NCBI RefSeq assembly: GCF_900100365.1
Contig: NZ_FNKU01000001.1
Span: 5,638,501-5,702,500 of the forward strand
Origin: Pseudomonas cannabina
GTDB taxonomy: Bacteria; Pseudomonadota; Gammaproteobacteria; Pseudomonadales; Pseudomonadaceae
Length of the DNA: 64,000 bases
Direction of reading: 5' to 3'
In this document: piece by piece, positions 1 through 64,000 of the stretch
Layout: each line of letters opens with the position of its first letter
Numbering within the stretch: the first letter of the stretch is position 1
Program-made: the position numbers and the translations under genes
The notes under the pieces: model-generated
Database searches by the model: none
The model's input: only the letters and a program-made list of their open reading frames with translations
Told to the model about the DNA's origin: nothing

Positions 1-231
1 CAGATCCGTATCAGGGAACACGGGGATGCGTTGGTCATTCATGACGATGTGAAACTGGTCCAGGCCATTCTCAGCAGAGCCGAGTGTTAGCCTGGCCAGA
101 AACTCCTGCATGGCCGTGTCGCGGCCCCAGGCTGAGAGGAATATCAGGTTTCGCTGCTCGTCACAGACGCACGCGTCGACGTACAGATCCGGGCATTCTT
201 CTATGTGAAAGAGTTGAGTGCGGCTCGGCAT
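1..231 (-). CDS. Hypothetical ICE protein, C-terminus off the window
   Basis: An open frame starts at the ATG at 231-229 and runs to the window edge, giving at least 77 residues that begin MPSRTQLFHIEECPDLYVDA. The start is supported by a GGAGGT ribosome-binding site a few bases upstream. I do not recognise the family. It has two early cysteines (ACVCDEQ) and no obvious membrane segment. It lies at the end of a minus-strand run of ICE genes and carries the two-hairpin leader found before six of its neighbours, so it is probably expressed and controlled with them. Function unknown. Confidence 0.6.
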   Translation of the reverse strand, partial: MPSRTQLFHIEECPDLYVDACVCDEQRNLIFLSAWGRDTAMQEFLARLTLGSAENGLDQFHIVMNDQRIPVFPDTDL

Positions 232-286
232 TAGGACCTCCAAAACAGGAGGGGAACCGCCCTGAGGGGCGGTGAGGCCCCTCGGG
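232..286 (-). promoter_or_regulatory. Two-hairpin leader with sequestered RBS
   Basis: Read on the minus strand, a 7-bp GC stem (GAGGGGC / GCCCCTC, flanked by CCC and GGG) is followed by CCTCC, which pairs with the ribosome-binding site GGAGG (237-241 with 248-252). The start codon follows 7 bases later. Same architecture as the leaders at 2160, 3395, 4431, 4758, 5430 and 6171. Translational control is inference. Confidence 0.6.
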
Positions 287-582
287 ATTCAATGTGTTTA
301 GCGGATAAATACGGGTTTATCGATTGCCGCCCGTGTTTGTTTTTCTGTCTCATACTGCCAGCGACCATCAACGAACGCATCGCGGTCGAAGTCGTAAACT
401 TCAAACACGACGTTTTTGTCGCATGGGTTTAGATGGGTGCAATACAGCTCACCCTCTGAATTCAAACCGGCGGCCCAGTGATCCCCCAGCTTGAGTCGGT
501 AACCCGGTCGACTCTTCAGCTGAATCGCCCCGGGTTTCGTAGACACCTCCATGCCTTAAACTGAGGCCAATCAGGAGGTGCC

Positions 583-861
583 ATGAGCAACCCACGTTAT
601 CCCGAAGAATTCAAAATCCAAGCGGTCAATCAAGTGACCGAAAAGAAGCTGCCTGTCGCTGATGTGGCGGCGCGTCTTGGCGTGTCGACGCATAGCCTCT
701 ATGCCTGGATAAAGCGCTACAGCAAACCTCAGGCAGAACGGCAGCAAGACGATGATCAGCACGCTGAACTGCGTCGTCTGCGAGCGGAACTCAAGCGGGT
801 CACTGAAGAGCGAGACATCTTAAAAAAGGCCGCCGCGTACTTTGCCAAGGAGTGCGGCTGA
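583..861 (+). CDS. IS3-family transposase OrfA
   Basis: This 92-residue protein has an N-terminal helix-turn-helix of the HTH_Tnp_1 type (YPEEFKIQAV...VADVAARLGVSTHSLYAWIK) and a C-terminal leucine-zipper-like helix (LRRLRAELKRVTEERDILKK), as expected of IS3 OrfA. It overlaps orfB by 10 bases. A slippery A AAA AAG heptamer at 822-828, in the right frame, would give the OrfAB fusion transposase by -1 frameshifting. A good GGAGGTG ribosome-binding site precedes the ATG. Confidence 0.92.
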   Translation: MSNPRYPEEFKIQAVNQVTEKKLPVADVAARLGVSTHSLYAWIKRYSKPQAERQQDDDQHAELRRLRAELKRVTEERDILKKAAAYFAKECG

Positions 862-1733
862 AGTACGCCTTTATCAAGCAGCGCGCGGGCGACTACTCCA
901 TTCGACGGCTTTGCCTGACGCTGAAAGTCCATCCCAGTGGTTATTACGCTTGGTTGTCTGAGCCGCAATCTGCACGCGCTAAAGACGACCAGCGATTGCT
1001 GGGTTTGATCAAGCACTCGTGGCTGGAGAGCGGCGGAGTTTATGGCTATCGCAAAATCCATGACGACCTGCGCGAGGTCGGTGAAGATTGTGGTCGGCAT
1101 CGTGTGGCGAGGTTGATGCGTCTTGAAGGTCTGCGCTCTCAGACAGGGTATCGACGTCGCCCTGGAAAGTACGGCGGTAAGCCAGCGGTCGCCTCACCCA
1201 ATTTACTGAAGCGCGAGTTCGATGTCGTGGAACCCAACAAGGTTTGGGTCACCGACATCACCTACATTCGTACGTATGAAGGCTGGCTGTATTTGGCGGT
1301 GGTGCTGGATCTGTTTTCTCGTCAGGTCGTTGGCTGGTCAATGAAGTCGCAGATGACCAGTGATTTGGCCATTGATGCGTTATTGATGGCGGTTTGGAGG
1401 CGAAAACCGAAACAAGAGGTGATGGTTCACTCCGACCAGGGCAGCCAGTACAGCAGCTCCGATTGGCGCAGTTTTTTGAAGGCAAACAATTTGGTTGCCA
1501 GCATGAGCCGCCGAGGCAATTGTCATGACAACGCCGTGGCTGAGAGCTTTTTCCAGCTTCTGAAACGGGAACGAATCAAGCGGAAAATCTACACCTCACG
1601 GCAAGATGCTCGTAGTGATGTGTTCGATTACATCGAGATGTTCTACAACCCAAAACGCCGCCATGGTTTCAACAATCAGCTGTCACCGGTAGAGTTTGAA
1701 AAACGTTACGCAATGAGCTTGCAAGGTGTCTAG
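852..1733 (+). CDS. IS3-family transposase OrfB (DDE integrase core)
   Basis: OrfB carries the rve-type DDE catalytic core. The first Asp is in WVTDITYIR, the second in VHSDQGSQY, and the Glu is in NAVAESFFQLLK, followed by the usual YNPKRRH tail. An HTH_21-like region precedes it. It is probably made as an OrfAB fusion from the frameshift site at 822-828; its listed start is only the open-frame limit. The stop codon TAG overlaps the CTAG target duplicate of the MITE at 1734. The reading frame is intact although the element's right end is interrupted. Confidence 0.92.
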   Translation: MRLKYAFIKQRAGDYSIRRLCLTLKVHPSGYYAWLSEPQSARAKDDQRLLGLIKHSWLESGGVYGYRKIHDDLREVGEDCGRHRVARLMRLEGLRSQTGYRRRPGKYGGKPAVASPNLLKREFDVVEPNKVWVTDITYIRTYEGWLYLAVVLDLFSRQVVGWSMKSQMTSDLAIDALLMAVWRRKPKQEVMVHSDQGSQYSSSDWRSFLKANNLVASMSRRGNCHDNAVAESFFQLLKRERIKRKIYTSRQDARSDVFDYIEMFYNPKRRHGFNNQLSPVEFEKRYAMSLQGV

Positions 1734-1832
1734 GGAGACGCTGATTTATTCTAAAACCCAGCTGTTGCCCCCAGATAAATCAAGGCCTCCAGAGCGTTGC
1801 AGGGACGAAAAATCGAATAAATCAGCGCCTCC
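1734..1832 (+). repeat. 99-bp MITE (family 1), copy 1
   Basis: Starts GGAGACGCTGATTTATTC and ends with the near-complement GAATAAATCAGCGCCTCC, flanked by CTAG duplicates (1730-1733, 1833-1836). The terminal GGAGRCGCTG is shared with the 1209-bp IS5-family element in this window. It sits in the right end of the IS3-family element. Confidence 0.9.
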
Positions 1833-2159
1833 CTAGAGAATCCGGGGCGATTCAAGCAGCATCGTGTATATCTCTAAGATCTGATCGAAACTCAAAGGCT
1901 CAGCAGCCACGAGTTTTTTCTCAAGCGGATCGAAGGTTACGGTGTTTGTTTGATACAACGGGCTTTGCCCAGCAATGAATATCTCGCATCGGAAGCGCGG
2001 TCGCATTGCTATGGCCGCGTCTGCCTGTTCTATGGTCAGGTCGAGTTCGTCGACCAGAAAGTTCCAGATTTCTGCGTCAGGTGCTTCTTCGTTGTTGGTG
2101 AGTTGATCCTCAATGATGTCCAGGATCGCTTTCTTGATATTCATGAAAAGTGGATGCAT

Positions 2160-2212
2160 GTGATGCTCCTTCAGTCAGTAATGAGGAGCACCCATGAGGG
2201 AGCCCTCAGGGG
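2160..2212 (-). promoter_or_regulatory. Two-hairpin leader with sequestered RBS
   Basis: On the minus strand a TGAGG-GCTC-CCTCA hairpin flanked by CCC/GGG is followed by TGCTCC, which pairs with GGAGCA (2185-2190 with 2164-2169). That stem contains the ribosome-binding site of the split gene starting at 2159. Confidence 0.6.
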
Positions 2213-2247
2213 ATGTGAAAGTAGAAAACGCTCAGTTTTGAACAAGG

Positions 2248-2859
2248 TCAATGAGTGCTGAGATTCCAAATCTGCAGCTTGAAGTCAAGCTCATACCCGA
2301 GCTCGCCAAGGCGAACACATTGTTGCCGCAGACGCTGACGGTCTACCGTTGTATCGAGCTTGACTGAACTTCCAAGAGGCCAGATGGTGCCAAACAGCTC
2401 TGCATCAGCCTCAAGTGCGGTGACCTGTTTCTCAGGCTCGGATCTCGTCATCCCGAACGGTGCGTCACTGTCAGCAGAAACTGATCTTCTGGGCGTTGTT
2501 TGAACAGCCGGACGAGGTTTGGTTGACGACGAGCCTCCCGAGGCTTCTTCGTCGATTGGGTCCGTTTCGTTGTTGGACAGCCTCTCAGCCTCGTCTGCGC
2601 TCAGGTTAGCCACATCGTCCAAAGACATGCTGTCCAGCCTGGCGCGGATTTCGACCACTAATCTGCCGCCGTTGGTGTAGTAGGAGGGACGAATTTCAGT
2701 GATAACGAAATCACCTCGATATTTGCCCTCATGGTACTGGTCCAGCAGCGCATCCTTGATAACGAACTCGCCGATGGATGTCGAAAGTCGCCCAACGTTG
2801 AAAGCGCCGTTGCGACCGCTGATGGTGCGTATGGCCAAATAGCCGGGCAGGTTGATCAT
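2248..2859 (-). CDS. DUF3275 family ICE protein
   Basis: 203 residues beginning MINLPGYLAIRTISGRNGAF. The N-terminal ~80 residues look like the DUF3275 family typical of Pseudomonas integrative conjugative elements. Next comes an acidic and proline/serine-rich linker (about 85-145) and a C-terminal helical segment (about 150-203). The ATG at 2859 has a CCGGAG site upstream. Unlike its neighbours it does not show a clear RBS-sequestering hairpin. Biochemical role unknown; family identity rests on recollection of the motif pattern. Confidence 0.82.
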   Translation of the reverse strand: MINLPGYLAIRTISGRNGAFNVGRLSTSIGEFVIKDALLDQYHEGKYRGDFVITEIRPSYYTNGGRLVVEIRARLDSMSLDDVANLSADEAERLSNNETDPIDEEASGGSSSTKPRPAVQTTPRRSVSADSDAPFGMTRSEPEKQVTALEADAELFGTIWPLGSSVKLDTTVDRQRLRQQCVRLGELGYELDFKLQIWNLSTH

Positions 2860-2902
2860 GACTACTCCGGATTATCGGGCAGGCCACTTATATGGGAGCC
2901 CG

Positions 2903-2927
2903 AAAAAAAGCCCGAAGATTCGGGCTT
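2903..2927 (-). terminator. Rho-independent terminator
   Basis: On the minus strand AAGCCCGAA-TC-TTCGGGCTT is followed by a run of T. It lies just after the natural stop (2955) of the gene starting at 3394 and before the DUF3275 gene. Confidence 0.8.
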
Positions 2928-2954
2928 GTTCGTGGTTTCAGGTTGACGACTGGG

Positions 2955-3394
2955 TCAGAAGAAGTTGAGAGGCTGTTCAGCTCTAAGGAAGGTCTGAAAA
3001 AGCCTTTTCTTCAAAAGTCGAAGCCAGTAAATACAGGCGCTCCAGCCCGGTTCCTCTCCAAAAAAATGGGCTTTTTCAGAGGATACCTAAGCGAAATGCA
3101 AAGGTAGGAATTGCCGTTTATGGCATCCATCCGATGAAGTCTCAGTTCGAGCCAATGACGCCCCGAGCGGTCACCGTTGGGCAGAAAACGATAGATGCCG
3201 AAGTCGATCTGGAGCTCCTCTGGCTGCAGATGAAGCTCGCGATAGGCTTCGAGTACGACTTCGCCAAGACGAGTGCCGACCTCCGCAATGTGTGATGGTT
3301 GTTCCAAATGAACCGATTCTTTCCAGGCGGAAGGAGTCAGCACAACAGGCAGTTTCAGTAAAGTGGATGGCAAGTGATTTATAGTGATGGACAT
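2955..3394 (-). pseudogene. Hypothetical ICE gene with its 3' end displaced by a MITE
   Basis: The reading frame starts MSITINHLPSTLLKLPVVLT at 3394; the upstream ATG at 3430 falls in the leader hairpins and is not credible. After ...YLCISLR the frame enters a 100-bp MITE (2987-3086, CTAA duplicates) and is forced onto a foreign tail ending at 3011. Removing the MITE and one CTAA restores ISLRAEQPLNFF and a stop at 2955, for an original length of about 111 residues. The chimeric protein swaps the last nine residues for about 25 MITE-coded ones, so it may still be made. Family not recognised. Confidence 0.75.
2987..3086 (+). repeat. 100-bp MITE (family 2), copy 1
   Basis: Begins GGAAGGTCTGAAAAAGCC and ends GGGCTTTTTCAGAGGATAC, with CTAA duplicates at 2983-2986 and 3087-3090. 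Its ends resemble those of the IS5-family element at 39922-41115. Confidence 0.88.
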
Positions 3395-3459
3395 AGTAAT
3401 TCTCCAGGTGCGGGCAACCACCTGGCCCAACCGGGAGGTGAATTACCCGGTCAGGTTGG
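3395..3459 (-). promoter_or_regulatory. Two-hairpin leader with sequestered RBS
   Basis: On the minus strand CCGGG pairs with CCCGG, extended by CCAAC/GTTGG. Then CCAGGTG pairs perfectly with CACCTGG (3419-3425 with 3404-3410), burying part of the CTGGAG ribosome-binding site of the gene at 3394. Confidence 0.6.
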
Positions 3460-3528
3460 TTTACGTACTTGAGAACGGTTAGTTAGAATCTTTCTATAAC
3501 GTGAAAGTCATCTGGCATACGTGTCGTA

Positions 3529-3684
3529 TCAGGACATCATTGCGGTAGCCATCAAGGAAAGGAAAGTGGCTACCAATCCTCCAGCCCCTATCTGAGTCAA
3601 TACTTGCGTGGACATTTGCTGTCCACATTCCAAAAAAAAGATGCTTAGCACTGTAAGCACGAGCGTAGCGATGGCGCTTTTCAT
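3529..3684 (-). CDS. Possible 51-residue membrane protein
   Basis: A short frame beginning MKSAIATLVLTVLSIFFLEC has a strongly hydrophobic N-terminal segment and a second one (GGLVATFLSLMATAMM) at its end. It follows an AGGTG ribosome-binding site. Its leader lies beside one arm of a 15-bp perfect inverted repeat (3695-3709 and 3792-3806). It sits downstream of the DUF3577 terminator. The hydrophobic layout and spacing support a real gene, but there is no family match to lean on. Confidence 0.4.
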   Translation of the reverse strand: MKSAIATLVLTVLSIFFLECGQQMSTQVLTQIGAGGLVATFLSLMATAMMS

Positions 3685-3694
3685 GAAATCGACA

Positions 3695-3806
3695 CCTAGT
3701 GTACTGTTTTCGAAAAAACCAGCTACTGACGAACGGAAAATTCAAATTTTATCAATAACTTAGTTTGTAGGTCATGGGTAAATAATTTCGCAAACAGTAC
3801 ACTAGG
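3695..3806. repeat. 112-bp element bounded by long inverted repeats
   Basis: CCTAGTGTACTGTTT at 3695-3709 is repeated inverted and perfect at 3792-3806; with one mismatch the match extends to about 20 bp (adding CGAAA). The centre is AT-rich. No target duplication is visible, so it could be an old MITE or a pair of operator sites. Confidence 0.5.
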
Positions 3807-3821
3807 TTGTGATGAAAAGAA

Positions 3822-3842
3822 AAGGCGCCTGCAGGGCGCCTT
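3822..3842 (-). terminator. Rho-independent terminator after DUF3577 gene
   Basis: AAGGCGCC-CTGCA-GGCGCCTT followed on the minus strand by TTCTTTTC, 19 bases after the stop codon at 3861. Confidence 0.75.
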
Positions 3843-3860
3843 GAGGTTGTAAAAGATCTA

Positions 3861-4430
3861 TCAAGCGGCTTGTTTCTTTCCTCGTCCTGCGCGAGCTGGT
3901 TTTGCTCGTGTGGGCTTAGAGGGAGTAGCAGCTGGAGCTACATCAGTTGGTTCGCTTGCGGCAGACGCCTCGGACTGAACGACTGGGGTAGTGTCCGACT
4001 CTGAACTTTCAGAAGAGGCAGATGCTTCTTCTTTCTGCGGAGCCTGATAGACGTATTCACCTTCAACTTTGATCCAGGCAAGGTACAAGAGACGGCCTTT
4101 GAGGCTGACACCTGGTTGGCCTTGTTTAGCACCACTGCTGTAGGTAAAAACATCAGCCCAGATATCGCCAATCCGGAAAGAGACAAGAACCTTCTTCTCG
4201 GCAGCAACAGCTTCCTGGCAACGGCGAATCAGCTTGTCAGCTTCAGCACCAACCACGTTGCAGTCGATATAAGCGTACTCAGCCGAGTCAGTGCTGCCTT
4301 TGAGGGCGGCCACTGTGACAGCCATGAAAGGATTCCCTTTACGGGGTTTCACTTCACGAATGCGGTTGAGATAGCCAATACCAGTGGTATGCAGGTCGAA
4401 GTATTTGCTTTCGTTAGTAGAGTTGCTCAT
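3861..4430 (-). CDS. DUF3577 / STY4534-family ICE replication-associated protein
   Basis: 189 residues from the ATG at 4430, chosen because a CTGGAGA site precedes it and the longer frame would run through leader hairpins. The conserved region (about 5-115) includes YFDLHTTGIGYLNRIREVK and a following beta-rich part (VLVSFRIGDIWADVFTY), as in the STY4534 family found near single-strand-binding genes of ICEs. The tail (about 125-189) is low complexity, rich in Ser, Glu, Ala and Pro, and ends in basic RAKPARAGRGKKQAA, suggesting nucleic-acid contact. Its exact role in ICE replication or transfer is not established. Confidence 0.82.
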   Translation of the reverse strand: MSNSTNESKYFDLHTTGIGYLNRIREVKPRKGNPFMAVTVAALKGSTDSAEYAYIDCNVVGAEADKLIRRCQEAVAAEKKVLVSFRIGDIWADVFTYSSGAKQGQPGVSLKGRLLYLAWIKVEGEYVYQAPQKEEASASSESSESDTTPVVQSEASAASEPTDVAPAATPSKPTRAKPARAGRGKKQAA

Positions 4431-4504
4431 GGTGTGTCTCCAGTTTTGAATGATCAAAGCGGAGATACACTTCGCCCAGGGGGAAGGTATTCCCCGCATG
4501 GGTG
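4431..4504 (-). promoter_or_regulatory. Two-hairpin leader with sequestered RBS
   Basis: On the minus strand GGGGAA-TACC-TTCCCC (4480-4495) sits within CCCA/TGGG. Then GTGTATCTCC pairs with GGAGACACAC (one mismatch; 4461-4470 with 4432-4441), masking the ribosome-binding site of the DUF3577 gene. Confidence 0.65.
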
Positions 4505-4526
4505 GTAGAGCGAAATTTCACGACAA

Positions 4527-4757
4527 TCAATGCATGAATCTGAACGCAGTAAGCATAACGCCTACGGCAGCAGTCAGCATGACAGCCATACGAATGGTGA
4601 GTTTCAGTTCGAGTCTAGACTCGAGATTGTCGATGTCGGCCTTTGTCGCGAGTTGCGTTTGCATATCCGACTCCAGAGCATCAACGACTGCAGCGGCGCG
4701 GGTTTCCTCGACATCAATCGAAATCAATGCTTGGTACAGCGCAATACTGCTTTTCAT
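4527..4757 (-). CDS. Small coiled-coil protein with C-terminal membrane anchor
   Basis: 76 residues. The first ~52 form a heptad-like helix (VVDALESDMQTQLATKADIDNLESRLELKL) and the last ~22 are hydrophobic (MAVMLTAAVGVMLTAF), so the product looks like a tail-anchored coiled coil, reminiscent of DUF1640-like proteins. A GGAG site precedes the ATG at 4757. It has its own promoter-like sequence (4973-5002) and structured leader. Function unknown. Confidence 0.72.
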   Translation of the reverse strand: MKSSIALYQALISIDVEETRAAAVVDALESDMQTQLATKADIDNLESRLELKLTIRMAVMLTAAVGVMLTAFRFMH

Positions 4758-4810
4758 GAAGGTCTCCTGCTGAGCGCGAGACCTACCCTACGGGAGAGGT
4801 CCCGATGGGT
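4758..4810 (-). promoter_or_regulatory. Two-hairpin leader with sequestered RBS
   Basis: On the minus strand CGGGA-CCTC-TCCCG lies within ACCC/GGGT. Then AGGTCTC pairs perfectly with GAGACCT (4778-4784 with 4760-4766), overlapping the AGGAG ribosome-binding site of the gene at 4757. Confidence 0.65.
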
Positions 4811-4853
4811 GTGAGAATCAATGTGCATCCATCAATCAAAAATCTGATCAACC

Positions 4854-4959
4854 GTTCGCGCTTCCGAATGCTTTGCGAACTAGGGGGTGGATTAATGCGT
4901 GGAACGCATCGTAGTCATGAAATCCAGACTACCTCGGGCATGTTGCTGACAACGTCAGC
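4854..4959 (-). promoter_or_regulatory. Multi-hairpin 5' leader module, copy a
   Basis: Four stems in order on the transcript: GCTGAC/GTCAGC (4945-4959), GTAGTC/GACTAC (4911-4932), ATGCGT/ACGCAT (4895-4909) and GTTCGC/GCGAAC (4854-4880). Copies b, c and d keep most of these stems with changed bases. It begins a few bases after the predicted transcription start of the gene at 4757. Confidence 0.6.
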
Positions 4960-4972
4960 GGTACATGGCTTT

Positions 4973-5002
4973 AGAATCCTTTAAGGGCGATTCGTTTGTC
5001 AA
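4973..5002 (-). promoter_or_regulatory. Sigma70-type promoter for gene at 4757
   Basis: TTGACA (4997-5002), an 18-base spacer and GATTCT (4973-4978). The same -35 and a similar -10 (CATTCT) occur at the matching place before leader module c, and both are followed by a conserved CATGTACC. Confidence 0.55.
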
Positions 5003-5013
5003 CCCTCCCAATG

Positions 5014-5041
5014 AAAAAAGCCCCTCAATGAATGAGGAGCT
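5014..5041 (-). terminator. Rho-independent terminator
   Basis: On the minus strand CTCCTCA-TTCAT-TGAGGGG followed by CTTTTTTC, 20 bases after the stop of the gene ending at 5061. Confidence 0.7.
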
Positions 5042-5060
5042 TGTCGGGGGAGGGGGAGTA

Positions 5061-5429
5061 TCAAGCAATCAGCTGGTCCAGAGAGCCCAGTACAGGGCCC
5101 TTAACGGCTGGTTCAGCATCCTGCTTTTTGGAGGTGGCGGGTGCCTTTGATGCGCGAGGTTTGCGGGGTTTCTTCGCTGGTTTGGTCTGAGCTTCTTGCG
5201 TATTAGCCTCATACCAATCATGAAGGTTGATCCCTTTGCGACGCACTATGGCTGGCACGCTGCAGTAGTTTTCGCACTCGTCGTGGGTCAGTGCAGGTTC
5301 GGGCATTTTCCTGCACTGCGGTGCCGCCATATGGACGTTTGCAGGGCTAAGCTTCTGGTTGACCGCACGTGTGCATTCACGCAATGCCGTGCCGACCCTA
5401 ACGCCAAAACGAAAGCTTGCTGAACTCAT
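5061..5429 (-). CDS. Hypothetical ICE protein with basic C-terminal tail
   Basis: 122 residues from the ATG at 5429, chosen because AGGAGA lies just upstream; the longer frame runs through the leader. The N-terminal half has spaced cysteines (RECTRAV, PQCRKMP, DECENYC) that could bind a metal. It is followed by VRRKGINLHDWYEAN and a lysine/alanine/proline tail (KPAKKPRKPRASKAPATSKK). The basic tail resembles that of the DUF3577 protein nearby. Family not recognised. Confidence 0.65.
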   Translation of the reverse strand: MSSASFRFGVRVGTALRECTRAVNQKLSPANVHMAAPQCRKMPEPALTHDECENYCSVPAIVRRKGINLHDWYEANTQEAQTKPAKKPRKPRASKAPATSKKQDAEPAVKGPVLGSLDQLIA

Positions 5430-5492
5430 GGTGTTTCTCCTGGGAAAAATGCGGAGAACACCGCCCGAGAGGGGAGTGATTCCCCGCTGGGT
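5430..5492 (-). promoter_or_regulatory. Two-hairpin leader with sequestered RBS
   Basis: On the minus strand GGGGA-ATCAC-TCCCC (5471-5485), then GGTGTTCTCC pairs with GGAGAAACACC (5453-5462 with 5430-5440, one bulge), masking the ribosome-binding site. Confidence 0.65.
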
Positions 5493-5538
5493 GAGTGACG
5501 CGTTTAGTGTGCAACCATCGGCAATTGGGTCGCCGAAC

Positions 5539-5635
5539 GTTCGCCCTTCCGGAAGCTTTGCGAACTTTTTTTGGATCAATGCGCAGAACGCATCGTAGTC
5601 ATGAGATCCAGACTACCTGGGGTGCTGCTGACAAC
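5539..5635 (-). promoter_or_regulatory. Multi-hairpin 5' leader module, copy b
   Basis: Keeps GTAGTC/GACTAC (5595-5616), ATGCG/CGCAT (5579-5593) and GTTCGC/GCGAAC (5539-5565). The first stem is degenerate. It abuts the stop of the upstream gene (5637), and no TTGACA promoter is visible before it, so the gene at 5429 may be read from the promoter at 6652-6680. Confidence 0.55.
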
Positions 5636-5636
5636 A

Positions 5637-6170
5637 TCAACGCCATAGGCGCAAGATCTTGAGGACACTACGGATACAGGCGCTCTTTGTGTTGAGGACA
5701 ATGGCTTTCATGCAGGTTCTACTTGCGTCTGCAATTTCCTCTTGACGCCAGCGCTCCTCTTTCTCGGCCCACTCTTTGCGGATGAGCTCCGAATCATCCT
5801 CGGGGTAATATCCATCTGTACTGAAGTCCACATGGTCATCTGGCCCGGGGAGCTCAAAACACCCACAAGGACAAGTGTCTTCAGTCAGACCGTGGCTGCA
5901 GATGCCGTGACTACGATTATCGTCCATGTGTGCCTCAATTTCCGACGGTGAAAGATAATCATAGGCATAGCGTGCATAGGCAAATGCCTCCGCCACTTCG
6001 GGTGACGTTTCGTCACCGCCAAAAGTCTCGATCATCCGCGAACAGAAATGTTTGAGGACCATGGTTTCGTATGTGGGAAACTTGCAACATGCGTCGCCGT
6101 ACAGCATGTTGACGCGTTCAGTAATCTCAACATTTTGGAGTGGTGAGGGTGAAGCCGCGTGGTTCGACAT
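5637..6170 (-). CDS. Hypothetical ICE protein, cysteine/acid-rich
   Basis: 177 residues beginning MSNHAASPSPLQNVEITERV, with the ATG at 6170 preceded by CGGAGA. A central cluster of His and Cys (HGICSHGLTEDTCPCGCFE, about residues 89-107) looks like a metal site. After it come an acidic stretch and a charged helix (ELIRKEWAEKEERWRQEE). I know no family for it. Its 5' leader module has been hit by two MITEs (6358-6560), which should alter its expression. Confidence 0.68.
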   Translation of the reverse strand: MSNHAASPSPLQNVEITERVNMLYGDACCKFPTYETMVLKHFCSRMIETFGGDETSPEVAEAFAYARYAYDYLSPSEIEAHMDDNRSHGICSHGLTEDTCPCGCFELPGPDDHVDFSTDGYYPEDDSELIRKEWAEKEERWRQEEIADASRTCMKAIVLNTKSACIRSVLKILRLWR

Positions 6171-6238
6171 GTTCTATCTCCGTTCAAACAGCAGAAAACG
6201 GAGACACTTGTCCCCGAGGGAAAGTATTCCCCGAGGGT
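6171..6238 (-). promoter_or_regulatory. Two-hairpin leader with sequestered RBS
   Basis: On the minus strand GGGAA-TACT-TTCCC, then TCTCCGTT pairs perfectly with AACGGAGA (6197-6204 with 6177-6184), which holds the ribosome-binding site of the gene at 6170. Confidence 0.65.
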
Positions 6239-6357
6239 AGGTGAGTTATATGATATGACTCGGCTAAGCCGAGTGCAGCACGGTGTGCGACGTGAAGTAT
6301 GCATCCATCGGTACGGAATACCGATCGTTCGCGCTTCCGGAAGCTTTGCGAACTTAG

Positions 6358-6457
6358 GGAAGGTCTGAAAAAGCCTTTTCTTCAAAAGTCGAAGCCAGTA
6401 AATACAGGCGCTCCAGCCCGGTTCCTCTCCAAAAAAATGGGCTTTTTCAGAGGATAC
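6358..6457 (+). repeat. 100-bp MITE (family 2), copy 2
   Basis: Same orientation and sequence as copy 1, with TTAG at 6354-6357 and 6458-6461. The right TTAG is shared with the next MITE. Confidence 0.9.
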
Positions 6458-6461
6458 TTAG

Positions 6462-6560
6462 GGAGACGCTGATTTATTCTAAAACCCAGCTGTTGCCCCC
6501 AGATAAATCAAGGCCTCCAGAGCGTTGCAGGGACGAAAAATCGAATAAATCAGCGCCTCC
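6462..6560 (+). repeat. 99-bp MITE (family 1), copy 2
   Basis: GGAGACGCTG...CAGCGCCTCC with TTAG on both sides (6458-6461, 6561-6564). It was inserted at the TTAG created by the family 2 MITE or the reverse. Confidence 0.9.
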
Positions 6561-6651
6561 TTAGGGATGGATCAATGCGTTGAACGCACCGTAGTCATGA
6601 GATCCAGACTACCCGGGCATGTGGCTGACAACGTCAGCGGTACATGTCTTC

Positions 6652-6680
6652 AGAATGTGAATTCGGGGAGGGCTTGTCAA
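6652..6680 (-). promoter_or_regulatory. Sigma70-type promoter for gene at 6170
   Basis: TTGACA (6675-6680), a 17-base spacer, CATTCT (6652-6657), then CATGTACC and the first stem of leader module c, matching the arrangement at 4973-5002. Confidence 0.55.
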
Positions 6681-6774
6681 GCAGTAGTAGCGGGGAGTCG
6701 CTTATGATCTTGGGTGAACGGCAGTGGCCTTATGAAGTCGGAAACCCATTTAGGCGAGAATACTCGTCAACACG

Positions 6775-6891
6775 TCAGTGACGTGATTGGATCGCACGTT
6801 TTAGGTCAGGCCAGCTGGCATAGAGTCCTACGCCACCTACTGAGAAAAACATGAACATCAGAATCGCGATACCAGCCATTTCATGGCTCAT
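6775..6891 (-). CDS. 38-residue single-pass membrane protein
   Basis: Begins MSHEMAGIAILMFMFFSVGG and continues GVGLYASWPDLKRAIQSRH: one hydrophobic segment (about 5-24) and a short basic tail. It follows a strong AGGAGGAAT ribosome-binding site that overlaps the end of the upstream 58-residue gene, so the two are probably cotranslated. Family unknown. Confidence 0.55.
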   Translation of the reverse strand: MSHEMAGIAILMFMFFSVGGVGLYASWPDLKRAIQSRH

Positions 6892-6892
6892 A

Positions 6893-7069
6893 TCATTCCT
6901 CCTTAGTCATAAAGATGCCGAGAAGCCACATTACAACCCCTACAACCATGGCGCAAGCAGATAGCAGGGAGAAGTTTGTAACGAAAATGCTGATCAGCGC
7001 AGCCGCAATCGCAGTCGAACCAATTTTGCGCAGATCCTCGGCCACGGCTTTTTTTTGGATTGTTTTCAT
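6893..7069 (-). CDS. 58-residue membrane protein
   Basis: From the ATG at 7069 (AAGGA upstream): MKTIQKKAVAEDLRKIGS, a charged N-terminus, then two hydrophobic segments (AIAAALISIFVTNFSLLSAC and AMVVGVVMWLLGIFM) with little loop. An earlier ATG at 7105 is possible. It is the middle gene of a row of three very small hydrophobic products (33, 58 and 38 residues) between the ICE genes and topB. Function unknown. Confidence 0.55.
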   Translation of the reverse strand: MKTIQKKAVAEDLRKIGSTAIAAALISIFVTNFSLLSACAMVVGVVMWLLGIFMTKEE

Positions 7070-7112
7070 TTGAAATCCTTGACCGACAGGTGAAAGCGCC
7101 TTCATAGAGGCT

Positions 7113-7214
7113 TCACGCATACCTGCGCGTGCCGGTAATCATCTCCAATGCCAGTCTCGCGTTGAGCACAGCGGCCAAGAGGGTAATGATGAGAATCGTG
7201 CTGAGAGTTATCAT
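7113..7214 (-). CDS. Possible 33-residue membrane peptide
   Basis: Begins MITLSTILIITLLAAVLNAR and ends TGTRRYA, with one hydrophobic helix and a basic end. No convincing ribosome-binding site. Included because it lines up with two better-supported small membrane genes downstream. Confidence 0.3.
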   Translation of the reverse strand: MITLSTILIITLLAAVLNARLALEMITGTRRYA

Positions 7215-7450
7215 CGTCACAGACGATCACTCTCAGCCGATGTGGGCTTGGCTATAACTTGAAAAATGTGCCACCTGTGAGCGCAAGCTCAGCGAGGATC
7301 CCTGGGCATTGATCGCACGCATTGCTTCATCGACATCACCCGACCCGTTGTCGTGGCTTGGGTCAGTAATCAAAAGGCACGCATTCGCGCACAAAAGGAG
7401 CCCGTTTTTTCACCGGCGGGCACCGGCAGCGAAAAGTGGCTACCTTGGAA

Positions 7451-7493
7451 GGTAACCTGGTCATCCAGCGCGCTGCGAGATGACCAGGTTACC
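7451..7493. other. Perfect 15-bp palindrome in the gap before topB
   Basis: GGTAACCTGGTCATC (7451-7465) and its exact complement (7479-7493) flank a loop containing CAGCGCGCTG, itself a palindrome. No T run follows, so it is not a plain terminator. A protein-binding site or replication/transfer origin element is possible. The rest of 7215-7829 holds the orphan leader module d and no credible gene. Confidence 0.55.
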
Positions 7494-7671
7494 GTCCGAA
7501 AAAGCGGGGGAATTTAAAAAAAAGTGGGCCACAACACCAGTGTGACCCTGAGACGATTGTGCATCGAACCTTCCATGAACCCTGTGTGCCTATGAACCCG
7601 CTTTCACGAGTTAGACGGCTGCGTGTCTGCTATTGAACAGGGAGACACAGGGAGAATTCACAACAAGATCT

Positions 7672-7760
7672 GTACGCCCCTCCCGATGCTTTGCGTACTT
7701 TGGGGTTGGAGAATGAAGGCAAGGCCGACTTCTCCAGGGTGCCACTGATGACCGTCAGTG
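7672..7760 (-). promoter_or_regulatory. Multi-hairpin leader module, copy d (orphan, degenerate)
   Basis: The terminal stem is GTACGC/GCGTAC (7672-7698) where other copies have GTTCGC/GCGAAC: both sides changed together. The first stem is CACTGA/TCAGTG (7743-7760) and a GGAGAA/TTCTCC stem (7708-7735) stands in for the middle. No intact gene follows it. Confidence 0.45.
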
Positions 7761-7829
7761 ACCAGCGGGGTGGAACAGTGAATGGATCTATTGTGGCACA
7801 TCATTTGTCAGGCCGCCATATCCAGTGGT

Positions 7830-9851
7830 TCAAGCGGTTTTCGTCGTGGCGGTGCGCGTCTTGGCTGACTTGCCCGGCGATTTTTTCTTCCCTGTACCGA
7901 TGTTCACCGTACCTTTGCATTCGGGGTACCTGGTACACGCCCAGAAAACACCTGAGGCTCCTTTGCGCTGCGAGGTTTTCGCGTTGCACAACGGGCACTT
8001 GGGACCTTCGGGAACCTTGATCGACAAGGTAGTGCCCTTGTACTGATCGACGAGCCTGGTGATCCAGCTCGATTGCCTGGCGATAAAGTCATCGAGCGTC
8101 AAGGTGCCTTGCTCGATCATGGTGAGCGCCTGCTCCCAGATCGCAGTGGTGCCAGGGTCGGCCACGGCAGGAGGCACCGCATCGATCAGTGAAAACGCTG
8201 CTTCAGTTGCCCGCAGCGCGCGACCTTTCCTAATGAGCGAACCTCGGTCGATCAGGCTCTGGATTGTCCCGGCGCGAGTTGCTTCCGTCCCGATCCCCGT
8301 CGTTTCTTTTAGCTTCTGAGCCAGCCGTGGATCCTTGACCAGCTTGGCGATGGTCTTCATTGCCTTGACCAACGTGCCCTCGGTGTAGGGCTTGGGAGGT
8401 TCTGTCTTCAGCGCTTTCAGCTGCAGGTCCTGGATGTCACATCGAGAGCCAACCTGCAGCATTGGCAGGGCCTGTGACCGCCCCCCACTTTCGTCTCCCT
8501 CTTCCTCGGATGAGCTAGAAAATAGAATTTTCCAGCCCGGCACCACTATACGCTTGCCCACGGCATGCAGTGAAACCGCGTTGCACTCGAAGGTGGCCAC
8601 GGTACGGTCATATTCATGGTTAGGCATGAACTGCGCAAGAAAGTGAGCGCGGATCAACTCATAGACCCTGCGCTCCTTCTCAGACATTGCTGAAAGGTTC
8701 GCGGGTTCCAGGGTCGGGATGATTCCATGGTGGGGCCCCGTGATTTTTTTGTCATTCCACGCCCGTGAGCGCTGCTCCGGGTCGATCAGCAGGAGTGCCT
8801 TACCAATAGTGGGATCAGTTCGGTTGATGGCATCAAGTACCATAGGCACCTCATCCAGCATGCTCTCTGGCAGGTAACCACAATCGGTTCTGGGGTAGGT
8901 TGTCGCTTTGTGGGTCTCATAAAGCGCTTGGGCGACGTCCAGCGTCTCTTGAACCCCCAGCCCGAATTTCGCCGAGCACACCTCTTGCAGCGTACTCAGA
9001 TCGAACGGCAGCGGAGCACTATCACGGGCACGCTCAGTCTCCACAGAGATGGTTGTAGCCATCTGGCTATTTTGCAGCGCATTGAGCGCGGCAGTTGCTG
9101 CGCTCTGATCGAGGCAGCGGCCTTCGTCATCGGTGACTGATTCATCGGCGACCCATTTAGCCAGGAACGAATGCCCGGCAGCGCAGAGCTGAACGTCGAG
9201 GTTCCAGAACGGTTTGGGGATGAAGTTTGCAATTTCCCGGTCCCGGTCGACCACCAGGCGAAGGGGCGGTGTTTGAACACGGCCGACGGACAGCACGCCG
9301 GTGTACCCGGCCTGTCGTCCGAGCAGGGTAAACAGCCGTGAAAAGTTCATGCCGATCAGCCAGTCCGCTCTGGAGCGTGCGAGCGCCGACAGGTATAGCG
9401 GATAGGTTTCCGCACCCTGTTTGACGCTGTTGAGCGCCTGGCGAATGGAGGCCTCATTCAGGGCCGAAAGCCAAAGCCTCTGAATCGGCCCACGGTACCC
9501 ACAATATTCGATCAGCTCGCGCGCGATCATCTCACCTTCGCGGTCGGCATCGGTCGCGATCACCAGTTCTGTCGCTTCTTTGAGCAACTGCTTCACGACC
9601 TTGAACTGGCTGGCGGTCTTCGGTTTGACGATGACTTTCCACTGTGCAGGTAGAATGGGAAGCGTATCCAGGCTCCAGTTTTTCAGGTGATCGCCGTAGG
9701 CATCCGGCGCGGCAGTTTCCAGCAAGTGGCCAATGCCCCACGTGACGGCCACCCCCGGCCCTCTGAGGCAGCCGTCACCCCGGGTTTTTGCTCCGAGTAC
9801 GGCGGCAATGTCCTTACCCTGGCTGGGCTTTTCGCACAGATACAAACGCAT
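7830..9851 (-). CDS. topB: DNA topoisomerase III, ICE type
   Basis: A type IA topoisomerase of 673 residues from MRLYLCEKPSQGKDIAAVLG at 9851. The longer frame to 9956 adds 35 residues unlike the family. The Toprim domain is N-terminal, with the acidic ATDADREGEMIARE motif. The catalytic tyrosine is in TTYPRTDCGYLP, in the middle of the protein, and a C-terminal zinc ribbon has CPLCNAK...CTRYPEC followed by a lysine-rich tail. Such plasmid/ICE topoisomerases cut and pass single DNA strands and help resolve replication or transfer intermediates. It lies downstream of the PilL-like gene on the same strand. Complete, with no lesion. Confidence 0.95.
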   Translation of the reverse strand: MRLYLCEKPSQGKDIAAVLGAKTRGDGCLRGPGVAVTWGIGHLLETAAPDAYGDHLKNWSLDTLPILPAQWKVIVKPKTASQFKVVKQLLKEATELVIATDADREGEMIARELIEYCGYRGPIQRLWLSALNEASIRQALNSVKQGAETYPLYLSALARSRADWLIGMNFSRLFTLLGRQAGYTGVLSVGRVQTPPLRLVVDRDREIANFIPKPFWNLDVQLCAAGHSFLAKWVADESVTDDEGRCLDQSAATAALNALQNSQMATTISVETERARDSAPLPFDLSTLQEVCSAKFGLGVQETLDVAQALYETHKATTYPRTDCGYLPESMLDEVPMVLDAINRTDPTIGKALLLIDPEQRSRAWNDKKITGPHHGIIPTLEPANLSAMSEKERRVYELIRAHFLAQFMPNHEYDRTVATFECNAVSLHAVGKRIVVPGWKILFSSSSEEEGDESGGRSQALPMLQVGSRCDIQDLQLKALKTEPPKPYTEGTLVKAMKTIAKLVKDPRLAQKLKETTGIGTEATRAGTIQSLIDRGSLIRKGRALRATEAAFSLIDAVPPAVADPGTTAIWEQALTMIEQGTLTLDDFIARQSSWITRLVDQYKGTTLSIKVPEGPKCPLCNAKTSQRKGASGVFWACTRYPECKGTVNIGTGKKKSPGKSAKTRTATTKTA

Positions 9852-9973
9852 AAAGACTCCAATGAGATTTCTCCCGCCCTCAGATCCTGCTGTCTGGGGT
9901 AGGAGTGAGAAGGTAGCCGGAGGATGCAGTGCCGATGGCCAATGCCCAACGGCCACGGCTGATAAGGTGCTGT

Positions 9974-10543
9974 TTACCGGGTTTTTTCAGTGTTGGACGG
10001 TGGGTCAGTTTGAACCGGTGCTGTGGGCTTTGGTGTATCCGGAAGTTGGTAACCAGGCCGCAGTACGAAACAGACATCGCGCGTAACCTCATTGACTTTG
10101 ACCTGCCATGCGGGACCTGCGAGCACCTGCAGGGTGTTGCGCAGGCTCATGGGGCCGAGCTTGTATTGCGCGGAAGGAAGGGGGCGCGTGAACAGGATGT
10201 TTACGTGATCCGTGGTCGGTGGGCACAAGGCATAGCCCGAGCGGCTGATAACATATTGCATCGCATCCTGGACGGACGGGTGCATGTTGGGAGGAATGCT
10301 GACATCGATGATCTGGGCCATCAGGTCGCGTTGTTCGGCTTCTGGAGCGGTATTCACCAGGGCGTATCGTCCGTAGCGAACCGTGGGCTCCTGCCTGGTC
10401 TTCGCGCCATTTGAATACAGGTCTGGCGAGAGCAGCTCAGGATTCTGGCTGGTGTCGAAAGCTGGTCCAGCCGGTTTGTCCGCTACAGATGTGCATCCGG
10501 CGAACAGCGCGAGTATGGAAAGTGTGGAAAGCTGTTTGATCAT
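9974..10543 (-). CDS. pilL: PilL-like conjugative pilus lipoprotein
   Basis: 189 residues from the ATG at 10543. The first residues MIKQLSTLSILALFAGCTS form a lipoprotein signal with lipobox FAGC, so the protein should be lipidated at the inner face of the outer membrane. The rest fits the PilL N-terminal family of ICE conjugation systems, including the region ISRSGYALCPPTTDHVNILF and a secretin-like N0 fold (MSLRNTLQVLAGPAWQVKVNEV). The tail is proline/threonine rich. In related ICEs PilL starts the cluster of mating type IV pilus genes; here topB follows it directly. Name is moderately sure. Confidence 0.8.
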   Translation of the reverse strand: MIKQLSTLSILALFAGCTSVADKPAGPAFDTSQNPELLSPDLYSNGAKTRQEPTVRYGRYALVNTAPEAEQRDLMAQIIDVSIPPNMHPSVQDAMQYVISRSGYALCPPTTDHVNILFTRPLPSAQYKLGPMSLRNTLQVLAGPAWQVKVNEVTRDVCFVLRPGYQLPDTPKPTAPVQTDPPSNTEKTR

Positions 10544-10669
10544 GTGTGCCTTGACCCCATTTCGTGATGGGGCCAAGGTGACAGGACAACCGACTAATAG
10601 CAGTTGAAAACCTTTACTTGAACGCGAAAGGTTTGCTTCGCATCGACGCTCGAAGGCGTCAGCGTCTAG

Positions 10670-10819
10670 TCATAGCTGTGAGGCGTTGGTGAATCTCCTG
10701 CTATTCTTATTTTCCATAACGGGGTTGTAAGCCGGAAAGCCGGAACCGCCCAAATTTTCGTCATGGGCGGGAAGCCAGTACTGGTGCGGATTGACACCAA
10801 ACAGCGGTAGCCTGGCCAT
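10670..10819 (-). CDS. Possible 49-residue protein within a structured region
   Basis: A frame beginning MARLPLFGVNPHQYWLPAHD and ending SRRFTNASQL has protein-like composition but no clear ribosome-binding site. The same DNA forms many strong stems (CCGCCCA/TGGGCGG at 10746-10770, GAGCTGT/ACAGCTC at 10882-10898, GGTG/CACC, CCGTT/AACGG), so a structured RNA or pilL leader is an equally good reading. Confidence 0.35.
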   Translation of the reverse strand: MARLPLFGVNPHQYWLPAHDENLGGSGFPAYNPVMENKNSRRFTNASQL

Positions 10820-10968
10820 CCAGCCGTTTAAGATCGAAGCTATTCAACGGTAAGCAACACTGATCACTGTCGGCCAGGGCTGAGCTGTCTCACAGCTCCC
10901 CGCCCCCCTAGATTCAGGCCTTTAAACACCAAATGCAAAAAGACCTGCCATCGCTGGCAGGTCTTTTT
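10690..10968. ncRNA. Candidate structured RNA or pilL leader
   Basis: At least five stem-loops lie in about 200 bases, ending at a symmetric terminator (10937-10968). Orientation cannot be decided: the terminator works both ways, and on the minus strand the region would be a long leader for pilL. I recognise no Rfam family. Confidence 0.35.
10937..10968. terminator. Bidirectional rho-independent terminator
   Basis: AAAAAGACCTGCCA-TCGC-TGGCAGGTCTTTTT, a 14-bp perfect stem with A and T runs on either side. Confidence 0.85.
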
Positions 10969-11086
10969 GTGTACTGACGTACATCCCTCGGCGAAATCAG
11001 AGCGTTATACTCATGATTCCTAACCAAGTGGCTAGTGAATTAACTATATGGCTAAATAGCGTGCTCGTCAACAGAGAACCGACCCC

Positions 11087-11770
11087 ATGTCACCAGACAT
11101 TGCCAGACAGGCAGCGCTTTCATTTCCCAGGATGGGTACATATCTATCCGTGAACTCCACCAATCCCTCACCTCTCAGCGCAGGGATCGCTCTCTACGCT
11201 TGGAATGCCCAAGCCGCCGCTGCATTCATGTACCCACTGCACTTTTGTGAGGTTCTTGTCCGTAACGCAGTTGCTGAGGTGCTGACGGCAACGTATGGGC
11301 CTCAATGGCCTTGGAACAACGGTTTTTTTCTCAGCCTTCCAAACCCAAGCAGCCCGAGTGCGTTCAAGCCTCGCACTGCCGTCCTTGCCGCCTGCAGAAA
11401 AGCTGAGGACCTGGCAGGCGCAGATACTCCGTCAACTGACAAAGCCATTGCGGAAATGAGCTTTGCATTCTGGCAATCCATGTTTACGGCCAGGTACGAT
11501 CATGGCTTATGGGCCAATCATCTCAAAACTGTCTTCCCGAATGCGCCCGCCAGCATGCCTAACCACGAAATCAGATCGAAAATTCATAAGTCACTTGAAT
11601 CGATTCGCAAGCTGCGCAACCGAATTGCACACCACGAACCCATCTTTGCTCGCCATCTTGCCCAAGATTACTCGAATATTCTGAGGCTAGTCGAATATCG
11701 CTGTAAACATACATCCAAATGGATGGATGATACACAATCAGTTAGACAAGTCCTCCAAGCCAGGCCTTGA
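11087..11770 (+). CDS. Abi-like HEPN-domain protein, possible defence RNase
   Basis: 227 residues, largely helical, with a C-terminal HEPN signature LRNRIAHHEPIF in which Arg177 and His182 fit the RxxxxH catalytic motif of HEPN ribonucleases. The whole resembles the Abi_2/Abi-like family tied to abortive infection. The family is known to cleave RNA and halt growth during phage attack; that this one does so is inference. It stands alone with no visible antitoxin, at the edge of the ICE segment next to an IS5-family copy, a common setting for defence genes. The ATG at 11087 follows the terminator at 10937-10968; a promoter was not identified. Confidence 0.75.
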   Translation: MSPDIARQAALSFPRMGTYLSVNSTNPSPLSAGIALYAWNAQAAAAFMYPLHFCEVLVRNAVAEVLTATYGPQWPWNNGFFLSLPNPSSPSAFKPRTAVLAACRKAEDLAGADTPSTDKAIAEMSFAFWQSMFTARYDHGLWANHLKTVFPNAPASMPNHEIRSKIHKSLESIRKLRNRIAHHEPIFARHLAQDYSNILRLVEYRCKHTSKWMDDTQSVRQVLQARP

Positions 11771-11816
11771 ATTTGGCCTAGAAGGGGAGGCTAAAGAATT
11801 CGGACAAAATCGCTAA

Positions 11817-13025
11817 GGAGGCGCTGCAAAAATAGCCAACTGTCCCCACCCTTGGCACACTAAGTTCCTTCAACAGCCTCCCTCTCCGTGAGCGTTACGC
11901 GCGTGCAGAAGACCTTCTCCGAACTCGAATATACCGGCAAGAAAAAGCAGACTCGCCGAGATCGCTTCCTGGCTGACCTTGAACAGTTGGTGCCCTGGGC
12001 CCTGCTGGAGGCGCAAGTGGCGCCGTTTTATAGCAACACCGCAGGCAAGCGCGGACGCCCTGCGATAGGGGTGTCGCGCATGTTGCGCATGTACGTCGTG
12101 CAGCAGTGTTTCGGTTTCTCCGATGAAGGTTGCGAAGATGCCGTCTACGACAGCCAGGCCATCCGCGGTTTTATGGGTATCGACCTGGGTCGCGAGTCTG
12201 CACCGGATGCCACCACCTTGCTGCGTTTTCGCCGCTTGCTGGAAGTCCATCAGCTAACCCGGCTGCTGTTTGAAACGATTAACCAGCATCTGGCCAGCCG
12301 GGGGCTGCTGCTCAAGGAAGGCACTATCGTCGACGCTACTCTGATCGCCGCGCCGCCCTCGGTCAAGAACCGAGAAGGCAAGCGTGATCCTGAGATGCAT
12401 CAGGCCAGGAAAGGCAATCAATGGCACTTTGGGATGAAGGCCCACATTGGTGTAGACGCCACGTCGGGGCTGGTGCACAGCGTAGTAGGGACGGCCGCTA
12501 ACGTGGCGGATGTCACCCAGGTTGGCCAGTTGCTTCACGGTGACGAAACCTATGTTTCGGGTGACGCTGGATACACCGGTGCGGCCAAGCGACCGGAGCA
12601 TGCTGAACGGGACGTTATCTGGTCGATTGCAGAACGGCCAAGCAGTTACAAGCAGCACGGCGAAGGCAGCGTGCTGTATCGGGTCAAGCGCAAAATTGAA
12701 TATGCCAAGGCGCAACTGCGTGCCAAGGTCGAGCACCCCTTCCAGGTAATCAAGGTGCGCTTCAATCATCGCAAGGTTCGCTACCGTGGGCTGGAAAAGA
12801 ATACAGCGCAGTTGTTCAGTTTGTTTGGGTTGGCCAATCTGATGCTGGCCAAGCGGTATTTACAACAGACGGCAGGATAAATCCGTCTGAAAGGCGGGAC
12901 TGGCCCGCCTTTCAGCAAAATGAGGGCAGAAATCTGCTCGAGAAACGTAAAATAAGGCCGGCAGGTTGAAAAAAACCGGCTTGGAAATGGGGACGGTGCG
13001 AACGGGTTAATTGTTCAGCGCCTCC
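11817..13025 (+). mobile_element. IS5-family element, 1209 bp, copy A
   Basis: Ends GGAGGCGCTGCAAAAATAG (left) and ...TTGTTCAGCGCCTCC (right), flanked by CTAA at 11813-11816 and 13026-13029. Plus orientation. With copy C it marks the ends of an inverted segment. One base in the right end differs from copies B-D. Confidence 0.93.
11888..12880 (+). CDS. IS5-family transposase (copy A)
   Basis: 330 residues with an N-terminal DUF772-like region (RPAIGVSRMLRMYVVQQCFG) and a DDE_Tnp_1 core: first Asp in IVDATLIAAPPS, second in VSGDAGYTG and Glu in RAKVEHPFQVIK. The protein is identical in all four copies here, which points to recent spread. It cuts and pastes its own 1209-bp element at YTAR sites and could act on the 99-bp MITE that shares its ends. 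The frame is open and intact. Confidence 0.93.
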   Translation: MSVTRVQKTFSELEYTGKKKQTRRDRFLADLEQLVPWALLEAQVAPFYSNTAGKRGRPAIGVSRMLRMYVVQQCFGFSDEGCEDAVYDSQAIRGFMGIDLGRESAPDATTLLRFRRLLEVHQLTRLLFETINQHLASRGLLLKEGTIVDATLIAAPPSVKNREGKRDPEMHQARKGNQWHFGMKAHIGVDATSGLVHSVVGTAANVADVTQVGQLLHGDETYVSGDAGYTGAAKRPEHAERDVIWSIAERPSSYKQHGEGSVLYRVKRKIEYAKAQLRAKVEHPFQVIKVRFNHRKVRYRGLEKNTAQLFSLFGLANLMLAKRYLQQTAG

Positions 13026-13155
13026 CTAAGGCTATCGTCTCCTAAACCACCATGATAAGTGTCGTCAGAAGCATAACCCCATACAGAGTCATTGCCGCCA
13101 GTGGTGAGCACAACCATTGCCTTTACTTCATCTACAGACCAGCGAACTCCATTAG

Positions 13156-13254
13156 GGAGGCGCTGATTTATTCGATTTTTCGTCCCTGCAACGCTCTGGA
13201 GGCCTTGATTTATCTGGGGGCAACAGCTGGGTTTTAGAATAAATCAGCGTCTCC
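13156..13254 (-). repeat. 99-bp MITE (family 1), copy 3
   Basis: GGAGGCGCTG...CAGCGTCTCC with TTAG on both sides (13152-13155, 13255-13258). Interrupts the RTX gene. Confidence 0.9.
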
Positions 13255-14338
13255 TTAGCAAAACGTACACTCTCCAACGCATAAGGACCCGCCGCATCGC
13301 GGTTGAAGTAACCACTGACCGTGATGCGGTCTGTGCTCCCATACCGGCTGATTAGAAGATCATCATAACTACGGCTCAACGCAATGTCTGAAGGCGAAAT
13401 GCCTTCGGCGAATTCTATAACGTCCTGCTTGCTTGATGCTAAATCATAGTTATTAACAACATCCTGCCCCCACCCGGACCGGGAAAAATAGGTATCTGAA
13501 CCCTCACCACCATAGAGATAATCGTTACCGTAGTCACCCTGCAGAAAATCATCACCCGCATCGCCATAGAGGCTGTCGCTTCCATGCCCTCCACTTAATA
13601 CGTCAGCGCCAGCACCCCCGCTGATATAATCATTATCATTACCACCGGCAACAAAATCGTTACCCCCTCCGCCCGTCAAAGAGTCGCTTCCGTCGCCCCC
13701 CATGAGGGAGTCGTCTCGCTCGGTGCCAGTATATGAATCCGCAGCGCTCGTGCCCAAAAGCACGGAGTTGCCGCCTCCATATATAGATTTAAACTGTGCC
13801 AAGCCCGAACCATCCAACTCATTCAACCACGTTGAAATCGACTCATTCCATATGGCTTTCTTCAAAGACGAGCTCAATTCTACGGCATCAACTATCGCAT
13901 TAGCCGGACTGACTGAGTGCGCTACCTCCAACGCGCTTGTAACACCGCTATAATCAATTACAAAGCCATCCTCAGACCAAGAAACCGTTAACAACGAACT
14001 ATAACTTTGCAGTCGCGTCTGTAACAAGAGCCCCCGATAAACCGATTCCACCAAAGCGTCATAAGCTTTATTGATCTGATCAATCTGAAAACTTTGCAGA
14101 CTCAGATTTTCTTCGGTTAGATAGATGGGTCCTGACACCAGACCGGTCACCGACCTATGACCACCGGCGCTGTTTCCAGATCTAGCCGAAATGTATAATT
14201 TTTTACTTTCTCCTCCACCGTCCTCTTGAGCAGAAAAACTGAAGTACTCAATACCTGTAAATATCTCGAGGATCTTTATTTTCTCCAAAGCGTTTTGCTG
14301 AGCAAGCTGAGCAGCTGTGGGTTCTCTTGAAACACTAG

Positions 14339-14437
14339 GGAGACGCTGATTTATTCTAAAACCCAGCTGTTGCCCCCAGATAAATCAAGGCCTCCAGAGC
14401 GTTGCAGGGACGAAAAATCGAATAAATCAGCGCCTCC
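14339..14437 (+). repeat. 99-bp MITE (family 1), copy 4
   Basis: GGAGACGCTG...CAGCGCCTCC with CTAG on both sides (14335-14338, 14438-14441). Interrupts the RTX gene. Confidence 0.9.
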
Positions 14438-14936
14438 CTAGAGGTGTTACTTCCTCCATTATCACTGGCGATAAAACCAGTGTCTGGCTTTTCCCAAGAG
14501 TAACTGAATTTTACTTTATAAGTCCCTCCGCCGAGGCCTTCCACGCGCTCGTCAAAAGTACTCATTTTGCTCGTGCCAGCCCACGCAACCAGCAGGCGAT
14601 CAATCATTGACATCTGCTCTTGGCGAGTACTGACAGATGAGTATATTTCCAAGACACTTTTCAAAGAGCTGCTTAGCATACTCGCTTCACGAAGATCTCG
14701 AACTGTGCCAGACCCTTGCATATCAGGCAAGTTTTCAGCGTCTACATCCAACTCTATTTTGTCAGAGAACTCTCTATAAAACGTATTTTGCGCGAAGTCA
14801 ATAGTACCAATAACACCTTGACTCTCCACCCCGGCGAGCGTGTCGGTATGCGTATATGACCCCAGATTTGAGACGATATTCCCGTTATTTGCAGAGCGTA
14901 CGCTGCACCTGCGACATTTATTGACGTGACACCTAG

Positions 14937-16145
14937 GGAGACGCTGAACAATTAACCCGTTCGCACCGTCCCCATTTCCAAGCCGGTTTTTTTCAACCTG
15001 CCGGCCTTATTTTACGTTTCTCGAGCAGATTTCTGCCCTCATTTTGCTGAAAGGCGGGCCAGTCCCGCCTTTCAGACGGATTTATCCTGCCGTCTGTTGT
15101 AAATACCGCTTGGCCAGCATCAGATTGGCCAACCCAAACAAACTGAACAACTGCGCTGTATTCTTTTCCAGCCCACGGTAGCGAACCTTGCGATGATTGA
15201 AGCGCACCTTGATTACCTGGAAGGGGTGCTCGACCTTGGCACGCAGTTGCGCCTTGGCATATTCAATTTTGCGCTTGACCCGATACAGCACGCTGCCTTC
15301 GCCGTGCTGCTTGTAACTGCTTGGCCGTTCTGCAATCGACCAGATAACGTCCCGTTCAGCATGCTCCGGTCGCTTGGCCGCACCGGTGTATCCAGCGTCA
15401 CCCGAAACATAGGTTTCGTCACCGTGAAGCAACTGGCCAACCTGGGTGACATCCGCCACGTTAGCGGCCGTCCCTACTACGCTGTGCACCAGCCCCGACG
15501 TGGCGTCTACACCAATGTGGGCCTTCATCCCAAAGTGCCATTGATTGCCTTTCCTGGCCTGATGCATCTCAGGATCACGCTTGCCTTCTCGGTTCTTGAC
15601 CGAGGGCGGCGCGGCGATCAGAGTAGCGTCGACGATAGTGCCTTCCTTGAGCAGCAGCCCCCGGCTGGCCAGATGCTGGTTAATCGTTTCAAACAGCAGC
15701 CGGGTTAGCTGATGGACTTCCAGCAAGCGGCGAAAACGCAGCAAGGTGGTGGCATCCGGTGCAGACTCGCGACCCAGGTCGATACCCATAAAACCGCGGA
15801 TGGCCTGGCTGTCGTAGACGGCATCTTCGCAACCTTCATCGGAGAAACCGAAACACTGCTGCACGACGTACATGCGCAACATGCGCGACACCCCTATCGC
15901 AGGGCGTCCGCGCTTGCCTGCGGTGTTGCTATAAAACGGCGCCACTTGCGCCTCCAGCAGGGCCCAGGGCACCAACTGTTCAAGGTCAGCCAGGAAGCGA
16001 TCTCGGCGAGTCTGCTTTTTCTTGCCGGTATATTCGAGTTCGGAGAAGGTCTTCTGCACGCGCGTAACGCTCACGGAGAGGGAGGCTGTTGAAGGAACTT
16101 AGTGTGCCAAGGGTGGGGACAGTTGGCTATTTTTGCAGCGCCTCC
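14937..16145 (-). mobile_element. IS5-family element, 1209 bp, copy B
   Basis: Minus orientation, CTAG duplicates at 14933-14936 and 16146-16149. It separates the RTX fragment from the IS66 remnant. Confidence 0.93.
15082..16074 (-). CDS. IS5-family transposase (copy B)
   Basis: 330 residues, the same protein as copies A, C and D, with intact DDE motifs (IVDATLI, GDAGYTG, RAKVEHPF). Opposite in orientation to copy A. Confidence 0.93.
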   Translation of the reverse strand: MSVTRVQKTFSELEYTGKKKQTRRDRFLADLEQLVPWALLEAQVAPFYSNTAGKRGRPAIGVSRMLRMYVVQQCFGFSDEGCEDAVYDSQAIRGFMGIDLGRESAPDATTLLRFRRLLEVHQLTRLLFETINQHLASRGLLLKEGTIVDATLIAAPPSVKNREGKRDPEMHQARKGNQWHFGMKAHIGVDATSGLVHSVVGTAANVADVTQVGQLLHGDETYVSGDAGYTGAAKRPEHAERDVIWSIAERPSSYKQHGEGSVLYRVKRKIEYAKAQLRAKVEHPFQVIKVRFNHRKVRYRGLEKNTAQLFSLFGLANLMLAKRYLQQTAG

Positions 16146-16149
16146 CTAG

Positions 16150-17449
16150 CAAAAAATGGGTATCTGGCTTAGCGAGGCATCTCTGGCGAGCAATTCCAAG
16201 GCAACAACGCTTCGTAATCTTCTACCGATGCGGCATGTGGCAGGCGCTCAAGTACGTGGCGCAGCCACGTATAAGGCTCTTGGCCGTTGAGTTTGGCGGT
16301 CTCGACCAGGCGGTAGATCTGCGCGCTGGCTGTGGCGCCTTTGGGTGTGTCGCTGAACAGCCAGGCTTTTCGTCCGATGGCGAACGGTCTGATTGCCCGC
16401 TCGGCAGCGTTATTGTCGATGGGTAAAAAACCAGCTTCGATATAACGCTCCAGCCGGGTCCAGTTGTTGGCCAGATAATTCACCGCTTTGCCCAAGGCAC
16501 TTTGGGCCGTGACCTGCGGCTGCGTTTTTTCCATCCATGCTTTCAGCTTTGCCAGCTCAGGCAGGCTTTTTTCCTGACGGCCGATGTAACGCTGCTCATC
16601 GCTGACATCCTTGAGTTCACGCTCGATGCCGTACAGTTTGTTTATAGATGCCAGTGCAACGTCGGCGCGGCCCGTCTTGCCTTGAGGGTGCACTTTCTTT
16701 GCCTCCACGAACTTGCGTCGTACATGGGCCATACACGCCAGACGCTCCACACCCGGTTGCAACGCCAACGCGTTATAGCCCGCATAATCATCGGTCATCA
16801 CGTAGCCGCAATAACTTTCCAGCAGGCACAGCGGCACTTCCTGCGCACGGCTGGTGGTGTAGTCGAACAGGACGACTTTTCGGTCCGGCGGTCCGCTGGC
16901 TTGCACCCACATCCAGGATTGGCTGGTCGGGTCACGATCCGGCTCTTTTAGTACCTGAACTCGGGTTTCATCGCAGTGAATAAACGGACTTTCGAATAAT
17001 CGATCACGCATCAAATTTAGCAGCGGCTGGAAGTGTTCGCTGCACTGGATCACCCAGCGTGCCAGTGTCTGGCGCGGTATTTCGATGCCATGTCGACTCA
17101 GTACCGTTTCAAAACGATGCAGAGGCAAGCCATCGATATATTTGGTGGTCAGCAGCATGGCCAATAGCTCGGACTGGCCATGCTCTTTTCGATCATCTGA
17201 GCCGGTTTGTCAGCCGTGACCGGTGCCGTTTCACAACCGCGGCAACCGTAGACTTTGCGGATATGTTTGATCACACGGATCTGCATAGGCACGATATCCA
17301 GCTGCTCGCTGATTTCGTCGCTGATGACATGCTTGCGGCAACCGCAGGCACAGGTCAGTCGTTTGCTGAGCAAGCCGAGCCTCGACTCTTTTCCTCCTGC
17401 CTCTTGAGGTGACAACCTTTATTCTTCTCGAACACCTGTCCTCGGACAA
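16150..17449 (-). pseudogene. IS66-family transposase remnant (TnpC)
   Basis: The main part (17164-16169) holds the IS66 TnpC catalytic region: [45 protein letters not shown], and the C-terminal [20 protein letters not shown]. The zinc-binding N-terminal part (CACGCRKHVISDEISEQLDI...YGCRGCE) lies in another frame (17415-17149), so a frameshift near 17155-17165 breaks the gene. The first ~100 residues usual for TnpC, the tnpA and tnpB genes and both inverted repeats are missing. It is a dead fragment lying between hopZ3 and IS copy B. Confidence 0.85.
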
Positions 17450-17450
17450 A

Positions 17451-17478
17451 ACGCGCCAACCGTAAGGCGCGTTTTTTC
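17451..17478 (-). terminator. Terminator after hopZ3
   Basis: On the minus strand AAAACGCGCC-TTACGGTT-GGCGCGTTTT, 13 bases after the effector's stop codon. Confidence 0.8.
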
Positions 17479-17490
17479 AGAGGAAGTGAG

Positions 17491-18723
17491 TCAAGGCTTG
17501 GCCCGGACCCTGTTTGCGGCAAGGAAGTCTCCTGCCCGCTTTATTTCCTGCATTCTGAAACCTTCAATAGAGGTAACGTGCTGACCGGCAGATCTGTTGG
17601 CCCGGTAGGCCTGGTTTCTATGTAAAAGCGTTTCCGCATGTAGACCGCCCTTGTCCTTAGTAACGGTTGTATCTTTTTCCGGGTGATTCTCCACTAAACT
17701 TTTTGACTGAGCATGCTTCAAGAAGGTCGCCGGGATAGGCACCCCGTCTTCTCCATTGTGCAGAAGGGCGGTGTATTCATCGTGATGTTTAAAGGCTTTC
17801 AGGGCGTTATTAAGCGCAAACATGATGCAGTCAGTTTGCGAGTGTTGAATAAAATTTCCTACCATTTTGAGTTTGACATTGCCTAATGCTGAACGTATTT
17901 CCTTTTCTTCAAAATCTATAATGTTCCCTTCGGCAGACTCAAACCCGACGATTGACGGCCGGTGGCCGTATCTCAATTGGATATCCAAGGCTATATGATG
18001 GTCTGGCATCTTTCTGATTGGGGGGTAAATAACCCGCATACTCAGCGATTGCTGGTTTCTTTGAGCCTCCTTGTTTTGCTCTTTGATCGCCCTGCAACAA
18101 TCTTTACTACTTTTGAACGTATGCAGATTCAAGCCGGGATTTCTTGCATTTTCCGCTTTGGCAAAAAGCGGCAGTAATTTGATATCTCCTTTTATAATAG
18201 CGTTGTTCGGACCATCGCCCTTTTTCACTTGGTCGCAGACCATCACGGCATGTTCATGCAGATCCTTATCACGCAAGGCTAACTGGGGCAGGTTAATCGG
18301 CTCCATCTTCTCAAGCAGACGCTTAGGTATTGCTTCGGGCTGCGCCGGTATAGCATCTCCCCGTGATGCTTTCGGTGAGTTCAGCATCATTTTATGAAAG
18401 TTTTCCAGCTCAGAATGGTTCCGCCCGCCGCCTAGACGAAATTGTAGAAGGGGGGACGACGAAGGCATTGAACCCTCGGCTTGCTGAGTATCCTGCGTGT
18501 CAGACGAACTGCCCCCCGCTTCATATCTTCCCGCTGCACGCGCGTTTTGCGGTGAGGTGGATGTCTGGCTGGCGTTGTATCTGTTGTTCGTTGGAAGCGC
18601 ATCCTGACGTTGCAGACGTCTGCCCGCTCCACGCTGTAGCGGTGGAGTATTTACCGATGATGAAGCGCTTTCAGCATTTTCTGCCTGAGTTCTCTGACGT
18701 CTGTTCGCACCTGAGATATTCAT
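17491..18723 (-). CDS. hopZ3: Type III effector of the YopJ family, HopZ3-like
   Basis: 410 residues. The first ~100 are Ser/Gln/Asn-rich and polar, typical of a type III secretion signal and chaperone-binding region. The YopJ catalytic triad is visible: His243 in PDHHIALDI, Glu262 in VGFESAEGN (19 residues later, the family spacing) and Cys299 in HSQTDCIMFALNNAL. These enzymes acetylate Ser/Thr/Lys of plant immune proteins using acetyl-CoA and inositol hexakisphosphate. There is no Gly2 myristoylation site (MNIS), unlike HopZ1. Its start overlaps the chaperone stop by 4 bases (ATGA), and the pair is driven by an hrp box. The gene appears intact despite IS remnants on both sides. The HopZ3 label is from memory of the N-terminal and core sequence. 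Confidence 0.87.
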   Translation of the reverse strand: MNISGANRRQRTQAENAESASSSVNTPPLQRGAGRRLQRQDALPTNNRYNASQTSTSPQNARAAGRYEAGGSSSDTQDTQQAEGSMPSSSPLLQFRLGGGRNHSELENFHKMMLNSPKASRGDAIPAQPEAIPKRLLEKMEPINLPQLALRDKDLHEHAVMVCDQVKKGDGPNNAIIKGDIKLLPLFAKAENARNPGLNLHTFKSSKDCCRAIKEQNKEAQRNQQSLSMRVIYPPIRKMPDHHIALDIQLRYGHRPSIVGFESAEGNIIDFEEKEIRSALGNVKLKMVGNFIQHSQTDCIMFALNNALKAFKHHDEYTALLHNGEDGVPIPATFLKHAQSKSLVENHPEKDTTVTKDKGGLHAETLLHRNQAYRANRSAGQHVTSIEGFRMQEIKRAGDFLAANRVRAKP

Positions 18724-19187
18724 CTAATAGTCCCCGCCATCGTTAACATTAAATCGGTTTTCGTCAGCCTGGATGACGAGGCAAGCGGAGCAGAATGGCT
18801 ATGCAGTAACTTTGGCCGCCATAGGTTCGCTACTTCGATCATCTGAACGCAGGCGCTGACAAAGTCATCCTCGTCAATCCGTGACGGATCAAACCGCTGG
18901 AAGAGCAGCACCTCATTGTTTTTTTCGTCCAGCCCGAACGCCGCACCATCGCTTGAGCCGTAATGAAAGAGGTTGGCTGCCAGAATATTGCTCAGAAGTG
19001 TGCTGCTGGCTGGAGTAGAAAGCGTACCCACGCTCAGATAAACAAACAGCGTATTTTGCTGTTCAAGCCGTTCCAGCGTCATGTCCAGTTCGTTGACCTT
19101 CAGGCTGCACAGGTGATTCGCATCCAGAGAGAGCGGTCCACTTTCAAGTCGTATCGCCAACGCATTCAGTAGGTTTTGTATCATCAT
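18720..19187 (-). CDS. shcZ3: Type III chaperone for HopZ3
   Basis: About 155 residues, acidic, with the CesT/class I chaperone pattern: an N-terminal helix (IQNLLNALAIRLESGPLSLD), a beta core with FHYGSSDGAAFGLDEKNNEVLLFQRFD, and a C-terminal helix (FVSACVQMIEVANLWRPKL). The start is probably the ATG at 19187 or 19184; the frame is open up to 19220, but those residues (MHIFLTCRVRI) do not fit. It lies directly upstream of, and overlaps, the effector gene, the usual order for cognate chaperones. It should keep HopZ3 secretion-competent in the bacterial cytoplasm. Confidence 0.8.
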   Translation of the reverse strand: MMIQNLLNALAIRLESGPLSLDANHLCSLKVNELDMTLERLEQQNTLFVYLSVGTLSTPASSTLLSNILAANLFHYGSSDGAAFGLDEKNNEVLLFQRFDPSRIDEDDFVSACVQMIEVANLWRPKLLHSHSAPLASSSRLTKTDLMLTMAGTIR

Positions 19188-19300
19188 GATCCGAACTCTG
19201 CAGGTCAGGAAAATGTGCATAAAGCGCTATCGCGGCCAAACCTCGCCCTGTCATGGCCAGGTCCTGTCGGCTGGTGGCCCGGTGCCCTATTGTTGATCGT

Positions 19301-19329
19301 TGAGTGGTTGAAGGCCTTCGGTCAGTTCC
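19301..19329 (-). promoter_or_regulatory. hrp box (HrpL promoter) for shcZ3-hopZ3
   Basis: On the minus strand GGAACT (19324-19329), 16 bases, then CCACTCA (19301-19307), matching GGAACC-N15/16-CCACNNA with one change. About 115-140 bases upstream of the chaperone start. It is 36 bases from IS copy C, so the promoter survived the insertion. Confidence 0.82.
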
Positions 19330-19364
19330 CCAGGAGTTGATCGACTCAATGAAAGATCTTTTAG

Positions 19365-20573
19365 GGAGACGCTGAACAATTAACCCGTTCGCACCGTCCC
19401 CATTTCCAAGCCGGTTTTTTTCAACCTGCCGGCCTTATTTTACGTTTCTCGAGCAGATTTCTGCCCTCATTTTGCTGAAAGGCGGGCCAGTCCCGCCTTT
19501 CAGACGGATTTATCCTGCCGTCTGTTGTAAATACCGCTTGGCCAGCATCAGATTGGCCAACCCAAACAAACTGAACAACTGCGCTGTATTCTTTTCCAGC
19601 CCACGGTAGCGAACCTTGCGATGATTGAAGCGCACCTTGATTACCTGGAAGGGGTGCTCGACCTTGGCACGCAGTTGCGCCTTGGCATATTCAATTTTGC
19701 GCTTGACCCGATACAGCACGCTGCCTTCGCCGTGCTGCTTGTAACTGCTTGGCCGTTCTGCAATCGACCAGATAACGTCCCGTTCAGCATGCTCCGGTCG
19801 CTTGGCCGCACCGGTGTATCCAGCGTCACCCGAAACATAGGTTTCGTCACCGTGAAGCAACTGGCCAACCTGGGTGACATCCGCCACGTTAGCGGCCGTC
19901 CCTACTACGCTGTGCACCAGCCCCGACGTGGCGTCTACACCAATGTGGGCCTTCATCCCAAAGTGCCATTGATTGCCTTTCCTGGCCTGATGCATCTCAG
20001 GATCACGCTTGCCTTCTCGGTTCTTGACCGAGGGCGGCGCGGCGATCAGAGTAGCGTCGACGATAGTGCCTTCCTTGAGCAGCAGCCCCCGGCTGGCCAG
20101 ATGCTGGTTAATCGTTTCAAACAGCAGCCGGGTTAGCTGATGGACTTCCAGCAAGCGGCGAAAACGCAGCAAGGTGGTGGCATCCGGTGCAGACTCGCGA
20201 CCCAGGTCGATACCCATAAAACCGCGGATGGCCTGGCTGTCGTAGACGGCATCTTCGCAACCTTCATCGGAGAAACCGAAACACTGCTGCACGACGTACA
20301 TGCGCAACATGCGCGACACCCCTATCGCAGGGCGTCCGCGCTTGCCTGCGGTGTTGCTATAAAACGGCGCCACTTGCGCCTCCAGCAGGGCCCAGGGCAC
20401 CAACTGTTCAAGGTCAGCCAGGAAGCGATCTCGGCGAGTCTGCTTTTTCTTGCCGGTATATTCGAGTTCGGAGAAGGTCTTCTGCACGCGCGTAACGCTC
20501 ACGGAGAGGGAGGCTGTTGAAGGAACTTAGTGTGCCAAGGGTGGGGACAGTTGGCTATTTTTGCAGCGCCTCC
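19365..20573 (-). mobile_element. IS5-family element, 1209 bp, copy C
   Basis: Minus orientation, TTAG at 19361-19364 and 20574-20577. It joins the effector segment to the large RTX fragment and is the right-hand partner of the inversion. Confidence 0.93.
19510..20502 (-). CDS. IS5-family transposase (copy C)
   Basis: 330 residues, same protein as copies A, B and D, all DDE motifs present. Confidence 0.93.
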   Translation of the reverse strand: MSVTRVQKTFSELEYTGKKKQTRRDRFLADLEQLVPWALLEAQVAPFYSNTAGKRGRPAIGVSRMLRMYVVQQCFGFSDEGCEDAVYDSQAIRGFMGIDLGRESAPDATTLLRFRRLLEVHQLTRLLFETINQHLASRGLLLKEGTIVDATLIAAPPSVKNREGKRDPEMHQARKGNQWHFGMKAHIGVDATSGLVHSVVGTAANVADVTQVGQLLHGDETYVSGDAGYTGAAKRPEHAERDVIWSIAERPSSYKQHGEGSVLYRVKRKIEYAKAQLRAKVEHPFQVIKVRFNHRKVRYRGLEKNTAQLFSLFGLANLMLAKRYLQQTAG

Positions 20574-23500
20574 TTAGAGGTCAAGCTGGCAACGATACTC
20601 TGCTTGGCGAATCAGGTGATGACTATCTCAGTGGTGGGGATGGCAATGATACCCTTAAAGGCGATGCAGGTAACGACAACTTATATGGTGATGCGGGCAA
20701 GGATCAACTAGATGGCGGTCTGGGCAACGATTATCTTACGGGTGGCGAGGGGAATGACACGCTGCTAGGCGATGCAGGCAACGACACGCTGTACGGCGAT
20801 TCAGGTAACGATCACCTGGATGGCGGTACTGGAAACGATTACCTGACGGGTGGCGAGGGTTCTGACGTCTATCGCTTCAGTCGAGGCTGGGGTCAGGACT
20901 CGATTAATAACTACGATTCGAGCGCTGGAAAGACAGACACTATCGAGTTTGCGGCGGATATTCTTCCGACCGATATCATTGTTACCCGTTCATACAATGA
21001 TCTGGTCTTGTCCCTTAAAAATTCCACGGACAAGGTAACGATTTCCGGCTACTTCCAGAATGACGGCGACACGCCCTATACCGTAGAGCAGATTCGATTT
21101 GCTGACGGCACTCAGTGGAACGTTGAACAAATCAAGACCATGGCGGCCTTTACCTTCACTGATGGTAATGATGCCCTTACCGGCTATGCATCCGACGACC
21201 GTATTGCTGGTGGTAAGGGGGATGATGTCCTCAACGGTCTTGCCGGCAACGATGTTGTCAGTGGTGACGAAGGCAACGACAACTTGTACGGTGGCACTGG
21301 CCAAGACACTTTGAGTGGCGGTTCCGGTTCAGACTACCTGTATGGCGAGGACGGGAATGATTTGCTGTCGGGCAACGCCGGTAGCGATATTCTTTATGGC
21401 GCTGATGGCAACGACATCCTTGATGGTGGCACTGGCAACGATACGCTTGATGGTGGTCGTGGCTCTGACACTTACCGCTTTGCAAAAGGGTATGGTCAAG
21501 ACAGCATCAACAACTACGCTTACGGCGAAACAGCTACCGATAAGGTTGATGTCATCCAGCTGGATGGCTTGAATCCGGCCGACCTGCGCTTTTCTCGGTC
21601 GGGTGACGATTTTGTCATTCAGATCAAGGCAACAGGTGACACCCTGACGGTGCGTTCGCATTTCAGTCAGGATGGCGTCACCGCCTACGCGATTGATCAA
21701 CTGAAGTTCGCCGACGGCTCTGTATGGGGGGGCGCACAGATCAAAGCTGCCGTTGTTCAGTCATCGGAAGAGGCCGACACTCTCACTGGTTATGCCACAG
21801 CAGATAGCCTCTTTGGTCAGGATGGAAACGATTCGCTGAGTGGTCGTGCAGGCGACGATGTGCTCGACGGGGGCAATGGCTCGGACACTTTAAACGGTGA
21901 GGATGGCAATGACACATTGCTGGGACGCGCAGGTAATGACTCGCTCAATGGCGGTTATGGCGATGACGTGCTGGATGGTGGTTCGGGCAACGACAGCCTT
22001 GACGGTGGCTACGGCTCCGATACCTATATCTTCCGTAAGGGCTCGGGTCAGGACAGTATTTACAACGGTGCCTACAACGAAACCACGGCTGGCAAACAGG
22101 ACGTAATTCGTCTTGAAGGGCTTAACCTGAGCGACATAAGTCTACGCCGGGAATCCAGTGACCTGGTCATACAGATCAAGGAAACAGGCGATATCCTGCG
22201 GGTTTCCTCACACTTCTCTCCCGCCAGTACCTACTACAACTATGCCATCGATCAACTGCAGTTCGCTGACGGTACGGTCTGGGGTGTGGAGCAAATCAAG
22301 ACGTCGCTACTGACGGGGGGCGAGTTTAACGACACGCTTACCGGTTACGACACTGACGATACCCTTCAAGGCGTGGCAGGCAATGACACGCTGTATGGGG
22401 GACTTGGCAATGACACCCTTCGGGGAGGAGCGGGACGCGATACGTTGTATGGTGAAGACGGTGACGACACATTGCTCGGCGGCACCGACAACGACAGCCT
22501 GACTGGCGGGAACGGTAACGATCTGCTGGATGGCGGTGCTGGTAATGACACGCTGGAAGGCGGCAAGGGATCGGACACCTATATCTTCGCTAAAGGTTCT
22601 GGCTCCGATTCAATCGATAATTTGACTTACAGCGATACGACCCTCAACAAGCTCGATGTCGTTCGTCTGGATGGTTTGAACAGCGGAGACGTCAGTCTGC
22701 GTCGCGAATCCGATGACCTGATTGTGCAGATTCTTCAGACCGGCGAAGCCCTGCGCATTCGTTCGCATTTCAGTGCCGAATCCAGCACTTGGAGTTATGC
22801 CATCGATCAGCTGCAGTTTGCCGACGGTACCGTCTGGGATCGTGCACAGATCACCGCGGCCCTCCTTGATGGGACTGGAGGCAGTGACACCATCACGGGT
22901 TACGACACGGCCGACACACTATCCGGGCTGGCGGGTAATGACACCCTCAATGGCCGCAATGGCAACGATCTGCTTGATGGTGGGGATGGCAGGGATAGCC
23001 TTAATGGTGAGGCTGGCGATGACACCCTTCTGGGTGGTGCGGGCAATGACACCCTTTCTGGTGGCGAAGGTAACGATATCCTTGATGGCGGTACGGGCAA
23101 CGATTCGCTTGAGGGCGGCAAGGGCTCGGATACCTATGTCTTCCGCAAAGGCTCCGGGCAGGACACCATCAGCAACTATGCCTACAACGACAGCACACCG
23201 AACAGGCTGGATGTGGTGCGTCTGGAAGGGCTGAACACGGGTGACGTCAATATCCGTCGCGAGTCCGACGATCTGGTGATTCAGATTGTTCAGACCGGTG
23301 AGGTCTTGCGGGTCAGCTCCCATTTCGCTACCGATCAGAGCTACGGCTATGCGATCGATCAACTGCAATTCGCGGACGGTACGGTCTGGGATCAGGCCAA
23401 AATTACGTCAGCGCTTTTGATTGGGAACGAGGGCAACGACAGTATCATCGGATACGCCACGGCCGATGAGCTGGTGGGGCTGGAAGGGGACGATGTTCTC

Positions 23501-24537
23501 AGTGGCCGTACTGGCGATGACCTGCTCAACGGTGGTGAAGGCAGGGACGGTCTCTACGGCGAAGACGGTAATGACACTCTTCTCGGGGGGCTCGGCAACG
23601 ACACCCTATCGGGTGGCGCTGGCAACGACACGCTTGATGGCGGTGCCGGTAATGATTCACTGGAAGGTGGCAAGGGCTCGGATATCTATATTTTCCGTAG
23701 GGGCTCCGGGCAGGACACCATCAGCAACTATGTCTATAACGACAGCACGCCTGACAAGCTGGATGTGGTTCGTCTGGAGGGCTTGAACACCAATGATGTC
23801 AGTATTCGTCGCGAGTCCGACGACCTGCTGATCCAGATTCGCCAGACCGGCGAAACATTGCGCGTCAGCTCGCACTTCTATAGCGATCAAAGCTATGGCT
23901 ATGCGATCAACCAGTTGCAGTTTGCCGATGGCACTCTCTGGGACGAGGCGCAGATAACCGCGGCCTTGCTGATCGGTACTGAAGGCGACGACAGCGTTAC
24001 TGGCTATGCCAGCGACGATAACCTCACAGGCCTGGCGGGCAATGACTCCCTGAGTGGACGCGCAGGCGATGATGTGCTCGATGGGGGGGATGGCAAGGAC
24101 ACGCTCTACGGTGAAGACGGTAACGACGCGCTCTTGGGCGGCGCTGGAAACGATTCGCTTAGCGGCGGTGCCGGCAACGATCTTCTTGATGGTGGTGCCG
24201 GTAACGACTCGCTTGATGGCGGAAAAGGCTCTGACACTTATGTTTTCGGCAAGGGTTATGGCCGGGACACCATCAACAACTACTCCTACAACGACACCAC
24301 GCTCGACAAGCTTGAAGCCGTTCGTCTAGAGGGGCTGACCAAGGATGATGTGAGCATTCGTCGTGAGTCCGATGATCTGGTGATTCAGATTCGTCAGACG
24401 GGCGAAACCCTGCGGGTTAGCTCTCACTTCTATAGCGATCCAAGCTACGGCTATGCGATCAACCAGTTGCAGTTTGCCGACGGGGTTGTCTGGGACCAGG
24501 CACAGATCACTGCGGCCTTGCTGATTGGCACTGAGAT

Positions 24538-26740
24538 AGACGACAACATCACCGGTTACGTCAGCGATGATCGTTTGTCTGGCGCACAGGGCAACGACAC
24601 CCTGAACGGCCGTGCCGGTAATGACATCCTCGACGTCGGCGATGGTCGTGACACCCTCAACGGTGAAGACGGCAACGACACACTGCTGGGCGGCGCAGGC
24701 AATGACTCGTTGACCGGCGGCTATGGCAACGACACCTTGGACGGCGGCAGCGGCAATGACTCGCTGGACGGTGGCTACGGTTCTGACACCTATGTGTTCC
24801 GCAAGGGCTCGGGTCAAGACACTATCAGCAACTATGCCTACAACGACACCACGGCCAACAAACTGGATGTGATTCGTCTGGAAGGTCTGAACGCTGCCGA
24901 TGTAGTGCTGCGTCGTGAGTACGATGACCTGATCATCCAGATCAAGGACAGCGGCGAAACTCTGAGGGTCAGCTCGCACTTCAACACCAGCGTTCTCTAC
25001 GGCTATAACATTGATCAGATACAGTTTGCCGATGGCTCGGCACTGACCAATGAGCAGATCCGTACGGCTCTGCTGACCGGTACCGAAGTCGACGAGACCG
25101 TCACCGGTTATGAGTCGGCGGACAGCCTGTTCGGTCTGTCGGGCAACGACACTCTTAATGGTCGTGCCGGTGATGACATCCTCGACGGTGGTGATGGCCG
25201 TGACACCCTCAACGGTGAAGACGGCAACGACACACTGCTGGGCGGCGCAGGCAATGACTCGTTGACCGGCGGCTATGGCAACGACACCTTGGACGGCGGC
25301 AGCGGCAATGACTCGCTGGACGGTGGCTACGGTTCCGACACTTATGTGTTCCGCAAGGGCTCGGGTCAGGACACCATCAGCAACTATTCTTACAACGACA
25401 CCACGGCCAACAAACTGGACGTGATCCGTCTGGAAGGGCTGAACGCTGCTGATGTGGTACTGCGTCGTGAGTCCGATGACCTGATTATCCAGATCAAGGA
25501 CAGCGGTGAAACCCTACGGGTCAGTTCGCACTTCTACAGCAGTGCCATCTACGGCTATGGCATCGATCAGGTGCAGTTTGCCGATGGTACGGCACTGACC
25601 AATGAGCAGATCCGTACGGCTTTGCTCACCGGTACCGAAGTCGACGAGACCGTCACTGGTTATGAGTCGGCGGACAGCCTGTTCGGTCTGTCGGGCAACG
25701 ACACTCTTAATGGTCGTGCCGGTGATGACATCCTCGACGGTGGTGATGGCCGTGACACCCTCAACGGTGAAGACGGCAACGACACACTGCTGGGCGGCGC
25801 AGGCAATGACTCGCTGACCGGCGGCTACGGTAACGACACCCTGGACGGCGGCAGCGGCAATGATTCGCTGGACGGTGGCTACGGTTCTGACACCTATGTG
25901 TTCCGCAAGGGCTCGGGTCAAGACACTATCAGCAACTATGCCTACAACGACACCACGGCCAACAAACTGGATGTGATTCGTCTGGAAGGTCTGAACGCTG
26001 CCGATGTAGTGCTGCGTCGTGAGTACGATGACCTGATCATCCAGATCAAGGACAGTGGCGAAACCCTGCGGGTCAGCTCGCACTTCAACACCAGCGTTCT
26101 CTACGGCTATAACATTGATCAGATACAGTTTGCCGATGGCTCGGCACTGACCAATGAGCAGATCCGTACGGCTCTGCTGAGTGGTACCGACGTCGATGAG
26201 ACCGTTACCGGTTATGAGTCAGCGGACAGCCTGTTCGGCCTGTCGGGCAACGACACCCTGAATGGCCGTACCGGTGATGACATCCTCGACGGAGGCGATG
26301 GCCATGACACCCTCAACGGTGAAGATGGCAACGACACACTGCTGGGTGGCGCAGGCAATGACACGCTGACCGGGGGCTATGGCAACGACACCCTGGAAGG
26401 CGGCAGCGGCAATGACTCGCTGGACGGTGGCTACGGTTCCGACACCTACGTGTTCCGTAAGGGCGCGGGTCAGGACACTATCAGCAACTATTCTTACAAC
26501 GACACCATGGCCAACAAACTGGACGTGATTCGCCTGGAAGGTCTGAACGCTGCCGATGTAGTGCTGCGCCGTGAGTCCGATGACCTGATTATCCAGATCA
26601 AGGACAGCGGTGAAACCCTGCGGGTCAGTTCGCACTTCTACAGCAGTGCCATCTACGGTTATGGCATTGATCAGGTGCAGTTTGCCGATGGGGTGATCTG
26701 GAACAAAGAGAGTATCAGCGCCAATCTGTTCACACCTGTA
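24538..26740 (+). repeat. 552-bp near-identical tandem units in the RTX gene
   Basis: Four consecutive modules repeat at 552-bp spacing (GACCG of the same motif at 25096, 25648 and 26200), each 184 codons with nearly the same DNA. Two linker types, ending NTSVLYGYN and YSSAIYGYG, alternate. Confidence 0.85.
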
Positions 26741-26759
26741 GCGGTGAGTGCCTTGACTG

Positions 26760-28570
26760 TCTCCGGCACGGAGGTCGGCGAAACCCTCACCGGAGGTGAC
26801 GGTAACGATACGCTCTACGGTAATGGTGGAGACGATGTGTTGGAGGGGGGCTCGGGTAATGACCGTCTGGATGGTGGTGCCGGTGACGACACCTACCTGT
26901 TCGGTAAGGGCTCGGGTCAGGACACGATCTACTACGCCAACGAAAGCCGCGCCGGCAAGGTCGATACCATTCAATTGCTCGACCTCAACGCAGCCGATGT
27001 CAGCGTTTCGCGAGACAGCTATGACCTGGTGATTCGCATCAACGGCACGACTGATACGTTGCGCGTCGTGTATCACTTCCTGAGCGATGCCACAGCGGGT
27101 TATCAGATCGACCGCATCCAGTTTGCCGATGGCAATGCCTGGGATCTGGACGCAATCAAGACCCAGGTATTGAAGGGAAATGATGCTGACCAGTCCCTGA
27201 CGGCTTACGCCACCGACGACCTGATCGACGCCGGTGCCGGTGACGACACCGTCAGTGGTGGTGCTGGCAATGACAGCCTGGCCGGTGGTTCGGGTGCCGA
27301 TACCCTGAACGGTGAAGAGGGTAACGATCTGCTGCAAGGCGGTCTGGGCAATGACGTCCTTAGCGGCGGCGCCGGCAATGACGTGCTCGATGGCGGTGCT
27401 GGCAATGATCGTCTGGATGGTGGTGCCGGAGACGATACCTACCTGTTCGGCAAGGGTTCGGGTCAGGACACGATCTACTACGCCAACGAAAGCCGCGTCG
27501 GCAAGGTCGATACGATTCAGTTGCTCGGCCTCAACGCTGCCGACGTCAGCGTTTCGCGAGACAGCTATGACCTGGTCATTCGGGTCAATGGCACGACCGA
27601 TACCCTGCGTGTTACGTATCACTTCATGAGTGATGCGACCTCGGGTTATCAGATCGACCGCATCCAGTTTGCTGATGGCAATAACTGGGACCAATCGGCC
27701 ATCAAGGCGCAGGTGCTCAAGAGTAGTGACGCAGCCCAGGTCCTGACCGGTTTTGCCAGCGATGATCTGATCGATGGCGGCATAGACGACGATACGTTGT
27801 ATGGCGGTGCAGGGCAGGACAGACTGTTGGGTGGTGACGGTGCTGACTCGCTCAATGGCGATGAGGGTGACGATTACCTCAATGGTGACGCAGGCAATGA
27901 CACCCTTAACGGCGGTGCTGGCAACGATGTGCTCGATGGCGGTGCTGGCAATGATCGTCTGGATGGCGGAGCCGGTGACGATACTTATCTGTTCGGCAAG
28001 GGCTCGGGCCAGGACACGATCTACTACGCCAACGAAAGCCGTGCAGGTAAGGTCGACCAGGTCAAGCTGGTTGACCTCGATGCAGCCGACGTCAGCGTGG
28101 CGCGTGACGGTTATGACCTGGTGATTCGCATTAACGGCACGACTGATACGTTGCGCGTTGTGTATCACTTCATGAACGATGCCACAGCGGGTTATCAGAT
28201 CGATCGGATTGCGTTTGCTGATGGCAGCTTCTGGGATCAAACCGCGATAAAGGCGCAAGTACTGCAAGGTACTGAGGCGGATGAAACCCTGGCTGGTACC
28301 GGCAGCGATGACATTATCAACGCAGCAGCAGGTGACGATGTCGTCAATGGCGGTAGTGGCAACGATATCCTCTCGGGCGGTATTGGTGCCGATACCTTGA
28401 ATGGGGAAGATGGCAATGATGTGTTGAATGGGGGCGACGGTAAAGACGCTCTCTATGGCGGCAACGGTAACGACCAACTCGATGGTGGTGCTGGCAATGA
28501 CATGCTGGACGGCGGGAATGGTGATGACATTTACCTGTTCGGCAAAGGCTCTGGTCAGGACAGCGTCTAC
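26760..28570 (+). repeat. 546-bp tandem units in the RTX gene
   Basis: Modules with the YYANES motif repeat at exactly 546 bp (26930, 27476, 28022, 28568); the fourth carries the ochre stop. Confidence 0.82.
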
Positions 28571-31095
28571 TAAGCCTATGAGGTCCGCGCAGACAAGCTC
28601 GATACAGTGAAGCTGATCGGATTGAATGCGGCGGATGTAAGTGTGCGTCGTGAGAGTAATGACTTGCTCATTCGCGTGCTGGGCACCACCGACAGCCTGC
28701 GCGTGGTGAGCCACTTCACCAACGACGCAACCTATGGTTACCAGATTGACCAGATCCAGTTCGCTGACGGTAGCACCTGGAATCAGGCGGCGATCAGGTC
28801 CGCAGTCTTGCAAGGAACCGATGCCGACGAGACGCTGGCAGGTACTGCCAGCGATGACAGCATTGATGCAGGCGCCGGTGACGACACCCTCAATGGGGGG
28901 GCGGCAACGATACGCTGTCAGGCAGCAAGGGCGCAGATACTCTCAATGGTGAAGCCGGAGATGATCTGATGCTGGGCGGTCTGGGCAACGACACCCTTAA
29001 TGGCGGTCTTGGTAACGATATCCTTGATGGCGGTGCGGGTAATGATCGCCTCGATGGCGGAGATGGCGACGATACCTATCTGTTTGCCAAGGGGGCCGGT
29101 CAAGACACGATCTATTACGCCTATGAAAATCGTGTGGGCAAGCTCGATACCGTCAAGCTGGTTGACCTGAACGCGGTGGATGTCAGCGTGCGTCGTGATG
29201 GTAACGACCTGCTTATTCGAGTGCTGGGTAGCACTGATAGCCTGCGTGTCGTTTATCACTTCCAGAGCGACGCCACGGGTGGATATCAAATCGACCGTAT
29301 TCAGTTCGCAGATGGGAGTTTTTGGGATCAGGCCGCTATCAAGAACCAGGTCCTGCAGGGCAGCGAAGTTGAAGAAACTCTATCGGGCACTGGGGGTGAC
29401 GATGTCATCGATGCGGGAGCGGGTGATGACATCATCAATGGCGCAGCCGGCAACGACACTCTGGCCGGCAATGCGGGCGCCGATAGCCTGAACGGTAACG
29501 AAGGCAATGACTTGCTGCTGGGCGGTGCGGGGAATGACAGTCTCATTGGCGGTACCGGTGATGACATTCTTGATGGCGGTTTGGGCAATGACCAACTTGA
29601 CGGTGGCGAGGGCAACGATACCTATCTGTTCGGTAAGGGGGCGGGTCAAGACACGATTTACTACGCCTATGAAAATCGCGAAGGCAAGCTCGATACGATC
29701 AAGCTTACCGATCTCAATGCCTCTGATGTCAGCGTGCGCCGCGATGGTAACGACCTGATCATCCGGGTACTGGGTAGCACCGACAGCCTGCGAGTGGTTT
29801 ACCACTTCCAGGGGGACGCCGCTGGCGGTTATCAAATCGACCGTATCCAGTTTGCCGATGGCAGTTTCTGGGATCAGAGCCAGATCAAATCCCAGGTCAT
29901 GCAAGGCTCGGACATCGATGAAACCCTCTCCGGTACATCCGGCAATGACTTGATCGACGCCGGTGCTGGCGACGATACGGTGAACGGTGGTAGCGGCAAC
30001 GATACTTTGTCCGGCGGTGCGGGCGCTGACACGCTTAACGGTGACGGTGGTAACGACTTGCTGCAAGGTGGAGCAGGCAATGACACGCTCTACGGCGGAG
30101 ATGGCAATGATGTTCTGGACGGCGGTGCCGGGAATGATCAACTGAACGGTGGTGACGGAGACGATACCTACCTGTTTGGCAAAGGCGCCGGGCAAGACAG
30201 CATCTACTATGCCAATGAAGCCCGTGTCGGAAAGCTTGATACCGTAAAACTTGCCGACCTGAACGTCAGTGATGTCAGTATCACTCGGGACAGCAGTGAT
30301 CTGCTTATTCGCGTCAACGGTACAATCGACAGTCTGCGCGTGATGAACCATTTCGCCGAGGACGCAACGAGCGGGTATCAGATCGATCAGCTGCAATTTG
30401 CTGATGGCACACTCTGGAATCAGTCGGCCATCAAGTCCCAGGTACTGTTTGGAAATTCATCTGACCAGAGCCTCCGCGGTTACGCGAGTGATGATGTTAT
30501 CAACGCTGGCGACGGCGACGATAACGTTTCCGGTGCGGCCGGCAATGACAGCATCTATGGCAGCAAAGGGCTTGATACGCTGTATGGCGAAGAGGGCGAC
30601 GACAGGTTGTACGGAGAGTCGGGCAACGACACTCTCTATGGCGGCGCGGGCAATGATGTACTCAACGGCGGCACTGGCAACGATAGCCTTATCGGGGGCG
30701 ATGGCAGTGACACCTACGAGATCAATATTGGTTCAGGGCGAGACGTTATCAACAATTACGATGTCAGTAGCGGCACCGATGTGCTGCAATTCGGCACGGA
30801 TGTAAGCCTTGAAGACTTGTGGTTCCGTCGCAGTGGCAGCGACCTGGAAGTCAGCATCATTGATACCAGCGACAAGGTGGTGGTGAGCAACTGGTATGCG
30901 GCTAACGACTATCAGGTGGACCAATTCAAGACTGCCGATGGAAAAACGTTGCTTGATAGCCAGGTGCAAAGCCTGGTCGACACAATGGCGTCGTTCGGAG
31001 TTGATGCGGGGGCGGAGCGGGATCTGACTACCGCACAGCAAACGCAGTTAGATACTGTGCTGGCTGCAAACTGGCAGTAAGAAGGTAGAGGGGAA

Positions 31096-31128
31096 AGAGG
31101 TGTATCGATTATAGATACATCTCTTTTT
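31096..31128 (+). terminator. Terminator after the RTX gene
   Basis: AGAGGTGTATC-GATTATA-GATACATCTCT followed by TTTTC, 15 bases past the stop. Confidence 0.85.
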
Positions 31129-31230
31129 CAAATCATTGTTAGCGGTCGTCGCGTTCAGATATCCTCTATTGGATATCTGAGTTGCGCAATGCACTAACTT
31201 ATTAGGTTTCTGGAAATCAAGGAGGGGTTT

Positions 31231-31416
31231 ATGCAAGCGGGAAACGTTAATGGATACGATGTTGTGTCTGAGGTGTGGTGCGACAAGTGCGCAGCAGAAG
31301 GGGAGCGTCGAGGTGACTTTATCATCACAGATGCAGGCCCCGTGCAACCTCAGCCCTGTCAACGGTCGAGTTGTGGCGATCCATTGGCTGAACTGAATAA
31401 GGCCAAGAAAAAATAG
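31231..31416 (+). CDS. Small cysteine-containing protein
   Basis: 61 residues beginning MQAGNVNGYDVVSEVWCDKC. Cysteines in WCDKCA and PCQRSSCGD could form a zinc knuckle. A strong AAGGAGG ribosome-binding site sits 7 bases upstream. It lies between the RTX terminator and the convergent yacG gene. No family recognised. Confidence 0.5.
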   Translation: MQAGNVNGYDVVSEVWCDKCAAEGERRGDFIITDAGPVQPQPCQRSSCGDPLAELNKAKKK

Positions 31417-31555
31417 TCGCGTCTTGCGATAGGGCTCACCACAGCCGCTTGAAATGAGGCGGCTGTGTCATGGCTTTCTTAAGCAACGCGGATCGCCGCC
31501 CCGGTCACTCCCACGCCCGTTGCGCAGAAGCAGAGCTGTCTCACATCCGCTGTTA

Positions 31556-31765
31556 TCAATGCCCTCTATGCGGCGCCTCCAAGTCACCCGAAAACATATC
31601 ATCCTCAGCATCCGGGCTTACCGGAATTGCATGCTCTTCAGAAGCCCACGCCCCCAGATCAATCAGTTTGCAGCGCTCCGAGCAAAACGGACGGCTCGGG
31701 CTGGCGGCGCTCCACTCCACCGGGGCGTCGCAGGTCGGGCATTGAACGGTCATTGGTTGGCTCAT
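31556..31765 (-). CDS. yacG: DNA gyrase inhibitor YacG
   Basis: 69 residues with the four-cysteine zinc site ([12 protein letters not shown] and [19 protein letters not shown]) that defines YacG. The family binds GyrB and blocks DNA binding by gyrase. It overlaps the end of coaE by 4 bases, and the pilB-pilC-pilD-coaE-yacG order is the usual one in Pseudomonas, which supports the call. Confidence 0.95.
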
Positions 31766-32385
31766 GATTGGCCTCCACGCAAAGTAAGGTAAAAGTGGTG
31801 CAGCCGCTCGACTTCGCTGGTCAGCCAGGCGTGATCGCGGTCGTTTGTCAGCACATCGTCGGCGTGGCGCAGACGTTCGTCGCGCTGGATCTGCACCTTG
31901 AGGATGGCGTCGACCTGCTCTTGGCTGGAACCATCGCGCAGCATCGTGCGTTCTATCTGCACCTGCCGGGGCACATCGATCACCAGCAGGCGCTGTACCA
32001 TCCGCGATTGCCCGGATTCGATCAGCAGCGGCGAAACCAGAACGGCATATGGCGATTTGGATTTAGCCAGGTAGCTGACGATTTCCTGATTGACCAGCGG
32101 ATGCAACAGCGCTTCCAGCCAGCGTCGCTGTTCTGGATTTTCGAAGATCAGCTTGCGCAGCGCGCTACGGTCCAGCTCGCCGCTGGGCTGCAACACGCTA
32201 TTACCGAAGTGCGTTGCTATCTGCTCCAGCGCCGGGCGTCCAGGCTCGACGACCCAGCGGGCGGCGTGGTCGGCATCCACGGTGTCGATGCCGAGGTTGA
32301 TAAAGCACTGCGCTGCCGCACTTTTACCGCTACCAATGCCGCCAGTCAGGCCAAGAATCCAGGGTTTTTGATCAGGTTGAGTCAT
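31762..32385 (-). CDS. coaE: Dephospho-CoA kinase
   Basis: 207 residues from [12 protein letters not shown] at 32385; the longer frame to 32448 overlaps pilD and adds non-family residues. The P-loop [17 protein letters not shown] (about 13-29) and the [14 protein letters not shown] motif identify CoaE. It phosphorylates the 3'-hydroxyl of dephospho-CoA with ATP, the last step of coenzyme A synthesis. Overlaps pilD by 4 bases. Confidence 0.95.
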
Positions 32386-33254
32386 CTGAAACCGGCAAAC
32401 TGCATGTAAGAGTCGGTTATTTGACCACCCCAGAGCAAAGCGATCCACCCCGCAATCGCCAGATAGGGACCAAAGGGAATCGGCGTGCCGCTTTCAACCC
32501 GGCAAATACGCATCATGATCACGCCCAACACCGCGCCCACCAGCGACGACAACAGAATGGTCAGCGGCAAAATCTGCCAGCCTCCCCAGGCACCAAGCAT
32601 CGCCAGCAACTTGAAATCGCCATGGCCCATGCCTTCCTTGCCTGTGATCAGTTTAAACAGCCAGTACACCGACCACAGCGTCAGGTATCCGGCCACCGCG
32701 CCCCACAGCGCATCTCTCAGCGAGGTGAACAGCCCGAACGAGTTGACGATCAGGCCCAGCCACAGCAGCGGCAGCACGAGCGAGTCAGGCAGCAGTTGGT
32801 GATCAGCATCGATCAGACTCATCGCCAACAGCCCCCAGCTCAACACCAGCATCGCAGCCGCTTGCCAGCCAAATCCGAAATGCCAGGCGATATAGGCCGA
32901 CAGCAGTGCACAGGTCAGCTCGACCAGCGGGTAGCGTTTGCTGATGGGGGCTTTGCATTGTGAGCATTTTCCGCGCAGCAGCAGGTAACTGATGATCGGC
33001 AGGTTTTCCCATGGACGGATCTTGTGCGCGCAGTTTGGGCAACTGGAGTTGGGGAGAGTCAGGTTGAAGACGGGTTGGTCCGGCTCGGCGGGGAGGCCGA
33101 GCATTTCTCGGGATTGGGCTTTCCAGTCGCGCTCCATCATGATCGGGAGTCGGTAGACGACTACGTTGAGGAAGCTTCCGATTATCAGGCCGAGTAGAGA
33201 GCAGATAGTGATGAAGGCCAGGGGTGAGCTGGCCAGGAGGTCGAGGAGGGGCAT
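32382..33254 (-). CDS. pilD: Type IV prepilin peptidase / N-methyltransferase
   Basis: 290 residues from [20 protein letters not shown]. The cytoplasmic zinc loop has two CxxC pairs ([10 protein letters not shown] and [10 protein letters not shown]). The aspartyl protease residues are in [14 protein letters not shown] and [10 protein letters not shown], with about eight membrane segments. It removes prepilin leader peptides and methylates the new N-terminus; it serves PilA here and type II secretion pseudopilins. Ends 4 bases inside coaE; pilC lies just upstream. Confidence 0.96.
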
Positions 33255-33255
33255 G

Positions 33256-34473
33256 TCAGACGACGTTTCCGAGTTTGAAGATGGGGAGGTACATGGCGAT
33301 AACGAGGCTGCCGACGACAACTCCTAGTACTGCCATGATCATGGGCTCCAGAAGGCTTGTCAGACTATCAACCATGTTATCGACCTCGTCCTCGTAGTAT
33401 GTCGCAACCTTGTCTAGCATTGTGTCTAGCGCACCAGACTCCTCACCAATTGCGGTCATTTGAATTGCAAGACTTGGGAATACTCCGGTCGAACGCATTG
33501 AGAAATTCAGTTGTATACCTGTTGATACATCTTGCTTGACCTTGTTGACTGCATTTTTGAACACCACATTGCCGGTAGCTCCGGCAACCGACTCCAAAGC
33601 CTCTACTAGTGGGACACCAGCGGAAAAAGTAGTCGCAAGCGTACGTGCGTAGCGGGCAACCGATGACTTAAAAATCAATGGCCCTATGATGGGGACTTTT
33701 AACAGAAAGCGATCAAGGGTGTCCCGAAATTTTTGGGAGTTTTTATAAGCCTTTTTGAATAAAAAAAAGCTCGCAAAAAATAGACCTACTATCGCCAGCC
33801 ACCACCTTTGTACAACGTCTGAAAGCCCTATGACCATTAACGTGAACGCGGGTAGTTCCGCACCGAAACTTGAAAACACTGACTGGAACTGTGGCACGAC
33901 CTGAATGAGCAAAATACCTGAAACTATAACTGCCACTATCAGTACGGCGGCAGGGTAGGTCATGGCTTTTTTGATTTTTGCCTTAAGCTTTTCAGTTTTT
34001 TCCTTATAGCTTGCTACTCTGTCTAGTAGACTCTCGAGAGCCCCTGCTTGCTCGCCAGCGTCCACTAGGTTGCAAAAAAGATCATCAAAGTGCTCGGGCT
34101 TACGCCTTAGTGCAGTAGCGAAGCTATTGCCAGACGATACTTCTTGTTTTAGAGAGTTAACTAAAGACTGCATGTTCGGGTTTTCAGCACCCTCGCTGAT
34201 AATATCGAAAGATTGGAGTAGAGGTACGCCAGCTTTCATCATCGTCGCCATTTGACGCGAGAAAAACGCAATGTCCAGTGGCTTGATCTTCTTGCCCTTG
34301 CCAAATATTGAGACTGACTTCTTACGCACCTTGGTCGGGTTAACGCCTTGTTTACGCAGTTGGGCCTTTACGAGAGCCGGGTTATGGCTGCTCAGTTCGC
34401 CACTAAGTTTGGCGCCCTTTTTGTCGACGCCCTCCCAAGTGTAAACGGTAACTTTTACTGCCTTGCTGGCCAT
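33256..34473 (-). CDS. pilC: Type IV pilus inner-membrane platform protein
   Basis: 405 residues with two T2SSF domains (about 70-195 and 270-395), three to four membrane helices, and the usual motif KIKPLDIAFFSRQMATMMKAGVPLLQS near residue 70. PilC couples the PilB motor to pilin assembly. Its DNA looks AT-richer than pilB and pilD on either side, particularly 33400-34450, suggesting allelic exchange together with pilA. Intact; 2 bases from both neighbours. Confidence 0.95.
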   Translation of the reverse strand: MASKAVKVTVYTWEGVDKKGAKLSGELSSHNPALVKAQLRKQGVNPTKVRKKSVSIFGKGKKIKPLDIAFFSRQMATMMKAGVPLLQSFDIISEGAENPNMQSLVNSLKQEVSSGNSFATALRRKPEHFDDLFCNLVDAGEQAGALESLLDRVASYKEKTEKLKAKIKKAMTYPAAVLIVAVIVSGILLIQVVPQFQSVFSSFGAELPAFTLMVIGLSDVVQRWWLAIVGLFFASFFLFKKAYKNSQKFRDTLDRFLLKVPIIGPLIFKSSVARYARTLATTFSAGVPLVEALESVAGATGNVVFKNAVNKVKQDVSTGIQLNFSMRSTGVFPSLAIQMTAIGEESGALDTMLDKVATYYEDEVDNMVDSLTSLLEPMIMAVLGVVVGSLVIAMYLPIFKLGNVV

Positions 34474-34475
34474 GC

Positions 34476-36170
34476 TTAATCCTTGGTCACACGGTTGACT
34501 TCTTCAAGGCTAGTGATGCCTTGCATAGCTTTCGACAGACCTGAGGTTCGCAGGTCATTGAAGCCGTCTTTGCGCATCTGTTTGGAAATCTCCAGTGAGT
34601 TGCCCTCTTCCATGATGATGCGCTCCAGTTCTGCTGTTTTTTTGACCACTTCGTAAATGCCGACTCGGCCTCTGTAGCCGCCATTACAATGCTCGCAGCC
34701 CACCGGACCGTAAATCTTGAAATTGCCAATATTCGCTTCTGGAAATCCTTCTTTGATCAGAGTCTCACGAGGAATATCGAGTTCTTTCTTGCAATGGCTG
34801 CACAACTTTCGCGCAAGTCGTTGCGCAATAATCAGGTTGATTGCTGTGGCAATGTTGAATGCCGCGACGCCCATATGATGCAGTCGTGTCAAGGTTTCCG
34901 CAGCGCTGTTGGTGTGCAGGGTTGATAGCACCATATGCCCCGTCTGAGATGCCTTGATGGCAATTTCGGCGGTTTCCAGATCTCGGATTTCGCCAACCAT
35001 GATGACGTCGGGATCTTGACGCAGAAAGGCGCGCAATGCCTGAGAAAAGTCCAGCCCCTGACGCGGGTTGACGTTGACCTGATTGATGCCTTCTAGGTTA
35101 ATCTCTACCGGGTCTTCGGCTGTAGAAATATTGATATCCACGGTATTGAGGATATTCAGGCCGGTGTACAGCGAAACGGTCTTGCCTGAACCCGTGGGGC
35201 CGGTCACGAGAATCATGCCCTGCGGCTGTTTCAGTGCCTCCAGATACAGTGCTTTTTGTTCTGGCTCGTATCCCAGAGCATCAATACCCATCTGCGCGCT
35301 GGTCGGATCGAGGATTCGCATCACGATCTTCTCGCCCCACAACGTAGGCAGGGTATTCATACGAAAATCGATGGCTTTTGTTTTAGACACCCGCAACTTG
35401 ACGCGCCCGTCCTGCGGTTTGCGCCGTTCCGAAATGTCGAGGCTCGCCATGACTTTCAGGCGCGCAGCGATACGGTTTGCCAGATGAATCGGAGGCCTGG
35501 CGACTTCATGCAAAATGCCATCGGTACGCAAGCGCACGCGAAAGATTTTTTCGTAGGGCTCGAAGTGCAGGTCGGACGACCCTAGCCGGATGGCATCCAG
35601 CAGCATTTTGTTGACGAAACGTACTACCGGGGCGTCGTCAGCGTCATTCTGGGCAGCGAGGGACGTCTCCTTGCCATCAGCCGGTTCGATATCCAGGCCC
35701 AGATCGACATCTTCAAGATTACCCAGACCGCTGTCACTGTCGAAAAATCGATCGATCGCAGTCGTCAGCTTGTCATCTTCGACCAGAATGGCCTCGGTAT
35801 TCAGGCCTGTACTGAACTGAATATCGGTCACTGCCTGATGATTAGTCGGGTCCGATATGCCAATAAACAGCTTGTTTCCGCGTCTCCATAGCGGCAGTGC
35901 GTGATGCTGGCGAACCAGCTTTTCACTCACCAGGCCTTTGGGCTGACTTTCCTTGTCCAGGCTGGCGAGGTCCATGAACGGCACGCCAAACTGGTCGGAC
36001 GCCATTTCTGCTAGCGTCAGGCTCTTGACCAGTTTGTTCTGAACCAGATAGCTCACCAACGAAATCTTGTCGCGGCGCGCCTGTTGATAAGCCTGCTGCG
36101 CGACAGTATCGGTAAGTAGATCGGCAAGGACAAGTTGTTTGGCCAAACCAGTGAGAACAGCATCAGTCAT
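34476..36170 (-). CDS. pilB: Type IV pilus assembly ATPase
   Basis: 564 residues from MTDAVLTGLAKQLVLADLLT at 36170; the upstream ATG at 36227 adds 19 unrelated residues. An MshEN domain is N-terminal (about 1-145). Walker A GPTGSGKT is at 324-331, followed by the Asp box, Walker B (DPDVIMVGEIRD) and His box. Zinc-binding cysteines follow (CSHCKK and CEHCNGGYRG). PilB powers pilus extension in the cytoplasm. Divergent from pilA, first gene of the pilBCD-coaE-yacG run. Confidence 0.96.
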   Translation of the reverse strand: MTDAVLTGLAKQLVLADLLTDTVAQQAYQQARRDKISLVSYLVQNKLVKSLTLAEMASDQFGVPFMDLASLDKESQPKGLVSEKLVRQHHALPLWRRGNKLFIGISDPTNHQAVTDIQFSTGLNTEAILVEDDKLTTAIDRFFDSDSGLGNLEDVDLGLDIEPADGKETSLAAQNDADDAPVVRFVNKMLLDAIRLGSSDLHFEPYEKIFRVRLRTDGILHEVARPPIHLANRIAARLKVMASLDISERRKPQDGRVKLRVSKTKAIDFRMNTLPTLWGEKIVMRILDPTSAQMGIDALGYEPEQKALYLEALKQPQGMILVTGPTGSGKTVSLYTGLNILNTVDINISTAEDPVEINLEGINQVNVNPRQGLDFSQALRAFLRQDPDVIMVGEIRDLETAEIAIKASQTGHMVLSTLHTNSAAETLTRLHHMGVAAFNIATAINLIIAQRLARKLCSHCKKELDIPRETLIKEGFPEANIGNFKIYGPVGCEHCNGGYRGRVGIYEVVKKTAELERIIMEEGNSLEISKQMRKDGFNDLRTSGLSKAMQGITSLEEVNRVTKD

Positions 36171-36333
36171 AAAACCACCAGACACGGACAATGAGAGGTT
36201 TATAGCGCAGTCGGGCGGTGCTGCCAAATGAGGGTGAGGTATGTGACAAAAATTGTCAGTTTCTACGAATTTCTGGGGCTACGATCGTCGCGACAGCCGC
36301 GTCAAAATCAGATGGCTTCGACTACTTCTACGT

Positions 36334-36349
36334 TGGCATGACGTGTGCT
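36334..36349 (+). promoter_or_regulatory. Sigma54 promoter of pilA
   Basis: TGGCATGACGTGTGCT fits the -24/-12 pattern TGGCACG-N4-TTGCT with exact GG-GC spacing and two changes, about 50 bases before the pilA start. Pilin genes in Pseudomonas are RpoN/PilR controlled. Confidence 0.72.
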
Positions 36350-36396
36350 TACGCCCTATCAAGGCACACAAAATTGACGCCTCGGAGAAGTATGCG

Positions 36397-36819
36397 ATGA
36401 AAGCACAAAAAGGTTTTACGTTGATAGAGTTGATGATCGTGGTTGCGATCGTAGGTATTTTGGCAGCGGTAGCGATTCCGTCCTATCAGAACTACACCAA
36501 AAAAGCAGCGTACTCAGAGGTTCTGGCTGCGATGGCATCTGTCAAGACTGCTGTGGGTGTCTGTGCTGTTCAGGCAGCAGCTATGACGGAATGTGATACT
36601 GCTGGAGAGGTAGGGGTTGTATTGCCAACTGATGTAAAAACTGGCGCAGTTAATACTATTGCGATAGGTACTGGCGGAGCGATCACCGCTACTCCTAATG
36701 CTTACAAAGGTATTGCTACTACGGAAACGTGTAGTCTTACTCCATCTGGAGTGGGCGCGGCAGCCACTTGGACTTTTAGTGGGTCATGTGTATCGGTTGG
36801 TTATGTGAGAGCCAACTAA
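36397..36819 (+). CDS. pilA: Type IVa major pilin
   Basis: 140 residues from MKAQKG at 36397. The class III leader is cleaved before Phe in [20 protein letters not shown]; Glu5 of the mature protein is present. C-terminal cysteines ([20 protein letters not shown]) would make the disulfide D-loop. A second cysteine pair ([14 protein letters not shown]) lies mid-protein. The pilin builds the type IV pilus used for twitching, leaf attachment and phage binding. Divergent from pilB. Confidence 0.95.
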
Positions 36820-36834
36820 TAAAGCATGCTTCCT

Positions 36835-36906
36835 GTAGCTATGTTGCGAGCTAGTTTAAGCTCGCAACATAGCTACTAAGATCCATGTCTTTGGTCGGGA
36901 TCTTAG
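36835..36906 (+). terminator. Long perfect hairpin plus second hairpin after pilA
   Basis: GTAGCTATGTTGCGAGCT pairs over 18 bp with its exact complement across a 6-base loop (36835-36876). AAGATC...GATCTT (36878-36906) follows. There is no U tract, so it may stabilise pilA mRNA rather than act as a simple terminator. 36907-37110 holds no gene and no tRNA. Confidence 0.6.
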
Positions 36907-37114
36907 TTTGAACTGGCGTGTTTAGAATGGCTTTTCACAAGCTGGTTAAGCCTTATCGCTGTGCTGTCTAAATATATTGTATCTGCTGTGTGTGTTATGT
37001 GTTCAACAGTAAGTTTTATGGTTTTAGGTTAAGGCTGTGCGCTTATTATAAAGCGTCGTCATATATGTTATCTTTGGTTCTCGATAGTTTCCAGTTGGGC
37101 TGTGGCAGTGTTAG

Positions 37115-37213
37115 GGAGGCGCTGATTTATTCGATTTTTCGTCCCTGCAACGCTCTGGAGGCCTTGATTTATCTGGGGGCAACAGCTGGGTTTTAGAATA
37201 AATCAGCGTCTCC
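37115..37213 (-). repeat. 99-bp MITE (family 1), copy 5
   Basis: Flanked by TTAG at 37111-37114 and 37214-37217. First member of the stacked array. Confidence 0.9.
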
Positions 37214-37217
37214 TTAG

Positions 37218-37316
37218 GGAGGCGCTGATTTATTCGATTTTTCGTCCCTGCAACGCTCTGGAGGCCTTGATTTATCTGGGGGCAACAGCTGGGTTTTAGA
37301 ATAAATCAGCGTCTCC
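37218..37316 (-). repeat. 99-bp MITE (family 1), copy 6
   Basis: TTAG at 37214-37217 and 37317-37320; tandem with copy 5 in the same orientation. Confidence 0.9.
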
Positions 37317-37320
37317 TTAG

Positions 37321-38529
37321 GGAGACGCTGAACAATTAACCCGTTCGCACCGTCCCCATTTCCAAGCCGGTTTTTTTCAACCTGCCGGCCTTATTTTACG
37401 TTTCTCGAGCAGATTTCTGCCCTCATTTTGCTGAAAGGCGGGCCAGTCCCGCCTTTCAGACGGATTTATCCTGCCGTCTGTTGTAAATACCGCTTGGCCA
37501 GCATCAGATTGGCCAACCCAAACAAACTGAACAACTGCGCTGTATTCTTTTCCAGCCCACGGTAGCGAACCTTGCGATGATTGAAGCGCACCTTGATTAC
37601 CTGGAAGGGGTGCTCGACCTTGGCACGCAGTTGCGCCTTGGCATATTCAATTTTGCGCTTGACCCGATACAGCACGCTGCCTTCGCCGTGCTGCTTGTAA
37701 CTGCTTGGCCGTTCTGCAATCGACCAGATAACGTCCCGTTCAGCATGCTCCGGTCGCTTGGCCGCACCGGTGTATCCAGCGTCACCCGAAACATAGGTTT
37801 CGTCACCGTGAAGCAACTGGCCAACCTGGGTGACATCCGCCACGTTAGCGGCCGTCCCTACTACGCTGTGCACCAGCCCCGACGTGGCGTCTACACCAAT
37901 GTGGGCCTTCATCCCAAAGTGCCATTGATTGCCTTTCCTGGCCTGATGCATCTCAGGATCACGCTTGCCTTCTCGGTTCTTGACCGAGGGCGGCGCGGCG
38001 ATCAGAGTAGCGTCGACGATAGTGCCTTCCTTGAGCAGCAGCCCCCGGCTGGCCAGATGCTGGTTAATCGTTTCAAACAGCAGCCGGGTTAGCTGATGGA
38101 CTTCCAGCAAGCGGCGAAAACGCAGCAAGGTGGTGGCATCCGGTGCAGACTCGCGACCCAGGTCGATACCCATAAAACCGCGGATGGCCTGGCTGTCGTA
38201 GACGGCATCTTCGCAACCTTCATCGGAGAAACCGAAACACTGCTGCACGACGTACATGCGCAACATGCGCGACACCCCTATCGCAGGGCGTCCGCGCTTG
38301 CCTGCGGTGTTGCTATAAAACGGCGCCACTTGCGCCTCCAGCAGGGCCCAGGGCACCAACTGTTCAAGGTCAGCCAGGAAGCGATCTCGGCGAGTCTGCT
38401 TTTTCTTGCCGGTATATTCGAGTTCGGAGAAGGTCTTCTGCACGCGCGTAACGCTCACGGAGAGGGAGGCTGTTGAAGGAACTTAGTGTGCCAAGGGTGG
38501 GGACAGTTGGCTATTTTTGCAGCGCCTCC
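37321..38529 (-). mobile_element. IS5-family element, 1209 bp, copy D
   Basis: Minus orientation, TTAG at 37317-37320 and 38530-38533. Confidence 0.93.
37466..38458 (-). CDS. IS5-family transposase (copy D)
   Basis: 330 residues, same protein as copies A-C, intact DDE motifs. Confidence 0.93.
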   Translation of the reverse strand: MSVTRVQKTFSELEYTGKKKQTRRDRFLADLEQLVPWALLEAQVAPFYSNTAGKRGRPAIGVSRMLRMYVVQQCFGFSDEGCEDAVYDSQAIRGFMGIDLGRESAPDATTLLRFRRLLEVHQLTRLLFETINQHLASRGLLLKEGTIVDATLIAAPPSVKNREGKRDPEMHQARKGNQWHFGMKAHIGVDATSGLVHSVVGTAANVADVTQVGQLLHGDETYVSGDAGYTGAAKRPEHAERDVIWSIAERPSSYKQHGEGSVLYRVKRKIEYAKAQLRAKVEHPFQVIKVRFNHRKVRYRGLEKNTAQLFSLFGLANLMLAKRYLQQTAG

Positions 38530-38533
38530 TTAG

Positions 38534-38632
38534 GGAGGCGCTGATTTATTCGATTTTTCGTCCCTGCAACGCTCTGGAGGCCTTGATTTATCTGGGGGCA
38601 ACAGCTGGGTTTTAGAATAAATCAGCGTCTCC
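38534..38632 (-). repeat. 99-bp MITE (family 1), copy 7
   Basis: TTAG at 38530-38533 and 38633-38636. Confidence 0.9.
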
Positions 38633-38636
38633 TTAG

Positions 38637-38736
38637 GTATCCTCTGAAAAAGCCCATTTTTTTGGAGAGGAACCGGGCTGGAGCGCCTGTATTTACTGGC
38701 TTCGACTTTTGAAGAAAAGGCTTTTTCAGACCTTCC
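38637..38736 (-). repeat. 100-bp MITE (family 2), copy 3
   Basis: Reverse orientation relative to copies 1 and 2, TTAG at 38633-38636 and 38737-38740. Confidence 0.9.
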
Positions 38737-38739
38737 TTA

Positions 38740-39917
38740 GAGGGTGTAGACAAAATAAATTAAACTTTCACTCCCTTGTCTGAATAGCCCTCAAGCCATG
38801 CCTAAAACCGGACGTCCTCGCTCGATTGCCGCCGAGCACTATCCCGTGCTGGTGAAACTCGCTCATGCACAGCCCTATTCCAGCCAGGCCGAATTGGCGC
38901 TCGTATTCTTCGCCGAAACCGGTATCACTGCGCATCCCGACACCTTTGCAAAAGCGTTGAAAATGGCAGGGATTACGCGTGTAAAGCAGCGGGCCAAGGG
39001 AAGTTTTCAGTCACCTGAACCTAATAAAGCCTATGGCTACAATGAAACCCACCGCCGCCAACTACCGGAGCAGCTATATCCGAGTTGCTTGACAGATACC
39101 GAGTGGGCACTGGTCGCCGACCTGTTTGAAAGCCAGGGCGGACGAGGAGTGCCACCGCTTCACTCTCGGCGCACGTTGCTGGAAGCCTGTTGCTATGTCG
39201 TACGCACGGGGTGCTCATGGCGAATGCTACCCCGCGATTTTCCTCATTGGGACAATGTCTACAAAACGTTCCGCCGGTGGAGCGCTCAAGGCAAGTTCGA
39301 GCAAATGCATGATCGCTTGCGAGCTCAATGGCGTGAGCGGGAAGAACGCGCTGACAGCCCGTCAGCAGCGATCCTGGATTCACAGTCGACCCGCAGTTCT
39401 CCTCAAGGCGGTGACAGCGGCTACGACGCAGGCAAAAAAGTGAAGGGGCGTAAACGAAGTCTGATTGTCGATACATTGGGCCTGCTGCTGGCTGTCAGTA
39501 TCAGTGCTGCAAGCGTGCAGGATCGTGACGCGGCGGATGATGCGGTGGCGTACTCGAAGGAAAAATATCCGTCACTGAGCACGCTTTTTGTTGATAGTGC
39601 GTACGCAGGAAAATGGGCACAGCGCACCCATCAACTGCACGCTATCGATGTTCAAGTGATCCGTGGCCCGAATAACAGAAGAACAGGGCAATGGCACTCT
39701 GAACAAGGCGATCTATTTTCCGTGGAGCCTGTTCAGACTGGATTTGTGGTCATGCCCAAGCGATGGGTAGTGGAGCGAACTCATGCCTGGAATGAGAGAG
39801 CTCGGCGACTGATCATGCATCATGATCGCCTTTTTGCGGTAAGCGAGGCATGGGTTTGGTTGGCCGAGGCTCGAATACTCGCGCGCCGACTCACTACATG
39901 ATTTTGTCTACACCCTC
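38740..39917 (+). mobile_element. IS5-superfamily element, 1178 bp, copy 1
   Basis: Inverted repeats GAGGGTGTAGACAAAAT / ATTTTGTCTACACCCTC, flanked by TTA (38737-38739 and 39918-39920). Confidence 0.9.
38798..39901 (+). CDS. DDE transposase of the 1178-bp IS, copy 1
   Basis: 367 residues. An N-terminal region of about 100 residues (MPKTGRPRSIAAEHYPVLVK) is likely DNA-binding. Then come a DUF4096-like part (LPEQLYPSCLTDTEWALVAD...GCSWRMLPRDFPHWDNVYKTFRRW) and the DDE core: Asp in AAILDSQSTRSS, Asp in TLFVDSAYAGKW and Glu in KRWVVERTHAWNERARR. The N-terminal extension is longer than usual for IS5-type transposases. The frame is intact. Confidence 0.9.
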   Translation: MPKTGRPRSIAAEHYPVLVKLAHAQPYSSQAELALVFFAETGITAHPDTFAKALKMAGITRVKQRAKGSFQSPEPNKAYGYNETHRRQLPEQLYPSCLTDTEWALVADLFESQGGRGVPPLHSRRTLLEACCYVVRTGCSWRMLPRDFPHWDNVYKTFRRWSAQGKFEQMHDRLRAQWREREERADSPSAAILDSQSTRSSPQGGDSGYDAGKKVKGRKRSLIVDTLGLLLAVSISAASVQDRDAADDAVAYSKEKYPSLSTLFVDSAYAGKWAQRTHQLHAIDVQVIRGPNNRRTGQWHSEQGDLFSVEPVQTGFVVMPKRWVVERTHAWNERARRLIMHHDRLFAVSEAWVWLAEARILARRLTT

Positions 39918-39921
39918 TTAG

Positions 39922-41115
39922 GGAAGGTCTGAAGTAGCCGGATGTTTTCCGGCTACCGAGTCCTCAGCACTTTTCAAAAAAAGATGCATGTCGAAATTTG
40001 CTCAATTATCTTCGCTTTTTAGCTCTTTCGGCCGCTGCAAAGCCTTTTGCGGTAACCATTTCCTGCATTACACGCGCACCTCTCCTGCGCTCGCCAACAA
40101 ATGTCGGCGGGCCATCCACAGGTTTGACAGGGCGAACAACGTCACCATCTGCGCGGTGTTCTTGGCCAAGCCCCGAAAGCGCACTTTTTCATAGCCAAAC
40201 TGGCGTTTGATGACCCGAAACGGATGCTCGACCTTGGCGCGAACCTGGGCCTTGGCCTTCTCGATTTTGCGGATCGCCTTGTACAAAATACTGCGTTTTC
40301 CGTGCTTTTTGTAAGTGCTGCGGCGGGCGGCAATCTGCCAAATGACCTTGCGCCCAGCGTGTTCTTCGCGCTTCTCGACCCCGGTGTAACCTGCGTCGGC
40401 GCAGACTACGTTTTCCTCGCCGTGCAGCAGTTTGGCAACCTGCGTGACGTCTGCCACATTGGCCGCTGTTACTACCACGCTGTGCACCAGGCCTGACTCG
40501 TCGTCGGCGCCGATGTGAGCCTTGGCGCCGAAATAGTACTGGTTACCTTTCTTGGTTTGATGCATCTCAGGATCGCGTTTGCCATCCTTGTTCTTGGTCG
40601 AACTGGGCGCGTGAATCAGCGTGGCATCGACGATGGTGCCTTGACGCAACGACAAGCCACGGTCGCCCAGATAACCATTAATTACGCCGAGAATCCCGGT
40701 CGCCAACTCGTGCTTTTCCAGCAGACGACGGAAGTTGAGAATGGTGGTTTCGTCTGGAATTCGCTCCAGGCTCAGGCCTGAAAACTGACGCAGGATGGTC
40801 GTCTCATACAGCGCTTCTTCCATCGCCGGATCGCTGTAGCCGAACCAGTTCTGCATCAGATGAACACGCAGCATCGCCATCAGTGGGTAGGCGGGCCGGC
40901 CACCTTCTCCTTTTGGATAATAGGGCTCAATCAGGGCAATCAAACCTTTCTAGGGCACCACCTGATCCATCTCGATCAGGAACAATTCCTTACGGGTCTG
41001 CTTGCGCTTGCCGGCATACTCGGCGTCGGCGAAGGTCATCTGTTTCATCATCGAAAAGCTCGGCGACTGGTGTCCGGAGATTTTGCCAAATTAGGAAGTC
41101 TTTTTCAGAGTTTCC
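39922..41115 (-). mobile_element. IS5-family element, 1194 bp, amber-mutated
   Basis: Ends GGAAGGTCTGAAGTAGCC and GGAAACTCTGAAAAAGAC, TTAG at 39918-39921 and 41116-41119. Shares end sequences with the 100-bp MITE family. Confidence 0.9.
40068..41051 (-). pseudogene. IS5-family transposase with amber codon
   Basis: The full frame starts at 41051 (MMKQMTFADAEYAGKRKQTR). It is cut by TAG at 40952-40950, where the motif VVPWKGL is expected (TGG to TAG). The remaining frame (40943-40068) holds the whole DDE core: IVDATLIHAPSS, CADAGYTG and RAKVEHPFRVIK. The truncated protein lacks its first ~34 residues unless the stop is read through. It is related to, but distinct from, the transposase of the 1209-bp element. 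Confidence 0.87.
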
Positions 41116-41118
41116 TTA

Positions 41119-42296
41119 GAGGGTGTAGACAAAATAAATTAAACTTTCACTCCCTTGTCTGAATAGCCCTCAAGCCATGCCTAAAACCGGACGTCCTCGC
41201 TCGATTGCCGCCGAGCACTATCCCGTGCTGGTGAAACTCGCTCATGCACAGCCCTATTCCAGCCAGGCCGAATTGGCGCTCGTATTCTTCGCCGAAACCG
41301 GTATCACTGCGCATCCCGACACCTTTGCAAAAGCGTTGAAAATGGCAGGGATTACGCGTGTAAAGCAGCGGGCCAAGGGAAGTTTTCAGTCACCTGAACC
41401 TAATAAAGCCTATGGCTACAATGAAACCCACCGCCGCCAACTGCCGGAGCAGCTATATCCGAGTTGCTTGACAGATACCGAGTGGGCACTGGTCGCCGAC
41501 CTGTTTGAAAGCCAGGGCGGACGAGGAGTGCCACCGCTTCACTCTCGGCGCACGTTGCTGGAAGCCTGTTGCTATGTCGTACGCACGGGGTGCTCATGGC
41601 GAATGCTACCCCGCGATTTTCCTCATTGGGACAATGTCTACAAAACGTTCCGCCGGTGGAGCGCTCAAGGCAAGTTCGAGCAAATGCATGATCGCTTGCG
41701 AGCTCAATGGCGTGAGCGGGAAGAACGCGCTGACAGCCCGTCAGCAGCGATCCTGGATTCACAGTCGACCCGCAGTTCTCCTCAAGGCGGTGACAGCGGC
41801 TACGACGCAGGCAAAAAAGTGAAGGGGCGTAAACGAAGTCTGATTGTCGATACATTGGGCCTGCTGCTGGCTGTCAGTATCAGTGCTGCAAGCGTGCAGG
41901 ATCGTGACGCGGCGGATGATGCGGTGGCGTACTCGAAGGAAAAATATCCGTCACTGAGCACGCTTTTTGTTGATAGTGCGTACGCAGGAAAATGGGCACA
42001 GCGCACCCATCAACTGCACGCTATCGATGTTCAAGTGATCCGTGGCCCGAATAACAGAAGAACAGGGCAATGGCACTCTGAACAAGGCGATCTATTTTCC
42101 GTGGAGCCTGTTCAGACTGGATTTGTGGTCATGCCCAAGCGATGGGTAGTGGAGCGAACTCATGCCTGTAATGAGAGAGCTCGGCGACTGATCATGCATC
42201 ATGATCGCCTTTTTGCGGTAAGCGAGGCATGGGTTTGGTTGGCCGAGGCTCGAATACTCGCGCGCCGACTCACTACATGATTTTGTCTACACCCTC
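41119..42296 (+). mobile_element. IS5-superfamily element, 1178 bp, copy 2
   Basis: Same ends as copy 1, TTA at 41116-41118 and 42297-42299. Within the transposase gene I found two base differences from copy 1. Copies 1 and 2 bracket the amber-mutated IS like a composite transposon. Confidence 0.9.
41177..42280 (+). CDS. DDE transposase of the 1178-bp IS, copy 2
   Basis: Identical to copy 1 except a silent change at 41443 and TGG to TGT at 42169, which turns the Trp of the VVERTHAWNERAR motif into Cys. That Trp lies beside the catalytic Glu, so this copy may be weakened. Confidence 0.88.
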   Translation: MPKTGRPRSIAAEHYPVLVKLAHAQPYSSQAELALVFFAETGITAHPDTFAKALKMAGITRVKQRAKGSFQSPEPNKAYGYNETHRRQLPEQLYPSCLTDTEWALVADLFESQGGRGVPPLHSRRTLLEACCYVVRTGCSWRMLPRDFPHWDNVYKTFRRWSAQGKFEQMHDRLRAQWREREERADSPSAAILDSQSTRSSPQGGDSGYDAGKKVKGRKRSLIVDTLGLLLAVSISAASVQDRDAADDAVAYSKEKYPSLSTLFVDSAYAGKWAQRTHQLHAIDVQVIRGPNNRRTGQWHSEQGDLFSVEPVQTGFVVMPKRWVVERTHACNERARRLIMHHDRLFAVSEAWVWLAEARILARRLTT

Positions 42297-42347
42297 TTAG
42301 AAACTGTCTAGTTATTGATGATGTTGATGGCTTCCACGCGAACGTCT

Positions 42348-42698
42348 TCACTTCCCCCGCTCCATCTTCAACCGATACCCAATCTCCGCAATCACCTCAA
42401 TCGCCGGCAACAACTCCAGCCCCAGTTCCGACAAGCTGTACTCAGCCGAAGGCGGCGACGTCGCCAGTACCGTCCTAACCACAACACCTTTCTCCTCCAT
42501 TTCCTTGAGCCTTACCGACAGCATCTTTGCCGATATGCCGGGGATGTCGACGCGCAGTTCGCCGAATCGCCGAGGTCCGCCGCTCAAACTCCACAGCAGG
42601 TTTGGCGTCCAGACGCCGCCCAGCAGCCACATGCAGGCGGCCACTGCGCATTCGGGGACAGGGTTGTCGACTTTGCTCTTGCGCATTTTCAGGGGCAT
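42348..42698 (-). CDS. HxlR-family transcriptional regulator
   Basis: 116 residues with the HxlR winged helix: an N-terminal Cys (PECAVAACMWLLGGVWTPNLLW), the recognition region RRFGELRVDIPGISAKMLSVRLKEMEEKGVV, and the wing SAEYSLSELG. HxlR proteins often sense electrophiles or redox stress through the conserved Cys. It is divergent from a glutathione-transferase-like gene and probably represses it and itself through the GTAAC repeats between them. Confidence 0.9.
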   Translation of the reverse strand: MPLKMRKSKVDNPVPECAVAACMWLLGGVWTPNLLWSLSGGPRRFGELRVDIPGISAKMLSVRLKEMEEKGVVVRTVLATSPPSAEYSLSELGLELLPAIEVIAEIGYRLKMERGK

Positions 42699-42737
42699 TG
42701 CGGGGTGTTCCTTTTTAGGGACGCGGGTTTCCGGGGC

Positions 42738-42788
42738 GTAACCTGGTTACAGAAAGGTAACCGGAGAATGAGAGTAACCTTAAGTTAC
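42738..42788. promoter_or_regulatory. Probable HxlR operator repeats
   Basis: Three palindromes: GTAAC-CTG-GTTAC (42738-42750), GGTAACC (42757-42763) and GTAAC-CTTAA-GTTAC (42774-42788), all in the divergent intergenic space. Confidence 0.65.
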
Positions 42789-42852
42789 CAGCTATACAAA
42801 AGTTATCGAGGTGCTAGGATCGGGTCATTCTCAACCACCGGAACAATCCCTT

Positions 42853-43473
42853 ATGAAGCGTTACTATTCACCTGGATCTTGCTCGCTGGCTGCCCACATT
42901 GTGTTGCACGAGGCTGGTGTCGCTCATGAGCTGGTCAAGGTCAATTTGCGGCAGCACACGCTTGAATCCGGCGAGGACTATTACGCGATCAATCCTAAAG
43001 GTGCCGTCCCCGCTCTTGAGTTAGAGGGCGGCGCTGTTCTGACTGAAGGCGCTGCCGTTCTGCAATATCTGGGCGACCACTTCGTACACGCGCTGGTGCC
43101 AGCCAACGGCACGCTAGAGCGCGCAAGGCTGCAAGAGATCCTCAATTATCTGGCTGCTGAATATCACAAGGCCTGGACACCGCTGTTCTATCTGGCAAAA
43201 GGCGCCGATGCCACCGACGCCCAGCGCCCGGTCATCGCCAGACAGACCTACCTGAATGGCCTCTTGACGGATGGTCGTGAATACCTGCTGGGGAATGACT
43301 TCAGCGTTGCCGACACTTACCTGTTCGCCGTAACCCGCTGGTCAGTCAACTTCGGCATTTCGCTGGACGAGCAGCCTGCGTTGAAAGCCTTCATGGCCCG
43401 CGTCGAAGCGCGTCCGTCCGTCAAGGCGGTGCTGCAAGCCGAGGGGCTGCCTGAGTCGTTCAGCAAGGCCTGA
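42853..43473 (+). CDS. Glutathione S-transferase family protein
   Basis: 206 residues from MKRYYSPGSCSLAAHIVLHE at 42853. The thioredoxin-fold N-terminal domain has the SPGSCS site of beta-class GSTs and the cis-Pro loop NPKGAVPALEL; LTEGAAVLQYL completes the glutathione site. The C-terminal helical domain has FSVADTYLF. It probably conjugates glutathione to electrophiles in the cytoplasm and is controlled by the divergent HxlR regulator. Confidence 0.9.
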   Translation: MKRYYSPGSCSLAAHIVLHEAGVAHELVKVNLRQHTLESGEDYYAINPKGAVPALELEGGAVLTEGAAVLQYLGDHFVHALVPANGTLERARLQEILNYLAAEYHKAWTPLFYLAKGADATDAQRPVIARQTYLNGLLTDGREYLLGNDFSVADTYLFAVTRWSVNFGISLDEQPALKAFMARVEARPSVKAVLQAEGLPESFSKA

Positions 43474-43512
43474 GTCATTCAGGTCTAAAGGCAGATTCAA
43501 CCTGTTGAACCG

Positions 43513-43549
43513 AAAACGCCCCGTCGGCTGTGCTCCGCCGGGGCGTTTT
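43513..43549 (+). terminator. Terminator after the GST gene
   Basis: AAAACGCCCCG ... CGGGGCGTTTT followed by GTTTTGATTTT. Confidence 0.85.
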
Positions 43550-43607
43550 GTTTTGATTTTGCAGAGATAGTGCGCTGGCATCGTAGGATATTTCAGCTTT
43601 TACCCTA

Positions 43608-44464
43608 GGGTCTGTTCCCGTTTCACATTGGTAGCCACAGAAAAGCGCAGGCCATTGCTATGACGCTTTCATAGTTTCTCTTGAGTTTGTCAAATCGAGA
43701 AGCCACCGCCCGGAAATGCTTCAACCGGGCGAAGGCGTTTTCTACGAGATGTCGATTGCGATATAACCCTTTGTCCAGATCTGCGTTCCCTTTCAGAGAA
43801 TTGCGCTTTCGTGGAATCACCACTTTGCTGCCTTGCTGCTCGACCTGAGCCCGTATCGCTTCAGTGTCGTAGCCCTTGTCCGCAATGATCACTTCTGCAT
43901 CGGGCACCTTGGCAATCAACGAGGCCGCCTGCGAACAATCATTGGTCTGGCCTGCGGTCACGTCAAATGCAATAGGCAGCCCACAAGCGTCTACAGCCAG
44001 GTGAATCTTGCTGGTGTTACCGGCTCGGCTTTTTCCGATGGCCTGGTCCTGCGTGCTGGCAGCACCTGCGCTGTGCTGATGAGCCTTGGCATAGCTGCCA
44101 TCAATGAAGACCCACTCCATGTCAGGATCAGTCATCAGCACCTCAAGCACCTTGACCCACTTGCCTGAAGCAGACCAGGCATTGAACCGCTTGTAGACCT
44201 TGCTCCAGTTTCCAAACGCTTTCGGCAGGTCTCGCCAAGGGCAACCCACACGCATGCGATACAGCATGCCTTCAACCGTGGTGCGCAAATCTCGCTTGTT
44301 GTAGATCGATTCGTGTAGCAAAATTTCTCGTAGCTTCGGCCAGTGCTCATCACTGAGCATTAATCGGGGCATTGCAGGCTCGTATTGGTGTTGTGTGAGA
44401 ACTCCAACAATACGGGGCTGTTCTCATAAGGATCAATGGGTTACGTGCAAACGGGAACAGACCC
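43608..44464 (-). mobile_element. IS5-family (IS427-like) element, 857 bp
   Basis: Inverted repeats GGGTCTGTTCCCGTTT / AAACGGGAACAGACCC with TA on both sides (43606-43607, 44465-44466). Confidence 0.88.
43623..44372 (-). CDS. IS5-family transposase, IS427 group
   Basis: 249 residues in one open frame: DUF4096-like N-terminal part (MPRLMLSDEHWPKLREILLH...RVGCPWRDLPKAFGNWSKVYKRF) and DDE motifs EWVFIDGSYAKAHQH, VIIADKGYDT and RHLVENAFARLKHFRAVASRFDK. Related elements often need a frameshift between two frames; this one does not. Intact. Confidence 0.92.
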   Translation of the reverse strand: MPRLMLSDEHWPKLREILLHESIYNKRDLRTTVEGMLYRMRVGCPWRDLPKAFGNWSKVYKRFNAWSASGKWVKVLEVLMTDPDMEWVFIDGSYAKAHQHSAGAASTQDQAIGKSRAGNTSKIHLAVDACGLPIAFDVTAGQTNDCSQAASLIAKVPDAEVIIADKGYDTEAIRAQVEQQGSKVVIPRKRNSLKGNADLDKGLYRNRHLVENAFARLKHFRAVASRFDKLKRNYESVIAMACAFLWLPM

Positions 44465-44570
44465 TAGGGCAGGTCTCAATCTATGCTGATCACCCAAACG
44501 TACATTGATTGATACCCCGATCACGCCCAAAATCAGCCGTCTGTTAACCCACACTCGAAGGGAGGGGCAT

Positions 44571-45263
44571 ATGAAAACCGTTGCATCACCCAGCCGCCTC
44601 CTCGGAACAGGGCTTTATACGGCGTCGGAAGCCTCGTCATATAAGGGCATTCCCGCAAAAGACATTCGCAGATGGATGTTTGGCTACAGCGCTGCAGGAG
44701 TCGACCATCCCGGCCTGTGGACTCCCGAAGTCGCGTTCCTAGAAGACAAGCTGCTTGGGTTTCATGATCTTCTCGAAATTCGTTTTGTACATGCATTTCG
44801 CCAGCATGGAGTCAGCTTGCAGGCGATCCGCAGCGCTTCGCTACAAGCCAGAGAAATGTTCGGCCAGCTTTACCCGTTTACGTGCAGACGGTTTCAAACC
44901 GACGGACGAGATATTTTCGCGACCGTTCTGGATGAAACCGGGGATGAAGCGCTGCTGGATCTGGTAAAGCGACAATACGCTTTCAAACAGGTCATCACGC
45001 CTTCTCTGTATGAAGGTATTGATTATGCCGGTGAGGAGTCGGCGAGACGTTGGTATCCGGTCAAGCGAAGCAAAGCAGTGGTTATGGACCCAGCCCGAAA
45101 CTTTGGCAAACCCGTACTCTCTGCGACAGGAATTGATACTGCTGCTATCTATCCTGCTTATTTGGCCGAAGGACGAAACGCCAAGCGAGTGGCATTACTT
45201 TACGAGGTTCCGTCTGCCGCAGTGGACGCTGCTGTCGCTTTTGAGCACAGGATCGCTGCTTGA
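44571..45263 (+). CDS. DUF433-type antitoxin
   Basis: 230 residues from the ATG at 44571 (GGGAGG upstream). The N-terminal part resembles a MerR-like helix-turn-helix (LYTASEASSYKGIPAKDIRRWMFG) and the C-terminal part the DUF433 fold (LSATGIDTAAIYPAYLAEGRNAKRVALLYEV). It overlaps the next gene by 4 bases. DUF433 proteins paired with PIN-like proteins behave as antitoxins; this assignment is by arrangement and family. Confidence 0.78.
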   Translation: MKTVASPSRLLGTGLYTASEASSYKGIPAKDIRRWMFGYSAAGVDHPGLWTPEVAFLEDKLLGFHDLLEIRFVHAFRQHGVSLQAIRSASLQAREMFGQLYPFTCRRFQTDGRDIFATVLDETGDEALLDLVKRQYAFKQVITPSLYEGIDYAGEESARRWYPVKRSKAVVMDPARNFGKPVLSATGIDTAAIYPAYLAEGRNAKRVALLYEVPSAAVDAAVAFEHRIAA

Positions 45264-45667
45264 ATTTTTTGATTGATAACAACCTGCTGCCCGCTATCGC
45301 CAGAGCACTCAATGAACTGACCAAGAGCGAAGGTCACTCAGTAGTGTCGCTGCGTGAAAGGTTTCCTGCCAACTCCACAGATACTGACTGGGTGACTCAT
45401 CTCAAACGAGAAGGTGGGTGGGCAGTCGTCTCTCAAGATAAGTTCTCGAAGGGGGACGCTGAGCGTCGGGCCTTCAGAGAGTGCGGACTGCCCATATTCT
45501 GTCTCGCCAGGCAGTGGGGGCAAATGACCTACTGGAACAAGGCAGAAAACCTGGTCAGGTGGTGGCCATCAATTACCGAACAGGCGTTATTGACTGAGGG
45601 CGGCGCAGCCTTTCGCGTGCCGTGGAGGTTTTCTAAAGCAGTCAGGTTTCAGCAGCTTAAAATCTAG
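45260..45667 (+). CDS. PIN-like toxin, DUF5615/Mut7-C type
   Basis: 135 residues from a TTG start overlapping the antitoxin stop. It begins LNFLIDNNLLPAIARALNEL with the first acidic residue of a PIN-like fold, followed by WAVVSQDKF and a conserved WGQMTYWNKAENLVRWWP region. PIN-like toxins are Mg2+-dependent RNases; activity here is inferred. A perfect hairpin (CTAGCCCG/CGGGCTAG, 45664-45688) ends the unit. Confidence 0.75.
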   Translation: MNFLIDNNLLPAIARALNELTKSEGHSVVSLRERFPANSTDTDWVTHLKREGGWAVVSQDKFSKGDAERRAFRECGLPIFCLARQWGQMTYWNKAENLVRWWPSITEQALLTEGGAAFRVPWRFSKAVRFQQLKI

Positions 45668-45688
45668 CCCGATCACCGACCGGGCTAG
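45664..45688 (+). terminator. Hairpin at the end of the toxin-antitoxin unit
   Basis: CTAGCCCG-ATCACCGAC-CGGGCTAG; overlaps the toxin stop codon. No strong T run. Confidence 0.55.
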
Positions 45689-45711
45689 TCTTAGTAGTTA
45701 ACCTGCAAACG

Positions 45712-46257
45712 TTACCTCGCCACCCCATCAACCCGCGGCTGCCTGCGGATCCGTTTGCGCACGCCAACCACCACCATAACCACCAGTAACCCAATCACCA
45801 CAAAAAAGATCGCGTTGAATATCGGGAACGGTTGATCACGACTGGTGACCGCTTCAATCTCCGTCACGTTGGGAAACATCGACAGGATCGTTATCCGCCA
45901 GCCGTAATAGCGAATCAACGCCAGTTGCTGAGCATCACGCGAATAGCCCTGGGCTTTGGCCTGGATGTCGGCGGAGTCGAATTTGAAGTACCACGGGAAG
46001 CTCCAGCCGGTGTCTTCGTTGCGGTAAACCACGACTTTCTTGGTGTCCGGGTCTTCAGTGTTGATGAAGTACACGTCGCGGGTCGGGCCGTCTGCCGGGT
46101 TTTCGGCGTTGATAACACCGTCGGCGTCCATTCTTTTGACTTCCACACCGGTGATCATCACGACATCATGACGCGGCAGAACGTAGTAGAGGCTTAATGC
46201 GCCGATCCCCAGTGCAACGAATACCACAAGCCAAATCGACCTTTTAAGCCACTTCAT
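45712..46257 (-). CDS. DUF1523 family membrane protein
   Basis: 181 residues: one N-terminal membrane helix (SIWLVVFVALGIGALSLYYV), a periplasmic domain with VYFINTEDPDTKKVVVYRNE and WYFKFDSADIQAKAQ, and a C-terminal helix (AIFFVVIGLLVVMVVVGVRK). The pattern fits DUF1523. Divergent from the Ter locus ATP-grasp gene. Function unknown. Confidence 0.85.
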   Translation of the reverse strand: MKWLKRSIWLVVFVALGIGALSLYYVLPRHDVVMITGVEVKRMDADGVINAENPADGPTRDVYFINTEDPDTKKVVVYRNEDTGWSFPWYFKFDSADIQAKAQGYSRDAQQLALIRYYGWRITILSMFPNVTEIEAVTSRDQPFPIFNAIFFVVIGLLVVMVVVGVRKRIRRQPRVDGVAR

Positions 46258-46376
46258 ACCAGCGTCCTCTGTTTAAAATTGCGTGACTTTGCCCTAATCC
46301 GAACATTTCGAAGCAAAACAGTTATTACAAAATTCGACAAGGCCGTTTCGGGCGGCGCAGTCTTCCGGAGATTGAC

Positions 46377-47375
46377 ATGATTTGGTTCCTTGAAGGGCAA
46401 GCCAGCCAGCGCGACGTGATTATCGGTGCGCGTGATGCCTTGCCTGAGTCGGTGCGCATTATCGCTTCTCATCGTCAGCAGCGCTCTGAAATTACCGGTC
46501 TGGCTGATGTGGCGTTGCAAGAGCCGCTCGATAACCAGGAACGGATCGACTGGGTGCTGGAAAACGCACGCTCGCTGGGCGTCAAGGTCATTGTTGCCGG
46601 GCGGGTGGGCGGTCTCTATGAAGCGCAGCGTGCGCGTTTCATTGCCGAGGGGTTGGACCTCGTGACGGGTGGAACGTCCCCGCAAACCTTCATGGATGTC
46701 GACAACAAGGGTCGTTTCACCGCGGCGGCCGAGGCGGCGGGGCTGGCTTGCATACCGGCGATCACTGCGTGCAATGCCGAAGAGCTGCAAGCGGCTTACG
46801 CGACGCTGTCGGTGTCTGGCGAAGTCTGCATCAAGCCGGTGGTCGGGATTTACGGCCAGGGCTTTTGGCGCTTCAAGACGGACGTCGATGATTTTCGCTG
46901 TTTCGCTCACCCGGATGAGCGCGAAACGACGTTCAAGGCGTACCTTGATGCTTATCGCCAGGCCGAAGATCTGCCCGCGATGCTGCTGATGCCTTACATG
47001 CCGGGCAGTGAATGTTCAGTGGACATCGTGTGCGAGGGCGGCAAGGCGGTAGCGTTCGTCGGCCGACGCAAGGAAGGCTTGAACCAGACCTTCGAGTGCG
47101 ACAGCGAAGCGGTACAACTGGCGGTGCGCGCGGCCGAGCATTTTGCCTGTGACGGGCTGATCAATGTACAGACCCGCGACGACGCTGACGGCAAGCCGCG
47201 TTTGCTGGAGATCAACCCGCGTTACTCGGGCGGCATCGGTTATACGCGCCATGCTGGCGTCAATCTGCTAGGTATTTTCGCTGCGCGGCGTCTTGGGCTG
47301 AAAGAACCGGAAACACATTGGCTGGAAGATATCCGGATCAAGGCGATCACCGTCGCTGTACGGGCCACGGTTTGA
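46377..47375 (+). CDS. ATP-grasp protein of the Ter locus
   Basis: 332 residues with an ATP-grasp fold: ATP-binding lysine region EVCIKPVVGIYGQGFWRF, acidic metal ligands in the C-terminal part (LLEINPRYSGGIGYTRHAG), and an N-terminal Rossmann-like domain (VIVAGRVGGLYEAQR). It opens the biosynthetic half of the Ter locus. In the published analysis of Ter systems such enzymes are proposed, with phosphoribosyltransferase-like partners, to make a nucleoside-like metabolite; substrate unknown. Confidence 0.85.
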   Translation: MIWFLEGQASQRDVIIGARDALPESVRIIASHRQQRSEITGLADVALQEPLDNQERIDWVLENARSLGVKVIVAGRVGGLYEAQRARFIAEGLDLVTGGTSPQTFMDVDNKGRFTAAAEAAGLACIPAITACNAEELQAAYATLSVSGEVCIKPVVGIYGQGFWRFKTDVDDFRCFAHPDERETTFKAYLDAYRQAEDLPAMLLMPYMPGSECSVDIVCEGGKAVAFVGRRKEGLNQTFECDSEAVQLAVRAAEHFACDGLINVQTRDDADGKPRLLEINPRYSGGIGYTRHAGVNLLGIFAARRLGLKEPETHWLEDIRIKAITVAVRATV

Positions 47376-47429
47376 TCAGGATAATAGATTTTTGCTATCA
47401 CTAATCGCTCTCATCAAGGAGGATCGGGC

Positions 47430-48569
47430 TTGAAGCTTCTGGCGCCAGGTGCAAACACTGCTTTAGCGAACGCTCACTGCACCTGGAATCTGGAGAGCGG
47501 CAAGTCTTCGGTTTTTGGTGAATACGCCGCCGTTGCGTTGCTGCCGGTCAACGAAAAGCGCCTGCCGATGGGCGATCCGGCGCTGTTGCATCAAGAGCAA
47601 AACTGGATGGAATGGAGCGGCGGCCCGCAGAACGTGGGCTGTACGCTCAAGCTGGATCGGCTTCCTGCAGGCAGCGATCGCGTGTTGCTGATGGTGTATG
47701 TTTTCGCAGCGACCGGCCCGGTCAGCGAGATTGCCAGCCTGCATCTGCAAGTGGACAGCGACATCGAGCATCGCCTCGATCTGCGCAGTAACGGCGAAGC
47801 GGCGATCATCATCGGCGAGTTCTATAAACGTAACGAGCAATGGAAGTTTCGTGCATTGAGCGAAGGCTCGGCGTATGGGCTTTCGGCGTTGGGGCGCAAG
47901 ATCGGTCTGGAAGTGGACGATCGACACCCACGCCGTCCGTCGGGCGGCTCGGGCGGCGGGCCACGGCACGAATCGGCGACCGGCACCGCGTTTGTGGTCG
48001 GCCCCGCGCACGTCATGACCTGTGCGCATGTCATCGAAGACATGAGCGTGTTCCACATCAATTCGCTGGACGGCCGCTACAAGGCCGAGCCGGTGGTGAT
48101 CGACCGCCGCAACGACATCGCATTGCTGCGCGTGCAGGGCGCTCCGCTGTTGTCTCCGGTTACATTCCGGGACGGGCAGGGCTGCGAGCCGGGTGATAAC
48201 GTGGCGGTTCTGGGCTATCCGCTGGCATCGATTTCCGGTGGCGGGTTGCAGGTGACCCAAGGCGGGATTTCCGGCTTGTTCGGCCTGCACAACGACGCCA
48301 GCCTGTTCCAGTTCACCGCGCCCATACAGCCGGGCTCCAGTGGCAGCCCGCTGTTCGATAACGGTGGCGGGGTGATCGGCATGGTGACGTCCACCGTGCC
48401 GGACGGGCAGAACATGAATTTCGCGGTCAAGTCCGCATTATTGTTGTCCTTTCTACAGGCCTGCCGCATCGACGCGCCGCACGCCCGTCCGGAAAGGTCG
48501 TACACCACGACAGAAATCTCACGCATCGCCCAGTCATCGTTATGGCTCGTTGAAGCCTCACGTCAATGA
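47430..48569 (+). CDS. TerD domain-serine protease fusion
   Basis: 379 residues from a TTG start after AAGGAGGAT. Residues 1-165 form a TerD-like domain (VFGEYAAVALLPVNEKR, IIIGEFYKRNEQWKFRALSEG). A Gly/Ser/Pro linker (about 168-182) joins it to a trypsin-like protease of the Trypsin_2 kind with His200 (MTCAHVIED), Asp229 (RRNDIALLRV) and Ser304 (QPGSSGSPLFD). No signal peptide, so the protease is probably cytoplasmic or at the inner membrane. A calcium-type TerD sensor controlling a protease is a fair guess. Confidence 0.85.
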   Translation: MKLLAPGANTALANAHCTWNLESGKSSVFGEYAAVALLPVNEKRLPMGDPALLHQEQNWMEWSGGPQNVGCTLKLDRLPAGSDRVLLMVYVFAATGPVSEIASLHLQVDSDIEHRLDLRSNGEAAIIIGEFYKRNEQWKFRALSEGSAYGLSALGRKIGLEVDDRHPRRPSGGSGGGPRHESATGTAFVVGPAHVMTCAHVIEDMSVFHINSLDGRYKAEPVVIDRRNDIALLRVQGAPLLSPVTFRDGQGCEPGDNVAVLGYPLASISGGGLQVTQGGISGLFGLHNDASLFQFTAPIQPGSSGSPLFDNGGGVIGMVTSTVPDGQNMNFAVKSALLLSFLQACRIDAPHARPERSYTTTEISRIAQSSLWLVEASRQ

Positions 48570-48620
48570 TGCCGGGCTTCCTGCCGTTTGCGCAGATGTC
48601 AGCTAATCAGGAATTTATCG

Positions 48621-49754
48621 ATGGACAGCAGCGCAGCTTTTTCCAATCCTACAAAGCTTCGTGCTGATCTGCTTCGTGGTCGTCTCGATGTCAGCGTCGA
48701 TTCGTCCACCATTGCCCCGGATTCACTGTTCGGCTTCGCTGAACGGCGCAACCCCAAGCGCGCGTTTCTATTTGTCTCGCGAGTGCTGGGGCGACACATT
48801 CCGGCGCGCCCGAGCGTCATGCTCAAGAGTTTTCAGGACCTGGCCCACAAGATTCCGACAGACCTGCCCGGCCCGGTGCTGATCATCGGCATGGCGGAAA
48901 CGGCCGTCGGTCTCGGCGCTGGTGTGCACCGGGCCTACAGCGCAACGCGCCCCGATGCGCTGTACCTGGTCAGCACCCGCCACCCGACCGGCACCGAATT
49001 GTTCGCCCGTTTCGAAGAAGAACACAGCCACGCCAGCGCCCATCTGATTCATCTGCCCACCGACCCGGCACTGCGCGACATGATGCTCAACGCCCGTTCG
49101 CTGGTGCTGGTCGACGATGAGGCTTCCACGGGCAAGACCTTCATCAATCTCCACCAGTCGCTGGTCGCGGCCGGTTTGAGCAACATCGAGCGCGTGGTGA
49201 CCTGCGTGCTGACCGACTGGTCAGCGGGCGCGGTCAGCACGTCGATGGGGGCGTTGGCCGAACAGGTGTCGCTGTTGCAGGGCTCTTATTCCTTCGACGA
49301 AGACGTCAGCGCGCCATTGCCGGACATGCCGGAAGTCGGCACCGTCGCGATGGGCGACTGGCCATTGGTCACCGCCAACGACTGGGGGCGCATGGGCGTG
49401 TTGTCGGTTGCCGATACGCTGGCACCGGGCCTGACGGTCAGCAAGAGTGAACGGGTGTTGGTGGTCGGCACCAGTGAGTTTGTCTGGCGTCCGTTTCTAC
49501 TCGCCGAACGTCTGGAGAGAGCCGGCTCTGATGTGCACTTCAGTTCCACCAGCCGTTCACCGATTGCGCTGGGGCATGCCATCGATCACGCGTTGTCGTT
49601 CGCGGATAACTACGGGCTGGGCATTCCCAACTTTCTGTATAACGTGCGCCCGGGTCAGTTCGATCGGGTGCTGATCTGCACCGAGACGCCGAAGCAGGCC
49701 GTGCCTGCCGAGCTGATCGAAGCACTGAACGCTGAGGTCATCTGCGATGAGTAA
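48621..49754 (+). CDS. Phosphoribosyltransferase-like protein with TRSP domain
   Basis: 377 residues from MDSSAAFSNPTKLRADLLRG at 48621. The PRPP loop is LVLVDDEASTGKTFINLHQS (about 165-185), following a beta-strand MAETAVGLGAG region. The C-terminal TRSP part (VLVVGTSEFVWRPFLLAERL...FSSTSRSPIALGHAI) gives the domain its name. Ter-locus enzyme for the proposed nucleoside-like product; the reaction is unproven. Overlaps the next gene by 8 bases. Confidence 0.85.
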   Translation: MDSSAAFSNPTKLRADLLRGRLDVSVDSSTIAPDSLFGFAERRNPKRAFLFVSRVLGRHIPARPSVMLKSFQDLAHKIPTDLPGPVLIIGMAETAVGLGAGVHRAYSATRPDALYLVSTRHPTGTELFARFEEEHSHASAHLIHLPTDPALRDMMLNARSLVLVDDEASTGKTFINLHQSLVAAGLSNIERVVTCVLTDWSAGAVSTSMGALAEQVSLLQGSYSFDEDVSAPLPDMPEVGTVAMGDWPLVTANDWGRMGVLSVADTLAPGLTVSKSERVLVVGTSEFVWRPFLLAERLERAGSDVHFSSTSRSPIALGHAIDHALSFADNYGLGIPNFLYNVRPGQFDRVLICTETPKQAVPAELIEALNAEVICDE

Positions 49755-50505
49755 CGACCGCCCGCTGATCTTCGTCGATCTGGACGACACACTGTTCCAG
49801 ACCGCCCGCAAAACACCGGCTGACATTGAAAAACACGTCGCCACGCTCGATATCAGTGGCAATGCCAACGGTTACATGACCAATGTGCAGAAGTCCTTTG
49901 CGCACTGGTTGCTGGCGCATTCCGAGGTAGTGCCGGTGACCGCGCGCAGCGTCGAGGCCTACAGTCGGGTCAAACTGCCATTTACGGCGGGCGCGATTTG
50001 CTCCCACGGCGGTGTGATGCTCGATGTCATGGGGCGACTCGACCAGGACTGGAACGAGCAGATGAAACAGACCCTGGCCAGCTATCAGTCGCGTCTGCAT
50101 GAACTATGTGCTGCGACGCTGGCAATCGGTCAAGAGCTGGGCTTTTCACTGCGCGGCTGGGTGGTGGAAGAAGCGCAATTATTCCATTACGTGGTGACCA
50201 AGCACAACGAGAGTGATGACAGCATCCTCACGCACGTGCTGGCTGAAGTGCAGGCACGCGGTCTGCTCGACGGCATGCATATTCACGGTAACGGCAATAA
50301 CCTGGCTTTTCTGCCTGAAGGCCTGGCCAAACGCTACGCTGTTCAAGAGTGGTTGCGTCGCGACAAGGCGATCAACGGCGAGCGCCCGGTGCTCGGTTTT
50401 GGCGACAGCATTACTGACCTGGGCTTCATGGATGAGTGCCACTGGTGGGCGACGCCTGCCCGCAGTCAGTTGGCGAAAATGTTTGTCGGAGCTGCGCATG
50501 AGTGA
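49747..50505 (+). CDS. HAD-family hydrolase of the Ter locus
   Basis: 252 residues. HAD motif I is FVDLDDTLFQTARK near the N-terminus, motif II in VVPVTARSVEAY, and motif IV in VLGFGDSITDLGFMDE; the cap is of the C2 type by position. Likely a phosphatase acting on the locus metabolite. Overlaps its neighbours on both sides, so it is translated as part of one operon. Confidence 0.85.
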   Translation: MSNDRPLIFVDLDDTLFQTARKTPADIEKHVATLDISGNANGYMTNVQKSFAHWLLAHSEVVPVTARSVEAYSRVKLPFTAGAICSHGGVMLDVMGRLDQDWNEQMKQTLASYQSRLHELCAATLAIGQELGFSLRGWVVEEAQLFHYVVTKHNESDDSILTHVLAEVQARGLLDGMHIHGNGNNLAFLPEGLAKRYAVQEWLRRDKAINGERPVLGFGDSITDLGFMDECHWWATPARSQLAKMFVGAAHE

Positions 50506-51592
50506 TCCCGTTCACGGGCTGGAGACGGTGGGTAGCGGAAGCTATCTCAAGGATGACGTGCATTTTCTGTTGCGCAGTATCGAGATGCAGACCACCAGTG
50601 TCGAAGAGAAGGAACGCCTGATCCAGACGCGGCAAAAGCATTATTCGGAGATGATCAGCGAGGAGTCTGCGCCCAGCGACGCCCATAAGGCGCTTTACGA
50701 GCGTGCGCTCAGCCAGAACGGCGCGCGCATGGCGACCGACGTTCACGCCTTGGCGCAGGCGCTGGATCGTCAATGCACCGGGTCTGAAATCGTTCTGGTG
50801 TCGTTCGTGCGTGCCGGTCTGCCGCTTGGCGTGTTGTTGCGTCGGGCCCTGATCGATCTGCGCCGCGAGGCGCATCACTATGGCATCAGCATCGTCCGCG
50901 ATCGCGGCATCGACAAGGTGGCACTTGAGGCCATCATTCAAACCCACGGCGCGCAGAACATCGTGTTTGTCGATGGCTGGACCGGTAAAGGCGCGATCTC
51001 CGGGGAAATCCGCCGCAGCTTGGCGGGCGATGCACGATTTCCGCAAGACCCGCGGCTGGTGGTGCTGGCCGACCCGTGCGGCAGTGCCTGGCTGGCGGCC
51101 TCGGCGGAAGACTGGGTGATTCCGTCCGGCATTCTCGGCGCAACGGTCTCCGGGCTGGTGTCGCGTTCCATCTGGCCAGCAGACGGCGGGCTGCACGGCT
51201 GCGTGGTGTACGAGCATTTGCAGGACCATGACGTCACGCGTTCTTTTATTGAACAGATCGAACGCCAGCGCCGTCAAAAGTGTTCGACGTTGATGCTGAG
51301 CCCTTGGACGCCGACGCAGCGCCTCGAACTCAAGAGCGCTGCATCGCGGGTGATCGACAGCCTGGCTGAACGCTTTGAGGTGAATAACCTCAACCGCGTC
51401 AAGCCGGGCATTGCCGAGGCGACCCGGGCGGTAATGCGTCGCGTGCCGGACCATGTGCTGGTGCGCAACCTGACCGACGGCGACGTACAGCTTCTGCTGC
51501 ACCTGACAGAAAAGGCGGGCATCCCCGTTGAGGAAGTCGGCGATGCCCTGGGCCCATACCGGGCGGTGACCATCATACGGAGTCTCAGCTAA
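50498..51592 (+). CDS. StiP/PELOTA-type phosphoribosyltransferase-like protein
   Basis: 364 residues from the ATG at 50498, within the end of the HAD gene. The core carries VLVSFVRAGLPLGVLLRRAL and the PRPP-like loop NIVFVDGWTGKGAISGEIRR. The C-terminal part (about 260-364) resembles a PELOTA RNA-binding domain (NNLNRVKPGIAEATRAVMRR). Databases call this family cysteine protease StiP, but the visible motifs are those of phosphoribosyltransferases. Part of the Ter metabolite set. Confidence 0.82.
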   Translation: MSDPVHGLETVGSGSYLKDDVHFLLRSIEMQTTSVEEKERLIQTRQKHYSEMISEESAPSDAHKALYERALSQNGARMATDVHALAQALDRQCTGSEIVLVSFVRAGLPLGVLLRRALIDLRREAHHYGISIVRDRGIDKVALEAIIQTHGAQNIVFVDGWTGKGAISGEIRRSLAGDARFPQDPRLVVLADPCGSAWLAASAEDWVIPSGILGATVSGLVSRSIWPADGGLHGCVVYEHLQDHDVTRSFIEQIERQRRQKCSTLMLSPWTPTQRLELKSAASRVIDSLAERFEVNNLNRVKPGIAEATRAVMRRVPDHVLVRNLTDGDVQLLLHLTEKAGIPVEEVGDALGPYRAVTIIRSLS

Positions 51593-52542
51593 TGGCCTTA
51601 TTCTCGCCTTATGCGCTGGGGGCAACGCTGTACATGCCCGCTACCCGTGACGACATCGTCGATGTCGTGTTCGGTGACAAGATTCCCGAGTTGCGTTCGC
51701 TGGTGGTGTGTCTGGAAGATGCCGTCGCGTTGATCGATGTCGACACCGCACTGCTCAACCTGCGTCAGGTGCTGACGCGGATTCAGGATCGTGGCGGACG
51801 GCCAGCCGATGGGCCGCTGCTGTTCGTCCGTCCGCGTGATGCCGCCATGGCGCGCATTCTCAACGACTGGCCGCTGATGGCCCACGTCGACGGGTTCGTT
51901 GTCCCCAAGCTCTCGCTGACCAATCTGATCAGTTGGGAGCAGGCCGTGACCAACCCGGCGCTGGCCTTGATGCCGACGCTGGAAACGCCGGAGGTCTTCA
52001 ATCCTGGAGCAATGGTGGAGTTGGGGCAGGCTTTGAAGGCCTGTCTCGACGAACGGATCATTGCGCTGCGCATTGGCGGCAACGACCTGATGGGCTGCCT
52101 GGGCCTGCGCCGTAATCCGGCCATGACGCTGTACTCGACGCCGATGGGCTACGTCATTCCCATGCTGGCCGGAGTCATGGGCGCGCAGGGGTTTGCCCTG
52201 ACCGCGCCGGTGTTCGAACAGCTGGCCACGCCAGACGTTCTGGAACTGGAACTGGCGCTGGATATGACCAATGGATTGGTCGGCAAGACGGCAATTCACC
52301 CTTCGCAGGTCAATATCATTCAGAATGCGTTACGCGTCAGTCTGGAAGACATGAACGCCGCCCGGATGATTTTGAACTCTGTGGCGCCCGCTGTGTTCAA
52401 GTACAACGATGCTATGTGTGAACCGGCGACCCATTACAAATGGGCAACCCACATCATGGAGCGCGCCAAATGGCATGGAGTGTTACCCGCACCCGCTTCG
52501 ATCATGGATGCCAGTATTCGACTCGCTGAGGCAGTTAGCTAG
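51592..52542 (+). CDS. HpcH/HpaI aldolase (CitE-like) family protein
   Basis: 316 residues starting one base inside the previous stop (TAATG). TIM-barrel lyase motifs: LYMPATRDDIVDVV, SLVVCLEDAVALIDVD with the acidic metal ligand, PLLFVRPRDAAMARI, VDGFVVPKLS, and KTAIHPSQVNIIQNAL near the end. In Ter loci this lyase accompanies the phosphoribosyltransferase-like proteins; its substrate is unknown. Confidence 0.86.
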   Translation: MALFSPYALGATLYMPATRDDIVDVVFGDKIPELRSLVVCLEDAVALIDVDTALLNLRQVLTRIQDRGGRPADGPLLFVRPRDAAMARILNDWPLMAHVDGFVVPKLSLTNLISWEQAVTNPALALMPTLETPEVFNPGAMVELGQALKACLDERIIALRIGGNDLMGCLGLRRNPAMTLYSTPMGYVIPMLAGVMGAQGFALTAPVFEQLATPDVLELELALDMTNGLVGKTAIHPSQVNIIQNALRVSLEDMNAARMILNSVAPAVFKYNDAMCEPATHYKWATHIMERAKWHGVLPAPASIMDASIRLAEAVS

Positions 52543-53289
52543 ATGATAGAACCTGACCTTGAAACCGCAGGACCTGATCTTGAGCCTGTAGGGCCCGACC
52601 TTGAAATCGAAGTGGAACAGCGCCTGCTGGCGGTGTTCGATTTCGACGGGACCATTACCCGCCATGACAGCTTCGTCCCGTTTCTCAAATTCGCCTTCGG
52701 GCAACGTGCCTTCTCTGTGCGTATGGCGCGGCTGGTATTGCCGAGCCTCGGCTATCTGGCCAAACGCATGACCCGCGACGAACTCAAAGGCCGCCTGATC
52801 AAGGCGTTTTTGAGTGGCGTCGAAGTGCAATGGCTGCAGCAAAAGGCCGAAGCCTTCTGCCAGTCGCACTGGAAACGCCTGATGCGTCCCGCCGCACTTG
52901 AATCCATCGCTGCCGAGATCGAGAAGGGCGCCATTGTCACGCTATGTTCAGCATCGCCTGCTATGGTCCTGCAACCCTTCGCCGACCGCTTGAAAGTCGA
53001 GCTGATCGGTACCAATCTGGAAGTGATCGACGGCAAGCTGACCGGGCTGATCGAGGGCAGTAACTGCCGCTGCGACTCCAAGGTCGCGCGTCTGGAAAGT
53101 GTCTACGGGCCGCTTTCGCAGTTCCGGGTTCGCGCCTGGGGCGACACCCGAGGTGATCACGAATTGCTCGCCGCTGCTCAGGATGCGCACTGGCGGTTGT
53201 TCCATCCGACGTGGCGTCGAGGCCGTTATAAAGGCCCCGTTAACGCCAAGTTACACAATCCTGATGGTAATGACGGGCCAACACGGTAA
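52543..53289 (+). CDS. HAD-IB family phosphatase
   Basis: 248 residues. An unusual N-terminus repeats PDLE (IEPDLETAGPDLEPVGPDLE) and precedes HAD motif I (AVFDFDGTITRHDSFVPFL) with the SerB-like IB layout; motif II is VTLCSASPAMVL, motif IV AWGDTRGDHELLAAA. Membrane-associated acyl or phospho-substrates are possible, but none is indicated. The N-terminal repeat may be a later expansion; an internal start is not excluded. Confidence 0.84.
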   Translation: MIEPDLETAGPDLEPVGPDLEIEVEQRLLAVFDFDGTITRHDSFVPFLKFAFGQRAFSVRMARLVLPSLGYLAKRMTRDELKGRLIKAFLSGVEVQWLQQKAEAFCQSHWKRLMRPAALESIAAEIEKGAIVTLCSASPAMVLQPFADRLKVELIGTNLEVIDGKLTGLIEGSNCRCDSKVARLESVYGPLSQFRVRAWGDTRGDHELLAAAQDAHWRLFHPTWRRGRYKGPVNAKLHNPDGNDGPTR

Positions 53290-53335
53290 GGCTGTAACAC
53301 TTTTATCCGAATTCCGTAGTCACATGGAGCGAAAA

Positions 53336-53929
53336 ATGGCACTCACTTTGGCAAAAAACCAGACGATCTCACTCGAGAAAACCGCTGGTACAGGCCTCAA
53401 GAAAGTCAGCATGGGCCTTGGATGGGACCCTGAAAAGGCCAGCGGTTTCTTCGGCAAATTGCTCGGCGGTGGCGGCGGCGATATCGACCTCGACGCCTCC
53501 TGCATTATGCTCGACGCCGATAAAAAGCCCCTCGATCTGGTCTGGTTTCGTCAGTTGCAATCGCGCGACGGTGCCATTTTGCACTCCGGTGACAACCGTA
53601 CCGGCGAAGGCGCGGGTGATGACGAAACCGTCAGCGTCGACCTGGAAAAATTGCCGGCTGCGGTCAAATACCTGGTGTTCACCGTCAATTCGTTCACCGG
53701 GCAGAATTTCGAAAAAGTCGCCAATGCCTACTGCCGCATCGTCGATCTGGGCAGCCGCAACGAGCTGGGCCGTTTCGACCTCTCCGAGAAAGGTCAGCAT
53801 ACTGGCGTGGTGATGTCTTACCTGTCGCGCACGGCATCGGGCTGGGATTTCACTGCTGTCGGTCAGGCCACCAACGGCCGCACTGCGGATGATCTGGTCG
53901 AACTGGCCATCGGAGCTGTACGCGGATGA
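53336..53929 (+). CDS. terZ: TerD-family protein TerZ
   Basis: 197 residues from MALTLAKNQTISLEKTAGTG at 53336. The TerD fold with Ca2+-binding acidic clusters: GDIDLDASCIMLDADKKP and HSGDNRTGEGAGDDETVSVD. A glycine-rich loop (FGKLLGGGGGD) interrupts the first calcium site. First of terZABCDE. TerD proteins form Ca2+-dependent complexes near TerC at the membrane in tellurite and phage resistance. Confidence 0.9.
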   Translation: MALTLAKNQTISLEKTAGTGLKKVSMGLGWDPEKASGFFGKLLGGGGGDIDLDASCIMLDADKKPLDLVWFRQLQSRDGAILHSGDNRTGEGAGDDETVSVDLEKLPAAVKYLVFTVNSFTGQNFEKVANAYCRIVDLGSRNELGRFDLSEKGQHTGVVMSYLSRTASGWDFTAVGQATNGRTADDLVELAIGAVRG

Positions 53930-55101
53930 CCCAACTTGTTCCAGGCGCCAACGCGCCAGTCGCTACCGGGCCTCTGACGGTCGAGATCAGCTACGCCCCA
54001 CTGACAGGCGCAGACATCGATGTGTCCGCATTCCTGTTAACGGGGTCGGGCAAGGTTCGTGGCGATCAGGACATGTGCTTCTACGGCCAGAAAAGCGTCA
54101 ATAATGGTGCGGTCCAGCAGACAGAAGCGTCGGCGGGCCGCGCAGTGTTCACCCTTGATCCGAGCCGTCTGGATTCGGTCATCGAGAAAGTGGCCCTGAC
54201 GGCGACTATCTACGAGAACAAGGCCAGCTTCAACGCTGTGTCGCGTCTGGCATTAAGCATAACGGGCGGCATCGAGGCAGAGATCCCCACCAGCGGCATG
54301 AAGGAAACCGCGCTGATTCTGGGCGAGTTCTACTTGCGCCAAGGCGCCTGGAAATTCCGCTGCGTTGCGCAGGGTTTTGCGGACGGCTTGGAGCCGCTGG
54401 CTAAAAACTTCGGCGTTGAAGTCGCCGCGCCGCAGGATCAGCCTGCACCTGTTCCAGCACCAGCACCAGCACCAGCGGTCAAGTCGACGGTCAGTCTGAG
54501 CAAGATCACGCTCGACAAGACTCGCGCCTCGGTCAGTCTGGAAAAAACCAGCGCCGGTTTCGGCGAGATCAGGGTCAATCTGAACTGGAATCGCCGCAGT
54601 GACAACAAGGGCGGCGGCTTCTTCTCGATGAAGAAGAGCAATGCCATCGACCTTGATGTAGGCTGCCTTTTCGAATTGCAGGACGGCTCCAAAGGGGCGG
54701 TTCAGGCACTCGGCAATTCGTTCGGATCGCTCAACAGCGAACCGTTCATCAAGCTGATGGGCGATGACCGCACCGGGTCGATCAGTGATGGTGAGTGGCT
54801 GCACATCAACGGCGGGCACTGGGGCAAGATTCGTCGCATTCTGGTGTACGCGTTCATCTACGAAGGTGCGCCGAACTGGAAAGAAACCGACGGGGTAGTC
54901 ACCATCCATGCGCCGGGCCAGCCACCCATTGAAGTACGTCTCAATGAAGAGGGCGGCCGTCAGGGCATGTGTGCGATTGCCTTGCTGGAAAACGACAACG
55001 GAGCGGTCAAGGTGACGCGCCGTGTGGATTTCCATAATGGCCACAGCAACATGGACAAAGCCTACGGCTGGGGCATGCGCTGGGCTGCTGGTTCCAAGTA
55101 A
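53926..55101 (+). CDS. terA: Tellurite resistance protein TerA
   Basis: 391 residues with two TerD-like domains: residues 1-165 (VEISYAPLTGADIDVSAFLL) and about 185-391 (VNLNWNRRSDNKGGGFFSMK, AIDLDVGCLFELQDG). A Pro/Ala linker (PAPVPAPAPAPAVK) joins them. Overlaps terZ by 4 bases. Acts with TerB and TerC in the envelope-linked Ter complex. Confidence 0.92.
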   Translation: MTQLVPGANAPVATGPLTVEISYAPLTGADIDVSAFLLTGSGKVRGDQDMCFYGQKSVNNGAVQQTEASAGRAVFTLDPSRLDSVIEKVALTATIYENKASFNAVSRLALSITGGIEAEIPTSGMKETALILGEFYLRQGAWKFRCVAQGFADGLEPLAKNFGVEVAAPQDQPAPVPAPAPAPAVKSTVSLSKITLDKTRASVSLEKTSAGFGEIRVNLNWNRRSDNKGGGFFSMKKSNAIDLDVGCLFELQDGSKGAVQALGNSFGSLNSEPFIKLMGDDRTGSISDGEWLHINGGHWGKIRRILVYAFIYEGAPNWKETDGVVTIHAPGQPPIEVRLNEEGGRQGMCAIALLENDNGAVKVTRRVDFHNGHSNMDKAYGWGMRWAAGSK

Positions 55102-55151
55102 ACAACACCGTGGTATTTCTGGCTGGCTGTGCCGCCTCATGGGAGATAGAC

Positions 55152-55601
55152 ATGCTGGACTGGTTGAAAACAAACGCAACAGCGGCCCGCGACAAGCTGG
55201 CCACTGAAGTTTCGAAGTTCAAGAATCGCGAATTCATGGACGCTGTAGTTTCCGGCTGTGCGCTGGTATCTGCCGCCGATGGCGATATCAGCGCCAGTGA
55301 AAAGCAGAAAATGGCCGGCTTCATCCAGAACTCTCAGGAACTGAAAGTTTTCGACATGAAGGACGTCATTCAGGGCTTCCAGGAAGCCTGCTCCAAGTTT
55401 GAGTTCGATTACGAAATTGGCCGTGCCGAGGCGTTGAAAACCATCGGCAAGATCAAAAAGAAAGAAGATGCTTCCCGTCTGTTGGTGCGCGTCTGCTGTG
55501 CAATCGGTGGCGCTGATGGCAGCTTCGACGAGAAAGAGCGGGAAGTTTGCCGCACGATCTGTCGCGAGCTTGGCCTGAACCCGTCCGATTTTGACCTGTA
55601 A
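55152..55601 (+). CDS. terB: Tellurite resistance protein TerB
   Basis: 149 residues from MLDWLKTNATAARDKLATEV at 55152 (the frame is open from 55110 but that start gives a non-family extension). All-helical TerB fold with two acidic metal-binding motifs, AADGDISASEKQKM and GADGSFDEKEREV, in tandem. Binds TerC on the cytoplasmic side. Confidence 0.93.
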   Translation: MLDWLKTNATAARDKLATEVSKFKNREFMDAVVSGCALVSAADGDISASEKQKMAGFIQNSQELKVFDMKDVIQGFQEACSKFEFDYEIGRAEALKTIGKIKKKEDASRLLVRVCCAIGGADGSFDEKEREVCRTICRELGLNPSDFDL

Positions 55602-55626
55602 TTTTTACCCTAAGGAACGCAGTTAA

Positions 55627-56661
55627 ATGGAAAGCACCTCTCTAGGCTTCCCTCCACTCACGATGGCGGTTTTCGTCGGTCTGGCCATTACGGCCATGGC
55701 CATCGACATGTTCTCCCACCGGGGCAACAAGCCGATCACCCTGGCGCAAGCCTCGGCGTGGTCGATTTTCTGGGTCGCCATTTCGCTGGCTTTCGCCGGT
55801 TTTCTGTATGTGCAGCACGGCGCTGAAGTTGCCACGCTGTTCGTCACCGGTTATGCGCTGGAAAAAGTGCTGAGCATCGACAACCTGTTCGTGTTCATGG
55901 CGTTGTTCGCCTGGTTCAAGATCCCGGATGGCCTGCGCCACCGCGTTCTGTACTGGGGCATCATCGGCGCCATCGTTTTCCGCGGCATCTTCGTCGCTAT
56001 CGGTACCGGCCTGCTGGCACTGGGCCCGTGGGTCGAAGTGGTGTTTGCGGTGATCGTTGCCTGGACCGCGGTCATGATGCTGCGTGCCGGTGATGACGAC
56101 GATGAAGAGGTCGACTACTCGCAGCACATGGCTTATCGCTTTGCCAAGAAACTGTTCCCGGTGTGGCCAAAACTGCACGGCAGCAACTTCTTCGTGCGTC
56201 GCGCGGTTCTGGAAGAAGAAATCAAGAAGCCTGAAAACGCCGGTATCACGCTGGCTGCCAAAGGCGCGCTGTTCGCAACTCCGCTGTTCCTGTGTCTGGT
56301 TGTGGCAGAAATCTCCGACGTGCTGTTCGCGTTCGACTCCGTGCCTGCAATCATCGCCGTAAGCCGCGAGCCTCTGATCGTGTTCTCGGCCATGCTGTTC
56401 GCGATTCTCGGGCTGCGTACTTTGTATTTCGTACTTGAAGCCCTGAAACGCTACCTGGTGCATCTGGAGAAGGCCGTTATCGCGCTGCTGTTCTTCATTG
56501 CCGTCAAGTTGGGCCTCAACGCGACCAACCACTTGTTCCATCACGGTTACGAAATCAGCGCCAACGCCAGCTTGCTGGTAGTGGTTGTCGTGCTGATCAT
56601 CGGTATCGTCGCCAGCCTGCTCTTCCCGGGTAAAGAAGAACCGGCTGAAGAAAAAGCTTAA
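55627..56661 (+). CDS. terC: Integral membrane protein TerC
   Basis: 344 residues with about nine membrane helices and the conserved acidic residues inside them (LEKVLSIDNLFVFMALFAWF, AEISDVLFAFDSVPAIIAVS). TerC is the membrane anchor of the Ter system and is linked to metal handling, mainly manganese in related proteins. Follows terB by 25 bases. Confidence 0.95.
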   Translation: MESTSLGFPPLTMAVFVGLAITAMAIDMFSHRGNKPITLAQASAWSIFWVAISLAFAGFLYVQHGAEVATLFVTGYALEKVLSIDNLFVFMALFAWFKIPDGLRHRVLYWGIIGAIVFRGIFVAIGTGLLALGPWVEVVFAVIVAWTAVMMLRAGDDDDEEVDYSQHMAYRFAKKLFPVWPKLHGSNFFVRRAVLEEEIKKPENAGITLAAKGALFATPLFLCLVVAEISDVLFAFDSVPAIIAVSREPLIVFSAMLFAILGLRTLYFVLEALKRYLVHLEKAVIALLFFIAVKLGLNATNHLFHHGYEISANASLLVVVVVLIIGIVASLLFPGKEEPAEEKA

Positions 56662-56687
56662 ACACTGGATAAGGAGATATACGAATC

Positions 56688-57263
56688 ATGGCTTTGACTC
56701 TGCAAAAAGGTGGCAACCTTTCGCTGTCGAAAACCGACCCGACCCTGACCAATGTCCTCATCGGTCTGGGCTGGGATCCGCGCGCCACTGATGGTCAGGA
56801 TTTTGACCTGGACGCCAGCGCATTCCTGTTGGGCGCCAATGGCAAGGTCCGCAGTGAAGCTGACTTCATTTTTTACAACCAGCTCAAGAGTGCCGATGGT
56901 TCCGTCGAACACACCGGTGACAACCGTACCGGTGCCGGTGATGGCGACGATGAAGTGCTCAAGGTCGATCTGACCAATGTGCCTGCCGATGTCGACAAGA
57001 TCGTTTTCGTCGTGACCATTCACGATGCCGACACTCGCAAGCAGAACTTCGGTCAGGTGGGTGGCTCGTTCATCCGCGTTCTGAATGAAAAGTCGGGCGC
57101 TGAAGTTGTTCGTTATGACTTGGCAGAAGATGCTTCGACCGAAACTGCCATGGTGTTTGCCGAGCTGTATCGCAACGCTGGCGAGTGGAAGTTTCGTGCG
57201 GTTGGCCAAGGTTATGCCGGTGGCCTGAAAGCCGTTGCCAACTCTTTCGGCATGAATTTCTGA
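56688..57263 (+). CDS. terD: Tellurium resistance protein TerD
   Basis: 191 residues; TerD fold with [20 protein letters not shown] and [20 protein letters not shown] calcium sites and the closing [20 protein letters not shown] motif. AAGGAGA site before the ATG. Confidence 0.94.
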
Positions 57264-57300
57264 TTCACGCCTAACCCTATTTCTGAAAAGGATTACGAAC

Positions 57301-57879
57301 ATGGCAGTAAGTCTGAGTAAAGGCGGTAACGTTTCCCTGTCGAAAGAGGCTCCTGGCCTGACAGAAATCACCGTAGGCCTGGGCTGGGATCCACGGGTGA
57401 CCGATGGCACCGAGTTCGACCTCGACGCGTCGATCTTCATCGTTGGCGAAAATGGCAAGGTGCTGGACGACAACAGCTTCATTTTCTACAACAACAAGAA
57501 GTCGACCGATGGTTCGGTTGAACACTTGGGCGACAACCGCTCAGGTGCGGGCGAAGGCGACGACGAGCAAGTCAACGTCAAACTCACCGGTCTGGCGGCT
57601 GCGGTCAAGAAGCTGGTGTTTGCGGTCACCATCCACTCGGCTGACGAGCGCAAGCAGAACTTCGGTCAGGTTTCGAACGCTTACATCCGCGTTGTGAACA
57701 AGGCTGACGGCAAGGAAGTCGCGCGTTACGACCTGTCGGAAGAAGCATCGACCGAAACCGCGATGATCTTCGGCGAGCTGTACCGCAACGGCGACGAGTT
57801 CAAGTTCAAGGCCATCGGCCAGGGCTTTGCAGGCGGTCTGAAGCCGCTGGCAGAAGCCCACGGTGTTGCAATCGGCTAA
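57301..57879 (+). CDS. terE: Tellurium resistance protein TerE
   Basis: 192 residues, paralogue of TerD next door, with [20 protein letters not shown] and [20 protein letters not shown]. Last of terZABCDE; a strong terminator follows. TerD versus TerE naming rests on gene order. Confidence 0.92.
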
Positions 57880-57896
57880 ACCCGATCAGCGCCCGA

Positions 57897-57932
57897 TAAA
57901 AACCCCCGCCAGCGATGGCGGGGGTTTTTTTT
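57897..57932 (+). terminator. Terminator after terE
   Basis: AAAAACCCCCGCC-AGCGAT-GGCGGGGGTTTTTTTT; a 10+ bp stem with A and T runs. Confidence 0.93.
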
Positions 57933-58028
57933 GGGCTTTTGAAAGCATTGGCTGGGTAAAGGCTGTCGTTCGCACGCTCCAGCGCTCATCGTTATAAATA
58001 AGTCCGCTTTTGATTCTGGCCGAAGGCC

Positions 58029-58119
58029 GTGGGAGCGAACTTGTTCGCGAAAGGGTCAGCATAATCGCCGAAAAATGCATACTCTGAAACACTGCCTTCG
58101 CGGACAAGTCCGCTCCCAC
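58029..58119. repeat. Inverted pair of REP-like sequences
   Basis: GTGGGAGCGAACTTGTTCGCG at 58029 and its near complement TTCGCGGACAAGTCCGCTCCC ending at 58119, the common Pseudomonas REP pair, in the gap between convergent terE and terF. A small hairpin (GCGACGCGGAGCGTCGC) follows. Confidence 0.82.
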
Positions 58120-58187
58120 AAAGCCCTGCGACGCGGAGCGTCGCACGATAGTCAGTAGTTGAGATCATCGTTGCGCATGCTCACGCT

Positions 58188-59420
58188 CTACAGAATCCCG
58201 GCACCCTTGGCCGCTTTCAGCCAGTCGGGAAACTCTTCCATCAGTAGGTCGTACAGTTTCTCTTCCGGGATTTCATCCAGGCGGTCCAGGGCGAAGAAGT
58301 TGCAGTTGTCGACCACACGTCCGCCCATATCGTCGAGCTTTTCGAGAATCCCGTAACCGTGACCTCCCAGGCCCACGAACTGCCAGAAGATCGGCAGTTT
58401 GGCGGCTTCGGTTATCAGCCTGGTGATCTCGCGGTCCTGATGCACACCGCCGTCGCTGATGAACAGGATGTAGATCGGTGTCTTATCGCCTGACTGCTTG
58501 TAATAATCGATGACCATGCGCATGGCCTTCGGCTCGTCGTTGATGCGTGCACCCAGCTCCCAGTTTTTCCAGCCGCCATGGTCGGTCTTGATAAAGTCCT
58601 GAAAGTTGCCCAGTCTGACAGCGCTGAGTTGCTGCGGCTTTGCACCGAAGGCCCAGCAGTCCAGTGCGCCGTCATCGTCGAAATGCACGGCTAGCGGAAT
58701 CAGGCGGTCCACCACTTCCTGCACATGACCACGCGTGTATTGCGCGTTCATCGAGCCTGACGCGTCCAGCACCAGCCCGACCCGGGCCTTGGTGTCGGTC
58801 AGTCTGGCTTTTTCCAGGCTGACTTGAGCCTTCTTCGCCAGGCTGATCAACTGCGGAGCAGCGGCGGCAATCTTCTTCTCCAGAGAAATTCGTGCAGGCG
58901 GGGGCGGCGGTGCGTCGGCCACTTCACCACCAAAATGTACCACCAGCGCGTCCAGCCCGGCGTTATAGCCCTGCAGGTTGGAGGCAATGCGCCATTCGCC
59001 GTTCTTGCGATAGACATCGGCCACCATGATGGCTTTCTCGGCGGCAAAGGTCGCCCCGGAGAACTCGCCACGGGCCACTTCGCGGCCTTGCGCCTGAATG
59101 CTGAAATGGCTGGCCTGGATATCGCTCATCGCTCCCGTACCATCAATGGACGCAGTGAACACCAGCCGGTCTATGGATGCCGGCAAGCGACCCAGCGCGA
59201 GCTGAAAGTCGCCGCCGTTGACCTGTTTGACACCGTTGCAGGGGCTGGCAGGCTGATTGAAGAAGATCATGTAGCGGTCGTCCGACAGCTTGCCGTTGGC
59301 GTCGACGCCGAAGCAGACATAATCGATCACATGCGGCGATTTCAGGGAGATCGACAGCGTGAGGTCAGTGCCCTGAATCAGTGTGGAAAGCGGGATGCGT
59401 TGGCCTTGAGCGATTTGCAT
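58188..59420 (-). CDS. terF: TerD-von Willebrand A protein TerF
   Basis: 410 residues. Residues 1-180 form a TerD-like domain (LTLSISLKSPHVIDYVCFGV), then a Pro-rich stretch (DAPPPPPARISLEKK). The vWA domain (about 205-410) has the MIDAS motif VLDASGSMNAQYTRG and YILFISDGGVHQDRE. Convergent with terE. Likely a metal-dependent interaction hub of the Ter system. Confidence 0.9.
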   Translation of the reverse strand: MQIAQGQRIPLSTLIQGTDLTLSISLKSPHVIDYVCFGVDANGKLSDDRYMIFFNQPASPCNGVKQVNGGDFQLALGRLPASIDRLVFTASIDGTGAMSDIQASHFSIQAQGREVARGEFSGATFAAEKAIMVADVYRKNGEWRIASNLQGYNAGLDALVVHFGGEVADAPPPPPARISLEKKIAAAAPQLISLAKKAQVSLEKARLTDTKARVGLVLDASGSMNAQYTRGHVQEVVDRLIPLAVHFDDDGALDCWAFGAKPQQLSAVRLGNFQDFIKTDHGGWKNWELGARINDEPKAMRMVIDYYKQSGDKTPIYILFISDGGVHQDREITRLITEAAKLPIFWQFVGLGGHGYGILEKLDDMGGRVVDNCNFFALDRLDEIPEEKLYDLLMEEFPDWLKAAKGAGIL

Positions 59421-59471
59421 GGTTCTTCCTTGGCAATGGGGTATCAGAGAGCCCCGGTCAAATGACTGGCC

Positions 59472-60551
59472 TCAGCGTTCGCTTTGGCCTGCACCCGCAG
59501 GGCCGGCCGCCAGCATGCGCCCGGCCAGCCGAGAGAATGGCAGACTTTGCAGCCACACCGTGCCGGGGCCGGTCAGTCGGGCGAAAAACACGCCTTCGCC
59601 GCCGAACAGCATCGACTTGATGCCGCCGCCGACCATGCGGATGTCGTAGTCCACAGTCTGGGTCATCGCCGCCAGGCAGCCGGTATCGACATCCAGCCCT
59701 TCGCCTGCCGCCAGTTCGATCTTGCGCACCGTGCCGCCCATGTGCACGAAAACCCAGCCGTCGCCTTCAAGCTTTTGCAGGATGAAGCCTTCGCCGCCGA
59801 ACAACTCGGTCAGAATTTTCTTCTGAAATTGAATGCCTATGGACACACCCTTGGCACCGGCCAGGAAGCTGTCTTTCTGGCAGATCAGCTTGCCACCGAA
59901 ATCGCGCAGGTTCAGCGGCAGGATGGTGCCGGGGTAGGGCGCGGCAAAGGCAACCCGGCCCTTGCCGGCCCCTTGCTGCGAAAATACCGTGGTGAACAGG
60001 CTTTCGCCGGTGAGCATGCGTTTGCCTGCGCCGAACAGCGAGCCCAGCAGCCGCGATGATTGATTGCTGCCGTCGCCGAAGATCGTCTCCATTTGCACAT
60101 CGCAGGTTTTGTACATCATGGCGCCGGCTTCAGCGACCGCACTTTCGCCGGGGTCAAGTTCCAGTTCGACGAACTGGGTTTCCGAGCCGTACAGCTTGAA
60201 GTCCACGCCGTCGGTGGTCTGCGCCAAGCCAAAGCCGCCCGAAGCGTTCGGGTCTGGCGTGAACCACGGCCGTTTGCCCGGCGCGGAAGGAACGGGCACG
60301 GGTGGCGCAGAAGCCTGCGCAGGCAGGCCCGAAGGCCTTGGCTGGATCATCTCGGGCGCTGGAGCCGGGAAGGGTGTCACGCCATCCTTTTTGACGGCGC
60401 GCACGTCCTTAACCTGATAGATCGGCTGCCAGTCCGGCATGCCCTGTTTCCAGCACCAGGCACCGGGTGACTCGCGCGCAATCAATCGCGCTGCCGCTGC
60501 ATCCATCGGGCCGAGTTGCTTGCCCGCGTTCATGACAAACCATTGGTCCAA
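59472..60551 (-). CDS. AIM24/TIGR00266 family protein with GYF_2 domain
   Basis: 359 residues. An N-terminal GYF_2-like domain (DQWFVMNAGKQLGPMDAAAA, to about 50) and a Pro/Ala linker precede the AIM24 beta-fold (VELELDPGESAVAEAGAMMY ... VFVHMGGTVRKIELAAGEGL). Found beside Ter genes in many bacteria; stress role unclear. Lies 51 bases upstream of terF on the same strand, probably one operon. Confidence 0.85.
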   Translation of the reverse strand: MDQWFVMNAGKQLGPMDAAAARLIARESPGAWCWKQGMPDWQPIYQVKDVRAVKKDGVTPFPAPAPEMIQPRPSGLPAQASAPPVPVPSAPGKRPWFTPDPNASGGFGLAQTTDGVDFKLYGSETQFVELELDPGESAVAEAGAMMYKTCDVQMETIFGDGSNQSSRLLGSLFGAGKRMLTGESLFTTVFSQQGAGKGRVAFAAPYPGTILPLNLRDFGGKLICQKDSFLAGAKGVSIGIQFQKKILTELFGGEGFILQKLEGDGWVFVHMGGTVRKIELAAGEGLDVDTGCLAAMTQTVDYDIRMVGGGIKSMLFGGEGVFFARLTGPGTVWLQSLPFSRLAGRMLAAGPAGAGQSER

Positions 60552-60599
60552 GGCATCTGCTCCCGATCGAATCGAAGTCGTCTTCAGCGCGTCAAGCCG

Positions 60600-61448
60600 T
60601 CAGATGCTCAGGCGCATGGACAGGTCCACGGCCTTCACATCCTTGGTCATCGCACCGATGGAAATATAATCAACGCCGGTGTCGGCAATCACCCGCAGGG
60701 TGTCGTCAGTGATGCCGCCACTGGCCTCGAGCCTGGCACGGCCTGCGGTGAGACGAACGGCTTCGCGCATGTCATCCAGGCTCAGCTCGTCGAGCATGAT
60801 GATGTCGGCCCCGGCGTCCAGCGCCTGACTGAGTTCACCCAGGCTCTCGACTTCGACCTCCACCGGCTTGCCCGGCGCTATCTTGCGTGCAGCGTCCACG
60901 GCCTGAGCGATGCCGCCGCAGGCTGCGATGTGGTTTTCCTTGATCAGGAACGCGTCATACAGGCCGATGCGATGATTGTGGCAGCCACCACAGGTGACTG
61001 CGTATTTCTGCGCCAGACGCAGGCCCGGCAGGGTCTTGCGGGTGTCGAGCAGTTTGACCCCGGTGCCCGCGACCAGGTCGGCGAAATACTGCGCGCGGGT
61101 TGCGACGCCGGAGAGCATTTGCAGGAAGTTGAGCGCGCTGCGTTCGCCTGTCAGCAGCGAACGTGCAGGGCCTTCCAGATGAAACAGTGTCTGATTCGGG
61201 CTGACCCGGTCGCCGTCGACCACTTGCCAGTGCACGGCCACACGAGGGTCGAGCTGACGAAACACCGCGTCGACCCACGCGGTCCCGGCAATCACCGCCG
61301 CGTCACGGGAAATGATCGTGGCCTTGGCCAGCCGTTCTGCCGGAATCAGCTGGGCGGTGATATCGCCACCGCCAACATCCTCGAGCAATGCGCGGCGCAC
61401 ATTGGCTTCGATCTCGGCGCTCAGATCGGCAAGTCGTAAATTCGGCAT
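60600..61448 (-). CDS. nadC: Nicotinate-nucleotide pyrophosphorylase (quinolinate PRTase)
   Basis: 282 residues from [20 protein letters not shown] at 61448. Family motifs [56 protein letters not shown] and [20 protein letters not shown] are all present. It converts quinolinate and PRPP to nicotinate mononucleotide in NAD synthesis. In P. aeruginosa nadC lies close to pilA; here the IS array and Ter locus separate them by 24 kb. Confidence 0.95.
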
Positions 61449-61689
61449 AGCGGGCTCCACTAACAAAGTCGTCCGAGTATAAGGCACTGCATCCTGCTAA
61501 CCCACCGGCGGCCATGCTCTGGAACGCCTTTGCGAGCGTGCAGTTGGTCGGTTTGGCGAATTTGCGTGCGATGGAATGCAAATGTTGCGGTCTATCAGTG
61601 CACATGAATATGCAGGCGTCATCCAGATGAGTGTGTAAAAAAAGTCTCACTGGCGCTAATGACAACTTTTGAAAGATACTCGACCATTA

Positions 61690-61713
61690 TTTGACGTCAC
61701 AGGTTTGACGTCA
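61690..61713. promoter_or_regulatory. Direct repeats of TTTGACGTCA upstream of the DUF1631 gene
   Basis: Two exact copies (61690-61699 and 61704-61713) with a palindromic TGACGTCA core, 14 bases apart, about 90 bases before the gene. Possible regulator site. The rest of 61449-61801 shows nothing else clear. Confidence 0.4.
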
Positions 61714-61801
61714 TGCGAAACCAAGGGGGTCGGATCACAAGGCGAGGGTGGCATGCCACGCTTGTGATACGGCCCGGGTATTTTCCTGACAGGGGGGTGT
61801 A

Positions 61802-64000
61802 ATGCCGAACGACGAAAAAGTAGTGCCGTTAAGCAAAGTACTCCCTTCGCAGGGGGCCAGCGCGCCGCTGGCCAGGTTACCGGTGGTGTTGCTGCAGGTT
61901 CGCGACAAAGCGGCGCAGCAGCTCAAGGACGCTTTGCAGGTGCTGTTCGACAACGCCGACGACACGCTGTTCGAGATGGCTGACCGCGCCCTTAGCAACA
62001 CCGAGCAAAACATCTTTTTCGAAGCCATGCGTGACCTGCGTCTCAAGCGCAAAAGCATAGAGCGTGGCTTTCTCGACAAGTTCTACGAGTCTTTCCTGTC
62101 GCTGGGCCAGTATCAGATTCAGGACCCCGTGCTGCCTGCCGCCGTGTCGTTCGACAAGCTGGCGCTGGTGCATAACGATGATCTGGAAAAGACCGTGGCG
62201 GTCGACGCAATGGTCTCCAAGGTCATGAGCCGTGACAGCCTCGCGCTCGGCCAGCTCACCGCACGCCTCAACGTTCTGGTGCCGCAACCCATCACCGACG
62301 AAAACAACCCGCTGGGTCCGGCGATGCTGTGCCGGTTCTTCCTTGAGGCTGGACGCAACCTGGGGGTCGAGATCAAGGTCAAGCTGATCATCCTCAAGCT
62401 GTTCGAAAAGTATGTGTTGACCAACACCGATCATCTGTACGGTGAGGCCAACCAGTTACTGATCGCCACCGGCATTTTGCCGGACATGAAAGTCCTGCCT
62501 ACCCGCCGCTCATCTGATCGAGCAGCGCCTAGGGCTCGTTCTGCCGAACTGTCCGACCCTGTGCTGAATGAAGCGGCGGACAAGCTCGACAAAGGCGTGC
62601 AGGAGGTGTTCTCGGCATTGCAGGAGTTGTTGCTGCATGTGCGCGGCCATCTTGTGCCACGGCATGAGCCCAACGCCGAAGTACGGCCGATCTCCAGTCG
62701 GGACTTGATGCGTCTGCTTTCTCATTTGCAGCAGTACGTGCCGTCTCAGGACACCGCTGACGACTTCGACTTGCGCAGTCAGCTCGAACAGCTGCTAACG
62801 CGGGTCAACGTGAAAACCGGTAAATCACGGATCGTGGGCGTGGGCGACGAGGACGTTATCAACCTCATCGCCATGCTCTTCGGGTTCATTCTCGATGACC
62901 GCAACCTCCCGCCATCGCTGCGCGCGCTGATAGGGCGCTTGCAGATTCCGATGCTCAAAGTGGCGGTGCTCGACAAGAGTTTTTTCAGCCGTGGCAGTCA
63001 CCCGGCCCGGCGCCTGCTCAACGAAATTGCTACCGCAGCGCTGGGCTGGGGCGGGCGTGACGACTATCAGCGCGACTCGTTGTATCAACGCGTCGAGCAG
63101 ATCGTGCAGCGGCTGCTCAATGACTTTGACGACGACCCGTCGATCTTTTCTGAATTGCTCGCCGATTTTCTGGCCTTCACCAGTGATGAACGCCGTCGCA
63201 GCGAGTTGCTGGAGCAGCGCACCCGTGATGCCGAAGAAGGCCGGGCGCGAGCCGAACTGGCTCGTCAGCTGGTTCAGCAGGAACTGAACCAGCGTCTGCT
63301 GGGGCGCACCTTGCCGGAAGTGGTGGTGCGTCTGTTGCAGGAGGCCTGGAGCAAAGTACTGCTGCTGACCTGCCTCAAGCACGGTGACGCGTCCGGCGAA
63401 TGGCAAGCAGGCCTGACCACCATGGACGAGTTGATCTGGAGCGTCGAGCTGCATGACGATCCGCAGGCTTTGCAGCGCTTGCTGGAGCTGGTGCCGGGGC
63501 TGCTCAAGTCGTTGCGCGACGGCCTGACCAGTGCGGCGTTCGATCCGTTCGCCACCAGCGAGTTCTTCAGCCAGCTGGAGTCGCTGCATGTGCAGGCGTT
63601 CCAGCATTTCACACGTTTGCAGGAAGCCAGTGGCGATGCTGGATCAGGTGACGCGTCGCTGTCCGGCGCTGACCTTGCGGACGGTCCGCCGATGATGGCC
63701 GTGGTCGAGGAAATCGTCCTGATCGCACCCGAAGAGCGGTTGTTCAACGAACCGGTCGTGCAGTTGCCTGACGATGACGCCGGTTTGCAGATGGTCGACA
63801 ACCTGCGGGTGGGTTGCTGGGTCGAGATTCAGGAAGACGAAGAGCATAAGTTGCGTTGCAAGCTGACCGCCATTGTCGAGCCGACCGGCCGCTATGTGTT
63901 CGTCAATCGCACTGGCATGAAGGTCCTGGAAAAAACCCGCGTTGGCCTTGCCGTCGAGTTTCGTCGCGGCGCGGTGCGCGTTCTCGACGATGCCTTGCTG
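61802..64000 (+). CDS. DUF1631 domain protein, C-terminus off the window
   Basis: An open frame of at least 733 codons from the ATG at 61802 (MPNDEKVVPLSKVLPSQGAS; GGGGGG upstream) to the window end. It is largely helical, with AVSFDKLALVHNDDLEKTVA and LGPAMLCRFFLEAGRNLGVE, and a beta-rich C-terminal stretch (VGWWVEIQEDEEHKLRCKLT) reminiscent of a PilZ-like fold. The pattern is that of the large DUF1631 proteins of pseudomonads. Function unknown. Confidence 0.85.
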   Translation, partial: MPNDEKVVPLSKVLPSQGASAPLARLPVVLLQVRDKAAQQLKDALQVLFDNADDTLFEMADRALSNTEQNIFFEAMRDLRLKRKSIERGFLDKFYESFLSLGQYQIQDPVLPAAVSFDKLALVHNDDLEKTVAVDAMVSKVMSRDSLALGQLTARLNVLVPQPITDENNPLGPAMLCRFFLEAGRNLGVEIKVKLIILKLFEKYVLTNTDHLYGEANQLLIATGILPDMKVLPTRRSSDRAAPRARSAELSDPVLNEAADKLDKGVQEVFSALQELLLHVRGHLVPRHEPNAEVRPISSRDLMRLLSHLQQYVPSQDTADDFDLRSQLEQLLTRVNVKTGKSRIVGVGDEDVINLIAMLFGFILDDRNLPPSLRALIGRLQIPMLKVAVLDKSFFSRGSHPARRLLNEIATAALGWGGRDDYQRDSLYQRVEQIVQRLLNDFDDDPSIFSELLADFLAFTSDERRRSELLEQRTRDAEEGRARAELARQLVQQELNQRLLGRTLPEVVVRLLQEAWSKVLLLTCLKHGDASGEWQAGLTTMDELIWSVELHDDPQALQRLLELVPGLLKSLRDGLTSAAFDPFATSEFFSQLESLHVQAFQHFTRLQEASGDAGSGDASLSGADLADGPPMMAVVEEIVLIAPEERLFNEPVVQLPDDDAGLQMVDNLRVGCWVEIQEDEEHKLRCKLTAIVEPTGRYVFVNRTGMKVLEKTRVGLAVEFRRGAVRVLDDALL

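Follow-up and report, generated by a model that had tools for sequence, protein, structure and literature searches.

Seven structured leaders in the window

The window, a 64-kb stretch of Pseudomonas cannabina DNA analyzed at its full length, carries on its minus strand a group of ICE genes with starts at 6170, 5429, 4757, 4430, 3394, 2159 and 231. Directly upstream of each start lies a leader of 52 to 72 nt (Table 1), in agreement with an earlier note made from the letters of this DNA. The gene starting at 231 comprises 77 aa inside the window and 199 aa in locus L039, extending beyond the window edge. Predicted folds of all seven leaders contained the two hairpins that had been described: P1, formed by strands A and A', and P2, formed by strands B and C, with the Shine-Dalgarno (SD) sequence within C. 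The SD (GGAG) was placed in the 3' arm of the second stem, as previously stated, except at 3394, where the stem covered just the first two GGAG bases.

Table 1. Leaders and radC RNAs in the window, with the positions of the leader strands
Feature	Position	Strand	Details
radC RNA 5' part	6560..6656	-	Upstream of 6170 leader; broken by small inserted repeats; 66.0 bits
Weak radC match	6301-6426	-	Upstream of 6170 leader; 32.5 bits
Leader of 177-aa gene (start 6170)	6171..6237	-	A 6223-6235; A'+GGG 6212-6222; B region 6183-6214; C with SD 6171-6181
radC RNA	5511..5657	-	76.6 bits; ends 19 nt before 5429 leader
Leader of 122-aa gene (start 5429)	5430..5491	-	A 5476-5489; A'+GGG 5464-5475; B 5443-5466; C with SD 5430-5441
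radC RNA (Rfam RF01754)	4825..4977	-	98.2 bits; ends 15 nt before 4757 leader; separate from new element
Leader of 76-aa gene (start 4757)	4758..4809	-	A 4796-4807; A'+GGG 4786-4795; B 4770-4788; C with SD 4758-4768
Leader of DUF3577 gene (start 4430)	4431..4502	-	A 4486-4500; A'+GGG 4475-4485; B 4443-4477; C with SD 4431-4441
Leader of 127-aa gene (start 3394)	3395..3455	-	A 3436-3453; A'+GGG 3426-3435; B 3407-3428; C with SD 3395-3405
Leader of 108-aa gene (start 2159)	2160..2212	-	A 2200-2210; A'+GGG 2191-2199; B 2172-2193; C with SD 2160-2170
Leader of gene starting 231	232..286	-	A 271-284; A'+GGG 260-270; B 243-262; C with SD 232-241

Leaders were searched for with a mechanical pattern consisting of a C run, GGG, CCC and GGG, followed by an SD and by an ORF no shorter than 40 aa; the recurring G/C runs in the leaders are demanded by this pattern. 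It occurred seven times in the window and not at all in 7501-64000, and the dinucleotide-shuffle means were 0.17 (window), 0.27 (7501-64000) and 0.03 (1-7500), with a maximum of 2 (100 shuffles each). In 37 ICE loci, the pattern matched 151 times in total, compared to 0.22 per shuffled locus. A covariance model built from 18 leaders recovered four of the seven window copies at E≤0.5: 4430 (E 1.9e-16) and 5429 (E 2e-12), both themselves part of the model, as well as 6170 (match 6168-6240, E 2.4e-7) and 3394 (E 2.6e-5). The short copies 4757, 2159 and 231 yielded no match at this threshold.

Genes and elements carrying leaders

The leaders stand before proteins of 82 BLAST clusters, 50 of which are singletons (17 name prefixes were removed before clustering). 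Genes behind them include RadC, ArdC, DUF3577, helicases and methylases and, on IncC, ssb, bet and exo. RadC, ArdC, SSB and recombination genes are of kinds typical of leading or establishment regions, and earlier work has reportedly dealt with bet/exo control in SXT/R391 elements. The leader had been taken for an ICE-wide element; it does occur on ICEs, but is not limited to them, since plasmids pY89 and pQBR55 and an IncC plasmid carry leaders too. An orthologous leader was seen by eye at all 80 named DUF3577 loci. Among 149 Pseudomonas genomes, DUF3577 was detected in 32, a leader (E≤1e-4) in 35, and both in 31. Genome G121 had DUF3577 without a leader at E≤1e-4, and a permissive search found one before its DUF3577 (locus L068); conversely, genomes G044, G055, G070 and G092 had leaders without a DUF3577 match.

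Covariation of three helices

Besides P1 and P2, we found a third helix (P3) absent from the earlier description, in which the first arm of P1 pairs with the 5' arm of P2 (A:B). P3 competes with P2, and its covariation was equally strong. Leader copies vary in sequence, yet every A matches its own B. A set of 135 leaders, drawn from other genomes and from four plasmids, gave own-versus-permuted duplex energies of -17.2 and -11.9 for A:B (z -22), and z was -17 for B:C and -21.5 for A:A'; the control strand pairs gave z values of -2.9 (A':C), 0.1 (A:C) and -1.7 (A':B). This set resulted from 151 rows after removal of 13 by eye and of 3 unparsed ones. Keeping the by-eye rows (n=144) gave an A:B z of -21.7, and no row had been removed by eye from the Pseudomonas part (n=87). 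When each gene family was represented by a single leader (n=75), 0 of 50,000 permutations reached the real value of A:B, B:C or A:A', compared to 954 for A':C, 40,350 for A:C and 5,130 for A':B among the controls. A':C was slightly better than permuted across leader sets (z -2.0 to -3.0). When permutation was confined to a single locus, the A:B z was -16.1. Of 270 mock leaders obtained by shuffling, 250 were used, and they gave z -1.0 for A:B and -0.1 for B:C; their A:A' row, an artefact with an sd of 33, was left out.

The A:B result was repeated in three successive leader sets. The first had 99 rows, of which 2 were removed by eye and 4 were without a parsed SD. The third (IncC plasmid, pQBR55 and others; n=38) gave z -11.1, reached by 0 of 5000 permutations, as was also the case for its 11 leaders from one IncC plasmid taken alone. 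Nine ortholog families were tested for within-family covariation, and A:B had a P of 0.0002 in DUF3577 (n=31), RadC (n=22), a 200-aa family (n=22) and a helicase (n=19). Another family (n=7) had a P of 0.09, and covariation was absent from the 122-aa family (n=8, close copies). In the seven window leaders alone, the A:B signal was modest, ranking 60 of 5040 by energy and 130 of 5040 by pair score. In the 18-leader alignment, P3 had three pairs changed on both sides, a count matched by 4 of 500 shuffles, and its score was reached by none of the 500. P1 and P2 together likewise had three such pairs, matched by 247 of 500 shuffles and thus not in excess, and a covariation score reached by 6 of 500.

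The share of B positions common to A:B and B:C had a median of 82% and was 50% or higher in 194 of 208 leaders. Two mutually exclusive helices, one of which sequesters the SD arm, both covary, which is the arrangement of an anti-anti-SD leader. The earlier note had proposed covariation between paralogous sites and named its absence from leaders of other ICEs as a refuting outcome; in leaders of other elements it proved strong. Because the alternative anti-anti-SD helix is conserved as well, the evidence exceeds what had been supposed. At the level of sequence, these results demonstrate the covariation of three helices, their overlap in B, their placement at the SD and their spread over many gene families.

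Proposed switch and alternative readings

The leader is probably a cis-acting RNA switch that controls how translation of the downstream gene starts. The shared translational switch that had been suggested from the window gains support from covariation in the leaders of other elements, and the design appears to be that of an undescribed on/off switch. With the strand order CCC - A - A' - GGG - B - loop - C(SD) - AUG, the OFF state would consist of P1, from CCC:GGG and A:A', and of P2, from B:C, with the SD buried. In the ON state, P3 would form from A:B, A' would pair with GGG within that hairpin, and C and the SD would be free. A and C are alike and would be rivals for B, as would A' and B for A, and CCC and A' for GGG; the outer CCC/GGG pairing seems to belong to this strand-exchange design. 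Given such a chain of competing pairings, the near-invariant C and G runs may merely mirror the SD sequence. We infer that exposure of the SD determines translation.

Predicted energies were lower for the OFF state by a median of 5.6 kcal/mol at full length (ON was more stable in 40 of 222 leaders), and P3 was predicted to dominate in 176 of 222 prefixes without C. The nascent RNA may therefore open first and then close unless held. The SD was unpaired to 0.71 in ON and 0.19 in OFF models, a contrast arising partly by construction because the ON model bars B:C. Predicted barriers between the states had medians of 15.3, 17.6 and 20.3 kcal/mol, all upper bounds; with barriers this high, the leader could take a one-way kinetic decision instead of switching reversibly. 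Inspection by eye showed that DUF3577 leaders of the P. fluorescens type have a further segment, GTTTTCC, able to pair with the SD arm, and exclusivity is therefore not universal.

Alternatively, the A:B hairpin with a U-rich stretch might act as an intrinsic terminator in a transcription attenuator, with P1 as antiterminator and P2 secondary. T indeed accounted for 41-68% at positions 1-6 after the A:B helix, and 81 of 222 leaders had at least five T in eight (window copies 6170, 5429 and 231 had 5/8). Moreover, part of the 6170 leader, 6199-6216, resembles a terminator, and 1-7500 contained 14 terminator-like sites compared to a shuffle mean of 7.0. However, 141 of 222 leaders had fewer than five T in eight (4757 and 3394 had one), and an attenuator would leave the covariation of B with the SD arm C unexplained. 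As the upstream tract is likewise depleted of G, the U-rich loop may reflect no more than the maintenance of an unstructured segment. We regard attenuation as unlikely.

Somewhat less probable still is static masking of the SD, with P2 lowering the translation of genes whose intended translation is by coupling or helicase action, P1 serving as an insulator and A:B having no role. Such masking is consistent with the predicted full-length minimum-energy structures, which had a B:C helix of 4 bp or more in 190 of 222 leaders and A:B in 38, and with the position of the longest ORF nearby (a putative gene of 60 aa or more), which ended no more than 60 nt upstream of P1 in 73 of 222. It conflicts with the covariation of A:B, equal to that of P1 and P2 in the three leader sets and the larger ortholog families. 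The P1 loop, which would be unpaired under static masking, still covaried with B when taken alone (z -7.9, n=118; z -3.8, n=81).

Mismatches in A:B were mostly G·U (115 of 188, null 19%) and rarely A·C (14 of 188, null 13%), a bias pointing to sense RNA, and those in B:C were about equally A·C (44 of 136) and G·U (40 of 136). An ssDNA element for transfer (Frpo-like promoter or protein site) is very improbable: although some leader-fronted genes (RadC, ArdC, SSB, recombination genes) are by general knowledge of the leading- or establishment-region kind, A:B and A:A', written as sense RNA, carry G·U in preference to A·C (B:C has no such preference), the element ends in an SD and start codon, and promoters are not in excess in 1-7500 (2 sites versus 4.8 expected).

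Candidate triggers

The tract upstream of the leader was poor in G (0-7% versus 27% background), with 85% A at -1. For the RNA switch, the most likely trigger would be a shared factor or ribosome loading at this G-poor tract (~UUUCAUCAACCC), which overlaps the CCC of P1, so as to tip all copies together. Copies tipped together would give a coordinated burst of establishment-type proteins. Whether the leaders form a conjugative-element-wide RNA regulon, in which a common signal flips dozens of sequence-unrelated three-strand switches and times a short burst of establishment and anti-defense proteins, we consider conceivable but doubtful. A candidate signal would be a single-strand-binding protein on the G-poor tract, such as DUF3577 (predicted OB fold), which incoming ssDNA would draw away. 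A fold search with DUF3577 gave weak matches, mostly SSBs (best E 3e-3), and a PDB sequence search nothing useful. Against DUF3577 as the signal stands the leader-rich DNA of G055, a genome without it, and as an obligate factor it was rejected in view of the four genomes with leaders and no DUF3577 match.

CsrA/RsmA-controlled leaders are subject to post-transcriptional control at the SD. The leaders described here differ from them, and CsrA/RsmA was rejected as the factor: GGA was present in the P1 apical loop of just 3 of 222 leaders, and the three CsrA genes of this genome are all distant from the two ICE regions. ProQ was dismissed, with zero matches in this genome, as was translational coupling as a general cause, with an ORF end within 60 nt upstream in only 73 of 222 leaders. 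For a trans-acting small RNA, the complement of the 5' tract was counted more often than the reversed motif, but this count is uninformative because the leaders' own antisense contains the complement. CsrA genes have been reported on mobile elements (PMC7366521).

Relation to known elements

Like translational riboswitches and anti-SD/anti-anti-SD leaders, the leaders described here appear capable of two folds that exclude each other, with the SD concealed in one of them. Unlike in riboswitches, copies before the many protein clusters share their pairing logic and less so their sequence, and a conserved aptamer or ligand-binding core was not noticed by eye in the leaders inspected. No prior description of the leader was found in the open-access (CC-licensed PMC) literature; a subscription paper could hold one.

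How conjugative elements achieve quick, brief and joint expression of establishment and anti-restriction genes has been stated as an open question for pLS20 (PMC8708921). According to the same source, EGeRS1 of the pLS20 plasmid family comprises structured sequences common to several establishment operons, including ardC, ends at the ribosome-binding site and acts by a mechanism given as unknown. The leaders, too, are structured, precede several genes including ardC and end at the ribosome-binding site. By description, EGeRS1 measures ~400-750 bp, occurs on Bacillus plasmids and has pLS20 copies that share 62-95% identity with the copy preceding ardC (PMC8708921), whereas the leaders are far shorter (52-72 nt in the window), belong to Pseudomonadota, vary in sequence from copy to copy and display a three-strand exchange. 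If the switch reading is true, a short RNA switch before many unrelated families on ICEs and plasmids would be an additional layer of control, and the leader a computable tag by which such genes, many without a known function, could be located.

It would also be an unusual RNA family, recognized by strand-to-strand fit more than by conserved sequence, which may explain why family searches missed it. Rfam matches overlapping the seven window leaders were absent even at E≤5. Apart from a radC overlap in locus L109, Rfam 15 families covered leaders only below their curated thresholds; the best such match, mir-612 (L115 2499-2583, 36.7 bits with a gathering threshold of 100, E 0.0023), shares positions with a weak leader match.

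The radC RNA motif, annotated as cis-regulatory (PMC2864571), occurs on the same elements and often adjoins the leaders, but its window matches end upstream of them. Leaders also occur alone: window copies 4430, 3394, 2159 and 231 are without radC RNA, and no radC match was present at the IncC and pQBR55 loci. In seven loci, 15 of 17 radC matches had a leader no more than ~45 nt downstream or overlapping (by eye). The single overlap among the 17, at L109 11586-11738, extended ~30 nt into the leader.

Leaders at ICE gene starts form a widespread RNA element

The leader is a real, widespread RNA element, and within the literature searched it is undescribed. As the earlier note had claimed, leaders with two hairpins were present at all seven starts. 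Each reads CCC, A, A', GGG, B, a loop, C and AUG, with the ribosome-binding (Shine-Dalgarno, SD) site in C. Helix P1 joins A to A' (and CCC to GGG), P2 joins B to C and buries the SD, and a competing helix, P3, joins A to B. The leader search pattern had 7 matches in the window (shuffle mean, 0.17), none of them in 7501 to 64000, and 151 matches in 37 loci of 16 to 20 kb that surround DUF3577 genes in Pseudomonas genomes (versus 0.22 per shuffled locus; L039, one of the 37, repeats the window's own region). Minus-strand genes in 1 to 10 kb of the window include DUF3577, DUF3275 and topoisomerase. DUF3577 is annotated as "STY4534 family ICE replication protein" in other records, and P. asturiensis and P. 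congelans were among its closest named relatives listed. A second copy of the leader-bearing ICE region lies on the same contig at ∼0.69 Mb.

A covariance-model search, proposed when the leaders were first noted, matched leaders in many other Pseudomonas genomes and elements. The first model, R1 (18 leaders; rough E values), matched 23 of 274 genomes of the class at E ≤ 1e-3, including the window's own, whose 9 listed matches all fell inside the two ICE regions; one lies past the window's left edge by ∼1.9 kb. The second, R2, matched 35 of 149 Pseudomonas genomes (E ≤ 1e-4) and, across the phylum, 16 of 398 genomes, including two that belong to other classes. In 80 of 80 named DUF3577 loci, the 80 most similar to the query among 547, an R2 match ended at or near the DUF3577 start (by eye; R2 was partly trained on such leaders), and all 262 matches listed there were on the DUF3577 strand. 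These loci were mostly from Pseudomonas, but also from Stutzerimonas, Halopseudomonas, Variovorax and Caballeronia. Leaders were also found on plasmids pY89 (MOBH, MPF_G), pSGI4 of Salmonella and pQBR55, on Vibrio and Burkholderia plasmids, and on an IncC plasmid, whose matches (E ≤ 0.1) end at or beside the starts of ssb, bet, YqaJ exonuclease, DUF3150, VWA and other genes. A Serratia MOBH plasmid whose gene set is similar gave no leader match, so these genes can do without the leader.

Features in the window and in fetched loci
Sequence	Position	Strand	Feature
Window	231, 2159, 3394, 4430, 4757, 5429, 6170	−	Starts preceded by leaders
Window	541-1835		Region with probable insertion sequence; with the repeat at ∼1731-1835, interrupts gene starting at 2159
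Window	583-861	+	ORF of probable insertion sequence
Window	852-1733	+	ORF of probable insertion sequence
Window	∼1731-1835		MITE-like repeat; a relative of the 6301-6656 inserts appears near these positions (by eye)
Window	2248-2859	−	DUF3275 gene
Window	near 2982-3090		Relative of the 6301-6656 inserts (by eye)
Window	3695-3806		Short element, its ends inverted (CCTAGTGTACTG.../...CAGTACACTAGG), between the DUF3577 and 3394 genes (by eye)
Window	3861-4430	−	DUF3577 gene
Window	6301-6656		radC RNA, upstream of the gene starting at 6170, broken up by small MITE-like inserted repeats (by eye)
L109	11586-11738		radC RNA match, overlapping a leader by ∼30 nt
L254 (Serratia plasmid pS50079-2)	400-15200		Recurring AT-rich motif AAATATATAAATTTAT

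A third helix covaries between leaders

On visual inspection, strand A, which spans the first P1 arm and the loop, resembles the SD arm of P2 (C) and is therefore able to pair with the anti-SD strand B. Covariation was measured as the duplex energy of a leader's own strands versus strands exchanged between leaders. In 93 Pseudomonas leaders, A:B was −15.3 with own and −11.2 with swapped strands (sd 0.27). In a second set (135 leaders), drawn from four plasmids and additional genomes, own versus swapped values were −17.15 versus −11.93 for A:B, −12.25 versus −9.04 for B:C and −15.27 versus −11.12 for A:A' (control pairs: A':C, z −2.9; A:C, z 0.1; A':B, z −1.7). In a third set of 38 gene-strand leaders from later-fetched loci (the IncC plasmid, pQBR55, one further plasmid, a contig lacking DUF3577 and two genomes of other classes), A:B had z −11.1 and was reached by 0 of 5,000 permutations; the IncC leaders by themselves (n = 11) likewise gave 0 of 5,000. 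When each of 75 gene families contributed a single leader, A:B, B:C and A:A' were each reached by 0 of 50,000 permutations; A':C was slightly better than permuted (954/50,000), and A:C and A':B were not better. The covariation between leaders described in the earlier note was thus borne out in other genomes and plasmids. The window's seven leaders alone gave a weak signal in the right direction (A:B rank 60 of 5,040 by energy, 130 of 5,040 by pair score).

Swaps confined to a single locus, which hold host and base composition roughly constant, left A:B at z −16.1. Among nine ortholog families tested, the A:B signal was found within DUF3577, RadC, 200-aa and helicase families (P = 0.0002 each), indicating that pairing is maintained by compensating changes in place; a 122-aa family (n = 8) showed no covariation, and another (n = 7) was nonsignificant for A:B (P = 0.09). 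Mock leaders with the same pattern in shuffled sequence (250 of 270 used) gave no A:B or B:C signal. The P1 loop alone also fitted B (z −7.9 and −3.8), so that the A:B signal is no by-product of A:A'. In an alignment of 18 leaders, P3 paired in 96.6% of cells, with 4 of 500 shuffles reaching its both-side changes and none of 500 its score; P1 plus P2 paired in 85.7%, with the score reached by 6 of 500 and both-side pairs by 247 of 500 shuffles.

Two exclusive folds at the ribosome-binding site

That the leader can adopt two mutually exclusive folds at the SD, OFF (P1 plus P2) and ON (P3, with A' on GGG and C freed), is well supported. A median of 82% of B positions are common to A:B and B:C (50% or more in 194 of 208 leaders), A and C carry the same base at 81% of 1,474 shared B positions, and in 133 cases a U in B pairs with G in A and with A in C. 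In the modeled ON state, 219 of 222 leaders have A' paired with the GGG run, which would make CCC and A' rivals for GGG. Each C-run and G-run may thus be forced by the SD through a chain of pairings and hence hardly vary; the search pattern also demanded CC and GGG. OFF is favored by a predicted median of 5.6 kcal/mol. A:B is predicted to predominate before C is made in 176 of 222 leaders, and B:C appears in 190 of 222 predicted full-length structures; direct-path searches gave median barriers of 15 to 20 kcal/mol, which are upper bounds.

Mismatches in A:B (188; 115 G·U versus 14 A·C) and A:A' (81; 34 versus 10) favor G·U, as would be expected for sense RNA. Those in B:C (136; 40 G·U, 44 A·C) include A·C that is mostly C opposite A, which we read as a probable compromise at the A within the SD. 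Judged from sequence, the leader likely regulates translation, as the earlier note had suggested.

The conserved part noticed outside the pairings is an upstream tract. With one leader per family, G makes up 0 to 7% of positions −10 to −1 before P1 (background, 27%), and A makes up 85% at −1, where the search pattern disallows C. This tract would be the best candidate contact for a factor or the ribosome.

Genes and elements associated with the leaders

The 295 leaders precede 82 BLAST clusters, of which 50 are singletons (ORFs script-called, verified in part). Pfam families among 20 + 8 scanned proteins included RadC, DUF3275, SNF2/DEAD helicase, DUF5983, DUF6094, DUF932, DUF4942, DndB, DUF1281, UvrD, primase-Toprim, ArdC, CobS-like AAA, DUF3150, CobT/VWA and cytosine methylase; for 11 of the 28, no Pfam family matched at E ≤ 0.01. 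Several of these families we take to be typical establishment or anti-restriction genes. DUF3577 is predicted to be a barrel resembling an OB fold (mean pLDDT 67, pTM 0.49), its best, weak fold matches being mostly single-stranded DNA-binding proteins. The window's DUF3275 gene has no leader-pattern match upstream; DUF3275 genes of other elements have one. The interrupted 2159 gene encodes 108 aa; in L038, the second copy, its length is 174 aa.

No Rfam family covers any of the seven window leaders. The radC RNA (RF01754) is a neighbor of the leader (15 of 17 matches in seven loci by eye, including the one overlap, in L109), and in L115 a weak leader match is overlapped by a mir-612 match that falls below threshold. 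The closest published analogue in role found is EGeRS1 of pLS20 (PMC8708921). In PMC11541004, on the leading region, the main text yields none of the terms RNA structure, radC, DUF3577 or Shine-Dalgarno.

On the leaderless pS50079-2, the AT-rich motif lies directly before many start codons and is possibly another element-wide control sequence. An 11.9-kb contig (G055 contig 67, L245), from a genome without a DUF3577 match, carries eleven leaders with CobS-like AAA, DUF3150, CobT/VWA and methylase genes; the DUF3150 of this contig shares 90% identity with its pQBR55 counterpart.
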